A stretch of DNA of 36,529 nt from a virus. Made by a program: the position numbers and the translations under genes. Location of the stretch: IMG/VR virus record IMGVR_UViG_3300025818_000007, positions 1 to 36,529 of that record; one strand, 5' to 3'. Below are positions 1 through 36,529 of the stretch, one piece after another (the first letter of the stretch is position 1; every line of letters starts with the position of its first letter). The notes under the pieces were generated by a model, which had not been told where the DNA came from, did not search any database, and worked only from the letters and a program-made list of their open reading frames with translations.

Positions 1-127
1 GTGAGACGATCTTCATGGGTATCTTGCGCGGCTCAGATGCAATCGTTCAAAAGAGCGGTAACGTCAAGGGGATGCCAACGGCGGCTCTTAACCTTGAGTT
101 TGGTGGCATGATCGCGGGTCAGTATGA
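1..127. repeat. Left copy of 127-bp terminal direct repeat (circular-contig overlap)
   Basis: These bases are identical to 36403-36529. The repeat lies inside the major capsid gene and the reading frame continues correctly across the join. An exact 127-base overlap is what a de Bruijn assembler using k=127 leaves on a circular or circularly permuted molecule, so it is most likely an assembly overlap and not a biological terminal repeat. Removing one copy leaves 36,402 bp. Confidence 0.95.
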
Positions 128-230
128 CTCATTAGATCGCACTCGGCGCTATGTCTACGCTGAGGAGGTCCACAACTTCAAGCTTATCGATCCTTCTCTT
201 GGTTACGTCCTCAACGACTGTTTGACCTGA
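1..230 (+). CDS. Major capsid protein, C-terminal part (continues from 35634-36529)
   Basis: This is the 3' end of the major capsid gene. Joined at the terminal repeat to the open frame starting at 35634 it gives one 332-residue protein; ATG 15 here is internal residue 262 (MGILRGSDAIVQ), not a start. The C-terminal end contains FGGMIAGQYDSLDRTRRYVY and finishes with LGYVLNDCLT, a typical capsid E-loop/A-domain ending followed by stop TGA at 228-230. See the 35634 entry for the N-terminal part. The MuF-like gene begins 10 bases downstream. Confidence 0.9.
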   Translation, partial: ETIFMGILRGSDAIVQKSGNVKGMPTAALNLEFGGMIAGQYDSLDRTRRYVYAEEVHNFKLIDPSLGYVLNDCLT

Positions 231-240
231 GTGTGAGTAG

Positions 241-1140
241 ATGCTTGAGGCTAGCCACATACATCTCTCAGAGGATGCTGACCAGCTCGCTATTGATGAT
301 CTGTCTCGACAGGTCAAGGGTGAGCGTGGGCCGGTGGCTAGTCTTATTCGTGCTCGACGCGATCAACTCAGAGCAGAGGTAGAAGCTGAGCGTGGCTTCA
401 CCCTCGCTCTAAAGCGAGCACGCAAACAGATTGTTGACCTCATGACCATGCAGTCAGTGAGCAATGATCCTCAGCTCTTGATGAGCTTTACGGATGAGCA
501 GATTTTAGATCTCATCCTACGTGGTGGACTCGGCTTGGCTGTCGATGACTTCATCGAGGCCACCACGAGAATCAGAGCAAGCGTTGAGAAATCGCTTGAG
601 GTGATAGGCGTCGATCTATCCCCTGAGGCTATTCCTCAACTTGACCTGATCCAAGCGCAAGCGGCGAGCGCTGTCTTTGAGGACGTAATAGCGCCCGACT
701 TCACCAAGGCGGTGAAGACCTCTCTGCGCTCGATGACTCTATCTATCCCGATGGAGATCATTAAGAGCGACCTCGAGAGACAACTAGAAAAGGCAGAGGG
801 GCGACAGCTCACCGAGATCAAAACACAGATCTCAGAGTATGGACGCTCAGTGACAGCGGTGGCAGCTGCGGCGGCTGACCTCAACTACTATCTCTACACC
901 GGCCCACGAGATGGGATCACTCGGCCCTTCTGTCGAGCGCTGATCAACCTAGTGGTCGATGAGACGCAGATGAGCAAGCTTAACAACAATCAAGGGCGAC
1001 CGGTTAAGATCGCGTGTGGTGGCTATAACTGCCGACACTCTTGGAGCCCTGTTACTGAGAGCTTCATCAAGGCGGCTGATCTTGAGCGCGCCAAGGCGAG
1101 CGATATAAGCAAAGCTAATGCAGGAGCAAAGAAGCGATGA
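241..1140 (+). CDS. MuF-like minor head protein
   Basis: This 299-residue protein is likely a minor capsid component at the portal vertex, injected or involved in head morphogenesis. The N-terminal 200 residues are highly charged helices (RARRDQLRAEVEAERGF). The C-terminal part carries the signature of the phage Mu gpF (MuF) family: YTGPRDGITRPFCRALI, then LNNNQGRPVKIACGGYNCRH, an arrangement of D-G-xTRPFC and xxCGGYxCRHxW seen in that family. There is no extra toxin domain after it. The position right after the major capsid gene fits. Its stop overlaps the next ATG (ATGA, 1137-1140), so it is translationally coupled. The start ATG 241 is preceded only by a weak GTGAG ribosome site. Function rests on motif and synteny. 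Confidence 0.75.
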   Translation: MLEASHIHLSEDADQLAIDDLSRQVKGERGPVASLIRARRDQLRAEVEAERGFTLALKRARKQIVDLMTMQSVSNDPQLLMSFTDEQILDLILRGGLGLAVDDFIEATTRIRASVEKSLEVIGVDLSPEAIPQLDLIQAQAASAVFEDVIAPDFTKAVKTSLRSMTLSIPMEIIKSDLERQLEKAEGRQLTEIKTQISEYGRSVTAVAAAAADLNYYLYTGPRDGITRPFCRALINLVVDETQMSKLNNNQGRPVKIACGGYNCRHSWSPVTESFIKAADLERAKASDISKANAGAKKR

Positions 1141-2084
1141 GAAAAGCAGTAAAAGGTCAGACCCATTTCTTCTCTTGGAACCCTCCTCAACCCTACTCAG
1201 GAGCTCCATCACTCACCATCAACTTCAGCGCACCTCTCACCGATGAGGCGTTCACTCAGTCGCGTGCTGATGTAGTAGTAACAGCAGTGGCAAATGATCG
1301 CCGAACCCTCACGCTCAGTGAAGCGGTAGCCACTCAGCTTGAGCGCTATGAGATCAACGCCTTTATCAAGACTACTCGTGATACTTACTATGCAGTCAAG
1401 GTGAGTCGACTAGGAGGGACCAGCGCCATCTTGGCTGAGCCACTGCCTAGAGAGTTAGACCTGAGTGGAACTGTGACGCTCAACTTTGCGATGAGCTATG
1501 TTAACCTCACCGCGCTTCAAACAGCTACGGCGGGTGTCTATCCATACACTATCAAGTATGCTGATCTCGCGGGTGATAACCACGTTGAGACAGGACTGCT
1601 CAAAGTAACTCCTAGGCCATTCAACACCGGCCTAGATCATGATGAGCTTGTGGGTCAGTTCGCCAACCTCGCTGATAAGGTGCCACGTCGTCAGAGCGAC
1701 TTCACACCTCAGATCGAGGCGGCGCTTGATGAGATCATCTTGGTGATCCGTGATCATGTCATAGCTGACAATGTGACAGAGGATGAGGTCTTCAATCAGC
1801 AGAGCTTCAAGCGCGCTCATGCTTACTGCTCGGCTGCCATGATCTATGAAATGAATATGCAGTTCGACGCCGCCGAGACGATGAGAGCTAGATGTCGTGA
1901 GTTGCTCGATATCGCTCTGCGGTCAATCACCTTAGATCTTGATGGTGATGGGGTGGTTGATGAGGGTGAGGAGAATCTCAGGCGTAAGGGTGGGAGCTCC
2001 ACTGACTTCAGGGCCTCATGGTCTAGCTATGTGAAGAGTGAGAACGATAGCCGCTTCACACCAGTTAGAGGGATGAGGCACTAA
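1137..2084 (+). CDS. Head-tail connector/adaptor-like protein with an EF-hand-like loop
   Basis: The 315-residue product appears to have two parts. Residues 1-165 are beta-rich (LTINFSAPLTDEAF; YTIKYADLAG). Residues 185-315 are helical (PRRQSDFTPQIEAALDEI; FKRAHAYCSAAMIYEMNMQF) and resemble head-tail connector proteins that sit beneath the portal, which commonly begin this helical segment with such a RRQSDFTPQI-type phrase. Residues 267-278 read DLDGDGVVDEGE, a textbook 12-residue Ca2+-binding EF-hand loop (acidic at positions 1, 3, 5, 9 and 12, Gly at 6, Val at 8), in an unusual place for a connector. The gene overlaps its neighbours on both sides by a few bases (ATGA and TAATG). Assignment as connector is by position and fold-like pattern only. 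Confidence 0.6.
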   Translation: MRKAVKGQTHFFSWNPPQPYSGAPSLTINFSAPLTDEAFTQSRADVVVTAVANDRRTLTLSEAVATQLERYEINAFIKTTRDTYYAVKVSRLGGTSAILAEPLPRELDLSGTVTLNFAMSYVNLTALQTATAGVYPYTIKYADLAGDNHVETGLLKVTPRPFNTGLDHDELVGQFANLADKVPRRQSDFTPQIEAALDEIILVIRDHVIADNVTEDEVFNQQSFKRAHAYCSAAMIYEMNMQFDAAETMRARCRELLDIALRSITLDLDGDGVVDEGEENLRRKGGSSTDFRASWSSYVKSENDSRFTPVRGMRH

Positions 2085-2587
2085 TGCCGAATCAGGTTAA
2101 CATCAAGATTCCGCGCTCATTGTGGACCGCTAAGGACACGTTGAGGCTAGCGCAGAATACGCTTGCATCTATCAAGCTCAGAACCTCGAGAGGGCTTGAC
2201 GCTGATGGTCGACCGTTTAAGCCATACTCAACCACACCTCTCTATGTCTCCAAGCGTGGCGCCCGTCTGAAGCCCAAAGGAGGGCGACCATCTAGGACGG
2301 GTGAGAGCGTCTACTATGAGGGTGGCTATCAGCAATATAAAGAGGAGAGCAGGCGTCGAGGTAGCGGAAGTGATAGCGCTGAGGTTGATCTAGTCCTCTC
2401 AGGGAACATGATGAACAACCTCATCGTCAAGCAAGCCACTGAGGACATGTTTGTCATCGGCCTCAGTGACAAGGCTCAATATGGGTATGTCGTCAATCAA
2501 GATCGTCAGTTCTTAGGCTTAAGCCCTCAGGATATTGAGATTCTCGTTGAGGCTGTTGAGGCTGAAGTTAGGAAGAAGATCAAATGA
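2084..2587 (+). CDS. Tail completion / virion morphogenesis protein (Mu gpG/HK97 gp10-like)
   Basis: This 167-residue basic protein joins head and tail or completes the neck. It shows the usual order of motifs in phage virion-morphogenesis proteins: a basic helix with the sequence LDADGRPFKPYS (G-x-D-x-x-G-x-P-F-x-P-x-S), then VDLVLSGNMMNNL, VIGLSDKAQYGYVVNQ and finally RQFLGLSPQDIEIL near the C terminus. It starts one base after the connector stop (TAATG) and its own stop overlaps the next ATG, so it belongs to the same head-tail joining operon. The family relation is known from pattern, not from a search. Confidence 0.72.
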   Translation: MPNQVNIKIPRSLWTAKDTLRLAQNTLASIKLRTSRGLDADGRPFKPYSTTPLYVSKRGARLKPKGGRPSRTGESVYYEGGYQQYKEESRRRGSGSDSAEVDLVLSGNMMNNLIVKQATEDMFVIGLSDKAQYGYVVNQDRQFLGLSPQDIEILVEAVEAEVRKKIK

Positions 2588-3042
2588 GCCAAGGCATATT
2601 TTCAGCGCTGGAATACCTAGAGACTCAGCTCGAGGCGACCTCACCCAAGAGTGATGTTTATCATGGCTTCGTCGCTCACGCTCGAGCTGATGGGATGGTT
2701 GTCCCATTAGAGGAGCGCTTCAACTCCAACCGATACTTTCAGCTTGATATAGCTGAGATGCCGAGCGATGACGGGGCGGCAGGGCTGAGCGGTAGACGTC
2801 GCGCGCTCATCGACCTCAGGGTGAGGTATGATATCCCTCATGATGTGGCCTATCTTCAGCGTCTCATGGCTGAGGATGCCGAGAGTCTACTAGTCACCCT
2901 CAAAGGGCCTAACTATTCACTCGTCACAACTGGGATCGTGTCAGTCATTCCTGAGACACCCATCTATGAGCCCTTAAACCTCGGTGAGCAGGGTGTCTTC
3001 ATCCTGACCATCCCCTTTACCTTGCTTTATTTGGAGGCATAA
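2584..3042 (+). CDS. Tail terminator-like protein
   Basis: The 152-residue protein lies between the tail-completion and tail-tube genes, the standard site of the tail terminator, which caps the tube and fixes its length. It has the expected alpha/beta look: an N-terminal helix (GIFSALEYLETQLEA), a central basic strand (RRRALIDLRVRYDI), a second helix (DVAYLQRLMAEDAESLLVTL) and a final strand pair (GVFILTIPFTLLYLEA). No catalytic motif is visible. It overlaps the previous gene by four bases and is separated from the tube gene by one. Identity is by synteny and size (families run about 130-160 residues). Confidence 0.6.
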   Translation: MSQGIFSALEYLETQLEATSPKSDVYHGFVAHARADGMVVPLEERFNSNRYFQLDIAEMPSDDGAAGLSGRRRALIDLRVRYDIPHDVAYLQRLMAEDAESLLVTLKGPNYSLVTTGIVSVIPETPIYEPLNLGEQGVFILTIPFTLLYLEA

Positions 3043-3043
3043 C

Positions 3044-4333
3044 ATGGCGGTAACACATCGCTCTTTGTCCATCGCTGTCGAGAGCTTATTTGGCTCAATC
3101 AGCCCTTCTACCGGTCTACCTGATAACTCAGGGCTCACCTATGTTTCTATCCCTTGTGAGCGCGACCCCATCATCATCCCTGGTGAGCCCGTGGTCAGTG
3201 AGCGTAATGATGCTCGTGATGGTAACTACATGCTACCTCCTGAGCCTGATACAGTTTGGTCAGGTGGCTCACGAGTTCGCCGTCGAACCGGCCAAGTTGT
3301 CTGTCGAGTTGACCTCACCACGATTGGATCAGCTGCGGATACCTACGCCGCCAACTACCTCGGCTATCTCCTCGGCGCGGGTATGAAGACCAAGCTTCCA
3401 TCAGTCGTCAGTGACGCCTCATTGACGGCGGTGGACGCCAACACATACACACCAGGGAGCGCACCGGCTGAGGCTGATATTGGAACGCTCGTGAGCACCT
3501 CTATCAGTGGCCGCGCTGAGTATTCAGCGATCACTGACAACGCCGACGCTTCATCAGATGTCACCATCTCACCTGCTTTCTCATCCAGCTCTTACACTGC
3601 GGTGAGAGGTCTACAAACGTGGTACATCCCTGGGCGCACTGCGACAGGTGACAGAGAGCACTCACTATCATTCCGCGTCGATGGGGTGAACTTCCGCTCT
3701 TATGCTTATGGCTGCGTATTGGAGAGCATGAGCATCAGTCTTGATAATGGACGCCTCATGGCTGACTTCACCTATCAGGCGGCGCTCATTCAGGATGATC
3801 ACGGCTCAGCGGTTGGACCTATCGAGCCAACTTACAACACCGGCGCGCCGGCCTTCTTCCGTGGTGCTTATGTGGTCGCCTCATCGACCTCACCTACCTC
3901 ACTCACCAACGCTTCAACAGGTGACACCTTGGGACGCTTGGCGCTCGATGCTGAAGATTTCAGTTTGACGCTCACCAATACGCTCACACCTATGGGTCAC
4001 TCTAATAGCATCATCGCTATGAGTGACATGGAGATCAGTGACGTTGTGGTTGAGCTATCTCTGACTCTCAGCTCAGTTAACACCACCATCAGCAGCGACT
4101 TCTTCAACCGCACTGTGAGGCAGGTCATTGTAGGAACTGGCCCTCAGGGTGATGGGCTCGGTTGCGCTCTCATGCTTCCAGCGGCTCAGCTCACAGTTGA
4201 CCCGAGCGCTTATGATGTGTCAGGTAATGAGATTGTTCGTCAGCAGTTGACCTATCAACAATCTCGCTTTGGCGGTGATGTGAGTGAGGCCAACGCTGGA
4301 AACTCACCCTTTAGATTAGGACTCGGCGTGTAA
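3044..4333 (+). CDS. Major tail tube protein
   Basis: The 429-residue, beta-rich, Thr/Ser-rich protein sits directly before the frameshifted chaperone pair, the usual site of the tail tube subunit. It is longer than the 200-300 residues common in the family. Features include IPCERDPIIIPGEPVVSERN near the N terminus, GREHSLSFRVDG-like strands in the middle (DREHSLSFRVDGVNF) and VVELSLTLSSVNTTISSDFF later, consistent with one tube domain plus insertions exposed on the tail surface. The start ATG 3044 follows a TTTGGAGGC site at 3030-3038. Function is inferred from order and composition. Confidence 0.65.
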   Translation: MAVTHRSLSIAVESLFGSISPSTGLPDNSGLTYVSIPCERDPIIIPGEPVVSERNDARDGNYMLPPEPDTVWSGGSRVRRRTGQVVCRVDLTTIGSAADTYAANYLGYLLGAGMKTKLPSVVSDASLTAVDANTYTPGSAPAEADIGTLVSTSISGRAEYSAITDNADASSDVTISPAFSSSSYTAVRGLQTWYIPGRTATGDREHSLSFRVDGVNFRSYAYGCVLESMSISLDNGRLMADFTYQAALIQDDHGSAVGPIEPTYNTGAPAFFRGAYVVASSTSPTSLTNASTGDTLGRLALDAEDFSLTLTNTLTPMGHSNSIIAMSDMEISDVVVELSLTLSSVNTTISSDFFNRTVRQVIVGTGPQGDGLGCALMLPAAQLTVDPSAYDVSGNEIVRQQLTYQQSRFGGDVSEANAGNSPFRLGLGV

Positions 4334-4334
4334 T

Positions 4335-4847
4335 ATGGCCCTCTCTTTCCTCACCTCTTCTGACCTGACCCTTGATGTTGTGATCACTTGTGACTCAGCT
4401 GTGACTGCTGATGACTCTCAGCGCTCCGCTTATCTCGACACAGGCGACTTATCACAATTGGGCAAAGTCGGCAAAGACGCCACTAAGTTTACCCTTAAGG
4501 CGTTATCTGCTGCCGAGCGAGAAGAGGCAGAGGCAAGAGCGGGCTCTTTGATTCGTTCAGAGCTTGGGCGTCTGCTGTGGACTGAAGCACCGTCAGACAA
4601 TAAGGAGCGCGCTCAGTGGCATCATCAACTCAGCAATGATGAGCGCGAAGCTATGAGCGATTACCAGAGTTACCTGAATCGAGTATATCAGGAGATGATC
4701 AACTCAAGCCTGACCCACATCGATGGAGAAGAGGCGAGCGCTGACCAGCTCCAGCTCATCAGACCTGAGGCTCACCGGATTCAAGCTATCAGTGAGCTAG
4801 TGGTTCACATTCAACGAATCAGCCTTTTAGGCATCGAGGGAAAATAG
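4335..4847 (+). CDS. Tail assembly chaperone, short (G-like) form
   Basis: The 170-residue acidic helical protein occupies the lambda gpG position, between tail tube and tape measure. Such proteins coat the tape measure before tube polymerisation. It contains alternating helices (SAAEREEAEARAGSLIRSEL; RIQAISELVVHIQRISLLG) and ends in GIEGK followed by TAG. The last two sense codons and the preceding base form the slippery heptamer G GGA AAA (4838-4844), exactly in the phase needed for a -1 shift. Most ribosomes should stop at 4847 and give this form; a minority should continue into the 4844-5272 frame. It begins one base after the tube stop. Confidence 0.72.
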   Translation: MALSFLTSSDLTLDVVITCDSAVTADDSQRSAYLDTGDLSQLGKVGKDATKFTLKALSAAEREEAEARAGSLIRSELGRLLWTEAPSDNKERAQWHHQLSNDEREAMSDYQSYLNRVYQEMINSSLTHIDGEEASADQLQLIRPEAHRIQAISELVVHIQRISLLGIEGK

Positions 4848-5272
4848 CGCTTGCGGCTTCTGTTTGGCTTCGTCATTCAGGGGGCCGCGCTTGGGGTTGC
4901 GCCCAATGCCGAGCAAAGCCAGGGTTGAGGGCTCAGCGCGGTAACTGTGGTGGCCCTTTTCAGCAGGGCTTACCATCAGCTCAAAAGGATGAGCGCGGTT
5001 GGTTCGTGCCAGGTTATCGAGTCGCGCCGGATTGCGGTGAGGGATTCAGTGACCTTGAAATAAGGTCTTGTCCCGTGGCCGGTGCGAATAAAATGGCGTC
5101 TATTATCTCGGCCTATCATCGACATCGAGCGGGGCTCTATTCCATCTCTGAGAGCTTCCCTCGGCCAAGTGTCGCAGTGATTGAAGCCATAGATATACTT
5201 CACAATAATACAGAATCAGCGCATTATAGAGAGCAAGAGCGAGCAATGAAGGAGGCCCATCATGGCAAGTAA
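4335..5272 (+). CDS. Tail assembly chaperone, long (GT-like) -1 frameshift fusion
   Basis: This entry joins 4335-4844 to 4844-5272 by a -1 slip at G GGA AAA. After the slip reading resumes at base 4844 (ATA GCG CTT) and stays open to TAA 5270-5272, giving 170 + 142 = 312 residues. No stop occurs between 4844 and 4925, and no plausible start with a ribosome site serves the second frame (only a TTG at 4925), so fusion is the best explanation. The extension is unusual for a T-like domain in having several cysteines (WGCAQC, GNCGG, APDCGEG, RSCPV) before a helical end (SVAVIEAIDILHNN; REQERAMKEAHHGK). Its end overlaps the tape-measure start by 11 bases, as in many phages. The G/GT ratio is expected to be needed for tail assembly. 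Confidence 0.82.
4838..4844 (+). promoter_or_regulatory. Programmed -1 ribosomal frameshift site GGGAAAA
   Basis: The heptamer G GGA AAA fits X XXY YYZ in the zero frame (GAG GGA AAA TAG) and is the same class as the lambda G-T site. The zero-frame stop follows immediately. Just downstream, AGCGC (4846-4850) can pair with GCGCT (4887-4891), or GCGGC (4853-4857) with GCCGC (4884-4888), and TTGGG (4891-4895) with CCCAA (4902-4906), so a structured stimulator is possible. Confidence 0.85.
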
Positions 5273-7619
5273 TACTGTAGATATTGAAGTCAATCTTAGT
5301 GGCGCAGAAGCCGCCAAGAAAGGGCTCGGCTCTATTGGTGAGTCAGCTGGCCAGATTGCTCAGAAGTTCGATCAGACTAACAGTCATCTAGGTGAAGGGT
5401 TAAGCAGTCTGACGGGAAACATTGAAGAGATGGCGGGGTCTTTTGGTGAGCTAGGTGGAGCGATCAAGAATGTAGGCAAGACCGGCGCTAAAGGCTTGCT
5501 GCTGATGCTACCTGCTGTTGGTGGAGTAATCGCGGCGGGTATGGCGCTATATGAAACATTCAACATGATCACTGGAGCCGCTCAAAGAGCTGAAGACGCT
5601 GAAGAGGCTATGGCGGCGGCGGCCGGTGATCTGCAGAGCAAGCTTGAAGCGCTCGCTGAGAAGGGCGTGATACCCACTGCTCAAGAGCTTTACAAGTTTA
5701 TGAAACTCAATATCGATGCTCAAGTAGCTAAGGAGAACTTACAAAAGGCGATTGAGAAACTCACTAAAAGTGAGCAGAAGGCTAGAGAGTCAAGCGAGAA
5801 AATCATAGAGCTTGAAAAGAAAAAAAAGAAGCTTCATGAAGAGACTGCTAAAGTTGAGAAAGATGGTGATTTCTTAAAGCAAAAAGCTGTCCATCTAATG
5901 ACTCTCGAGCTTATTGCAACTCTAGATCTTACCAAAGCTAAAGCTGATCAAGCTCAAGCTCAACATGATTATAATCGTCAGCTTCAAGCACTTATCCCTA
6001 TTCAAGAGGAAGTGGAGCAGAAAATCCGAGCATCTGCCACAGCTGAGAAAGAGTTTGAGGAACGCTCAGCAGAGTCAACGCTCAGCAGAGTCAAGGAGCT
6101 CTCCGCACGTCTTCAAAACATAAAGGTCATGAATGCTGAGGTCATTTTAGGGGGCAATCTATTAGAGCTCAGAAAAGAACAGTTTAATGAAGAGAGTAAG
6201 CTTTTAGCCATACAAATAGAGAGGCATAAGCAAAATGCTCCAGAGCTAGCCGCTATTGAAAAAAGATTAAAGGCTCAGATTAATGTTTATAATGAAGAAG
6301 CATTGATCAGAGCCAACTCAGCATCCAAACAAGGCGATATCCGAAAGAAGGCAGCTGAAGAAGAAGAAGCCGAGCAGAAGAAGAAATATGAAGCTTATAA
6401 AGCGCGCGCTCAACGGCGACTAGCTGAAGATCATCAGATAAGGCTCTTGGAGATTGAGCAGATGAGGCTGCAAGGCGCTTCTATTGAGGAGGTCTTGCAA
6501 GCTCGATATGAGGCAGAGATCAAGCTTGCAGGGAGAAACGCCAAGGCCAAACTGGCTATAGATCTACGCTATGAGAATGAGCGCTTGAGGATTCAACAGA
6601 CAGCAGACCAGCAAGCCGAGCGACAAGCAGAGGAACAGCGGAAACGAGCTGAAGCCGAGCAGAAGAAGATTGAAGATGAACGCCAACGCTTAGAAGCTCA
6701 TCGACGTCAGTTCTTACAGGAGTCTCAAGCGTTTGATATCTCATTGATGAAGGAAGGCGAGGATAAAGAGCTAAACCTTTTAGAGCTGAAATATAGTCAA
6801 GAGTTTGAAATGAAGGAGCGCTCAGAGGAGGAGCTCACCGAGCTGACCAGGCGATATAATATCGAGCGAGCGGCGATCATTAAGAGGTACACTGATGAAG
6901 GCTATGACGCCTTTAAAGATTCTCTGATGGGGATGGTGGACCAGCTACCACAGTTGGTCGGCTCATCGATGTTCCAACACTTGACAGACGCGAGCGCTGA
7001 GGAGGCTAGACAAAATCTATATGAGCGATATCAGGAGGACGTCAAGCGAGCAAAGAAGGCCGCTCAAAAAGTGGAGGGTACATATAAAGACCGCGTCAAG
7101 GCGGTCAAGCAAGCCAACGAGCAAATCAATGAGATGACCCTCACGTATCAAGAGGAGCGAACAAAGATTGCAGAGCAAGAGAAGAGTGAGCTCCCGCGCG
7201 CTATTGGAAATCTCCTCCTCGCATTAGGCCAACAAGCGGCCATTGAGGCGCTGATGATGACAGCTAAAGGTATCGCCGCCACGTTTGTAAATCCCAAGGC
7301 GGCTGGTGGGTACTTTGCTGGCGCGGCTGTGATGACGGGGGCAGCTATCGCCGCTGGTGTGTCAGGGTCAAGCCTAGCAGGTAGTGGCGGCGGTGGTGGT
7401 AGTGCTGCCGCAGCTGCTAGCGTCTCACCTCTCGGCTCACCTCAAGAGGCTCCTGAGGCAGAGAGAGAGCAGGCTAGAGACACTCAGATGGTCTTCAATA
7501 TCAACTTCGGTGGGGCTGTCATCTATGACACCAAGGCGAGCGCCGAGCAGGCTTTGGCTGATCGAATCACTGACATTCAAAACACGCCGAGACGCGGCGC
7601 ACCAAGGAGGCGTTTCTAA
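5262..7619 (+). CDS. Tape measure protein
   Basis: The 785-residue protein sets tail length and is ejected ahead of the DNA. The N terminus is MASNTVDIEVNLSGAEAAKKG, then a hydrophobic stretch around residues 78-105 (GLLLMLPAVGGVIAAGMALY), then about 500 residues of charged coiled coil rich in E, K, Q and R, and a second hydrophobic Gly/Ala segment near residues 645-700 (AAGGYFAGAAVMTGAAIAAG). It is the longest gene after the chaperone pair, as expected. At about 0.15 nm per residue it predicts a tail near 118 nm (inference). No lysozyme or peptidase domain is seen inside it. A GGAGG site (5249-5253) precedes ATG 5262. Confidence 0.9.
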   Translation: MASNTVDIEVNLSGAEAAKKGLGSIGESAGQIAQKFDQTNSHLGEGLSSLTGNIEEMAGSFGELGGAIKNVGKTGAKGLLLMLPAVGGVIAAGMALYETFNMITGAAQRAEDAEEAMAAAAGDLQSKLEALAEKGVIPTAQELYKFMKLNIDAQVAKENLQKAIEKLTKSEQKARESSEKIIELEKKKKKLHEETAKVEKDGDFLKQKAVHLMTLELIATLDLTKAKADQAQAQHDYNRQLQALIPIQEEVEQKIRASATAEKEFEERSAESTLSRVKELSARLQNIKVMNAEVILGGNLLELRKEQFNEESKLLAIQIERHKQNAPELAAIEKRLKAQINVYNEEALIRANSASKQGDIRKKAAEEEEAEQKKKYEAYKARAQRRLAEDHQIRLLEIEQMRLQGASIEEVLQARYEAEIKLAGRNAKAKLAIDLRYENERLRIQQTADQQAERQAEEQRKRAEAEQKKIEDERQRLEAHRRQFLQESQAFDISLMKEGEDKELNLLELKYSQEFEMKERSEEELTELTRRYNIERAAIIKRYTDEGYDAFKDSLMGMVDQLPQLVGSSMFQHLTDASAEEARQNLYERYQEDVKRAKKAAQKVEGTYKDRVKAVKQANEQINEMTLTYQEERTKIAEQEKSELPRAIGNLLLALGQQAAIEALMMTAKGIAATFVNPKAAGGYFAGAAVMTGAAIAAGVSGSSLAGSGGGGGSAAAAASVSPLGSPQEAPEAEREQARDTQMVFNINFGGAVIYDTKASAEQALADRITDIQNTPRRGAPRRRF

Positions 7620-8827
7620 TGCCACTTAATAACCCTGCTCCTCAGTTCGGCCTTCTCACTGCTTATGATATGAGAGCTTACACTGGCGTTAAAATGTTCA
7701 CTCGCAGTGGTGGCGCGGCTGTCAACATGACGACCTTTGCTAGCGGTGATGGGATATTTGAAGACCTCATCTTTCTTCTGAATCGGCGTGCTGATGATGC
7801 AAGCCTCACATGGTCTGGCGCGATGGATCTGGTGAACACGTTTGGAACCTCGTGGGTCGTGAGTGTAAATGCAAGCGACAAGATCACCATCACCTCAGAT
7901 GTAGACTTTGAGATCAGGTCCACCGGCTCAGTTGATGCGCTCGGTATCGGAACGACTGCCATCAACGCCACACTCGTTGGCTCAGACTATGTGGTCACAG
8001 CTCCCAACGACTGGATCAGAGGTGAGCTGAATCTCGATGACGTCGAATATACTGTTGAGGAGGTGGGCGGCGCTGGCTCTTTCCTCTTCCCTAGCATCCC
8101 TGTTTATATGCAGGACGTGACAACGGGTCTTAGAAACAAGTCCACAATCAATGACGCTGATGCTTTCTCTACTATGCCCTCCATCAGTGAGCTAGACCGA
8201 GCGGCTAATGGTACTCAGATCTCGTGGTTCTTAGACTCAGAAGGCAGGGTCAACTGTTCATATCTCACGAGTATTGGTCACATCACTTGGAACTCAGCAG
8301 AGATCAGGAATCTTTTAGGGTTCAGCGGTGACGAGACGCCCACGACGTATGCGACCAGCTACAGCCTACTCACTGCGACTCACAAGGCGGCAGGTGTGCT
8401 CATCCCGACTAGACCCTATCAACAGCATCACCTCAAAGGGCTCAACGTGGGCCAAGCACGTCGCCTCATCGGTGGTGGGTATGTCTCTAATCACATCGGC
8501 ACATATACCACATCGTCGCTAAACTTTGACCTCGATGCGCTCCTCGACTCAACCGACGACTATCAACACTTTCTAAATCGTTGGCTGCCATATTGCGCTC
8601 AGGGGGAGAGAGTCAACTTTTATCAAGGATGGGGTGACTCTCGGCGCGCGCTCCCCACTGCCTCAGTCAACGCGGCTCAACCTGCCTATGATACTCTCTA
8701 CAGCTCAGAGGATAATGGCTCTTATGGTCGGATTAGAGGCAGTCTCACGACTAATAGTTTTGACCTCGCATATCCTGGCAGACTTCGGCGGCGCGTTCCG
8801 GTATCGATGGAGATTGAGCACCTATGA
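7619..8827 (+). CDS. Distal tail structural protein
   Basis: This 402-residue protein follows the tape measure, where distal-tail or tip proteins lie. It seems to hold two related beta modules: KITITSDVDFEI followed by VDALGIGTT (about residues 86-115), and GRVNCSYLTSIGHITW followed by LLGFSGDE (about 208-240). Both have a short strand pair ending in a Leu-Gly-(Ile/Phe) turn, a pattern I know from other phage tail-tip proteins. No enzymatic motif is visible. The overlap with both neighbours (TAATG at the start, ATGA at the end) puts it in the continuous tail operon. The exact role (distal tail protein or other tip component) is not decided by the sequence. Confidence 0.5.
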   Translation: MPLNNPAPQFGLLTAYDMRAYTGVKMFTRSGGAAVNMTTFASGDGIFEDLIFLLNRRADDASLTWSGAMDLVNTFGTSWVVSVNASDKITITSDVDFEIRSTGSVDALGIGTTAINATLVGSDYVVTAPNDWIRGELNLDDVEYTVEEVGGAGSFLFPSIPVYMQDVTTGLRNKSTINDADAFSTMPSISELDRAANGTQISWFLDSEGRVNCSYLTSIGHITWNSAEIRNLLGFSGDETPTTYATSYSLLTATHKAAGVLIPTRPYQQHHLKGLNVGQARRLIGGGYVSNHIGTYTTSSLNFDLDALLDSTDDYQHFLNRWLPYCAQGERVNFYQGWGDSRRALPTASVNAAQPAYDTLYSSEDNGSYGRIRGSLTTNSFDLAYPGRLRRRVPVSMEIEHL

Positions 8828-9885
8828 GCAATACATATACAACGCCACCTCTGTTAGTTGATCCTGCTCGGCTCACCTCAGGGCTCACTGTGAGGACTAC
8901 GGAACTCTCCCGACTTGGCGACATGCAAAATTATGCGTTCGCTTATGGTGGCTGTGGTGACGTCGTGAATCAGGCGTGGTCTTCTGAAGACTTTGAGTTT
9001 AACAGCACCTCGATGACTGACGTTTGCCAGTGGTACATCCCCCACCCATCAGAGGAACACATTGAGTTTAAGTTCAGGCTGAGCGCTTATACGAGCGTGG
9101 CAGGTAGTCAAGCCAAAGTGACCCTGACATTCCCCACCACCTCAAACTCCTACAACTCAACCATCACCATCACAGACACCTCACGATTTAACAGTGCTTT
9201 CGATGTGGCCACTGTGACGCTCGGCGCGGTGGAGGCTGATGAGTTCGCTATACTCACCCTGAGCCTTCAAGCCTCAGCAGGTGCCACGATTGAGGTGGCA
9301 GCCATTCAAGGTAGTTGGTCGCCACTCGCTTCACCACTCGCGGCGCGAGCTCTCGACCAATACACAGAAGAGTTTATCCCGTTTGGAGCTACTCGCCTCG
9401 GCGCTGATTATCCTCTGCCAGCTCGCTTCGGTGTGGACTCCATCAATAATCTAGGTCACCTGAGGAAGCGTGGCCGAACTCTGCTGAGCTGGTCGGGTGT
9501 CTTCAGCTCATCGAGCATCCCAGCACCGGCCAAGGGCCTCGGCGTTTCAGATGCTGAGTTATTGTTCTCTGAGGTGGCGATACCAAGCGGCCTGAATCTC
9601 TTGGGTCTAAAGATCACTATCCTGATCAACGCGGTGAACATCACCACCTCTAAGGTCTTTGACATCATGGGTTACTCAATCACCGTCTCATCTAATGGGT
9701 GGTCAGCTCATGAGAGAGATATAAGAAGTCCTGAGCTAGCAGAGCACAGTCAAGATTTTAAACTCTCAATGTATCGAGTAGGCCTAGATCCAACTCCACT
9801 TAATCAGAGTAATCTGCTCAGTCTCTCTAACCAGATAATAGGGAGCCCTGCTTATATTCAAGGACTCAGTATCATAGGAGTTTGA
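8824..9885 (+). CDS. Tail structural protein, unknown role
   Basis: I do not recognise the family of this 353-residue beta-rich protein. It contains a beta-sandwich-like region (IEFKFRLSAYTSVAGSQAKV; ILTLSLQASAGATIEVAAIQ, about residues 75-160) similar in character to carbohydrate-binding or fibre-attachment domains, and a second half with short strands (LGLKITILINAVNI). It is Ser/Thr rich and has few charges, as virion surface proteins often do. It lies between the distal tail protein and another small tail protein, overlapping the first by four bases, so it probably belongs to the tail tip or side fibres. Confidence 0.5.
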   Translation: MSNTYTTPPLLVDPARLTSGLTVRTTELSRLGDMQNYAFAYGGCGDVVNQAWSSEDFEFNSTSMTDVCQWYIPHPSEEHIEFKFRLSAYTSVAGSQAKVTLTFPTTSNSYNSTITITDTSRFNSAFDVATVTLGAVEADEFAILTLSLQASAGATIEVAAIQGSWSPLASPLAARALDQYTEEFIPFGATRLGADYPLPARFGVDSINNLGHLRKRGRTLLSWSGVFSSSSIPAPAKGLGVSDAELLFSEVAIPSGLNLLGLKITILINAVNITTSKVFDIMGYSITVSSNGWSAHERDIRSPELAEHSQDFKLSMYRVGLDPTPLNQSNLLSLSNQIIGSPAYIQGLSIIGV

Positions 9886-9888
9886 TCA

Positions 9889-10503
9889 ATGTTGATACCA
9901 ACGAGCTTTCAGCGTCTGCCTAATGTCTCGGGCTGTTATAATGGCCAGCTGTTATTTGGCGGCGCGCTCGCTCAAATGGCTTCAGCAGCTGCACAGCTCA
10001 CCCGAGTGAAGTTCTTAGGTGAGGCTCATTATAATGTGAATAGAGGTGTGGGCGCTAACATCGGTGGTCGATTCAGGCTACTTGAACCCAGTCCATTTAA
10101 GGGAACAGAGGTCAACCACTATTTATATCAATCTACACCTATCAGCTCACATCTAGCTTTAATCATGCAATATGTCAGCTCTAATCATGGAGGAGGTAAT
10201 AACCCATCTATTGAGCTTGAGCTACGTGATACAGCTGGCAATAGCTATGCAGGAACCACGTTAGATGTAGGATGTAAATATACTGAGGTAGACTTGGCAG
10301 GTGACCCATTTACACTGTACTCAGCCTTCACTGGGACTAACCTCATCGCGGCTCCATCTAATGTCACCCCTGATCCACCTCGGGTGCTTTATGTTCCCTC
10401 AGCTAATCGCGGTCAGGTGCTGAATGTGGCAGTAACGACTAATAACCTAGTTGTGTTAGGGTTACATATCTATGACATCTATGACCCTGAGGTGACCCCA
10501 TGA
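9889..10503 (+). CDS. Small tail protein, unknown role
   Basis: The 204-residue product is beta-rich and has no motif I recognise. It starts at ATG 9889 after AGGAGTTTGATCA and its stop overlaps the hub-like gene start (ATGA 10500-10503). Features are a low-charge N terminus (MLIPTSFQRLPNVSGCYNG), a central strand region (IELELRDTAGNSYAGTTLDV) and a hydrophobic end (NLVVLGLHIYDIYDP). Its place in the tail operon makes it a tail-tip or accessory protein by context only. Confidence 0.45.
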   Translation: MLIPTSFQRLPNVSGCYNGQLLFGGALAQMASAAAQLTRVKFLGEAHYNVNRGVGANIGGRFRLLEPSPFKGTEVNHYLYQSTPISSHLALIMQYVSSNHGGGNNPSIELELRDTAGNSYAGTTLDVGCKYTEVDLAGDPFTLYSAFTGTNLIAAPSNVTPDPPRVLYVPSANRGQVLNVAVTTNNLVVLGLHIYDIYDPEVTP

Positions 10504-13500
10504 GCATCACTAGCCAGCATGGCCGACGCATCTTCGCTCTACAGGTGGCAGGGCTCAAATATAGATATCACAGCCACCCACCTCCTGCATCGAGTAACCT
10601 TGATGCTGAGATAGCCTCAGGTGTGGATTATGTTGATATCGAGGCGATCACTGAAGTTGGAGCTTTTAGCGCTTCGATTGACCCTAGTGGTGGGGTGGCT
10701 CAGTATTCATCCACCTCTGTCACTCTCGGGATAGATAGGCAGCGTGGCGGGCTCAGTGATCCTGGTGTTGTGTTTGGTCGCTGTGGAGCTCGCTCAAGTC
10801 CTGCGCTCGCTCGCCTCACCACCTCAGCATCACGACAAGACACCACCTTCTACCTTGACGCTGATGTCAGATCTACAGCTGAAGCGATTGTGCACATTGG
10901 AGCTGAGACAGTTCACACCACGTTGAGAACAGCCACCTCGATTAATGTTACTCGTGGTGTTGGTGGCACACCTATTCAGACTCATAGCATCGGCCTCGAG
11001 GGCTCATTTGTTCCTGAGATCAGCAACCACATCACGACCTTCAGAGGTCGCCGAGCCAAGCTCTACATGGCTCATCGATATCCCAACGGCAACACCACAG
11101 ACTTCGTTGAGGTGCTTAACGGGTTCATCGAGGCGAGCCCAACGATTGAGCAGGGCGATGAGATCAGCCTTGATATTGTCCCTCTCACCGCTCTCATCGA
11201 TACAGACCTAGCTGATAAAGGCATCTCTCAGACTCGACTGCTCCAAGGCTATCATTATTACGATGGTGTCAATGGAAGTGTTTTAGAGTACGCGCTCACG
11301 CTCGAGATTGATAGAGATAGGCGCTCTGTCATCGTCTATCCCGACACTGCGGCGATCACAGCTAACACGTTTCAAGTCTCAGTATTGCAAACGCGAGGTT
11401 TCACAGACCTCTTTGATGACTTTGATGTGACCCTGCCACAAGGGCCTGATGCAGATGACTACATCAGAGAGCATCCACGCTATCCAAAGCTGAGGAGGGG
11501 AACTGACTTTGTTGACCCTGATGGTGTGTTCCCTAATACCATCACCTACGATGGTGGCATACCTGGCTATGTTATCAACGCTGATGGAGCTCTCACTAAT
11601 GCACTGAGCGCGGGTGAGATCTCAGCGGCGGAAACTCTGAGAATCAGCCTGCCTTCTGTCGAGATCAAACAGCATGAGCTAGGGTCAGAAGAGGTCAAGC
11701 GCTGGCCTGATGTAATCAACGACACATTAGAAAGTGATGGACCATCGAGCACCCAAGGTTTAAGCGGTGGCTTCTCTCGATGGAGACTTCAAGCAGGGCC
11801 AGAGATTAGAGCTGAGAAGCTGAGTACATCACCCTTTCCATCAGGTGTATGGTTGTGGAATGATGCGGCATTCTTTAGAAGCGCGGCCGCAAACTACAAC
11901 ATCTATGGTGAAGAGTGGCCACTGTGTTGGAGGGCTTCAGGCACATCAACCGAGCTGCCAACCTTATCACGCTTGGCCTATCCCATTGATCTAGGCTTAG
12001 AGGGTGAACCTTACTCAGAGAGCTTCACTGATAATGTGGTCATCCAAAAAGATCGGATCGACATCAACACAGTAGAGCGAACCGCTTTAAGAGCGTTGAG
12101 GGATATTCCCGCCGCTTATTATCAACAGTTTGAATCTGCCATACTCGTTGAGGGCTCGCTTGGTCTTCCCACCTCAGCCACGGCGGGTGAGTTCTACTAC
12201 ATAACAGTCGAGCATTATGACCGAAATCAAGAGCAGGTTGTTAAGCAAGTTTTCAAGTGTACCCACGAGACGACAGCGACTTTTGGCGGTTCTGATGTCG
12301 GTGTGGTTTTACACATCGCCGACGATAACGATTTCTTTCAGAATCAGAGCTTTGGTGATTGGACTGATGTTGAGCGAGCGCTGATCTATCGAGGTGGCCA
12401 GCTCACCGGCGAGCGACCAGGGACAGTGATTCTTAAGCTGTTAGAGTCAGGTGGTGGAAACAACGTCAATGGCGATTATGACCTTTTGGGAATCGGCCTC
12501 AATATCGATAGCTCAGATATTGATGAGCGATCATTCCTAGCGATTGACGCGGCGGCCACCTTCACTCTGAGCGATAACTACGCGGGGGATGGAACCAACC
12601 TAAGAGACACCATCGACGCGATGTTAAGGCTCATGGGTGCAGTGCTCGTGATGAAGCGCGACCCAACGACAGGGCGCTCGAGGTTGGCGGCTGTTCCCAT
12701 CGGCAATGAGCGAACCGACGCGGCGGCGGCGACAGTCACCGCTGATCAATGGATAGCAGCTCCACCGCCTCGATGGGGTATAAGAGAAGACATCGTGACT
12801 CAGATTGTCTTCGAGTTCGACTTTGACCCTGTTGAGGATAAGTACAGATCAGAGGTCATCTTCAACAATCAGGAGGCCATCAACCGTTATGGTGGTGAGC
12901 GCTCGAGCATCTCCTTGACTCTGCCAGGTGTTAACTCTCAACAGTTCGGACGCGGGGCGGGTGATAACTTCGCTTATTTCCTGCCAACAGCGGCGCGGTT
13001 ATTTAACCTATTCGCCAACCCATTGAGAACGTGGTCAGGCTCCATCGGTACTGGTCAGAGTTCTTACATTGATGTCGGCTCTTATCTGACAGTGAGCTCA
13101 CCCCACCTCAGAGGTTACTCAGATACCTATGGTGTAACTAATGGCGTGGGTATGGTTCGCTCGATTCGTCAGGAGTTGATGAAAGAGGGCTGCCAGCTTG
13201 AGCTGGTGGTCACCGGATTGACCTCCTATTATTGGAACGCCTCAGCACGAGTCACAGCCACGCCCACCGCCACAGCAGTCACAGTGGCAGCGGACGACTT
13301 CAGCGATTCAACAGAAGCCGACGCCTCATATTTTGAGGCTGGTGATGTGGTCGATTATCTCCCTAAAGGGAATCATGATGGAGCCATCACGGGGCTTGAG
13401 GTGGCGAGCGTCACAGGTAACACCATCGTGTTTACAGCGGCCCATGGTATCACAGCGCTCAACGGTACTCTTGAGCCAACGGTATATGCTCAGGCTTCAG

Positions 13501-13580
13501 ACAATCACAGAAGTGATGCTTATTTAGCCAACTCTTCTGATATCATCAACCTAACCACACCTGCTCAGGAGTTCAGCTGA
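10500..13580 (+). CDS. Large tail hub / baseplate-like protein
   Basis: At 1026 residues this is the second largest protein. The N-terminal region (residues 1-250) is typical of tail-tip proteins: RRIFALQVAGLKYRYHSHPP, an all-beta segment with HIGAETV and ITRG-like phrases (SINVTRGVGGTPIQTHSIG), then FRGRRAKLYMAHRYPNG. The middle (about 550-850) contains RDTIDAMLRLMGAVLVMKRD and SISLTLPGVNSQQFGRGAGD, the kind of segment found in hub proteins related to the gp27 fold. The C terminus is a Val/Thr-rich beta domain. No peptidoglycan-degrading motif is apparent. It likely forms the tip through which DNA leaves and holds the fibre. Identification is by size, order and style. Confidence 0.55.
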   Translation: MSITSQHGRRIFALQVAGLKYRYHSHPPPASSNLDAEIASGVDYVDIEAITEVGAFSASIDPSGGVAQYSSTSVTLGIDRQRGGLSDPGVVFGRCGARSSPALARLTTSASRQDTTFYLDADVRSTAEAIVHIGAETVHTTLRTATSINVTRGVGGTPIQTHSIGLEGSFVPEISNHITTFRGRRAKLYMAHRYPNGNTTDFVEVLNGFIEASPTIEQGDEISLDIVPLTALIDTDLADKGISQTRLLQGYHYYDGVNGSVLEYALTLEIDRDRRSVIVYPDTAAITANTFQVSVLQTRGFTDLFDDFDVTLPQGPDADDYIREHPRYPKLRRGTDFVDPDGVFPNTITYDGGIPGYVINADGALTNALSAGEISAAETLRISLPSVEIKQHELGSEEVKRWPDVINDTLESDGPSSTQGLSGGFSRWRLQAGPEIRAEKLSTSPFPSGVWLWNDAAFFRSAAANYNIYGEEWPLCWRASGTSTELPTLSRLAYPIDLGLEGEPYSESFTDNVVIQKDRIDINTVERTALRALRDIPAAYYQQFESAILVEGSLGLPTSATAGEFYYITVEHYDRNQEQVVKQVFKCTHETTATFGGSDVGVVLHIADDNDFFQNQSFGDWTDVERALIYRGGQLTGERPGTVILKLLESGGGNNVNGDYDLLGIGLNIDSSDIDERSFLAIDAAATFTLSDNYAGDGTNLRDTIDAMLRLMGAVLVMKRDPTTGRSRLAAVPIGNERTDAAAATVTADQWIAAPPPRWGIREDIVTQIVFEFDFDPVEDKYRSEVIFNNQEAINRYGGERSSISLTLPGVNSQQFGRGAGDNFAYFLPTAARLFNLFANPLRTWSGSIGTGQSSYIDVGSYLTVSSPHLRGYSDTYGVTNGVGMVRSIRQELMKEGCQLELVVTGLTSYYWNASARVTATPTATAVTVAADDFSDSTEADASYFEAGDVVDYLPKGNHDGAITGLEVASVTGNTIVFTAAHGITALNGTLEPTVYAQASDNHRSDAYLANSSDIINLTTPAQEFS

Positions 13581-14233
13581 TGCCAACAAAAGCAGAGCTA
13601 GAGGCGACAATCAACGACCTCAAACATGATGTTAGACGCCTCGAGCGTTCACTAGGTCAGGCTGAGCTTGACCTTCAAGCGCTACCTCATCGAGACGTTA
13701 CCTATCCAAGACCACCACGAGATGAGAGATCTGTTGAGGCTGTCGCTCGTGGAATGGCTGAATGGTCACAAGTGGTCAAAGAGCCTGATCGACGAATCAA
13801 CACCTATATCAGATCAGTCGAGGGGCTCGGTTGGACGTGGGAGAAGGAGTACGTCAAGAATGGTCAGTTTGCTTGGTGTGGAGCTTTCGCCGCCTTCTGT
13901 TGGACGGCAGTTAAGCCGAGCATCAGAAAGAAGATCTTTCCCTCATGTTATCGCCTATATTCTAACTGGTCACAGACCTCACGACACATTGACCCATCTA
14001 AGATGATGCCCGGTGATATCGTGGTGGTCTATTCCGGCAAGCACGCGACCCAAGGCGACCATATCACCATCTGTCGTGGGGAGCTCGTTGATGGTGTCTT
14101 TGAGACTGTCGAGGGGAACGCTCATGGCGTGCTCGGCGATGATACGCGCGGTGAGGGTGTCATCATCCGTAGTCGCTCGTTAGATGAAGTGGCCCACGTT
14201 TACCGCTTGCTCTCGGAAGATTTCGATGAGTGA
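13580..14233 (+). CDS. Cysteine peptidase-like lysin (CHAP/NlpC-P60-type fold)
   Basis: The 217-residue protein probably cleaves peptidoglycan. Residues 1-35 form a short coiled coil (LEATINDLKHDVRRLERSLG). The catalytic domain has the expected triad layout: Cys100 in FAWCGAFAAFCW, His161 after MMPGDIVVVYSG (GDHITICRG), and a third polar residue in VEGNAHG (Asn180). This order of W-C-G-A-F, P-G-D-I-V and G-D-H-I matches CHAP/NlpC-type hydrolases. It is followed directly by a holin-like gene, which supports an endolysin role, but its place next to the hub also allows a virion-associated lysin. The start is coupled to the hub stop (TGATG). There is no signal peptide. Confidence 0.78.
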   Translation: MPTKAELEATINDLKHDVRRLERSLGQAELDLQALPHRDVTYPRPPRDERSVEAVARGMAEWSQVVKEPDRRINTYIRSVEGLGWTWEKEYVKNGQFAWCGAFAAFCWTAVKPSIRKKIFPSCYRLYSNWSQTSRHIDPSKMMPGDIVVVYSGKHATQGDHITICRGELVDGVFETVEGNAHGVLGDDTRGEGVIIRSRSLDEVAHVYRLLSEDFDE

Positions 14234-14504
14234 TAGTGGCCTGACAGGTAAAGCAGGTGGCCGAAAGGCGCTTGGCTTTTATGCCTCGCTCGGCTGCTGT
14301 TTTTTACTAGCCATGAGCGGCAAGGCTAATACTGAGGTCTTAGCCCTCATCAACACACTCTATATTAGTTTTGCAGGTGCCAACGTGTGGGCTAAGAAGG
14401 TGTCACCAACTGAGGTGATTCAAGCTCAGGCGCAGGCTCAGCAGATGCAACAACCCCAACCCCAACCTCAACCTCAACCCGAGACTACACTGGAGAAGCC
14501 ATGA
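14226..14504 (+). CDS. Holin-like small membrane protein
   Basis: The frame is open upstream, but the best start is ATG 14226, overlapping the lysin stop by eight bases, giving 92 residues (MSDSGLTGKAGGRKALGF). Residues 14-31 and 36-57 are hydrophobic (ALGFYASLGCCFLLAMSG; TEVLALINTLYISFAGANVW), so two membrane segments are likely; GAN followed by an aromatic residue is a common end to the last segment of phage holins. The tail is soluble with a Gln/Ala run and a (Pro-Gln) repeat (QPQPQPQPQP). Position immediately after the lysin supports a holin. Small size alone would not be enough. Confidence 0.6.
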   Translation: MSDSGLTGKAGGRKALGFYASLGCCFLLAMSGKANTEVLALINTLYISFAGANVWAKKVSPTEVIQAQAQAQQMQQPQPQPQPQPETTLEKP

Positions 14505-14896
14505 GACTTGGAGTCCAATATCCCATCCACGCTGGTGGGTTTAACGCAGCATATAACGCCTCAGCAGTCGCTGACACTGATTGGCACAGCCTCAGCTCGA
14601 CTGACTTTTACGACACACGAACAGGGCTTCAGCTTGAAGCTGGCCTCACCTTCGCCTTCTTGGAGGTGCTCAGCGGCTCAACTGACACTGTGAGCTATTG
14701 CAAGCTACGCGCCGCCGGTGGGGCTGGTGATGGCGTGGCCAACTCAGATGGCGTGATTCCAGTGCTCGGCGCCTATAAGGTCGACGTGCAAGCGCTTGTC
14801 TCAGGCTCAAGCGTGACCTCAGTGGCCTATAAGAAGGCCGCCGCCGGTGACAGCTTTGTTATCTATGCAGGCTTCAACGCCACGACCAACGTGTGA
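14501..14896 (+). CDS. Small beta-rich protein, probably virion-associated
   Basis: This 131-residue protein is not recognised. It is Ala/Gly/Ser rich and low in charge, with strands such as LQLEAGLTFAFLEVLSGSTD and YKVDVQALVSGSSVTSVAYK, and ends FVIYAGFNATTNV. That composition suggests a structural protein of fibre or decoration type. It overlaps the holin-like gene (ATGA at 14501-14504) and lies eight bases before the fibre gene with a GAGGTGAGAC site between, so it is in the fibre transcription unit. It could be a fibre chaperone or fibre tip partner, but nothing shows this directly. Confidence 0.5.
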   Translation: MRLGVQYPIHAGGFNAAYNASAVADTDWHSLSSTDFYDTRTGLQLEAGLTFAFLEVLSGSTDTVSYCKLRAAGGAGDGVANSDGVIPVLGAYKVDVQALVSGSSVTSVAYKKAAAGDSFVIYAGFNATTNV

Positions 14897-14904
14897 GGTG
14901 AGAC

Positions 14905-17900
14905 ATGAGCATTGACGCTAAACCATGGTTAGGGGGCGGGGCCGCTTCGGTTCCTGATGCAAGCGAGACAGTTAAGGGGATCATCGAGATTGCAGACTCA
15001 ACCGAGTCAGCGGCGGGCACTGATGACCTCAAGGCGATGACACCTCTAAAGGTTAAGCAGCGGATTGACTCGGCGCTTGTGGGTGGGGTCGATTACAAGG
15101 GAACGTTTGACGCCTCAACAGGTCTTCCGAGTATCGCCAACGCTGAGAAAGGTGACCTCTATATCATCGACACAGCAGGGACCATTTATGGTCAGACTTG
15201 GGCTGTTGGTGATCACCTCCTCATTAATGAGGACATGGGTGGATCAGTCACCAACTCAAAGATTGATAAGGTCGATAACACCGACGCAGTAAGCTCAGTT
15301 AACACACAGACCGGCGCGGTGGTGCTCTCTGCTGATGATCTCGCCGCTGATCACGTAGCGCTCAACTACATAGCCGCCAACGCTAACATTGATGGTCACC
15401 TCAGCGGGATTGACGATGAGTTTTTTCTGAAAGCACCATTAGCCTCACCTGCCCTGACAGGCACGCCAACGGCGACCACTGCGACTGCAGGCGATAACTC
15501 CACCAGGATTGCAACCACTGCTTATGTTGACAGCGCTGTCTCAGGTGCTGGTAATCAGATCAATGATATTGAGACTAAGACGAGCTCAACATTTACAGCT
15601 CAGAGCAACTATGTTTATGTTGGTGGTTACACCTCAGGAACTCAAACGGTTACAATGCCCGACGCTTCTGCATCTACCAAAGGTGATATCATCGGGTTTA
15701 CAACGCTGAACAGCGCGCGAAGCATCGAGCTAGTCAGCAGTGATGGCACCACCAACGACCTCCTCAACATCAGCAATCAGTCAAAGGGTGGAACCCTCGG
15801 CGCTCTCGCTCTCACTGTAGATCGACAAATAAGCTGGTTCATTTGTGATGGTACTCAGTGGCAAGAAGCCAACGCCAGCTTCTTTACACAGCCTATTTCC
15901 TCTGATCTCGTCCCGACCTCAGGCAACAGCTACGACCTAGGCTCTCCATCAGGAGAGTGGGCGGATCTCTACCTTGGTGATAATGGGATCATTTACTGGG
16001 GTGATGATCAGGATGTAAAACTCATTCATGATCCTGATGATGGGCTAATCTTAGACCTAGGCGTCACAGATAGCTCACATGATCCACAGTTTGAGCTTCT
16101 GAGTGAATCGAGCGCGAGCTTTGGCCCTCGCCTGCTGTTTCATATGCAGAGCACCACCCCCGCCGCCAATGATCGATTAGGGCAACTCACATTTAAGGGG
16201 CTAGATTCTGGGAGCGGCTCTACCGAATATGCGTATGTCTTTGGTCGTATCGAAGACCCGACAGCAGGAGCAGAAGCAGGCAGGGTTGATATTTTACCTC
16301 TGCCTTGCAGTACTCAAACCAAAGGCTTGCACGTCATCGGCATCCCGAGTGAGTTGGGCGGCGCCAAGGTTGACATCGATCACAATGGCACTGACTACGG
16401 TCTTCATCTAAATGGCACAATTGTGGCGGCGAGCGCGGCAGAGCTTAGCCTCTTAGATGGTGGCTCTAGCGTCGGCGCATCTGTGAGCATTGTGGACACT
16501 GATGGATTCATCTTAAATGATGGGGGTGTAACTAAGCTCATCCCTGCCAGCGACCTTAAGACCTATGCAGGAGGTGGGATCAGCGCAGTCGTTGAGGATA
16601 CCACGCCTCAGCTCGGTGGGCCTCTTGATGTCAACGGTCAGGCGATCACCTCAGCGAGCAATGGCGACGTAACCATCAACCCTGATGGAACGGGTGATAT
16701 TAGCATAGGCGCTGATATGATTCCTGATGCAGACGCTACCCACACCATAGGTGATGAGAACAACCGATTCATCAGCGCCTACACTGATGTTAATGGCGCT
16801 ATTCGATTCAGGGCTAAGAACGACAGCGGCGGCGTTATCAACAAGGGTCAGGCTGTGTACATCAAGGGTGTGAGTGGCACTGTTCCCACTGTGTCTCTTG
16901 CTCGAGCAAACAGCGCTTCAACGATGCCAGCTTTTGGCCTAGCGCTCGCAAGCGCAAACGATCAGGCAGAGCTTCAGGTTATCACGTTTGGCAACCTGAC
17001 AGACTACAACACTAATACCTATTCACTCAGCGCTAATGATCCAGTGTATGTTAGCGCGGCCACAGCTGGCGCGCTCACTAACTCAGCGCCAACAGGTGAA
17101 AGTAACCTCATTCAGAACATCGGACGAGTTGTCCGAGCAGACGCGAGCGCTGGCATCATCAAAGTCGGTGGAGCTGGCCGAAGCAACGCGACACCCAACC
17201 TAGATGATGGAAAGATCTTCTTAGGCGACGCGAGCAATCAGGCAGTGTCAACCTCACTCGTCACCGCGCTTGGCTCAGTAGATGTTAGCGCGCTCAATGA
17301 TGATGGAACTTACCGACTATCAACGGCCGGCCTGAATGATGTATCAGACGTAAGCTTCACTGCAGGAGCAGGGATTGATAACTACGTTCTGACTTATGAT
17401 AATGGCACGAGCTCATGGGGTGCTGAGGCAGTGCCGAGCGCGGCGGCTGCCTCTGAGACAGTGGCGGGTGTCATCGAGATTGCAACCAACGCTGAGACAG
17501 CGACAGGGACAGCGACGGATAAGGCGTTGGTTCCTAGCAATATCTCAAGCATTGATCTGAGTCAGGCCAATAATACGACCTCAGCATTCATTAGCGATAT
17601 CAGCGGAGAGAGCTTAAACGATCTATCAGACGTGAGCTTCACCGCAGGAGCAGGGATTGATAACTACGTTCTGACTTATGATAATGGCACGAGCTCATGG
17701 GGTGCTGAGGCAGCTCCAACAGCAAGCGCCGCTTCAGAGACAGTGGCGGGTGTCATCGAGATTGCAACCAACGCTGAGGCGACAGCAGGAACAGCGACGG
17801 ATAAAGCGTTGGTTCCTTCCAACCTCTCATCAGTTGGCACATCTCAGCTCAACAATAATGCAGGGTTCATCAGCGATATCAGCGGAGAGAGCTTAAACGA

Positions 17901-18582
17901 TCTATCAGACGTGAGCTTCACCGCAGGAGCAGGGATTGATAACTACGTTCTGACTTATGATAATGGCACGAGCTCATGGGGTGCTGAAGCAGCTCCAACA
18001 GCAAGCGCCGCTTCAGAGACAGTGGCGGGTGTCATCGAGATCGCGACTAATGCAGAGACAGCGACAGGGACAGCGACGGATAAGGCGTTGGTTCCTAGTA
18101 ACATCTCAAGCATTGATCTGAGTCAGGCAAACAATACGACCTCAGCATTTATCAGTGATATCAGCGGAGAGAGCCTCAACGACTTGTCAGACGTGAGCTT
18201 CACTGCAGGAGCAGGTATTGATAACTACGTTCTGACTTATGATAATGGCACGAGCTCATGGGGTGCTGAGCCAGCTTCGGGTGGATCAAGCGCGCCAAAC
18301 ATCACAACCGATTCAAGTCAGACGAACACCACCATCAGCTCGCATACCGGCATTGAAGAAATCCACCTGATCAATAATGGCGCCGTCGCTGTTACAATCA
18401 CTATTCCAACAGCGACCACAGTGGGCGCAGGGTACAAGTATAACGTCAAGCGCCTAGGCACTGCTTCGGTTACAGTGTCGCCGAGCAGCGGCACGATTGA
18501 TGCCGCAGCTTCGTTTGTGCTCGATGTGCAATACGACGCTGTTACTCTTGTTTCAGATGGCAGCAACTACTTCATCATTTAA
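14905..18582 (+). CDS. Tail fibre with internal tandem repeats
   Basis: The 1225-residue protein probably reaches out to the host surface. The N terminus carries the pattern ASETVKGIIEIADSTESAAG followed by TDDLKAMTPLKV, the phage tail-fibre repeat (GVIEIA..xE...GT...AL.P), which recurs at about residues 855-885 and later. The middle (340-600) contains GDNGIIYWGDDQDVKLIHD and VEDTTPQLGGPLDVNG, phrases frequent in fibres from aquatic phages. Residues about 814-1127 consist of three 93-94-residue repeats and a partial fourth (see repeat entry). The C terminus is a Thr/Val-rich beta segment. No intramolecular chaperone domain is obvious. It is followed by three small adhesin-like genes. Confidence 0.85.
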   Translation: MSIDAKPWLGGGAASVPDASETVKGIIEIADSTESAAGTDDLKAMTPLKVKQRIDSALVGGVDYKGTFDASTGLPSIANAEKGDLYIIDTAGTIYGQTWAVGDHLLINEDMGGSVTNSKIDKVDNTDAVSSVNTQTGAVVLSADDLAADHVALNYIAANANIDGHLSGIDDEFFLKAPLASPALTGTPTATTATAGDNSTRIATTAYVDSAVSGAGNQINDIETKTSSTFTAQSNYVYVGGYTSGTQTVTMPDASASTKGDIIGFTTLNSARSIELVSSDGTTNDLLNISNQSKGGTLGALALTVDRQISWFICDGTQWQEANASFFTQPISSDLVPTSGNSYDLGSPSGEWADLYLGDNGIIYWGDDQDVKLIHDPDDGLILDLGVTDSSHDPQFELLSESSASFGPRLLFHMQSTTPAANDRLGQLTFKGLDSGSGSTEYAYVFGRIEDPTAGAEAGRVDILPLPCSTQTKGLHVIGIPSELGGAKVDIDHNGTDYGLHLNGTIVAASAAELSLLDGGSSVGASVSIVDTDGFILNDGGVTKLIPASDLKTYAGGGISAVVEDTTPQLGGPLDVNGQAITSASNGDVTINPDGTGDISIGADMIPDADATHTIGDENNRFISAYTDVNGAIRFRAKNDSGGVINKGQAVYIKGVSGTVPTVSLARANSASTMPAFGLALASANDQAELQVITFGNLTDYNTNTYSLSANDPVYVSAATAGALTNSAPTGESNLIQNIGRVVRADASAGIIKVGGAGRSNATPNLDDGKIFLGDASNQAVSTSLVTALGSVDVSALNDDGTYRLSTAGLNDVSDVSFTAGAGIDNYVLTYDNGTSSWGAEAVPSAAAASETVAGVIEIATNAETATGTATDKALVPSNISSIDLSQANNTTSAFISDISGESLNDLSDVSFTAGAGIDNYVLTYDNGTSSWGAEAAPTASAASETVAGVIEIATNAEATAGTATDKALVPSNLSSVGTSQLNNNAGFISDISGESLNDLSDVSFTAGAGIDNYVLTYDNGTSSWGAEAAPTASAASETVAGVIEIATNAETATGTATDKALVPSNISSIDLSQANNTTSAFISDISGESLNDLSDVSFTAGAGIDNYVLTYDNGTSSWGAEPASGGSSAPNITTDSSQTNTTISSHTGIEEIHLINNGAVAVTITIPTATTVGAGYKYNVKRLGTASVTVSPSSGTIDAAASFVLDVQYDAVTLVSDGSNYFII
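17344..18284 (+). repeat. Tandem ~282-bp repeats within the tail fibre gene
   Basis: Units begin at 17344, 17626, 17905 and 18187 (spacing 282, 279 and 282 bases; 94, 93 and 94 residues); the fourth is partial. Each unit starts with DVSFTAGAGIDNYVLTYDN and continues with SETVAGVIEIATNAE. Copies 2 and 3 are almost identical at the DNA level over well over 150 bases, so recombination or copy-number change is likely, and the assembled copy number is uncertain with short reads. Confidence 0.9.
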
Positions 18583-18595
18583 ACGGGGGCTGTAA

Positions 18596-19015
18596 ATGAC
18601 TTACCGCAACAGACTAGATCAGAAGCTAGAGATGTTAGAGCTCATCCCAAGCGGCTCTCCTGGCGTCGGCAGCTATTACACTCTCACCGCAGGGGGAGAT
18701 AACTACAGCTCCAGCTATTCTGGATCAGGCACCACCACCATCACCCTCCCTTCTGGGTTCTATATGGCGCGCTGTACGCTGAGCATCACGCGCTCAACCA
18801 GCAATCAGAACATTCAGTTTGTGGTTGAAGTCGATGGCTCAGATGGTGATCGGATGGGGATTACCGGATGGTATAATAATTTACGTGGTGATTATTCAGA
18901 GCATGCGTTTACCCTGACCACTTCCGGCGAGTTAAAGGTCAGAGTGACAGCCTTTGAAGCTTCTGCGCCAACAGTCACAAATAATAGCCGATTATGGTTG
19001 TGGAGGGTCGCATGA
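18596..19015 (+). CDS. Small adhesin-like tail protein 1
   Basis: The 139-residue protein begins MTYRNRLDQKLEMLELIP and is then all beta: TITLPSGFYMARCTLSITRS, FVVEVDGSDGDRMGITGWY, HAFTLTTSGELKVRVTAFEA, ending SRLWLWRVA. The layout (a strand after ITLPSGFY, paired strands, and a final RLWLWRV strand) resembles compact jelly-roll head domains. It is related in form to the two following genes, which also start MTY and close with a hydrophobic Arg/Ala or Arg/Leu end. It is probably a fibre tip or receptor-binding subunit. The family is unknown to me. A GGGGG stretch before ATG 18596 can serve as ribosome site. Confidence 0.55.
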   Translation: MTYRNRLDQKLEMLELIPSGSPGVGSYYTLTAGGDNYSSSYSGSGTTTITLPSGFYMARCTLSITRSTSNQNIQFVVEVDGSDGDRMGITGWYNNLRGDYSEHAFTLTTSGELKVRVTAFEASAPTVTNNSRLWLWRVA

Positions 19016-19425
19016 CATACGTGAGTGGAAATAGAGCTAGTCCGTTTAGCCTAGCATGGTTGACATTTGGCACTTTGACACCGTCCACGAGATGGAACAC
19101 AACATCTCAAACGTGGCTTAATACTAACATCGGCAGCACGGGCCTTTCATTCTCTGGAAGAGGATATGTATGGTGCGCGCTCAGCGGCGATGTAACTAAT
19201 AATGTATTAGTCAGCTTTTCAGTTGGTGCTGCTTCTGAACCTCAGTACACATGGGCCTCGTGCTTTCAGGGTGGTGTCGCTGCTCGCAGTGTCAGTGATG
19301 ATAGCTCGTGGAGCCATGGAAATAGCACTGAGTGGAGAGTGAAATACAACTACTACAGTGGCACTACACCGAAGTTTGAAAAGCTTTATAGCCGAGCTGG
19401 CGTGATTCGATTAGCGAGGGCATAA
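19012..19425 (+). CDS. Small adhesin-like tail protein 2
   Basis: The 137-residue form starting at ATG 19012 is preferred to a possible ATG at 18994: it has GGAGGG six bases upstream (19001-19006), overlaps the previous stop (ATGA), and restores the MTY start shared with both neighbours (MTYVSGNRAS). The protein is Ser/Trp rich (TRWNTTSQTWLNTNIGSTG; WASCFQGGVAARSVSDDSSW) and ends in a short strand (AGVIRLARA). It sits between two proteins of the same size and style; divergence between them suggests an old tandem duplication. Role: receptor-binding or fibre accessory, inferred. Confidence 0.55.
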   Translation: MTYVSGNRASPFSLAWLTFGTLTPSTRWNTTSQTWLNTNIGSTGLSFSGRGYVWCALSGDVTNNVLVSFSVGAASEPQYTWASCFQGGVAARSVSDDSSWSHGNSTEWRVKYNYYSGTTPKFEKLYSRAGVIRLARA

Positions 19426-19426
19426 C

Positions 19427-19936
19427 ATGACATACATTCCAGGGGGTGAAGCCATAGCTGTTCCTGATGCGCTCGTTGTGATCGAGTCATCAGTCTCCAG
19501 CAGCGGTCAAAGCTTGGTGACAGGGAACCGGATCAATCTTTCAACTATCACGAGCTTAGAGGGGTCATGGACTCCGAGCGTATCCAGCGATATCATTACA
19601 TTAGATGCGGGCTATTATTATTATTTAGAGGCCGCTCAACAGGCTTATTTTACAGGCTCAACAAGTTCTTCAGCGTACATTGAAACACAATGGTATAACG
19701 AGACGACGAGCGCTAGTGTTGGCACCATCGGCCTAATGCACATCAGCATTTATGAGGATAGCAATTTAACCAGTTCAGATGAAGTGGCTTGTTTGCTGAT
19801 AGATGCGACTGCATCGGCTGTTGATGTCAGCGTTAAGATTGGAGGATTTTCTATTTTTTCAAGCATTAATAGCTCAAACACTCAAAACATCTATGCTGGA
19901 TATGGGCGCCAGTTGATTTGGCGATTGACACCATGA
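19427..19936 (+). CDS. Small adhesin-like tail protein 3
   Basis: The 169-residue protein starts MTYIPGGEAIAVPDALV, one base after the previous stop. It contains ITLDAGYYYYLEAAQQAYF, which lines up in style with ITLPSGFYMARCTLSITRS of the first member, and ends YGRQLIWRLTP, parallel to SRLWLWRVA. The middle is Ser/Thr-rich beta structure (SSSAYIETQWYNETTSA). It is the last probable virion gene before the small membrane proteins. I infer a tip or decoration role for the fibre. Confidence 0.55.
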   Translation: MTYIPGGEAIAVPDALVVIESSVSSSGQSLVTGNRINLSTITSLEGSWTPSVSSDIITLDAGYYYYLEAAQQAYFTGSTSSSAYIETQWYNETTSASVGTIGLMHISIYEDSNLTSSDEVACLLIDATASAVDVSVKIGGFSIFSSINSSNTQNIYAGYGRQLIWRLTP

Positions 19937-19952
19937 GCCATGAGGAAAGAAC

Positions 19953-20276
19953 ATGATTAATATAAACCTACCTCAACTCTCAAAAGAGTCAGTGTTGTAT
20001 ATCATCGGCGCGGTGGTCGCCGCTCTCCTGATGTTGGGTTGTTACCTCGGCGGCGCTTCGCTCGGAGCTGCTGAAGTCGAGCGAGCTCTACAGACTGAGA
20101 TCGATGAGCTCACAAAGAAACTAGCCACGTCTGAGGACAAGGTTCTCACCATCGGACTTGACCTGGCAGGTTGTGAAGCTCGAAAGAGCGGTGACTGTAT
20201 CCTTAACTGTGAGGGGCTATGCAGAGAGCGAGTTGATGAGGCGATCAAGGAGGCTACCAGCTTATGTGGTCGATGA
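19953..20276 (+). CDS. Membrane-anchored coiled-coil protein, inner-spanin-like
   Basis: The 107-residue protein has one N-terminal membrane segment (residues about 14-37, VLYIIGAVVAALLMLGCYLG) followed by a coiled coil (EVERALQTEIDELTKKLATS) and a Cys-rich end (CEARKSGDCILNCEGLC). This is the topology of an i-spanin (Rz-like): short cytoplasmic tip, single TM, periplasmic helix. The next gene overlaps it by 13 bases in another frame, as Rz/Rz1 pairs often do. A Cys follows the TM core at residue 30 but the context MLGC is a poor lipobox. The assignment is plausible, not proven. Confidence 0.5.
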   Translation: MININLPQLSKESVLYIIGAVVAALLMLGCYLGGASLGAAEVERALQTEIDELTKKLATSEDKVLTIGLDLAGCEARKSGDCILNCEGLCRERVDEAIKEATSLCGR

Positions 20277-20710
20277 TTCTCTCTCTCCCTCTCCTCTGTG
20301 GTACCGGCGTTTATTCTGCCGTTGAGCCTGGCCTGATGATCTGCATGGGTGATCATCTAGCGCCAGTGGTCGCTGAGAGGTGGCAAGTCCTTGATCAGCC
20401 AACCCTCATGACTATCTCAGTCCATGATTGGCTACGCCTCAAAGACGCGATCCACCACAGCCCCAATCTCTGCAAAGCGGCGATTGATGCCACAGCTGAG
20501 AGCTGTGTTAAAGAGGCTGAGAAGTTGGCGCAGATAGTGAGCAAGCGTGAGACAGATGATGAGAAGCTGATTGAATCCTTGAAGCGCTCGCTCGAGGCTC
20601 AGGAGAAGCTCACCGCTGATGAGGCTCAGCGCGCTCGCCACCTCAAGTGGGGGCTTATCGCCACCTCGTCTGTGGCTGTCATCGCGACCACGATCATGGT
20701 ATTAAGATGA
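20264..20710 (+). CDS. Membrane protein with N-terminal signal and C-terminal TM, lysis-associated
   Basis: The 148-residue protein has a hydrophobic N terminus (MWSMILSLPLLCGTGVYSA, signal-peptide-like), a charged helical middle (ESCVKEAEKLAQIVSKRETD; RSLEAQEKLTADEAQRARHL) and a C-terminal TM (about residues 126-147, WGLIATSSVAVIATTIMVL). Signal peptide plus C-terminal TM is the layout of unimolecular spanins, although those carry a lipoprotein start, which is not clear here. Partner of the preceding protein or a separate membrane factor are both possible. It overlaps the previous gene by 13 bases and the following microprotein by four (ATGA). Confidence 0.45.
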   Translation: MWSMILSLPLLCGTGVYSAVEPGLMICMGDHLAPVVAERWQVLDQPTLMTISVHDWLRLKDAIHHSPNLCKAAIDATAESCVKEAEKLAQIVSKRETDDEKLIESLKRSLEAQEKLTADEAQRARHLKWGLIATSSVAVIATTIMVLR

Positions 20711-20799
20711 TAGAGATGGTCATCATGACAGAGGGCCACCTCTTACTATTAGTTAGTGCTGCCACCCTCATCACAATCGTGAGACAGTTATGGATATGA
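20707..20799 (+). CDS. 30-residue single-TM microprotein
   Basis: This short frame starts at ATG 20707, overlapping the previous stop (ATGA), and stops at TGA 20797-20799, inside the first codons of the next gene (ATG 20790). The product begins MIEMVIMTEGHLLLLV and has one hydrophobic span from about residue 11 to 29. Exact overlaps at both ends are what a translated gene in a coupled lysis operon would show, and otherwise an 80-base gap would break a tightly packed region. No family is known to me. Candidates are an antiholin-like or lysis accessory peptide. Confidence 0.5.
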   Translation: MIEMVIMTEGHLLLLVSAATLITIVRQLWI

Positions 20800-21068
20800 A
20801 CACTCTCGATATTGCCACCCTCATCGCTTTGGTGGGGATGGTCATTAAAATGACCCAGGATAAGGCCAAGCACGCTGAAGAGATGGGCAAGCTTAAACAG
20901 CAGGTCAGCTCACTCGAGGCGCGCGCTAGTGGGTATGATATTAAGTTCGAGAGCGTTGAACGTAAGCTCGAGGCTTTGCTGTCGGCTGTCGCTCGCATAG
21001 AGGCGACACTAGAGGCTCAGCGCAACTATCAGGCGAGGACTCCGATTCCTCACAGACGAGACAGCTGA
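20790..21068 (+). CDS. Small TM and coiled-coil protein, lysis-associated
   Basis: The 92-residue protein has an N-terminal hydrophobic segment (residues about 6-20, LDIATLIALVGMVIK) followed by a coiled coil (EEMGKLKQQVSSLEARA; VERKLEALLSAVARIEATLE) and a basic end. Short TM plus heptad helix is common for phage haemolysin XhlA-like or spanin-like proteins. Its 3' end overlaps the end of the leftward RecT-like gene by 19 bases, so the two transcripts converge without a visible terminator between them. Confidence 0.5.
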   Translation: MDMNTLDIATLIALVGMVIKMTQDKAKHAEEMGKLKQQVSSLEARASGYDIKFESVERKLEALLSAVARIEATLEAQRNYQARTPIPHRRDS

Positions 21069-22213
21069 AGCAGAAGCGCCACATCTTCTGAGCCATTGAT
21101 GATCTCCCTCATGATCTGTCGTCCTGCCTCGATGGACTCCTCATCCTCGAGGTGAGCAGATACGCTGAGCCCTTCCCAGAAGTAAGGGTTGGCGAGATTG
21201 ATTCCGATGTCTCGTGAATCAGCGTCAACGGGTAACGTGGGGAACTCATCACGCAGCTGCTTGACCGTTGCTCGACTGTTCCCCTTGTCGCGCCACCAGT
21301 TCGGTTGAAGGCGTGAGTCTCTGATGGTCGATGAGATCAGCCAACTGTAGAAGAACTCCTTGCGCTCATCTGCTGTGATCGCCTCGAGGTCGATGTTAAG
21401 GCGTGAGGCCACATCGACAGCGGCGCTCTTGCTGATACCATGATGCTCAAGCGCTCGGCCTAGATCAGCCATATAAGCGAAGACCTTGACCGGCGTTGGT
21501 TTCCGGCCTACCACCTCAGGAGCAGGTTGAGGCTGAGGAGGTCGAGAAGGCTCAGGAGCAGGTTGAGGCTGAGGAGGTCGAGAAGGCTCAGGCGCTCGCT
21601 GAGGCTGAGGAGCTGGTTGAGGCGCTCGTGATGGTTGAGGCGCTCGCTGAGCCTGAGGCGCTTGGCTGCTCATCTCCTCACCGAGAGCTTGAGCTGTGAT
21701 CTGTGTGCGCTCATCGTCGCTCATGTTGGTGTTGTCTGCGATCTCATCAGCTGAGTAAATGCCTGACACAGCATCAGGGAACACAGCGCGAAGGCCCATA
21801 GTCAAACAGCGAGCGCGGAGCATCTGCATGGGCATAGTCTTCCAGTTTCGGTTACCTGTAAGACCCTGAGCATGAGCCATGTCTAAAGTATATGTGAAGG
21901 TGTGAACGATATCACCAGGCTCATCAGTTCGCGCCATCTCCATCGTGCAACTGTGAGCGCTCCACTCAACAGTTCTGATGAATCGGACCAGACCTGACGA
22001 GCGACAGATGCCAGCCATAGCATCAGCGTTGAGAGTCGGCTTACCGCGAAGACTGTATCCTTGAGTCCAAGTTCGGCCAAGGTCACCACCGAAGAAGTCA
22101 CCGAAGGCGGCAAACACTTGGATGAGGCTCATGGCATCGCGCTGATTATGGCCGGTCAACAGCATGGCCATCTCTTGGAGTTCCTGAATGTTCGTTGGTG
22201 TGAAGATGCTCAT
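21050..22213 (-). CDS. RecT-like single-strand annealing protein with Pro-rich linker
   Basis: The 387-residue protein likely pairs complementary single strands during phage recombination. Residues about 1-165 look like a RecT/Bet-type core: SLRGKPTLNADAMAGICRSS, TLDMAHAQGLTGNRNWK and MLRARCLTMGLRAVFPDAV followed by GIYSADEIAD. The MLRAR...RAVFPD...GxYsxxE pattern is the conserved C-terminal part of the RecT core. After it comes a Pro/Gln/Ala/Glu linker (about residues 190-237, repeats of QPQPAPEPSRPP), then an extra helical domain of about 145 residues (SAAVDVASRLNIDLEAITAD). No partner exonuclease was seen. The family call is by motif only. It is the last gene of the leftward unit. Confidence 0.65.
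   Translation of the reverse strand: MSIFTPTNIQELQEMAMLLTGHNQRDAMSLIQVFAAFGDFFGGDLGRTWTQGYSLRGKPTLNADAMAGICRSSGLVRFIRTVEWSAHSCTMEMARTDEPGDIVHTFTYTLDMAHAQGLTGNRNWKTMPMQMLRARCLTMGLRAVFPDAVSGIYSADEIADNTNMSDDERTQITAQALGEEMSSQAPQAQRAPQPSRAPQPAPQPQRAPEPSRPPQPQPAPEPSRPPQPQPAPEVVGRKPTPVKVFAYMADLGRALEHHGISKSAAVDVASRLNIDLEAITADERKEFFYSWLISSTIRDSRLQPNWWRDKGNSRATVKQLRDEFPTLPVDADSRDIGINLANPYFWEGLSVSAHLEDEESIEAGRQIMREIINGSEDVALLLQLSRL
21516..21588 (-). repeat. Tandem 36-bp repeat encoding the Pro-rich linker
   Basis: Two adjacent copies of a 36-base unit start at 21517 and 21553 (plus-strand reading begins CAGGAGCAGGTTGAGG) and each encodes 12 residues of PQ/PE-rich linker in the RecT-like protein. Degenerate related units continue to about 21660. 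In-frame unit length means copy changes alter only linker length. Confidence 0.85.
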
Positions 22214-22266
22214 TGTGTTATCCCTTATGTATCTGCGTCATGCAGAGGAGTGAAAGAGGGTTGATG

Positions 22267-22300
22267 GGCGGCGGGTGGTTTTGGTCAGCTCCCCGCCGCC
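22267..22300 (-). promoter_or_regulatory. GC-rich hairpin in the leader of the RecT-like gene
   Basis: GGCGGCGGG (22267-22275) pairs perfectly with CCCGCCGCC (22292-22300) around a 16-base loop. It lies between the 28-residue microprotein (stop at 22307) and the RecT-like start (22213). Neither strand has a T-run after the stem, so it is not a standard intrinsic terminator; it could limit read-through, mark an mRNA 3' end or block folding of the recT-like leader. Confidence 0.6.
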
Positions 22301-22306
22301 TATTGA

Positions 22307-22393
22307 TTAGATGAATAATGTGATGATGATGATGATGAGGATGAGGATGATGACGACGAAGACATCATCGAGAATCTGCTTGTCAGGTGGCAT
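22307..22393 (-). CDS. 28-residue single-TM microprotein
   Basis: On the minus strand ATG (22393-22391) shares its A with the TGA of the upstream gene (TGATG), and the frame stops at TAA (22309-22307). The product starts MPPDKQILDDVF and continues as an almost pure Ile/Leu/Val segment ending TLFI, so it would be a short membrane peptide. The hydrophobic run comes from an ATC-rich, low-complexity DNA stretch, which is a reason for caution, but the stop-start coupling favours a real gene. No family is known to me. Confidence 0.4.
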   Translation of the reverse strand: MPPDKQILDDVFVVIILILIIIIITLFI

Positions 22394-22596
22394 CAGCGCA
22401 GCTTCCTAGCGATGTGAGCGCTCAGCTTGATAGCGGCGCGCGCTAAAGAGAATCGGTTGACGGGCTCAGCGACTCGCTCAGCGAGGTCAACGCCGCGAAG
22501 CGCTGCCAACTCTACATCAGTGATTGAGGGTGAGGGCTTCTCGAGCGTCACCGGCTTGAGGTTATAGCAAGTTGGGTATTCGTCTTGATAGCTCAT
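22393..22596 (-). CDS. Small unknown protein, 67 residues
   Basis: The preferred start is ATG 22596-22594, which overlaps the repressor stop (ATGA) and has AGGAGG seven bases upstream inside the end of the repressor gene; a longer frame exists but lacks support. The protein begins MSYQDEYPTCYNLKPVTLEK and continues with a helical, basic end (VNRFSLARAAIKLSAHIARK). No motif is recognised. Being co-translated with the HTH protein, it may act in the same regulatory step, but this is only context. Confidence 0.55.
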   Translation of the reverse strand: MSYQDEYPTCYNLKPVTLEKPSPSITDVELAALRGVDLAERVAEPVNRFSLARAAIKLSAHIARKLR

Positions 22597-23024
22597 GCTC
22601 TGTCCTCCTCTCGAGGGCTTACATAAATGGTTTTGCCGTACCAAATGAAACTCTCATAGTCACCATGATAGCACTCTCGTAGTTTTTGGATCAGCTCAGG
22701 GTCATCATCCTGTAGTTTGATCAACTGTCTGACTGTCAACTCTTCAGAGCCCCAATAGCGATCTTCGATGATAAACAGCGCTTCATAAGGCAGTTCTCGC
22801 AGAGCAACAAGATCCTCATTGAAGTCATCAGGCTCAAAAGCTTCACACTGCTTGTATTGCTCAGCCAACTCATTGCACAGCCTAGCCAGCTCAATCGCTA
22901 ACATTTTAGGCGCCTTAGATTGATGCTTGATGATTTTGCTGAGATATGACTCAGAGATATTAAGAGCGACAGCGATATTCCTCTGACCAATCGCTCTTAG
23001 TATACCATGTTTTTGTGCCTCCAT
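22593..23024 (-). CDS. HTH transcriptional regulator, repressor-like
   Basis: The frame opens further upstream, but ATG 23024 has AAGGAG six bases before it and gives 143 residues. The N terminus holds a helix-turn-helix: GILRAIGQRNIAVALNISES then YLSKIIKHQSKAPKMLAIEL, in the Cro/CI style (recognition helix around SESYLSKIIK). The C-terminal 80 residues are acidic (FEPDDFNEDLVALRELPYEA) with no LexA/CI Ser-Lys protease signature, so induction by self-cleavage is not evident. It is divergent from the replication genes across a 109-base gap with inverted and direct repeats, the normal place for a lambda-type switch. Confidence 0.72.
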   Translation of the reverse strand: MEAQKHGILRAIGQRNIAVALNISESYLSKIIKHQSKAPKMLAIELARLCNELAEQYKQCEAFEPDDFNEDLVALRELPYEALFIIEDRYWGSEELTVRQLIKLQDDDPELIQKLRECYHGDYESFIWYGKTIYVSPREEDRA

Positions 23025-23060
23025 GCTTATCTCCTTGTGCTTGGAAGTGAAGGATGAAAA

Positions 23061-23103
23061 CATCTTGACAAGTTTATTTCATCATGTCAAGTTTATTTCA
23101 TCA
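23061..23103. promoter_or_regulatory. Divergent control region with inverted and direct repeats
   Basis: CTTGACA (23064-23070) and TGTCAAG (23085-23091) form a perfect 7-bp inverted repeat, and CAAGTTTATTTCATCA occurs twice (23069-23084 and 23088-23103, period 19). TTGACA hexamers therefore exist on both strands. For the leftward repressor transcript, TTGACA (plus-strand 23090-23085) is 17 bases from CAAGAT (23067-23062), a weak -10. These repeats are the likely operator for the HTH protein at 22593-23024. Confidence 0.6.
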
Positions 23104-23133
23104 ACTTTCTTTCATTGTCGACAAGGAGGAGAC

Positions 23134-23715
23134 ATGAAGCAACATGAAGCCATAGGTTTAGCGATCAAGGCGCCGCTCAAAGCTAACCCTAAGTTGGTGT
23201 TGATCACCATCATCTATAAGAGTGACTTCGTGACTTGGGAAGCCAAGCCGATGAGTGCCAGCTACATTTATCAAGCGCTTGAGGGCGCTATGAGCTTTCG
23301 ATCTGTTCAGAGATGCTTCTCAGAGTTGCAAAGTCTAGGACTGATTAAGAGAGCAGAGACAGAGCGAACAGACAGAGTAAAGAGCATTGAACTTAACTTT
23401 GAGGCATTACGACAGAGTGACGCAATACGACAGAGTGACGCAATACGACAGAGTGACGCAATACGACAGAGTGACGTAACCATTACGTCAGAGAGTCGTA
23501 ATCATTACGTCACAGAGTCGTACAATAATAATCAGCTTAATAATCAGTTAAACAATCAGTCTTTAGAGGAACCTGTAACTCAGGAGACGCGCGAGAATCC
23601 TTTTGGATGGAAGCTGCCAACTCCTCGACCAACACGAGAGACTCAACCACCTCAACCCAAGAAGTTTGAGAGATATGAAGACATCGTTGCTCGATACAAT
23701 GGAGGCCGACGATGA
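23134..23715 (+). CDS. Replication initiator-like protein (lambda O-type) with in-gene iterons
   Basis: The start is ATG 23134, after AAGGAGGAGAC; a longer open frame reaches back over the promoter region and is rejected. The 193-residue product has an N-terminal winged-helix-like part (LVLITIIYKSDFVTWEAKPM; FRSVQRCFSELQSLGLIKRA), as in phage O/DnaD-type initiators that bind origin repeats. Residues about 92-115 are four copies of IRQSDA (the iterons), then an Asn/Gln-rich stretch, then a Pro-rich linker and a conserved-looking end (KFERYEDIVARYNGG), which may contact the helicase loader. It is followed by, and overlaps (ATGA), the loader gene, reproducing the lambda O-P order. Initiator function is inferred from fold, iterons and neighbour. 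Confidence 0.68.
   Translation: MKQHEAIGLAIKAPLKANPKLVLITIIYKSDFVTWEAKPMSASYIYQALEGAMSFRSVQRCFSELQSLGLIKRAETERTDRVKSIELNFEALRQSDAIRQSDAIRQSDAIRQSDVTITSESRNHYVTESYNNNQLNNQLNNQSLEEPVTQETRENPFGWKLPTPRPTRETQPPQPKKFERYEDIVARYNGGRR
23408..23566. other. Probable replication origin: four 18-bp iterons, two 20-bp repeats and an AT-rich segment
   Basis: TACGACAGAGTGACGCAA is repeated four times without gaps at 23408, 23426, 23444 and 23462 (the last copy ends GTAA). Then CATTACGTCAGAGAGTCGTA (23481-23500) and CATTACGTCACAGAGTCGTA (23503-23522) repeat with one change, each containing the inverted TACG/CGTA arms. Next comes an A+T-rich stretch (23521-23566) with AATAATCAG-type repeats. Iterons followed by an easily melted segment inside the initiator gene is the lambda ori layout. 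Confidence 0.72.
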
Positions 23716-24629
23716 GCGAGATGAGCAAGTTAGACCTCAGCAACTACACCAACATCATTGAAGAACTCAAAGCAGGAGCGCGCGCTAGAGCGAGTGAGCA
23801 CCCACCTAAGGCTGATCTCGACTTCTCGGATCTTAAGCCTCAGAACCTTGAGGCAAGAAACTGGATTGACCTTAAAGCGGGATATCTAAAGCCAAGGCCG
23901 GTCCCCTTCTGTGGTCGTTGCCAAGAGGGATGGAACTATGAGTGGCTTCCCAACAGGATCGCTCAGGTGGCCTCCATGTGTCCTCGATGCGAGAAGCCGC
24001 GCCGATGGTTGAGACGACTCGATAAGATGAGACTTCCATCAGATGCAATTAATATGAGCTTTGCGACTTATGAGCCAGACTCACCCGAGCAGAAGGCGGC
24101 GGTTGAGTCTATGCTCGAGTATCTGAGAGGAGGTTGTCAGGGAGCTCCTCACGGACTTTATGTCTATGGTCAACCTGGCAACGGCAAGACCTCTTTGCTC
24201 TATTGCTTCGCTCGTGAGGCTGCCTACCTCGGCTTGAAGGTGAAGTACATCTCCCACATCGGCATCATGAACACCATCAAGGCGAGCTGGAATGATAAGC
24301 GGAATCAAGGCCCGCTCAAAGACTGGCTAGCAGGAATCGATCTGCTCTTAATCGATGAGTTCGCCGGCGTTGGTGGCTCAGCCAATAAGAGCCCGTGGTG
24401 GCTCAGTCAGACTGTGGAGCTTATCCAAGAGATCTATCAGCAGTGGGGCGCCGGTGAGCTGAGTGTGGTCATGACCTCTAATGTATATCCTCATCAGCTG
24501 CTTAACATCTTCGCTGAGAATCCAGCGGTCAAGAGCCGACTCGGCGCTATGTTCCCAAGACCGATTGAGATGGTGGGGAGAGATCGCCGACTTGATCAGG
24601 TCGATATGAGCGCTTGGGGTGTGAGATGA
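23712..24629 (+). CDS. DnaC-like AAA+ helicase loader
   Basis: This 305-residue ATPase probably loads the host replicative helicase at the origin. Residues 67-70 (CGRC) and 90-93 (CPRC) form a likely zinc-binding four-Cys module in the N-terminal part, where DnaC/DnaI-type loaders contact the helicase. The AAA+ core has Walker A GQPGNGKT (153-160) and Walker B LLLIDE (211-216), then a sensor-like VVMTSNVYP. The end shows KSRLGAMFPRPIEMVGRDRR, the arginine-rich finish of the DnaC/IstB family. ATG 23712 overlaps the initiator stop. No phage helicase or primase was found, so host enzymes must be recruited. Confidence 0.85.
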   Translation: MSEMSKLDLSNYTNIIEELKAGARARASEHPPKADLDFSDLKPQNLEARNWIDLKAGYLKPRPVPFCGRCQEGWNYEWLPNRIAQVASMCPRCEKPRRWLRRLDKMRLPSDAINMSFATYEPDSPEQKAAVESMLEYLRGGCQGAPHGLYVYGQPGNGKTSLLYCFAREAAYLGLKVKYISHIGIMNTIKASWNDKRNQGPLKDWLAGIDLLLIDEFAGVGGSANKSPWWLSQTVELIQEIYQQWGAGELSVVMTSNVYPHQLLNIFAENPAVKSRLGAMFPRPIEMVGRDRRLDQVDMSAWGVR

Positions 24630-24690
24630 AGCCCTGAGCAGCTCGGTGATCTAAATTGCTAAGGGGAAAGCTGATCAAGGCTTCATCTAA

Positions 24691-24805
24691 CACCTCCTCA
24701 TGGTGTCTCTTTTCGAGTTGGCTTCACCATGAGAAGAGGTTAGCGAGCGGCGCTCGCAATCAAGGAGGAATCTTGAGCGCCACCATCGACATCACTATCA
24801 TGGTG
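24691..24805 (+). ncRNA. Structured leader with mutually exclusive hairpins
   Basis: Four segments can pair in alternative ways: CTCATGGTG (24696-24704) with CACCATGAG (24725-24733), extended by ACCTC (24691-24695) with GAGGT (24736-24740) around a 2-base bulge; and CACCAT (24781-24786) with ATGGTG (24800-24805). CACCATGA of the first pair can instead pair with TCATGGTG (24798-24805). GCGAGC/GCTCGC (24743-24757) forms a small hairpin between. AAGGAGG (24762-24768) lies between the two pairs. This suggests a switchable leader; whether it is transcribed is not known. Confidence 0.45.
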
Positions 24806-24859
24806 GTGATATTCTGTCCATCCTTTTCACTGCCAATAGAGTCTCTAGTCGTTCATTGA
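24773..24859 (+). CDS. Possible 28-codon leader peptide (TTG start)
   Basis: A TTG at 24773 follows AAGGAGG with a four-base gap plus and opens a 28-codon frame to TGA 24857-24859. The peptide would have a hydrophobic middle (TIDITIMVVIFCPSF). The DNA folds as described for 24691-24805, with the frame covering the 3' hairpin, so translation could influence pairing as in attenuators. The start codon is unusual and no homologue is known to me. A longer version from TTG 24656 has no ribosome site and is less likely. Confidence 0.25.
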   Translation: MSATIDITIMVVIFCPSFSLPIESLVVH

Positions 24860-24889
24860 TTCCACCGCAGTGTTTAGGGTTAGCCATTA

Positions 24890-24906
24890 TGTCCACAATG
24901 TAGACA
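24890..24906. promoter_or_regulatory. 17-bp imperfect palindrome, operator-like, copy 1
   Basis: TGTCCACAATGTAGACA matches its own reverse complement at 14 of 17 positions. A second such site lies 43 bases downstream. Both share the core ACAATGTAGACA. The pair probably binds a dimeric regulator; the ribbon-helix-helix protein at 25307 or the HTH protein at 22593 are candidates. Confidence 0.6.
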
Positions 24907-24932
24907 CTATGAAAAGTAACCACTTAAAGAAA

Positions 24933-24949
24933 TGTATACAATGTAGACA
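24933..24949. promoter_or_regulatory. 17-bp imperfect palindrome, operator-like, copy 2
   Basis: TGTATACAATGTAGACA is palindromic at 14 of 17 positions and shares 12 consecutive bases with copy 1. It overlaps TACAAT (24937-24942), five of six matches to a -10 box, though no good -35 lies 17 bases upstream. Binding here would block such a promoter. Confidence 0.6.
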
Positions 24950-25050
24950 AAAGAGCTTGACAGACCGCCCTCAACAGTGAGAAGCTTACCTAGACATCAC
25001 TGATCGTTAAACATAACTCTTCACACTCTCACTCCCAAGGATCTCTCATC

Positions 25051-25290
25051 ATGTCTGTCTTATCCTCTGCTTCTACCCCTTCTCTCAACAACTCTAAGCC
25101 CGCTGATATGGATCTTGTTGAGGCCGCCTTCGACCAACACTGGCGCCACGATGGCGGCTACTGCATGATTGAGCTGACAGAGTTCAAGGCTCACCAACCG
25201 CTTGATCTCGATGCCTATATCTTCAACGGCTCGCTCTACTACTCGGATGGCTCTTTTGCGTGGTCAATCGCTCTTGAATATCTCGATTAA
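25051..25290 (+). CDS. Small unknown early protein, 79 residues
   Basis: This acidic protein is not recognised. The first 17 residues are Ser/Pro-rich and look unstructured (MSVLSSASTPSLNNSKPADM); the rest appears as a compact alpha/beta domain (VEAAFDQHWRHDGGYCMIEL; YIFNGSLYYSDGSFAWSIAL). CCAAGGATC precedes ATG 25051 as a modest ribosome site. It is the first gene after the control region and precedes the ribbon-helix-helix and SSB genes in one direction, so it is likely an early gene, for example a small host-modifying protein, but no function can be stated. Confidence 0.6.
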   Translation: MSVLSSASTPSLNNSKPADMDLVEAAFDQHWRHDGGYCMIELTEFKAHQPLDLDAYIFNGSLYYSDGSFAWSIALEYLD

Positions 25291-25306
25291 TCACCAAAGA
25301 GGAATC

Positions 25307-25483
25307 ATGAGCACATCTGACAAGACCGTATCAGCTCGCGTGAGCTCGCCGGAGCTCGCCAGGCTAGACAAGATCGCTGACAGTCTAGGGTGGTCGCGTT
25401 CTCAGTTGCTCAGGGAGATCATCTTCCGATTCATCTCTGATCACTCAACCTCATCAGCTATCAAGGAGCTTCTTAATGATTAA
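25307..25483 (+). CDS. Ribbon-helix-helix DNA-binding protein
   Basis: The frame continues upstream, but ATG 25307 after AAAGAGG gives a clean 58-residue protein. It has the ribbon-helix-helix (CopG/Arc) order: strand KTVSARVSSPE, helix ELARLDKIADSLG, turn WSRSQ, helix LLREIIFRFISDH. Proteins of this size bind palindromic operators as dimers, so the two 17-bp palindromes 360-420 bases upstream are natural candidate sites for autoregulation. No toxin gene is beside it, which argues against a toxin-antitoxin pair. Its end overlaps the SSB start by eight bases. Confidence 0.75.
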   Translation: MSTSDKTVSARVSSPELARLDKIADSLGWSRSQLLREIIFRFISDHSTSSAIKELLND

Positions 25484-25871
25484 TAAGGTGACCCTCATAG
25501 GCAACGTCGGACAGGATGCCGAGCTGCGCACTACTCAGAGCGGTCAACCGTTCGCCTATTTTCGGCTAGCCACCCACGAGAACTATCAGGACTCGAGAGG
25601 GCAGTGGCAGAAGTCCACCGAGTGGCACACCATCAAGGTCTGGGATAAGTCGAGCAATCGCGCCGCCTCTTCGATTCGCAAAGGGGCCAAGGTCTACATC
25701 GAGGGCCAACTCAAGAGCTTCAAAGGCCAGGGTGACAAAACACTTTGGGAAGTGCGCTGCACAACTTGGCGCTTGCTCGATAAAGAGCCTGATCCTCTCC
25801 TACCTCCTGAGCCACCCTCTAACAACATGCACACACCATCACAATGGGGTGAAGGGTTCACCCGCCGGTAA
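25476..25871 (+). CDS. ssb: Single-stranded DNA-binding protein
   Basis: The 131-residue protein has a full OB-fold N-terminal domain of the bacterial SSB family: MINKVTLIGNVGQDAELRTT, then FAYFRLATHENYQDSRGQWQ, then STEWHTIKVWDKSSNRAASS, and KGAKVYIEGQLKSFKG. It should coat single-stranded DNA during replication and annealing. The C-terminal part is short and Pro-rich and ends GEGFTRR, so the acidic DDDIPF-type tip used to recruit host repair and replication partners is absent. The gene overlaps the ribbon-helix-helix gene by eight bases. Confidence 0.93.
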   Translation: MINKVTLIGNVGQDAELRTTQSGQPFAYFRLATHENYQDSRGQWQKSTEWHTIKVWDKSSNRAASSIRKGAKVYIEGQLKSFKGQGDKTLWEVRCTTWRLLDKEPDPLLPPEPPSNNMHTPSQWGEGFTRR

Positions 25872-25879
25872 ACACCAAA

Positions 25880-25915
25880 CGAGTATTAATGCGCTCTCAT
25901 CAGAGAGAAAGTGAG
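25880..25915 (+). promoter_or_regulatory. Two-copy leader element, copy 1 (before the GHKL ATPase)
   Basis: The element reads CGAGTATTAATGCG, hairpin CTCTC-ATCA-GAGAG (25894-25907), then AAAGTGAG, ending five bases before ATG 25921. The same order occurs at 32214-32247 with a different but still paired stem. Here AAAGTGAG is also the only ribosome-site candidate, so a factor binding the hairpin could control translation. Confidence 0.65.
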
Positions 25916-25920
25916 ATTTT

Positions 25921-27897
25921 ATGAAATACACAACACTACCCATGATTGACAACAATCCAACCGCTTCTTTGGATCGCTCGTATCGAAACATGCACCCTCT
26001 CCAATACTGCCGAGAGATCTACTTCAACGCAGTTGAGGCGGGGGCCACCTTCGTGAGAGTTCGACCAGTCAATGGCATCAAGATGGCTTGGTGCGATGAT
26101 GGTCATGGGATGAACCCACAAGACCTTCTCAGGTTGATCAATGGCCGCAACTCCTCATCTAAGTCAGTCGAGGGTCATCATGGGAACTTTGGTATTGGCC
26201 TGAAAGACTCAGCGCTAACCCCCAATCCTTATGGCTTGGTCATCGTATCTAAGACAGCAGAGAAGCCGATGGGCGGCATGATCTGGCTACATCAGAGAGA
26301 TGGTGTGTCAGGCGCTCAGGTTCTCATCTCTGAAGAGATGCGCCGAGACTTCTGCTCAACTCCTGACCATGCTGATGACTTCGCCGCTGAGTATCTGCAG
26401 GATCTCTACTCAGTTGATTTTGAGTGGGTCCAGAATGAGTTTGGCCATGAGAGCTTCACGATTGATGGCGTTGATTGGATGCACCTCTTCAAGAAGTGCA
26501 GCGCCAACACCATCGTCGTCTTGATGGGTGAGTATGCAAACTCGGTGACTTTTGACACTGATGCTGCGAAGTTTCATAAATTCTTTGGAATGAAGTTGTC
26601 TCATATGCCTATCCGCATGTTGATACCTACTGTTAGTAATGATCGAGAGGCTCAGATAAAGTGGCAAAAAGTTAACACCTTATCTGAGTTGAGTTGTCCA
26701 AGCTTCAATCAGGAGTTCAAAGGCTTTAAGATCACAACGTATTTGAAACCGAAGACTTCAAAAAAAAATAGCAGAGATGCTGGTATCATGGATGGTAAAC
26801 GTTCTTTCATCAGCGGTATCAAATACAAAAATGAGATATTTGATTACACTGATACAAACGCAATGGCCAAACATTGGGGGCTATACTATGCTGAGGTGTA
26901 CAAGCGAGTGATCATCATGGTGGAGCCACCACTGATGGATGAAGATACAGGGATTGGATGCTATCCTGACAGCGAGCGTCAAAACCTTTTATACTCTGAT
27001 CCTCGCCTTAACATTATAAAGGCAAAAATCGAAGTAGTGCTTAATGAGGTTAAAGATTGGTATATCAACAATATGCCTGAGGAGCTGCGCCAGCTAATCA
27101 ATACAGAAGTCCAAAAGACATTAGAGCATGTCGAGAAATCAAAAAAGATCTCACAGTTCAGAAAGTTCTTTAAGGCTCCAAAGGTTGAGCGAGCTTCTCA
27201 GATTAATGTCTACGGTGACTTGTATATTTTGAACGAGTCAGGCAGTGACAACGCCACAGAAGGTTCAATCATCGATGATCTTTTCAAGCGACGTAATAAC
27301 CGTTTGAACCCACCACAACCATCAGCCAAAAAGGACAAGTCAGAAGCAGGTAATCCACAGAATAAGAGTGGTAAAAAAGGCGGGGATACTGCGGCGAATC
27401 GTCATGATGAAAGACCAAGCCCTAAAGATGCCTCTGTTGTCTTCGTCAATCCTCAAACTGAAGCTTGGCCAACTTATGAGTCCTTGGCTCAGTCTGAGAG
27501 AGGTGGCCTGTTCCCCTTTGTATATACCGGTATTCGGCGCGGTGATAATGTCAATGTGATCTATGTCAACACAGATTCATCAATCATCACAGCTCTTATC
27601 AGATCGGCGCTCGGTTGGGTCAACAAACGTGGTTCAGCCAAAATGGACATGTCAGAGTTGGAAGTCCTTGAGGCTCTTGTTAAGCCGTTCATCAGAGATT
27701 TTATGCCGGTGTCCCTGGCTCATCTAAACGGCGACAAAGACAAGATTAAGCTCGGTATCACCGTAACAGATCCGGTCGCCATCTATGCTATGTTTCATGG
27801 TACATGGCAGATTCACATGAATCTTCATGAGTATTATGAAGCGCACCGTAACCGTGTTTTATCTCCATCTGCTGAGGAAGATAATGAAAGAAACTAG
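25921..27897 (+). CDS. GHKL-type ATPase (Hsp90/MutL/MORC-like N-terminal domain), unknown role
   Basis: The 658-residue protein has the three nucleotide-binding motifs of the GHKL fold: the N box REIYFNAVEAGAT (Glu32 as general base, Asn36 for Mg2+), the G1 box CDDGHGM (Asp59, Gly61, Gly63), and the G2 box GNFGIGLKDSA (88-98). The spacing and the VEAGAT/DDGHGM wording are closest to MutL and MORC ATPases, not histidine kinases. Residues 200-400 may be the transducer domain, and about 445-510 is a Lys/Pro/Ser-rich linker (PPQPSAKKDKSEAGNPQNKS) before a C-terminal domain of about 150 residues I do not recognise. It may act as a DNA clamp or conformational switch in replication, repair or counter-defence. 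DNA from about 26540 to 27350 is visibly richer in A+T than the neighbours, hinting at separate origin. Confidence 0.82.
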   Translation: MKYTTLPMIDNNPTASLDRSYRNMHPLQYCREIYFNAVEAGATFVRVRPVNGIKMAWCDDGHGMNPQDLLRLINGRNSSSKSVEGHHGNFGIGLKDSALTPNPYGLVIVSKTAEKPMGGMIWLHQRDGVSGAQVLISEEMRRDFCSTPDHADDFAAEYLQDLYSVDFEWVQNEFGHESFTIDGVDWMHLFKKCSANTIVVLMGEYANSVTFDTDAAKFHKFFGMKLSHMPIRMLIPTVSNDREAQIKWQKVNTLSELSCPSFNQEFKGFKITTYLKPKTSKKNSRDAGIMDGKRSFISGIKYKNEIFDYTDTNAMAKHWGLYYAEVYKRVIIMVEPPLMDEDTGIGCYPDSERQNLLYSDPRLNIIKAKIEVVLNEVKDWYINNMPEELRQLINTEVQKTLEHVEKSKKISQFRKFFKAPKVERASQINVYGDLYILNESGSDNATEGSIIDDLFKRRNNRLNPPQPSAKKDKSEAGNPQNKSGKKGGDTAANRHDERPSPKDASVVFVNPQTEAWPTYESLAQSERGGLFPFVYTGIRRGDNVNVIYVNTDSSIITALIRSALGWVNKRGSAKMDMSELEVLEALVKPFIRDFMPVSLAHLNGDKDKIKLGITVTDPVAIYAMFHGTWQIHMNLHEYYEAHRNRVLSPSAEEDNERN

Positions 27898-28105
27898 ACA
27901 AACTAGACAAACAACGCGCGCGCGCGAGGCAGACTTTCATCGAATCATGAAAGAGCTTGATCGACTCTTGGTGTTGCGCCTCGAGGAACAACTTGACCTC
28001 AGTGACCCTGATGACCTCAATAAGTATAATGAGGCCAAAACTCTAAGAGATCACATCAGGGAGACTTTGAAGGATGCCAAAGCAGTCAACCAAACGAGAC
28101 GCTAA
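27884..28105 (+). CDS. Small charged helical protein, 73 residues
   Basis: The start ATG 27884 overlaps the ATPase stop by 14 bases and follows GAGGAAG; a longer frame from 27827 lies wholly inside the ATPase gene and is less likely. The product is very rich in Arg, Lys, Asp, Glu and Thr (MKETRQTRQTTRAREADF; RLLVLRLEEQLDLSDPDDLN) and should form one or two long helices. It overlaps the small terminase start by 32 bases. No family is recognised; it could be a partner of the ATPase or of the terminase. Confidence 0.5.
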   Translation: MKETRQTRQTTRAREADFHRIMKELDRLLVLRLEEQLDLSDPDDLNKYNEAKTLRDHIRETLKDAKAVNQTRR

Positions 28106-28508
28106 GCGCAAAGAGAAGCGCGAGAAGCTACTCGACAACCTGAGAACAGGGATGAGCGTTGAAGCCGCTTGTACCCAAAGCTCTATCAGTCGCGCCACTT
28201 ACTATCTATGGATAGAAGAGGATGAGGAGTTTGCTGAAGAGGTGGAGGCTGCCAAAGACTTCAGTGAGGCTGTCTTGCTCGAGTCCATCAGATATCAGGG
28301 CGAGGCTAAACAAGACTGGCGCGCAGCTGCTTGGATACTCGAGCGCCGCTTTCCTGATCGATGGGGCGCTAAACGAGAGGTCGACGTCAATGTCAACAAT
28401 ACCACCAACGAGACTGATGATATCATCATCAGCATGATCGAGCAGATCGCTAAGCCATATCAGGAGGTCACCGATGACACAGCAGACAGAGAAGAAGCAG
28501 ACGACTAG
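28074..28508 (+). CDS. terS: Terminase small subunit
   Basis: The 144-residue protein should recognise the packaging site and hand DNA to TerL. A basic N terminus (MPKQSTKRDAKRKEKREK) precedes a helix-turn-helix: LRTGMSVEAACTQSSISRAT, YYLWIEEDEEFAEEVEAAKD. The phrase DWRAAAWILERRFPDRWG (about residues 81-98) is common in this small-terminase class. The end is acidic (DDTADREEADD) as expected for oligomer and TerL contacts. It lies two genes before TerL. The unusual point is a 91-residue gene inserted between the two subunits, overlapping this gene by 35 bases. Confidence 0.8.
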   Translation: MPKQSTKRDAKRKEKREKLLDNLRTGMSVEAACTQSSISRATYYLWIEEDEEFAEEVEAAKDFSEAVLLESIRYQGEAKQDWRAAAWILERRFPDRWGAKREVDVNVNNTTNETDDIIISMIEQIAKPYQEVTDDTADREEADD

Positions 28509-28749
28509 GATCTACCTCAAGCGCTCGTGGTCGCGCTATGCCTCTCATGAGCGTGAGGATTATCAGATTCATGGATGGCATCGGCTCATCTGCTGTGAAG
28601 ACCTCAGTGAGCCTCATCTGACCATCTACCACGATAGCCTTGATGTGGTGGTGGGTGCTAAGGTGAGCGTGATTAAGGTGGGTCAAGATAAGGTCAGGAT
28701 CGAGGAGAGGTGGCGCGTGACCGACAGAGGGCTAAAGTTGGATGATTAG
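28474..28749 (+). CDS. Unknown protein between terS and terL, 91 residues
   Basis: This product has a charged N terminus (MTQQTEKKQTTRIYLKRSW) and a beta-rich remainder (HLTIYHDSLDVVVGAKVSVI; DKVRIEERWRVTDRGLKLDD). No family is recognised. It overlaps terS by 35 bases and terL by eight, so all three are probably translated together, which suggests an accessory packaging or packaging-regulating protein. A separate frame on the opposite strand here is a shadow. Confidence 0.5.
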   Translation: MTQQTEKKQTTRIYLKRSWSRYASHEREDYQIHGWHRLICCEDLSEPHLTIYHDSLDVVVGAKVSVIKVGQDKVRIEERWRVTDRGLKLDD

Positions 28750-30106
28750 GCTCAACGAGCTCCAGCATGGGATCATCTCTCGTATCGCTCGCAGTGAGAG
28801 AATCATAGCGGCGCGGTGTGGGTGGGGATCAGGTAAGACCTCGGCGCTTGTCTTCGCTCTGCTGTTCATCTCTCGATTTAGACCTGGCACCTCTAGCCTT
28901 CTCGTCACCGACACGAACCCACGCTATAACTCAGTATTGATGCCTGAGATGGAGAAGTGGCTGAGTAAGCTGGGGTGGACTTACAACCACACTCTAAGAC
29001 AGTGGTCAGCGCCTAATGGCTCAACTGTGTGGTGTCGCTCGTATTATAGGCCAGGGACGAGAGACGCCACCCATAACCCGCTCGAGGGGCTCAACATCAC
29101 CTCGGGTGTCTGCCTCATCGATGAGTGTCAGACGCTCTCAGCAGAGGTGGCTCATAAGGCGATGGGTCGATTGAGAGCGGGGCCGAGCCCCATCATGATC
29201 CTTGTGGGTCTGCCGGTGTCCGGCGCTTGGTGGTGTCAGCTAGCAGAGGAGGCGAGCTGTCAACCTCTCCTGTTTACCTCATACGTGAACGCAGCCAACC
29301 TCTCCTCGGAATGGTTCGAGGCCACTAAGCTTCTGCCTCAGGCTGAGCGTGAGGCTATGGTGATGAACAAGCCAAGGCCACCCTCAGGGCTCATCTATTC
29401 TGAGTTCGATGAGTCGCGCCACGTTATCAGCGGTTGGAAGTATAAGCCGACCATGAGTGGGCGTATCGCCATTGACTGGGGATTCAGGAAACCATCGGTG
29501 TTGATTATCGTGCATGATGATGAACTTGGCGCCGATGTGATCTGCGCTGAGATCAACCCACAAGAGGTGACCACCTCTCAACTAGCCACCCTCATCTTAG
29601 CTGTGGCGTGGCCGCGCTCGTTGAGGAGCTCCGCACCAGCTGAGAGGATATGGCTAGATAATGGGGTAGCTGACAAGGCGGGGCGAGCGCGAAATGATCA
29701 GACGGGGCGCTCAGCCTTCCGAGCAATGAGAGGGAATCCACCTCATGGGCTCGGCTTACCTCTGAGGTCGAACACTGACCCCATCAGGACAGATATCTTA
29801 AATGGGATTCAGCGATTGAAGAGGGCCTTTGCTCGAGGTCAATATCTGATCACTCGTGAAGTGTGGGATGCAGGCGAGCGCGCTCTTGGGAACTCAATCA
29901 GGAAGGCGATCATGAGCTATGGATGGGACAACAAAGAGCAGCCAAAGAAGGATGGGAGAGAGGACCCTCTTGACGCCTTGAGATATGACTGCATAACGTG
30001 GAACTGGTCTGACTCGCTAGTCGATCAGCGCAATTATCAACCACGAGCGACAGCCCCCAAGGACCGCCGAGTCAAGGTAGGCGGCGCTAAGACAAGAGGC
30101 TTCTAA
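28742..30106 (+). CDS. terL: Terminase large subunit
   Basis: The 454-residue packaging motor cuts DNA and pumps it into the capsid. Residues 27-34 are the Walker A (GWGSGKTS), residues 123-128 the Walker B with catalytic Glu (VCLIDE). The nuclease domain shows RIAIDWGFRKPSVLII (Asp near residue 246) and the closing motif REDPLDALRYDCITW near residue 415. Length is typical. A Lys/Arg-rich end (RRVKVGGAKTRGF) may reach the portal. Its stop overlaps the thyX ATG by one base. Packaging type (cos or headful) cannot be told from this sequence. Confidence 0.93.
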   Translation: MIRLNELQHGIISRIARSERIIAARCGWGSGKTSALVFALLFISRFRPGTSSLLVTDTNPRYNSVLMPEMEKWLSKLGWTYNHTLRQWSAPNGSTVWCRSYYRPGTRDATHNPLEGLNITSGVCLIDECQTLSAEVAHKAMGRLRAGPSPIMILVGLPVSGAWWCQLAEEASCQPLLFTSYVNAANLSSEWFEATKLLPQAEREAMVMNKPRPPSGLIYSEFDESRHVISGWKYKPTMSGRIAIDWGFRKPSVLIIVHDDELGADVICAEINPQEVTTSQLATLILAVAWPRSLRSSAPAERIWLDNGVADKAGRARNDQTGRSAFRAMRGNPPHGLGLPLRSNTDPIRTDILNGIQRLKRAFARGQYLITREVWDAGERALGNSIRKAIMSYGWDNKEQPKKDGREDPLDALRYDCITWNWSDSLVDQRNYQPRATAPKDRRVKVGGAKTRGF

Positions 30107-30789
30107 TGAAGATTTATGCAGATGATATCGGTGAGGTTCGGTACGTATCACACATGGGTCACGACTCAACGCCAGCTCACTCGGCGCGGGTGAGCTTCTA
30201 TGATGCGACCACTAGCAGCCGCCTACATGTGACAGCTCGTGATGTGTCGCTGATTAAATACCTCGCAAGGCATGGCCACACCTCACCCTTTGAGCACTGC
30301 AACGCTACCCTCAAAATCACCTGTCCTCTGTTCGTTAGATCTCAGATTATGCGCCATAGAACCTTCTCTTATAATGAGGTGTCGAGGCGTTACACATCTG
30401 AGAGGTTGCAGTTTTGGGTGCCCTCAGCGCTCAGAGGTCAGCACGAGAAAAGTCTACAGTGTTCATCTGAAGAGGTCGTTGAGGAATCCGAGCACTGGCT
30501 TGAGTGTTGGCGCAAGCACAGCGAGAACTGCCAGATGTTCTATGAGCTGATGATTGCTTCTGGTGTCGCTCGAGAGCAAGCGCGCGCCATCCTGCCTCAG
30601 TCGCTCTACACCCACTTCTGGATGAGCGGAAACCTTAACAACTGGGCTCGATTCCTGAGGCTACGCTTAGACCCTCACAGTCAACCTGAGACGAGAGCTG
30701 TGGCTGTGGCAGCTCGTGATATACTCATGAAGCATTTCCCTGTTTCGTTGGGCGCTCTGCTCGGTGACTTTGAGGAGGTAGACCATTGA
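30106..30789 (+). CDS. thyX: Flavin-dependent thymidylate synthase
   Basis: The 227-residue enzyme makes dTMP from dUMP using FAD, NADPH and methylene-tetrahydrofolate. The ThyX signature RHRxxSxNExSxRY is intact (residues 83-96, RHRTFSYNEVSRRY). Upstream SPFEHCNATLKITCPLFVRS and downstream SGVAREQARAILPQSLYTHF followed by NNWARFLRLRL are also family blocks, including the Arg-rich substrate-binding region. It probably raises thymidine supply for phage DNA. It starts one base into the terL stop and its own stop overlaps the next ATG, so it is expressed with the packaging genes, which is an uncommon place for a nucleotide-metabolism gene. Confidence 0.95.
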   Translation: MKIYADDIGEVRYVSHMGHDSTPAHSARVSFYDATTSSRLHVTARDVSLIKYLARHGHTSPFEHCNATLKITCPLFVRSQIMRHRTFSYNEVSRRYTSERLQFWVPSALRGQHEKSLQCSSEEVVEESEHWLECWRKHSENCQMFYELMIASGVAREQARAILPQSLYTHFWMSGNLNNWARFLRLRLDPHSQPETRAVAVAARDILMKHFPVSLGALLGDFEEVDH

Positions 30790-30950
30790 TGTATGATGAC
30801 GAAGACGAAACAATCTGCGGCAGTTGTGGACTGGTTCAATGTATTTGTGACATCGAATATGAACATGACTGTGAGAGCGAAGACTGCGACTGTGGCGTTG
30901 ATTGTTCATGTTGCATCAATGAACGATGTAACTGTCAGTGTGGAGAGTGA
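30789..30950 (+). CDS. Cys-rich acidic microprotein (metallothionein-like composition)
   Basis: A 53-residue frame starts at ATG 30789, sharing its A with the thyX stop (TGATG), and ends TGA 30948-30950, three bases before the cyclase ATG. Thirteen of 53 residues are Cys, at 10, 13, 18, 20, 28, 33, 35, 39, 41, 42, 47, 49 and 51, giving CxxC, CxC and CC motifs; most other residues are acidic (MYDDEDETICGSCG at the start). CxC and CC spacing with no aromatic core is typical of metallothioneins; the CxxC-start could also be a small zinc-ribbon-like peptide. Soft-metal binding is thus likely. Stop-start coupling and lack of a competing gene support reality. Frames on the opposite strand here are shadows. 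Confidence 0.68.
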   Translation: MYDDEDETICGSCGLVQCICDIEYEHDCESEDCDCGVDCSCCINERCNCQCGE

Positions 30951-30953
30951 GCC

Positions 30954-31733
30954 ATGAAGATCAGAGAGAGGAGGCTTGCCATAGTCCTCCTCGATCTCAT
31001 CGGCTCAACTCAGTTCGTGCAGAAGGTGGGCGCTGTCAAGGCGGCGCGGTGGCTTCAGTATCATGATCGCCTCACTCGCTCTCTCATGTATCGCTTCTCA
31101 GGCAGAGAGATAGATAGGTCTGATGGATTTCTGCTGAGCTTCGAGGAACCTATCAACGCGGTAAACTTTGCGCTTCATTATCAGCTCTCCATACCACCAC
31201 GAACCCGCCTCAATACTCGCGTGGGTGTGCATGTCGGCTGTATCGCTGAGGTAACACAGCATGAGCTTGATGTGATGGTGGGTGCTAAGCCTGTGGAACT
31301 GGAAGGCATCGCCAAGAATATCGCGGCGCGCACTATGAGCGTTTGTGGCCCTGGTCAGGTGCTACTCACAGAGGAGGCGTTCAAGGAGATTCGAGGCCAT
31401 ACAAACAGCATGACACCCAAGGGGACAAGATATGTCATGGTTGGCCTCTATCGATTCAAGGGTGTTAAAGAGCCTCAGGTCCTCTATGCTGTCGGCTCAC
31501 GCATCGAAGCCCTCCAACCACCTCCGAGCAGTGAGAAGGCCAAGAGACTTGGAGGGCCTAAGCGGGTGAGGTCGCGCGCTCGAGATCGCAAGGTGAAAGA
31601 GTGGTTGAGCTGGGCGCTGCCTAGATGGGCCTTCATCAATATCATTTACATCGTCTGCCTGATGTGGCCTTGGTTGACTCACCAGCTCCCCATCATCTTA
31701 GAGATAGTGAGGTTCATCTATGGAGAAGAGTAA
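30954..31733 (+). CDS. Class III nucleotide cyclase with C-terminal membrane anchor
   Basis: The 259-residue protein has a complete class III cyclase homology domain (residues about 6-190): LAIVLLDLIGSTQF with metal Asp14, RSDGFLLSFEEP with second metal Asp57, RVGVHVGCIAEV, and NIAARTMSVCGPGQVLLTEE with transition-state Asn122 and Arg126, then YRFKGVKEPQVLYAVG. The positions that select purine substrates look altered: where adenylyl and guanylyl cyclases have Lys (or Glu) there is Ile53/Asp54, and the partner Asp is Glu115. A basic linker (KAKRLGGPKRVRSRARDRKV) precedes a membrane segment near residues 225-245. It should make a 3',5'-cyclic nucleotide (base not known) at the membrane. The next gene overlaps by 14 bases. 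Phage genomes rarely carry this enzyme, so a signalling or defence role is possible. Confidence 0.85.
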   Translation: MKIRERRLAIVLLDLIGSTQFVQKVGAVKAARWLQYHDRLTRSLMYRFSGREIDRSDGFLLSFEEPINAVNFALHYQLSIPPRTRLNTRVGVHVGCIAEVTQHELDVMVGAKPVELEGIAKNIAARTMSVCGPGQVLLTEEAFKEIRGHTNSMTPKGTRYVMVGLYRFKGVKEPQVLYAVGSRIEALQPPPSSEKAKRLGGPKRVRSRARDRKVKEWLSWALPRWAFINIIYIVCLMWPWLTHQLPIILEIVRFIYGEE

Positions 31734-32196
31734 AAGTGAGAGAGAGGTGACGAGCGAGATTAAAGCGCGGCGCGGGTGGTGGTTCAGCGTCTTCTTCATG
31801 ATGCTCGTCGTCTTCCTGATCCTCTTCTTGACCTATGTTGAGATTGTCGAAAAAAACCGTGATGTGTTGGTGGGGATCTTGGGGATGATAACGGGGTCAA
31901 TCTCCTCAATGATGGCTATCGCCTCAGGTCGCGACCCATCAGAGGTGGAAGAACTAAAAGATAAATTATCTTCAGCCAACGCTGATAGAGAAGCGCTCAT
32001 CGCTCGCCTCAGAGATGCGCAGATTCAGATGCAACTATTAAGAGAGCAGATACATGAGCTGCAGACGGCAGTGATCGATAAGCTCTCTATCTTCGCCGGT
32101 GATCACCCCATCAAAACCAAAGATGAAAACTCGGTCATCCTTCATCCATCGGTGGAAGAGTGGCTCCCTCACAGTGGGCTAGACAAACAAAAGTAA
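31720..32196 (+). CDS. Two-TM coiled-coil protein paired with the cyclase
   Basis: The 158-residue protein has a short basic cytoplasmic start, TM1 at about residues 20-42 (GWWFSVFFMMLVVFLILFLT), a short turn, TM2 at about 49-68 (VLVGILGMITGSISSMMAIA), and then a coiled coil (about 73-125, EVEELKDKLSSANADREALI) and a soluble tail. It overlaps the cyclase by 14 bases, so the two are co-translated. A membrane protein beside a cyclase fits a cyclic-nucleotide effector of the Pycsar TM type, but I see no cyclic-nucleotide-binding domain, so it may instead be a holin-like pore or a partner that holds the cyclase. Function open. Confidence 0.65.
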   Translation: MEKSKSEREVTSEIKARRGWWFSVFFMMLVVFLILFLTYVEIVEKNRDVLVGILGMITGSISSMMAIASGRDPSEVEELKDKLSSANADREALIARLRDAQIQMQLLREQIHELQTAVIDKLSIFAGDHPIKTKDENSVILHPSVEEWLPHSGLDKQK

Positions 32197-32213
32197 AGCG
32201 TTTATTATTGGGT

Positions 32214-32247
32214 CGAGTATTGATGCGCTCCATTTGGAGAAAGTGAG
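32214..32247 (+). promoter_or_regulatory. Two-copy leader element, copy 2 (before portal)
   Basis: The sequence CGAGTATTGATGCG is followed by hairpin CTCC-ATTT-GGAG (32228-32239) and AAAGTGAG, 24 bases before portal ATG 32272. Compared with copy 1 at 25880, the flanks are conserved (one change) and the stem has changed on both sides so that pairing is kept. The next gene has its own ribosome site (GAGGAG, 32261-32266). This hints at a shared promoter or RNA-level control of two unrelated genes. Confidence 0.65.
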
Positions 32248-32271
32248 GAAACCACCCCAAGAGGAGCATCT

Positions 32272-33684
32272 ATGCACGATCACACTGAAGAGCGTGAGAC
32301 TCGACATTTTAGAGCGCTCTCACCTCGGTTTAGAACGCGAGGCATCACTGGTACTCAGATCAGTGGTGGGGTGATCACGGGCAAGGAACAGAACGCTCAA
32401 CTCACCGGCCTCAACTGGGTGCAAGAGGCTGAGGAGATGTTGAGAACTGACCCCATTGTCAGGCGCTCATGGCATATGCTCAGGCAGACTCTTCTCTCTG
32501 CCGCTTGGCGATTCGAGCCAGGGATTAAAGATGATCCTATCGCTGAGGAGCTCGCCCGATTCGCTAATGAGGCTTGGGGCTTCGATGGATACTCAGGTCA
32601 GATGTCGATCAGTTGGGAAGATCAACTTGCTTATCTCTTTGAGTTCGTTCCTTTGGGTTATCGATACGCTGAAGAGATCTACAAGGTAGGCCCTGACTCA
32701 AAAGGTGAGGTCAAGGTCTGGCTATCTCATTACGCCGACCGCGAGCCAAGCGCTCATCAGAAGTGGCTGAGTCGAGACGCTCAGCAGCTCGACGGGGTGA
32801 TTCAGAACACAGTAGGCATCACCTACACTCCTGAGCCCATCCCTGCCAACAAGCTACTCTTGCTCACCCTCAACAAGACCGGTTCAAACTTTGAGGGCGT
32901 CGGGATGCTTCGTCCTGTTTGGTGGTGGTGGCGTACGAAACAGAGGGTGGCTAACCTCATGTGCGTTGGCCTCGATAGATGGGCCGTTCCATCTCCAAAG
33001 GTTGTGGTGGATCGCTCTCAGGCTGAAGCGCTCGGTTTATCTGATGGTGACATTGACGCGATGATTGATGATGCAGAAGCTCAAGCAAGAGCTTTCATCT
33101 CAGCAGAGCAGAGCTATCTAGTAGAGAACGCCGCTGTTAAGTTCGACACCTACGCAGCCACTCCGAATCTCTACGCTGATGGTCCCATCAATATCATCAC
33201 TAAGTGTGATAGCCAAATAGCAGCCGCCTTCCTCACTCAGTTTGCCGACCTCGGGAACACCGAGACAGGAGCGCGCTCAGTTGGTGAGATTCATCTCTCT
33301 GTCTTCAGACGAGCTGCAATCAACCTTTGCGATCTAGTCGCTTCAGCTGTAAGTGGAGTGGATCGCCGAGGCGCTGGCACTATAGGCCGCCTCATTAGAT
33401 GGAACTATGGCGCGGTTGATCCTTCTAAGCTACCTCGCCTCACCCACACCGGCCTCGATACTGATGACTTGGCTGAGTCACTCGGCATGTTGCCAGGTCT
33501 AGTCCAAGCAGGGTTACTCACTCCTGATGATGAGCTCGAGCGAGCAATCAGGGAACGACTCGGCGCGGGTGTATTACCTGATGAAGCTGAGCGCTCACCC
33601 ATCTCAAGAGTCTCAGCTGTGGGTGGTGGTGGCTCAGTCTCAGCGCTCGCTGAGCAGCTCATCAGGAGGCGCCGAGATGGTTAA
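32272..33684 (+). CDS. Portal protein (Mu gp29/DUF935-like)
   Basis: The 470-residue protein forms the dodecameric DNA channel at the capsid vertex. It has the DUF935/Mu gp29 style: TDPIVRRSWHMLRQTLLSAA, WRFEPG, then LLLLTLNKTGSNFEGVGMLR followed by PVWWWWRTKQRVANLM, and a C-terminal ESLGMLPGLVQAGLLTPDDE. The pattern of KLLLLT..K.G..FEG.G.LRP..WWW..K is diagnostic. Its gene starts after the two-TM gene and leader element 2, so it could have its own promoter. It ends eight bases into the protease-scaffold gene. Confidence 0.88.
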   Translation: MHDHTEERETRHFRALSPRFRTRGITGTQISGGVITGKEQNAQLTGLNWVQEAEEMLRTDPIVRRSWHMLRQTLLSAAWRFEPGIKDDPIAEELARFANEAWGFDGYSGQMSISWEDQLAYLFEFVPLGYRYAEEIYKVGPDSKGEVKVWLSHYADREPSAHQKWLSRDAQQLDGVIQNTVGITYTPEPIPANKLLLLTLNKTGSNFEGVGMLRPVWWWWRTKQRVANLMCVGLDRWAVPSPKVVVDRSQAEALGLSDGDIDAMIDDAEAQARAFISAEQSYLVENAAVKFDTYAATPNLYADGPINIITKCDSQIAAAFLTQFADLGNTETGARSVGEIHLSVFRRAAINLCDLVASAVSGVDRRGAGTIGRLIRWNYGAVDPSKLPRLTHTGLDTDDLAESLGMLPGLVQAGLLTPDDELERAIRERLGAGVLPDEAERSPISRVSAVGGGGSVSALAEQLIRRRRDG

Positions 33685-35227
33685 GCGGATTAAAGTTAAA
33701 TATAGCATCCCTGATAAATACTCTCACATAGATTTCACCCCACCACGAGGCGCACAGAAGGCGGCCAAGCGAGCGCTAGAGGTGCGAGCTAACAAGCCAT
33801 CCTCTCAGCGTGGGATGACTCCAGTTGGAATCGCGCGCGCTCGTGACCTTAGCGCGGGTAAGCAGTTATCACCCGACACCGTCAAGCGTATGCTCAGCTA
33901 CTTCACTCGTCATGAGGTCGATAAACAAGGTTCCACGTGGAACACTCAGGGCAAGGGCTGGCAAGCGTGGCAAGGTTGGGGAGGTGATGCCGGTTACGCT
34001 TGGGCTCGAAAGGTAGTTAAACAGATGGACGCAGCAGACAAGAAGACACAAGCGCTGAGAGCTTATGGTGAAGCCATCCAACTCTCAGAGGCGCCATCGT
34101 ATAACGTCCCCGATGGGCTCACCATCGGTCGACCATTCAAGACTCTCTCACTAGGCCAAGTCTCCTCTCGGATGAGCGGTGAGGCTATCGGCAAAGAGAT
34201 TGATTTAGAGATGCTCGGCGAGATGCTGAGAGTCTATCAAGAGCGCAAGGATTCAGATCCAGTCATCATCGACTGGCAGCATGCCACCTCACCTTTTAAC
34301 GGTGGCCCTCCTGCTCCACCTGAGAGCGGGAACGCGCTTGGCTTAATCGTTGATTTAGAACTCAGAGAGGATGGTCTTTACGCTGTCCCTGCCTACAACG
34401 AGCGCGGCTTGAACGTGGTCAAGGAGGCGGGCGGCGTCTTGTGGTCTTCTCCTGAGTTCATCACCGGCGATGTATTTGACCGTAGTGGAGGAGAGAAGGT
34501 CGGATCGGCTCAACTCCTCGCTATCACCCTCACCCCTCGGCCTGCACAGTCTCACGACAAGATCAGCCGAGTAACCCTATCAGAAAGGCCAAACATGGAT
34601 ATTGAGTCTATGTCACCTGATGAGCTCAAGGCTGCTCTTGTCGCGAAAGACGAGATGGTCAAGGAGCTCGAAGAGATGATCAAGGAAATGAAGGCTGACG
34701 CTGAAGCCAACATGCAGACCGAATCAGAAGAAGAGGTTGAGTTGGCAGAAGAGAAGCCCAAAGAAGATGAGGCCGAGAAGATGGCCGAGTCTGAAGAGAA
34801 GAAGGAATACAACAAGATGAGTGAGTCACTCACCGCTGATGTAAGCCTCCTCTCAGAGCTTCAGCTTCTCCGAGAGAGCGTAGCAGAGCTCACCGCTGAG
34901 CGTGACGCTATCAAACGTGATCAGGCTGTTAGCGCTCTACTCTCAGAGGGCAAAATCTCACCTGCTGAGCAAGCTGTGGCTGGCAAGGCGTGGGATCTCA
35001 AAGACTCATCTCCTGAGTTTTGGCAGATGTTCAACGAGCGCTCAGCCTCTTCAGCTGTCCCTCTCACTGAGGTGGGTCATGGTGCAAGCGGCGCTGAGAT
35101 CTCACAGCAGACTCTTAATGAGGCTGTTCTTAAGCTCAAGCAAGAGAAGGGCGTCACATATAGCGAAGCGCTTGACCTCTTCCGCGCTGAGAATCCTGAC
35201 TATTACAACAAGGCCTTTGGAGTTTAA
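33677..35227 (+). CDS. Prohead protease-scaffold fusion (Mu gpI-like) with extra N-terminal domain
   Basis: An upstream ATG (33527) lies inside the portal gene; ATG 33677 with AGGAGG seven bases before it gives 516 residues. Residues about 40-120 are a separate small domain (LSPDTVKRMLSYFTRHEVDK; GKGWQAWQGWGGDAGYAWAR) found next to head proteases in other phages. Residues 190-335 look like Mu gpI protease: DPVIIDWQHATSPF with candidate catalytic His202, SGNALGLIVDLELREDGLYA, VLWSSPEF with candidate Ser257/258, and LLAITLTPRPAQS. The rest is an acidic, helical scaffold (EEEVELAEEKPKEDEAEKMA). Protease and scaffold on one chain means self-cleavage would remove the scaffold after capsid assembly. 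Confidence 0.82.
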   Translation: MVKRIKVKYSIPDKYSHIDFTPPRGAQKAAKRALEVRANKPSSQRGMTPVGIARARDLSAGKQLSPDTVKRMLSYFTRHEVDKQGSTWNTQGKGWQAWQGWGGDAGYAWARKVVKQMDAADKKTQALRAYGEAIQLSEAPSYNVPDGLTIGRPFKTLSLGQVSSRMSGEAIGKEIDLEMLGEMLRVYQERKDSDPVIIDWQHATSPFNGGPPAPPESGNALGLIVDLELREDGLYAVPAYNERGLNVVKEAGGVLWSSPEFITGDVFDRSGGEKVGSAQLLAITLTPRPAQSHDKISRVTLSERPNMDIESMSPDELKAALVAKDEMVKELEEMIKEMKADAEANMQTESEEEVELAEEKPKEDEAEKMAESEEKKEYNKMSESLTADVSLLSELQLLRESVAELTAERDAIKRDQAVSALLSEGKISPAEQAVAGKAWDLKDSSPEFWQMFNERSASSAVPLTEVGHGASGAEISQQTLNEAVLKLKQEKGVTYSEALDLFRAENPDYYNKAFGV

Positions 35228-35229
35228 TC

Positions 35230-35622
35230 ATGGCTACTACTGACAACATCGTATCATTCGTGGCTAACTCAGCGATCACTGAGTTTGCTCTTGTCTCTGT
35301 TTTGGCAACTGGAAAGATCCAAGTCACAGCCTCAGAAGATGAGACTAACTGTGTTGGGATCGCTCAGCGTGCATGCTCAGCAGGTGACTCTGTTGAGGTT
35401 GTGGTACTCGGAAAGACCCGCGCTATTGCAGGCGGCGCTATTGCACCAGCTACCATGAATCTTCTCATGTCCGACGCCTCAGGGCATCTCGTCGCATTTG
35501 ATGAGGGTGCAGGCAACTATGCCGTGGCTCGCATGATCCCCAACATTAACCAAACAGGCGCTTCAGCAGGTGAGCAAATCACTGTTGTCTTTACCGGACC
35601 TGTTGCTCTAACTGCATCTTAA
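35230..35622 (+). CDS. Capsid decoration/cement protein
   Basis: The 130-residue, low-charge protein sits between scaffold and capsid genes. It has the repeated Gly/Ala/Val beta pattern of DUF2190-type decoration proteins: ALVSVLATGKIQVTAS, CVGIAQRACSAGDSVEVVVL, TRAIAGGAIAPATMNLLMSD, GEQITVVFTGPV. It likely binds the capsid surface and stabilises it after expansion. It starts two bases after the previous stop and ends 11 bases before the capsid ATG, with AAGGAG (35621-35626) serving the capsid gene. Confidence 0.78.
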   Translation: MATTDNIVSFVANSAITEFALVSVLATGKIQVTASEDETNCVGIAQRACSAGDSVEVVVLGKTRAIAGGAIAPATMNLLMSDASGHLVAFDEGAGNYAVARMIPNINQTGASAGEQITVVFTGPVALTAS

Positions 35623-35633
35623 GGAGCTGACTA

Positions 35634-36529
35634 ATGGCTAGTTCATACAGCAATCTGCATCCAGTCGACCAAATCCTATCTAACCTCGTCGTTGAGGCTG
35701 TCCCAAGTGATGATCAGTTGATCGCTGATAAGGTCTTTGAGAGCATCAAGGTTCCTGAGCGATCAGGCACCATCTTGCTTGAGGAGACTCGGAACTTCAT
35801 GGGCGCTGGCGCGGGTCTTGACCTCGAGCGCGCACCAGGGAGCTCACGCACCAACATCGGTGGATTCGACCGAAGCTCAACCACCTTCAAGGCGTTGATC
35901 TACGCGGCTCAAGACTCCATCGCTATGGAAGACATCTTTGACTCTCAGTATCCAGGGAGCGAAGAAGCACGCATCGCAAAGAAGGTTGCACGAGTGATGA
36001 AGCTCGCTAAAGAGAAGCGCGCCGCTGATCTTCTCTTCAGTACCTCGCTCTTTGCAGGCTATACCTCAGCGCCAGCTACTAAGTTTGACGCTACAGGCGC
36101 TGAGCCTCTCACCACCTTGCACAGCCTCAAGGATACCGTTTATCAAAACGCTCATGGGATCAACCCTGACACCATGATCTTAGGTCGCGACGTCTTCCGC
36201 GCTCTTGCTCGTAACCCTGAGGTTCGTGGCTATGTTGGAGACAGCTCTAGTGGGATTGCTTCAGGTAATCGCATCTTGGCAGATGAGGCGGTTCTCTCTG
36301 TACTTCGTGATGTGCTCGGTATCCCCAACATCATGGTAGGTGCTGCGCTTCAAGACACCGCTGTCCCTGGCGCGGCTAGCTCTGAGGCTTACATCTGGGA
36401 TCGTGAGACGATCTTCATGGGTATCTTGCGCGGCTCAGATGCAATCGTTCAAAAGAGCGGTAACGTCAAGGGGATGCCAACGGCGGCTCTTAACCTTGAG
36501 TTTGGTGGCATGATCGCGGGTCAGTATGA
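35634..36529 (+). CDS. Major capsid protein, N-terminal part (continues at 1-230)
   Basis: The frame is open to the window end and continues at base 128 after the terminal repeat, giving 332 residues. It starts MASSYSNLHPVDQILSNLVV, then has PERSGTILLEETRNFMGAGA, AARIAKK-like helix phrases (EEARIAKKVARVMKLAKEKR), and GINPDTMILGRDVFRALARN, IPNIMVGAALQDTAV and AYIWDRETIFMGILRG, all usual in HK97-fold capsid proteins of the Mu/lambda-E-like group (spine helix, P-domain, A-domain). Strong AAGGAG ribosome site, preceded by decoration gene, which fits high expression. The split at the window ends is an artefact of where the circle was cut. Confidence 0.9.
   Translation, partial: MASSYSNLHPVDQILSNLVVEAVPSDDQLIADKVFESIKVPERSGTILLEETRNFMGAGAGLDLERAPGSSRTNIGGFDRSSTTFKALIYAAQDSIAMEDIFDSQYPGSEEARIAKKVARVMKLAKEKRAADLLFSTSLFAGYTSAPATKFDATGAEPLTTLHSLKDTVYQNAHGINPDTMILGRDVFRALARNPEVRGYVGDSSSGIASGNRILADEAVLSVLRDVLGIPNIMVGAALQDTAVPGAASSEAYIWDRETIFMGILRGSDAIVQKSGNVKGMPTAALNLEFGGMIAGQY
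36403..36529. repeat. Right copy of 127-bp terminal direct repeat
   Basis: This copy is identical to 1-127. See the left copy for interpretation: the overlap shows that the contig closes into a 36,402-bp circle or comes from a circularly permuted population of linear molecules. Confidence 0.95.

Follow-up and report, generated by a model that had tools for sequence, protein, structure and literature searches.

A swappable, paraMORC-like GHKL ATPase in an exchange slot of an uncultured phage group: a candidate DNA clamp

A gene of an uncultured phage encodes a 658-residue GHKL-S5 ATPase that is an accessory, exchangeable single-gene cassette and no core part of the phage. The protein belongs to an unnamed, paraMORC-like family whose members are found in bacteria, on plasmids, and in a single large group of uncultured phages. 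We put at about one in two the probability that it works as a paraMORC-like, ATP-gated clamp on DNA and that the phage carries it as a swappable conflict cassette, for counter-defence or phage-phage exclusion.

The window, meaning the whole stretch of DNA that was analysed, is 36,529 nucleotides long (IMG/VR record IMGVR_UViG_3300025818_000007). Its two ends are identical:

1..127, + strand: exact 127-bp direct terminal repeat, copy 1
36403..36529, + strand: exact 127-bp direct terminal repeat, copy 2

Another contig (L018) reads through the terminal-repeat junction. Together, the repeat and the junction-spanning contig make it most likely that the window is a complete genome of ~36.4 kb. Among its genes are those for an O-like initiator, a helicase loader resembling DnaC, a RecT-like annealing protein, and SSB, along with ThyX, terminase, portal, and head maturation protease. 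The terminase finds seven distant matches only among phage records, and so the phage group is uncultured as far as the searched collections show.

The ATPase gene and its parts are arranged as follows:

25921..27897, + strand: GHKL-S5 ATPase gene, a single-gene cassette of 658 aa with an ATG start, supported by relatives and selection
25978..26340, + strand: GHKL (Bergerat) domain, ~aa 20-140, with the N box at aa 32-36, G1 at aa 59-64, and G2 at aa 88-95 (Pfam, invariant residues, model)
26509..27030, + strand: aa 197-370, a TxVxLxG strand (G3-like) and the S5/transducer region (model, fold matches, invariant residues)
27031..27168, + strand: helices of aa 371-416 after the S5 region (model), within the second of the two stretches matched by the bacterial profile described below
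27169..27459, + strand: Lys/Ser-rich linker, aa 417-513, of low model confidence (pLDDT) and fast evolving (dN/dS)
27460..27870, + strand: aa 514-650, an alpha/beta-helical C-terminal domain that contains P517 and a strand motif, ...(I/L/V)xVN550
26540..27350, no strand: AT-rich stretch within the gene, GC 40.7%

That this is a real gene follows from relatives at three levels of identity (IMG/VR copies at 84-100%, 59-61%, and 26-37%) and from purifying selection, with dN/dS ~0.20 in comparison with the 85% relatives. Regional values are 0.05-0.11 for aa 1-235 and 0.12-0.16 for aa 511-650; the linker reaches ~0.25 between close relatives. An earlier note, made by reading the letters alone, had described an open reading frame of 658 residues, intact boxes (Glu32/Asn36; DDGHGM, 59-64; GNFGIGLK, 88-95), a Lys-rich linker, and a MutL/MORC-like form. 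The reading frame, boxes, and linker are as described, and the form is that of a GHKL-S5 ATPase. Membership in the GHKL superfamily is evident from the N, G1, and G2 boxes and from a Pfam HATPase_c_3 match above the cut-off (27.5 bits versus 25; aa 32-100). Residues R31, E32, N36, G61, G63, N89, G91, G93, and K95 are invariant in all 69 aligned relatives, as are T197, G203, T210, E305, G320, R353, P517, and N550. R353 is proposed to be the S5 basic finger.

Membership in the GHKL-S5 class comes from the S5/transducer fold that follows the GHKL domain in an AlphaFold2 model. Model confidence depended on the relatives used: six close sequences gave a pLDDT of 32, and 69 sequences gave 68. The latter model scores well across most of aa 21-140 and aa 190-410. 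Most of the GHKL domain reaches 72-91, aa 71-90 being weaker; residues 197-410 score mostly 80-95; and the linker region (aa 412-513) falls below 50. Foldseek against the PDB places MORC2 with DNA first (3.5e-9), followed by GRP94, HtpG, Hsp90, MutL, and GyrB. Among viral models (BFVD), the matches include many RIIA proteins as well as viral topoisomerases. These resemblances are at the level of the superfamily.

Family databases add little to this assignment. Beyond the generic HATPase match, no Pfam family was found; PHROG yields no family, nor does PADLOC (a lone line at 9.6 bits); and NCBIfam gives only sub-threshold matches, including a sacsin-type ATP-binding domain (7.5e-4). A tblastn search of 50,697 phage records at E 0.001 recovered zero relatives. 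The Pfam scan contains no nuclease match, and the C-terminal part has neither catalytic-type invariant residues across the phage clade nor a recognised nuclease motif.

Outside viruses, the gene that the window ATPase reaches best is one on a Caballeronia plasmid (tblastn 2e-3; hhalign 96% over 341 columns). Starting from this gene, 113 GTDB pattern matches were obtained. Of these, 105 encode relatives; they come from Acidobacteriota, Planctomycetota, Verrucomicrobiota, Pseudomonadota, and other groups. A profile was then built from 78 bacterial members only, with phage sequences excluded. With it, the window ATPase scores 97 bits and the phage proteins range from 91 to 109 bits, in matches that cover the GHKL and S5/helix stretches; among controls, HtpG scores 26 bits, and MutL and T4 rIIA go undetected. 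The C-terminal parts of phage and bacterial members align collinearly, with homology that is weak when tested alone (hhalign P 0.005). In the trees, the window-like phage proteins (15 in the larger one) group together with support 1.0, at the end of a long branch; the phage clade is old and deep. Its sister is a Bacteroidetes protein adjoining a DNA methyltransferase gene (0.94), a placement that is tentative because long branches may meet in a quick tree.

The bacterial loci are mixed. Gabija genes lie beside a Dinoroseobacter plasmid member (GajA, 2.9e-220; GajB, 1.1e-178), and homologous genes beside an Agrobacterium member; on two alphaproteobacterial plasmids (L021:7830-14330 and L023:5986-11048) the family member is followed by GajA/GajB, in L021 with an intervening gene. 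By sequence motif, a Dcm-type methyltransferase and a Vsr-like gene lie directly upstream in three loci (L043, L045, L046). The same methyltransferase type lies upstream in L044, with a Vsr-like gene nearby, and a TSPPY/TSPPF DNA methyltransferase adjoins the family gene in L058, L060, and L063. Where the locus is plasmid-like, the neighbours include conjugation, relaxase, ArdC, and Toprim-type genes. A defence context is not general, and many bacterial loci have ordinary or unclassified neighbours.

Several further observations concern these loci. In 24 of them, a conserved 76-aa protein (KREKF..LAE.R...A...I..IGNLSN...) is encoded just upstream of the family gene, in most cases 9-19 nt away (L021, L022, L023, and others of L061-L104); it is a feature of alphaproteobacterial members. 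It matches no Pfam family above the cut-off and, compared by eye, shows no clear similarity to the 73-aa phage gene considered below. More distant family members occur on viral-collection contigs (L106-L110, L112), one listed at 338 kb, some of which may be plasmids or prophages. A match in MT837238 (L024, 7.4 kb, 'Bacteriophage sp.') was discarded: it falls in an HtpG gene next to one like ClpC, and the record is most likely bacterial DNA.

How does this family relate to named GHKL systems? Prokaryotic MORC-like GHKL-S5 ATPases, the paraMORCs, occur in restriction-modification systems (Iyer et al. 2008, PMC2292703). The window ATPase shares their architecture of GHKL, S5, and C-terminal extension, their sporadic and mobile distribution, and, through some bacterial relatives, adjacency to Dcm/Vsr, other methyltransferase, and defence genes. 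It differs as a lone phage cassette that lacks the signatures described for paraMORC2, 3, and 5. Specifically, the family alignment has no invariant or nearly invariant His that could supply the paraMORC2 ExxxH in S5; the C-terminal PD-(D/E)xK nuclease of paraMORC3/GHKL-Shedu is not recognisable in the window protein, which also lacks the C-terminal HxH of paraMORC5; and no paraMORC4 TIR domain was matched in the ATPase or its scanned neighbours. The MORC motif GhXhhpXXRhl (PMC2292703) is likewise unmatched, since the corresponding GLYYAEVYKRV is one residue too long; its Arg is present in 29 of 69 aligned relatives. The bacterial contexts thus fit the paraMORC picture (PMC2292703) yet show a wide, mixed distribution.

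VcSduA (GHKL-Shedu/paraMORC3) joins GHKL with a nuclease in phage defence (PMC12137116). It is a GHKL ATPase of phage conflict, the use proposed for the window protein, and a predicted dimer with a clamp-like middle domain, but its PD-(D/E)xK nuclease domain has no recognisable counterpart here. Human MORC2 (PDB 9cdh/9cdj), an ATP-driven DNA clamp (PMC12216690) that compacts DNA, is the top PDB fold match; nevertheless, identity is 12-16%, the MORC motif spacing differs, and its human-specific chromatin domains are not expected in the phage protein. MutL shares the succession of GHKL, S5, and C-terminal domain, but the window ATPase lacks the DQHA(X)2E(X)4E endonuclease motif and scores 14 bits with the NCBIfam mutl model against a cut-off of 180. 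Sequence tests reject membership in MutL, MORC proper, or rIIA.

T4 rIIA nonetheless suggests a function: a counter-defence protein, variable at its C-terminus, by which the phage would neutralise an abortive or membrane-linked defence of its host. The window protein and rIIA are both GHKL ATPases of phages, alike in size and variable in their C-terminal part; the former is accessory and fast evolving, and the many RIIA proteins among its viral fold matches point the same way. Sequence kinship, however, ends with the generic GHKL core (97 hhalign columns). T4 rIIA as a query finds 2864 phage records where the window ATPase finds none, the genome setting is different, no rIIB partner was seen nearby, and the bacterial-only profile passes rIIA by. 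An rIIA-like role is possible, at below even odds.

The gene occupies a slot (25872-27883) between SSB and the 73-aa gene that precedes the terminase small subunit (TerS):

25476..25871, + strand: SSB, the left slot border (Pfam SSB, 4.9e-26), bordering 48 intervals
25872..25917, + strand: conserved leader that follows the SSB stop and precedes the cassette
27884..28105, + strand: 73-aa charged gene, the right slot border, which segregates with TerS and not with the ATPase
28074..28508, + strand: terminase small subunit, TerS (PHROG 4102, 2.5e-25)
28742..30106, + strand: terminase large subunit, the ATPase-blind seed (PHROG 5653, 1.5e-5)

Contigs fetched through the ATPase are a biased sample, and their synteny suggested a core replication gene. 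The terminase was therefore used as a blind seed. Among the best 80 of 448 IMG/VR terminase stretches, 48 contigs show both SSB and TerS, some of them near-duplicates, so that independent cases are fewer than 48. The ATPase is present in 10 of these 48 intervals and absent from 38, which rules out the core replication gene. It is also absent anywhere in 12 of 14 further records of the phage group, several of which are fragments. The suspicion voiced in the earlier note, that a large GHKL ATPase is not standard in such phages, was well founded.

What replaces the ATPase is varied. Nine intervals measure 82-233 bp and are empty or hold the small border gene alone. Three hold an HNH gene (L128, L139, L189; Pfam HNH_5 7e-7 for L139, 3e-8 for L189, sub-threshold for L128), and three a GIY-YIG-like gene (L129, L164, L144; Pfam SegE 0.034 for L129). 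Eight hold long proteins with an ExK motif (L136, L159, L165, L173, L175, L179, L180, L181); judging by this motif they may be PD-(D/E)xK nucleases, a reading that Pfam and PDB searches of these cassettes left unconfirmed. Further intervals hold small genes of no recognised family. Exchange is most evident where terminases are 97% identical and slots differ: ATPase (L003, L007); HNH (L128); GIY-YIG-like (L129, L164); and empty (L130, L131). The leader is near-identical ahead of these different cassettes (the window, L003, L007, L128, L129, L131). Separately, small genes made of repeated 'ETPEQREKRLA..REY.R..RA' units lie in or near the slot in seven contigs (L154, L159, L165, L168, L111, L115, L170).

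Composition also bears on the history of the gene. The earlier note had seen an A+T-rich region at 26540-27350 and suggested acquisition. The low GC is genuine (40.7% versus a window mean of 51.5%, sd 3.1; within the lowest 0.25% of equal-size windows), but recent acquisition is not supported: cassettes are AT-richer than their own contigs in 21 of 22 cases (mean -6.4 points), and the phage clade is old. AT-richness is common to the ATPase relatives and most other slot occupants, and hence is no marker of recent acquisition by this phage.

Slot occupancy suggests another use: an exclusion gene, by which the ATPase would interfere with the DNA of a competing phage during co-infection, as the slot nucleases might. 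Alternation with HNH, GIY-YIG-like, and putative PD-(D/E)xK genes favours this, as do the Gabija and methyltransferase/Vsr neighbours of some bacterial relatives. On the other hand, the ATPase has no recognised nuclease motif and the window encodes no nuclease next to it, and the rule that would tell self from non-self is not known. We regard this specific role as rather unlikely. Moreover, the HNH and GIY-YIG occupants may be selfish homing endonucleases; the slot would then serve more than conflict alone.

A third proposal is a helper in replication or repair, resembling MutL or a topoisomerase and working with SSB, RecT, and the helicase loader. Indeed, SSB is the left neighbour wherever the ATPase is found in the phage group, the replication module is adjacent, and ATPase and SSB alleles co-segregate. 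But adjacency is a property of the slot, in which the same SSB also precedes other cassettes; the 38 intervals without the ATPase retain SSB, so the gene is dispensable; and the protein shows neither the MutL endonuclease motif nor a Pfam Toprim match. This role is improbable. Still less credible is a role in chaperoning virion or replication proteins, in the manner of Hsp90: HtpG and GRP94 rank high among the fold matches and HtpG obtains its weak profile score, but GHKL and S5 regions are common to the whole superfamily, the kinship is with the unnamed bacterial family, and phages with near-identical terminase do without the ATPase.

SSB and a small charged protein do flank the ATPase, as had been described, and the earlier note proposed co-occurrence with the latter as a check. 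The 73-aa gene persists in empty-slot phages, and its alleles follow TerS. In L003, the window ATPase allele (100%) accompanies a divergent 73-aa gene (40%) and TerS (80%); in L005, the window's 73-aa gene (100%) and TerS (98%) accompany a divergent ATPase (85%). These opposite pairings tie the 73-aa gene to TerS, and a partnership with the ATPase is rejected. The same two contigs place a recombination breakpoint at the ATPase/73-aa border (27880-28500), separating an SSB-ATPase block from a 73-aa-TerS block.

The preferred reading, a clamp deployed in conflict, suggests a cycle. Two subunits would bind ATP and dimerise through their GHKL domains, by analogy with MutL and MORC. The dimer would close around DNA, as described for MORC2 (PMC12216690), and it would reopen on ATP hydrolysis, to which Arg353, invariant in the S5 region, would contribute. 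Given no recognisable nuclease in the protein, such a clamp would occupy, loop, or compact DNA, or else steer a host or rival nuclease. Because the other occupants of the slot include nucleases, phage-host or phage-phage conflict is its likeliest use, and a possible role in conflict, such as the counter-defence listed in the earlier note, is supported. The data would accommodate counter-defence and exclusion alike. Counting against conflict, the fast divergence of the ATPase is matched by that of the surrounding replication genes.

Together, these results join three fields usually kept apart: the GHKL-S5 ATPases of bacterial restriction-modification and defence loci, their plasmid relatives, and phage accessory slots. 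Through one phage gene, the window ATPase brings within reach of testing a family that lacks annotated function. Tentatively, and at somewhat less than even odds, it may represent a new phage conflict system: a nuclease-free, paraMORC-like clamp ATPase that acts alone, with the SSB-terminase slot serving the phage group as a library of interchangeable weapons or shields. The phage group is abundant (448 IMG/VR stretches encode a relative of the window terminase), and the mapped slot lets further conflict genes be read off in it.

Follow-up and report, generated by a model that had tools for sequence, protein, structure and literature searches.

The window examined here, by which we mean the whole 36,529-nt stretch of IMGVR_UViG_3300025818_000007, carries a cysteine-rich microprotein gene wedged between thyX and a nucleotidyl cyclase gene. 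The features of this locus are as follows.

30106..30789, plus strand: thyX, flavin-dependent thymidylate synthase (Pfam PF02511, Thy1, E 2.3e-48; PHROG 85)
30772..30778, plus strand: Shine-Dalgarno-like GAGGAGG within thyX, read from the sequence, 10 nt 5' of the ORF ATG
30789..30950, plus strand: Cys-rich acidic microprotein gene, 53 aa with 13 Cys; conserved family under purifying selection in frame
30810..30848, plus strand: N-terminal four-Cys knuckle, residues 8-20 (T-I-C-x2-C-G-x3-C-x-C), a predicted mononuclear Cys4 metal site
30864..30935, plus strand: C-terminal 8-Cys/1-His module, residues 26-49, a predicted metal-thiolate cluster; invariant in 16/16 family members and absent from a sister clade
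30954..31733, plus strand: class III nucleotidyl cyclase-like protein with a C-terminal hydrophobic segment, directly 3' of the microprotein open reading frame (ORF)

A preliminary description of this DNA had proposed an unlisted ORF of 53 residues, 13 of them Cys, that is coupled to the thyX stop and fills the space before the cyclase gene. Its translation agrees. The ORF ATG begins at 30789, the last base of the thyX TGA (30787-30789), giving a 1-nt TGATG overlap, and the stop at 30950 lies 3 nt before the cyclase ATG at 30954. The CxxC, CxC and CC spacings ascribed to the product, hereafter the window protein, are all found in it. The statement that most other residues are Asp or Glu was too strong, as these account for 16 of the 40 non-Cys residues. 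The window protein has two aromatic residues, both Tyr, and an acidic N-terminus with no signal peptide evident by eye. RNA structure across the thyX/ORF junction is ordinary (z -1.06), and promoter-like and terminator-like sites in 28000-32500 barely exceed those of shuffled sequence.

The same arrangement recurs in relatives. Where the full-length gene occurs, the order is TerL-thyX or thyX-dCMP deaminase, then the ORF, then the class III cyclase, and gene overlaps are tight on both sides of the ORF in most of them. One locus, L015, has a methylase-like ORF in between, recognised by script from a DPPY-type motif; the motif script failed to recognise thyX in L375, and likewise the cyclase in L116, L134, L135, L375 and L376.

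Conservation and selection in the microprotein family

The microprotein ORF is a protein family rather than a chance reading frame. Scanning IMG/VR with the window peptide returned 10 loci, and further members came from thyX, alignment, pattern and cyclase scans. A gathering script that required both modules yielded 22 full-length DNA sequences that differ from one another, that of the window among them, and a form with the knuckle only contributed 8 distinct sequences. These relatives mark a genuine conserved gene.

Alignment of 16 of the 18 distinct full-length proteins (A3; L116 and L173 omitted), which are 43-66% identical to the window protein, leaves Thr8, Cys10, Cys13, Gly14, Cys18, Cys20, His26, Cys28, Cys33, Cys35, Gly36, Cys39, Cys41, Cys42, Cys47 and Cys49 invariant. 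When 20 of the 22 DNA sequences are aligned by codon (L024 and L116 omitted, L173 included), the 12 core cysteines are Cys in every sequence, and 11 of the 12 columns use both TGT and TGC. Cys51 of the window protein is the only one of its 13 cysteines outside this core.

The reading frame is under purifying selection. The comparison of synonymous and non-synonymous change that had been proposed for relatives gives pN/pS of 0.24-0.30 between the window and its four close relatives (L003, L004, L008, L010). Other pairs give 0.29 (L038-L046), 0.15-0.17 (L134 group; L134-L135 0.15) and 0.07 (L097-L173). Four pairs among the most diverged reach 0.47-0.59, with their synonymous sites close to saturated. 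All such pairwise counts are mutually non-independent. Within the window group of five DNA sequences, variable sites fall 5/5/17 by codon position over nt 1-75 and 2/5/21 over nt 76-159, a third-position excess in both parts (binomial p 0.0015 and 7.8e-6). The corresponding pN/pS values are 0.20 (nt 1-78) and 0.14 (nt 76-159).

Outside IMG/VR, neither the window protein nor its L038 relative had a tblastn match in 50,697 phage records with the low-complexity filter on. A search of GTDB genomes with alignment A1 gave 45 pattern stretches, none of them confirmed, a result that leaves absence from cells unproved. The DNA pattern of the C-terminal module proved too loose for this purpose, with at least 120 matches in the viral scan and at least 120 in the genome scan; most of the matches listed are GC-repeat shadows, as sorted by script. 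Small Cys-rich proteins at three loci (L133, L254, L261) have the tail pattern because the scan selected for it, lack the knuckle and match no Pfam model, and we claim no kinship for them. The gene thus represents a selected orphan family of microproteins, metallothionein-like in anatomy and carried by uncultured phages, and as such a new accessory family. Microproteins shorter than 60 aa between core phage genes escape annotation.

Predicted metal binding

The window protein combines two cysteine modules. The N-terminal knuckle has the family consensus C-x2-C-G-x3/4-C-x-C, with its four cysteines and Gly14 invariant in all 16 aligned members, and it is also present in 5/5 aligned sister-clade proteins (A4). 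The C-terminal module follows the pattern H-x-C-x4-C-x-C-G-x2-C-x-C-C-x4-C-x-C and offers nine potential ligands. The general features of metallothioneins are there: a short chain, dense CxC, CC and CxxC clusters (13 Cys in 53 aa) and few aromatics. Metal-thiolate binding is likely the best reading of such a protein, and the cysteine spacing, conserved His and low hydrophobicity fit thiolate clusters rather than disulfides.

We propose the following model. The TGATG overlap and the Shine-Dalgarno-like stretch suggest that the peptide would be made by translational coupling to thyX. Cys10, Cys13, Cys18 and Cys20 would form one tetrahedral ZnCys4 site, while His26 and Cys28, 33, 35, 39, 41, 42, 47 and 49 could hold roughly three divalent ions in a small cluster, the number of ligands, nine, being that of the M3Cys9 clusters in known metallothioneins. 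Together these sites would bind about four Zn per chain. The microprotein gene would close a block of nucleotide-synthesis cargo in which several relatives also carry dCMP deaminase, a zinc enzyme. The most likely role of the microprotein would be to hold or supply zinc or another soft metal during infection, which is a guess and the weakest step of the model. Protection of ThyX by the microprotein, an earlier suggestion, is pure conjecture. On balance, we lean towards an accessory phage gene whose small cytosolic product binds metal and is built on a metallothionein-like plan.

The earlier term "metallothionein-like" holds for the richness and spacing of the cysteines, but not for family membership: none of the 16 members matches a metallothionein family model in Pfam at E up to 10. 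This includes the bacterial model PF02069, which is also unmatched anywhere in the window record, whereas a positive control, SmtA, matched it at E 3.9e-21 (75.4 bits). In 94 bacterial genomes used as comparison material, PF02069 gave only matches below cut-off, in two genomes. The window protein itself had no match in Pfam or PHROGs, and 0/16 members matched any profile of Pfam, NCBIfam or PHROGs at E up to 10, zinc-finger families among them, in searches where HMMER composition filters could hide very weak matches. Structural searches were similarly empty. A PDB profile search with A1 gave nothing at E up to 10, and with A3 only two ribonuclease K6 entries at chance level (E ~0.35); AlphaFold2 on A3 lends no structural support (mean pLDDT 52.8, pTM 0.21). 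PADLOC reported nothing relevant among the neighbouring genes. No phage metallothionein was found in the literature searched, which covers subscription journals thinly; a Pseudomonas phage paper names metallothionein only in a table of bacterial genes (PMC3974807), and PMC6509639 and PMC13065082 offer nothing relevant. With no family-model match, the window protein is therefore not assignable to any metallothionein family described so far, but its way of working may be the same.

Bacterial metallothioneins are described as binding 3-4 Zn and containing a GATA-type zinc-finger fold (PMC10612145). The window protein resembles the SmtA/BmtA type in size, in its density of Cys with some His and in having no obvious export signal, but it differs in Cys order, strong acidity, phage origin and failure to match PF02069. 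The same text gives, as solved or proposed layouts, ZnCys4 plus Zn2Cys5His2 for the plant protein MacMT3 and a zinc-finger-like site plus Zn3Cys9 for the betaE domain of wheat Ec-1 (PMC10612145). These too would pair an independent ZnCys4 or finger-like site with a Cys/His cluster, a likeness of layout only; the Pfam scan found no sequence match. Finally, the C-x4/5-C-x-C-x3-C-x-C of Neurospora-type fungal copper metallothionein, compared by eye, resembles C28-C41 of the window protein, but that protein is 26 aa long, lacks the N-terminal knuckle, CC and His, and shares no Pfam model.

Should the family bind metal, it would be a phage metallothionein-like family outside every model searched and tied to nucleotide synthesis, and phage management of intracellular zinc during infection would become testable.

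The sister clade and competing readings

Eight loci (L012, L013, L014, L340, L347, L355, L359, L363) form a sister clade with a 51-aa ORF at the equivalent place. This ORF overlaps the thyX stop by one base where the junction was read, and the cyclase starts 3 nt past its stop. The knuckle is still there (DLDETxCAxCGRxxCxCE) but the 8-Cys module is not, which gives a natural comparison of one locus with and without the cluster module.

The sister clade bears on a refutation named in the preliminary description, namely relatives in which the frame is broken while thyX and the cyclase stay intact. The frame is broken in none of the eight, but the 8-Cys module is missing from all of them; all eight retain the cyclase, and thyX too where checked. 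The Cys-rich half is therefore dispensable in some relatives. At a wider scale, the best 80 of 183 cyclase loci comprise 19 with the full-length gene, 8 with the knuckle only and 53 with neither form within 1.5 kb upstream, counted with crude regular expressions and including some loci with short upstream DNA. A thyX-like motif lies within 3.5 kb upstream in 28 of these 53, and 17 of the 28 also show a deaminase motif by equally crude expressions, so the microprotein is not needed for thyX. The most widely kept part of the family is the N-terminal knuckle. That the sister clade keeps it and loses the cluster module is unexpected for a pure metal buffer, and weakens the idea of an essential one.

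The knuckle could instead make the protein a zinc-knuckle adaptor, a takeover or regulatory peptide whose partner is a protein or nucleic acid of host or phage, with the tail a secondary extension. The knuckle alone is common to full-length and sister proteins (16/16 and 5/5), pN/pS over nt 1-60 of the sister frame 0 is 0.21, and T-x-C-x2-C-G-x3/4-C-x-C-[DE] also occurs within unrelated larger viral proteins in pattern scans, a likeness by construction. But the tail is present in 22/22 full-length sequences and in the window group is selected as strongly as the knuckle (0.14 versus 0.20), and no known zinc-finger family matches. We regard this adaptor role as unlikely, though worth serious thought.

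A peptide devoted to thiol redox or rich in disulfides, such as an exported toxin-like peptide or an antioxidant, would also keep many cysteines, and the core count of 12 is even. Yet the acidic start shows no signal peptide by eye, the His is invariant, adjacent CC and CxC pairs are ill-suited to a defined disulfide fold, and the gene sits within a cytosolic nucleotide-synthesis block; we think this improbable. Still less credible is a coupling spacer whose translation only ferries ribosomes from thyX to the cyclase: the close overlaps with both neighbouring genes in most relatives would suit it, but 12 cysteines kept despite synonymous turnover contradict a mere spacer. Least credible of all is that the real gene is the +1 frame (30793-30957, 54 aa, with a hydrophobic stretch) and the Cys-rich frame its shadow, for although +1 is open in the window, hydrophobic throughout the family and selected in the sister clade, in the window group it has a pN/pS of 7.7 over nt 76-159, where frame 0 has 0.14, and is cut by stops in L003, L004, L008 and L010, which contradicts this reading there.

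In the sister clade, selection has moved to the +1 frame. Frame 0 has a pN/pS of 4.7 over nt 71-153, where the +1 frame has 0.38. By parsimony, 48 substitutions fall 28/17/3 by frame-0 codon position; in +1 terms, 28 are at third positions and 3 at second. Among 2000 neutral simulations, on a tree from the 8 sister loci with 0.6-0.7 kb flanks plus the region itself, two gave a +1 ratio as low, and none did so while also lacking +1 stops. The sister +1 ORF starts with an ATG at nt 71, with GAGG 5' of it in 8/8, and ends 24 nt into the cyclase gene in 7/8 (30 nt in L363); an example is L014:5757-5869 (+), 37 aa, with equivalents in the other seven loci. Its product of ~37 aa, MSI(A/V/T)TLIVISI..VNV(V/I)AS(V/I)W..., is a predicted one-helix membrane microprotein with a 19-residue hydropathy mean of 2.67-2.80. 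In the full-length sequences the +1 frame is hydrophobic in 22/22 (best 19-residue Kyte-Doolittle mean 1.45-3.03), because frame-0 TGY reads as GYN (Val/Ala) in +1.

How the sister clade arose can be read in two ways. Local alignment of its C-terminal DNA to the full-length module gave p <0.05 in 6/20 cases (300 mononucleotide shuffles each; best L012 versus L003, p 0.003), a similarity weak enough that the module may have been replaced by recombination. Loss of the Cys module would be the simpler reading, because the full-length form is found across several lineages that are more diverged (thyX at 69% identity or less), though it is made without a supported family gene tree.

We tentatively raise the possibility, while not expecting it, that the gene serves as a cradle from which new membrane proteins arise: every metal-binding copy would carry a latent hydrophobic +1 frame, and the sister clade would be a case of overprinting. 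GAY TGY read one base later gives Ile/Thr and Val/Ala. The metal-cluster half of the sister gene would have lost its cysteines while the knuckle survived, and +1 would have become a selected membrane microprotein. As a candidate for overprinting, the case is one where Cys codons of the parent frame may predispose +1 to span membranes; if true, close relatives would show the before and after of a gene birth in which the parent module was lost.

The cyclase and its surroundings

Cargo in the interval from TerL to the cyclase varies: the slot may be empty or carry thyX, dCMP deaminase, methylase-like ORFs or further small genes, with variants seen for example in L015, L388, L407, L416, L417 and L442. 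Many uncultured phages conserve the cyclase itself between their terminase and portal genes (183 confirmed stretches); it had no tblastn match in 50,697 phage records. A profile of its alignment A2 matches PDB 1ybt at 2.8e-11, the closest solved chains being mycobacterial-type cyclases; Pfam Guanylate_cyc reaches only 0.0075, below cut-off. The thyX product is less than 60% identical to every phage record, and relatives of the portal, at ~25% identity, come mostly from Gordonia and Arthrobacter phages.

After the cyclase, the product of 31720-32196 has a hydrophobic N-terminus and a weak SLATT_fungal match (5.5e-5, below cut-off). A cyclase beside a SLATT-like membrane protein recalls cyclic-nucleotide signalling pairs, and a holin is as likely. 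Further upstream, 25921-27897 encodes a 658-aa protein with a HATPase_c_3 (GHKL) domain (3.6e-6), which is unusual upstream of terminase genes.

Follow-up and report, generated by a model that had tools for sequence, protein, structure and literature searches.

A conserved pair of a putative class III nucleotidyl cyclase and a two-transmembrane protein is an accessory element of uncultured phages

What is a nucleotidyl cyclase gene doing between the terminase and portal genes of a phage? The question is raised by IMG/VR record IMGVR_UViG_3300025818_000007, a viral sequence of 36,529 bases that was analysed at its full length and is referred to here as the window. An exact direct terminal repeat of 127 bp is present at positions 1-127 and 36403-36529, which most probably makes the window a full-length genome of about 36.4 kb; the major capsid gene spans the genome ends. 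The gene order is terS, terL, thyX, a small Cys-rich open reading frame (ORF), the cyclase, a protein with two transmembrane segments (two-TM protein), a Mu-type portal, a Mu-I-type protease, a cement-like protein and the capsid (Table 1). The first-pass annotation, made from the sequence alone, had described a membrane-anchored class III cyclase whose gene overlaps that of a two-TM coiled-coil protein between terL and the portal gene. The overlap (14 nt) and the position were both confirmed, with thyX lying beside terL on the upstream side and the portal being of Mu type.

Table 1. Coordinates of the cyclase, its partner and the neighbouring genes in the window.
Feature	Position in window	Strand	Evidence or remark
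Terminase large subunit (terL)	28742..30106	+	phrog_5653, E 1.5e-5; upstream neighbour of the pair
ThyX thymidylate synthase	30106..30789	+	PF02511, E 2.3e-48; context gene
Putative class III nucleotidyl cyclase	30954..31733	+	ORF, 259 aa; conservation, fold
Layout of the cyclase			catalytic residues about 1-185; conserved basic linker 186-214; C-terminal membrane segment about 215-245
Codon of metal-binding Asp14	30993..30995	+	sequence; Asp in 140 of 141 phage cyclases, a single gap in the remaining one
Signature REIDRSDGF, residues 51-59, with metal-binding Asp57 and the shortened base-recognition hairpin	31104..31130	+	sequence
Segment ELEGIAKNIAAR, residues 115-126, with Glu115 and transition-state Asn122/Arg126	31296..31331	+	conservation
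Two-TM coiled-coil partner	31720..32196	+	ORF, 158 aa; hydropathy, conservation, low-confidence model
Mu-type portal protein	32272..33684	+	PF06074, E 6.5e-26; downstream neighbour of the pair

The Cys-rich ORF directly before the cyclase (54 aa, TTG start, window 30786-30950, + strand) is present in many close relatives and may bind metal. The early region encodes a GHKL-type ATPase of 658 aa (window 25921-27897, + strand; HATPase_c_3, E 3.6e-6), which also matched a sacsin-like ATP-binding domain (E 7.5e-4) under the cut-off of that family. A PHROG search with 30 ORFs of the window gave no match to a lysis family, many ORFs having no match of any kind.

The cyclase domain proved complete, as the first-pass annotation had proposed: the class III metal-binding residues (Asp14 and Asp57) and transition-state residues (Asn122 and Arg126) are all there. 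Their conservation was assessed in 141 distinct phage proteins, 36-97% identical to that of the window, a set from which incomplete proteins, the window itself (L043) and the cellular proteins L151-L158 were left out. Eight positions were invariant in all 141 (D54, S56, D57, G58, K112, K121, N122 and R126), and E115 was present in 136, with Asn in three and Ser in two of the remainder. The conservation of the catalytic set is far beyond chance. Both genes of the pair are under strong purifying selection, with dN/dS values, relative to three close relatives of the window, of 0.045-0.066 for the cyclase and 0.029-0.065 for the partner. In one locus (L039, 4020-4801), a frameshift splits the cyclase into two frames, which may be a natural break or a sequencing or assembly error.

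The AlphaFold2 model of the cyclase had a pLDDT of 90.8. Among solved structures it was matched best by Rv1900c, with a Z of 24.2, 25% identity and an rmsd of 1.7 across 170 residues; the Z for Ma1120 was about 23, and both are adenylyl cyclases according to their entry titles. A profile search of the cyclase against solved structures similarly returned Rv1900c (E 1.1e-21). Against Pfam PF00211, the window cyclase alone scored 16.3 bits, the cut-off being 21.9, and 32 of the 35 members of cyclase alignment A3 matched the family with E values of 0.01 or lower. One of the cyclase comparisons left out identical proteins and five loci that were cut short or frameshifted. By its predicted fold and catalytic residues, the phage protein belongs to the class III nucleotidyl cyclases, and it would be active as an enzyme and would dimerise.

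Its base selection is less easily placed. The annotation had noted altered purine-selecting positions, and this was borne out: these positions are occupied by Ile53/Asp54 and Glu115, and the purine-selecting Lys is absent. Neither of the canonical sets, Lys/Asp of adenylyl cyclases or Glu with Cys, Gly or a similar residue of guanylyl cyclases, was found; in their place are I53 or D54 and E115. Furthermore, the metal-binding Asp residues are 43 residues apart in the window cyclase and 44 apart in Rv1900c by alignment count, as they are in the available text on AnPycC (D62, D106) and EaPycC (D102, D146) (PMC11224242). The base-recognition hairpin is thus one residue short, and not merely substituted. 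Judged from the sequence, the base-selecting residues appear to match no characterised class that we could name. Ma1120 differs in using Lys101/Asp157 for the base and, by numbering, in having Ala164 at the place of Asn122, where a change from Ala to Asn lowered activity, according to the portion available of PMC4215837. Rv1900c (LipJ), while sharing the metal-binding Asp residues, has the longer hairpin and, in the alignment, a His at the Asn122 place. Because of these two proteins, Asn122 is no proof of activity either way.

The closest sequence family was TIGR04510 (NCBIfam, 'putative peptide modification system cyclase'), which matched cyclase residues 9-198 (E 1.9e-44, 152 bits). The match covers positions 7-204 of 814 and falls below the 400-bit cut-off for full-length members; on sequence grounds the phage cyclase is placed in the TIGR04510 branch. 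Common to both are the IDRSDG hairpin (IDRTDG in one cellular copy) and a GAKxxExxGxxK segment. The comparison used 12 cellular copies, namely three over the TIGR04510 cut-off (L370, L371 and L372) and nine from Rubrivivax/Rhizobacter metagenome-assembled genomes (MAGs); a fourth protein over the cut-off among 369 genomes (L373) could not be matched to the motif pattern used for reading. The place of Asn122 is taken by Pro in 10 and by Ala in two of these 12 copies and never by Asn, whereas the phage branch has Asn. This sets the phage branch apart and, given the His of Rv1900c and Ala164 of Ma1120, is no proof that the cellular proteins are dead. The cellular proteins are also much longer, at roughly 800-1000 residues, with an N-terminal cyclase domain followed by a P-loop (our own reading) and a TPR-like remainder, whereas the phage cyclase is a free-standing protein that has a membrane segment and is paired with a two-TM protein. 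One Rubrivivax MAG (genome G034, L151) contained nine TIGR04510-like cyclase-domain matches, and Pro occupies the Asn122 place in those of its copies that were read.

The C-terminal anchor claimed for the cyclase was found as a single stretch of moderate hydrophobicity, which peaks at 1.5 and covers the 19-residue windows with starts at 218-234. It is poorly conserved in sequence, with a mean entropy of 2.34 bits, compared with 0.95 bits in the catalytic part and 0.89 in the basic linker. The partner has TM1 at about residues 21-41, a Gly/Ser-rich TM2 at about 49-68 and a long helix at 73-125, predicted by sequence to be a coiled coil, followed by a short tail. Conservation across the whole pair is highest in TM2 (mean entropy 0.25 bits, with 11 of its 20 positions at 99% or more), and the mean entropy of the coiled coil is 0.71 bits. 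The structure model of the partner is of low confidence (mean pLDDT 65.8) and contains only helices and coil, with no beta-barrel. As the first-pass annotation had stated, no cyclic-nucleotide-binding domain was present in the 158-residue protein, either by Pfam profile search or in this low-confidence model. Among PHROGs, a weak match to the unnamed phrog_9990 (E 2.5e-4) was noted.

To what extent the two genes travel together was apparent from related loci. IMG/VR stretches encoding relatives numbered 281-283 for the cyclase and 238-266 for the partner, with the best 80 kept per scan; as six of the seven viral-contig scans kept the best 80 of 238-502 relatives, the counts below describe near relatives of the queries. 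The fetched loci overlap, and distinct counts were made by cyclase DNA, excluding the window and the cellular L151-L158. Both genes were present in 247 overlapping loci, representing 146 distinct pairs. The nine loci with a cyclase alone each end 0-88 bases past it, and the two with a partner alone each begin 5-92 bases ahead of it; the cyclase and partner thus co-occur wherever the fetched sequence suffices. The two genes were adjacent in 141 of the 146 distinct pairs. Among the other five, the order was swapped in L266, with the partner first, and in four (L074, L241, L246 and L087) a gap of 0.75-1.5 kb containing ORFs lay between the cyclase and partner. On the L266 contig, a 96-kb phage contig, a PurB-like adenylosuccinate lyase (2675-3772; TIGR00928, E 3.6e-68, under cut-off) is encoded about 2 kb from the pair. 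This lyase may point to altered purine or 2-aminoadenine metabolism.

The pair was also found in other backbones, as would suit the coupled two-gene unit of the first-pass annotation. A window-type terL or portal was present in the locus for 120 of the 146 distinct pairs and neither for 26, some of these loci being short. Twenty-eight overlapping loci had more than 2.5 kb upstream and no window-type terL, and pairs lacking both window-type genes include contigs of 46 to 312 kb, the 312-kb contig (L206) being counted as viral from its membership of the viral collection. The pair lay beside another portal type on the opposite strand (L175), beside a primase and thyX (L160) or beside a helicase gene (L074), and the G+C content ranged from 0.29 to 0.56 in ten loci without the window-type backbone. 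Pairwise distances across 73 window-type loci correlated at r 0.87 within the pair and at 0.67-0.75 between the pair and terL or portal. The value for terL against portal was 0.81, not far below 0.87, and the test is therefore only suggestive.

Sister phages without the pair were also found. Among the 80 nearest loci of a first portal search, 67 carried terL together with portal, and the pair was present in 66 of them; in a second search the pair was present in 59 of 61 such loci. The two sets overlap, and 13 and 19 loci of the 80, respectively, were not counted for want of terL or portal. The exceptions were two contigs, L308 (of which L309 is the same contig) and L346, in which terL and portal are kept and both pair genes are gone. 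Searches of the L308 (16.3 kb) and L346 (15.5 kb) records with the cyclase and partner gave no match, with the window and one relative matching as controls. Comparison of L308 with L306 (flanks 88% and 91% identical) indicated that one deletion of about 1.3 kb removed both genes, an assembly error being possible; the first nine cyclase codons remain at the deletion edge (L308, 6783-6809). In L346, a deaminase-like ORF (2146-2601; motifs read by eye) lies between thyX and portal at the place of the pair, which suggests that the space between terL and portal serves as a slot for cargo. The pair is accessory and not essential, in keeping with the cargo-like position ascribed to it.

We favour, with a probability of roughly 45%, the reading that the two phage genes are an accessory module that signals by cyclic nucleotides in the course of infection, in which the two-TM protein is the membrane partner of the cyclase and the product acts on host targets. 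The cyclase would be held at the inner membrane via its C-terminal segment, dimerise there and convert an NTP to a 3',5'-cyclic mononucleotide. Its obligate partner would be the two-TM protein, most likely placed beside the cyclase and controlling it, with its cytosolic coiled coil meeting the basic linker. The conservation of both the linker and the coiled coil supports such a complex; the variable membrane segment of the cyclase speaks against a specific contact between transmembrane segments. The proposed control is modelled on the membrane domains that control some cellular class III cyclases. In the accessible text on Rv1625c-type enzymes, a membrane part likewise governs the catalytic domain (PMC12505454), whereas in the phage the regulating membrane part would be encoded as a protein of its own. 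A partner that governs the cyclase is held likelier than one that reads its signal, as the partner shows no pocket domain and the phages gave no match to a receptor family. With no known receptor for cyclic nucleotides found among the phage proteins, the targets of the product are most likely proteins of the host, either a regulator resembling Crp or a defence under nucleotide control, and its action would benefit the phage. The conservation of TM2, as would be expected of a pore or oligomer, counts against this reading.

A bolder version, which we hold to be unlikely, is a phage-owned cyclic-mononucleotide system in which a tethered class III cyclase of new base selectivity would gate the two-TM protein directly, without a cyclic-nucleotide-binding domain, and which would be common to unrelated tailed phages, including jumbo-sized ones, serving to exclude competitors or disarm host signalling.

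The TM2 conservation fits well with a first alternative, in which the partner is a nucleotide-controlled membrane effector. The cyclase product, or contact with the cyclase, would open or restrain the two-TM protein, whose TM2 would oligomerise and damage the membrane, excluding co-infecting phages or punishing host counter-measures, as a phage-borne analogue of Pycsar or Panoptes. The logic of a cyclase with a transmembrane effector is established for Pycsar (PMC11224242) and Panoptes (PMC12657218, PMC12657230), as far as the available parts of these reports go. The partner matched the two-TM effector domain SLATT_fungal (E 5.5e-5); however, its 23.7 bits are under the gathering score of 26.5, and while SLATT was matched at E 0.01 or better by 21 of 24 partner proteins, the unrelated membrane family AbrB was matched by 22 of the 24. 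Matches of the partner to PADLOC models were likewise weak and scattered (E 0.28 for the window's partner, a best E of 0.0088 in one of 24 members, and the commonest model in three of 24). With no ligand-binding domain seen in the partner, whose low-confidence model is helix and coil, we regard this alternative as less probable than the favoured reading.

The first-pass annotation had raised kinship to Pycsar itself. There is a likeness in the two-gene set of a class III cyclase (PycC) and, in one type, a TM protein (available portion of PMC11224242); the phage partner differs in lacking a domain that binds cyclic mononucleotides, and the pair is carried by phages. The cNMP_binding family PF00027 was matched in none of 32 phage records, the control giving 10 of 14 genomes; a receptor of an unfamiliar type is conceivable. 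No model of PADLOC, whose library presumably includes PycC models, matched the cyclase with an E value of 1 or lower. The sequence match to the one uridylate cyclase chain listed was at E 0.13, and no PycC chain was among the best 50 structural matches listed, which excludes nothing. Leu12, two residues before the first metal-binding Asp, is present in 139 of the 141 phage cyclases, and the corresponding residue is F60 in AnPycC and F100 in EaPycC (PMC11224242); PycC clades differ among themselves. By sequence the nearest kin are TIGR04510 and Rv1900c, and the proposed kinship to Pycsar found no support. In Panoptes (OptS/mCpol and OptE/2TMbeta), a nucleotide-making enzyme likewise adjoins a two-TM protein; its enzyme is Cas10-like rather than class III and its effector is a two-TM beta-barrel (PMC12657218, PMC12657230, in their accessible text), which the low-confidence model of the phage partner does not predict. 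Either of the uses that the annotation had envisaged, keeping rival phages out or regulating the signalling of the host, is possible.

As a second alternative, the pair could be a decoy, the phage cyclic mononucleotide competing with or swamping a nucleotide-signalled defence of the host, with the two-TM protein merely localising or regulating the enzyme. Its accessory nature, its recurrence in other backbones and the two close sisters without it would suit such counter-defence, and decoy nucleotides are known, on the host side, in the available text on Panoptes (PMC12657218). The phage counter-measures named in the accessible portions of PMC9117128 and PMC12043709 destroy or bind the signal rather than make it; we consider a decoy improbable.

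Less probable still is a lysis or timing device, in which the two-TM protein would be class II holin-like, with its triggering set by the cyclase. Two TMs with both termini apparently cytoplasmic by charge (our own reading) and the position of the pair among packaging and capsid genes in the window would fit, but the partner has a long conserved C-terminal helix, other backbones place the pair by a primase and ThyX, by a helicase or on the opposite strand to the portal gene, and two sister phages do without both genes. A partner without the cyclase, as would be expected of a class II holin and as the annotation had named as grounds against its proposal in sister phages, was looked for and not seen in the fetched loci where the sequence suffices (the best 80 in most scans). 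Least probable of all is a packaging or structural role serving the terminase and portal, as the position suggests and as the window-type terL or portal in 120 of 146 pairs would allow, since the pair occurs in loci with neither gene (26 of 146, some short, including contigs of 46 to 312 kb) and L308 and L346 keep terL and portal without it; other backbones and natural absences make packaging and lysis alike unlikely.

Beyond the IMG/VR loci, neither the cyclase nor the partner matched any of 50,697 deposited phage records, and the cyclase had no PHROG match. A search for the pair elsewhere, which the annotation had called for, gave the 146 distinct pairs and no phage-type copy in 84,980 species genomes. 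That genome scan yielded eight relatives, 34-39% identical and every one of them from a Rubrivivax or Rhizobacter MAG, and relatives in plasmid records (39 records) were all under 60% identity. The partner profile matched none of 369 genomes of one class, in a scan without a positive control. In a viral structure library, the best matches of the cyclase were distant giant-virus and CHASE2-type phage cyclases. For the other backbones, the nearest annotated phages of the flanking genes pointed to mixed hosts, at under 60% identity. The psbA family was not matched in the 32 phage records, and no tyrosine integrase scored over the cut-off in them, with one weak match on the 312-kb contig. A temperate lifestyle is possible, tyrosine integrases being the only recombinase type examined and the window containing a repressor-like ORF with a weak match (phrog_1468, E 8.1e-4).

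Already known is an adenylate cyclase of another context, carried by uncultivated pelagiphages beside Curli (T8SS), histidine kinase and FecR genes (PMC9599517). It shares with the present family its carriage by uncultured marine phages, and differs in its context, namely the Curli genes and a two-TM partner that goes unmentioned in the available portion of that report. In PMC10746233 the term occurs only in the title of a cited work. No description of the present pair was found among the literature matches listed (titles and abstract starts of open-licence papers).

The presence of this pair in many uncultured phages suggests that viruses may use a form of chemical signalling inside the infected bacterium that has not been described, and its conservation across phages of differing backbone points to a signalling step of infection that is so far undescribed. 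The phage family also supplies relatives of the unstudied TIGR04510 cyclases that bear the classical catalytic set, and the pair, at 1.24 kb, is small enough for direct testing in bacteria.
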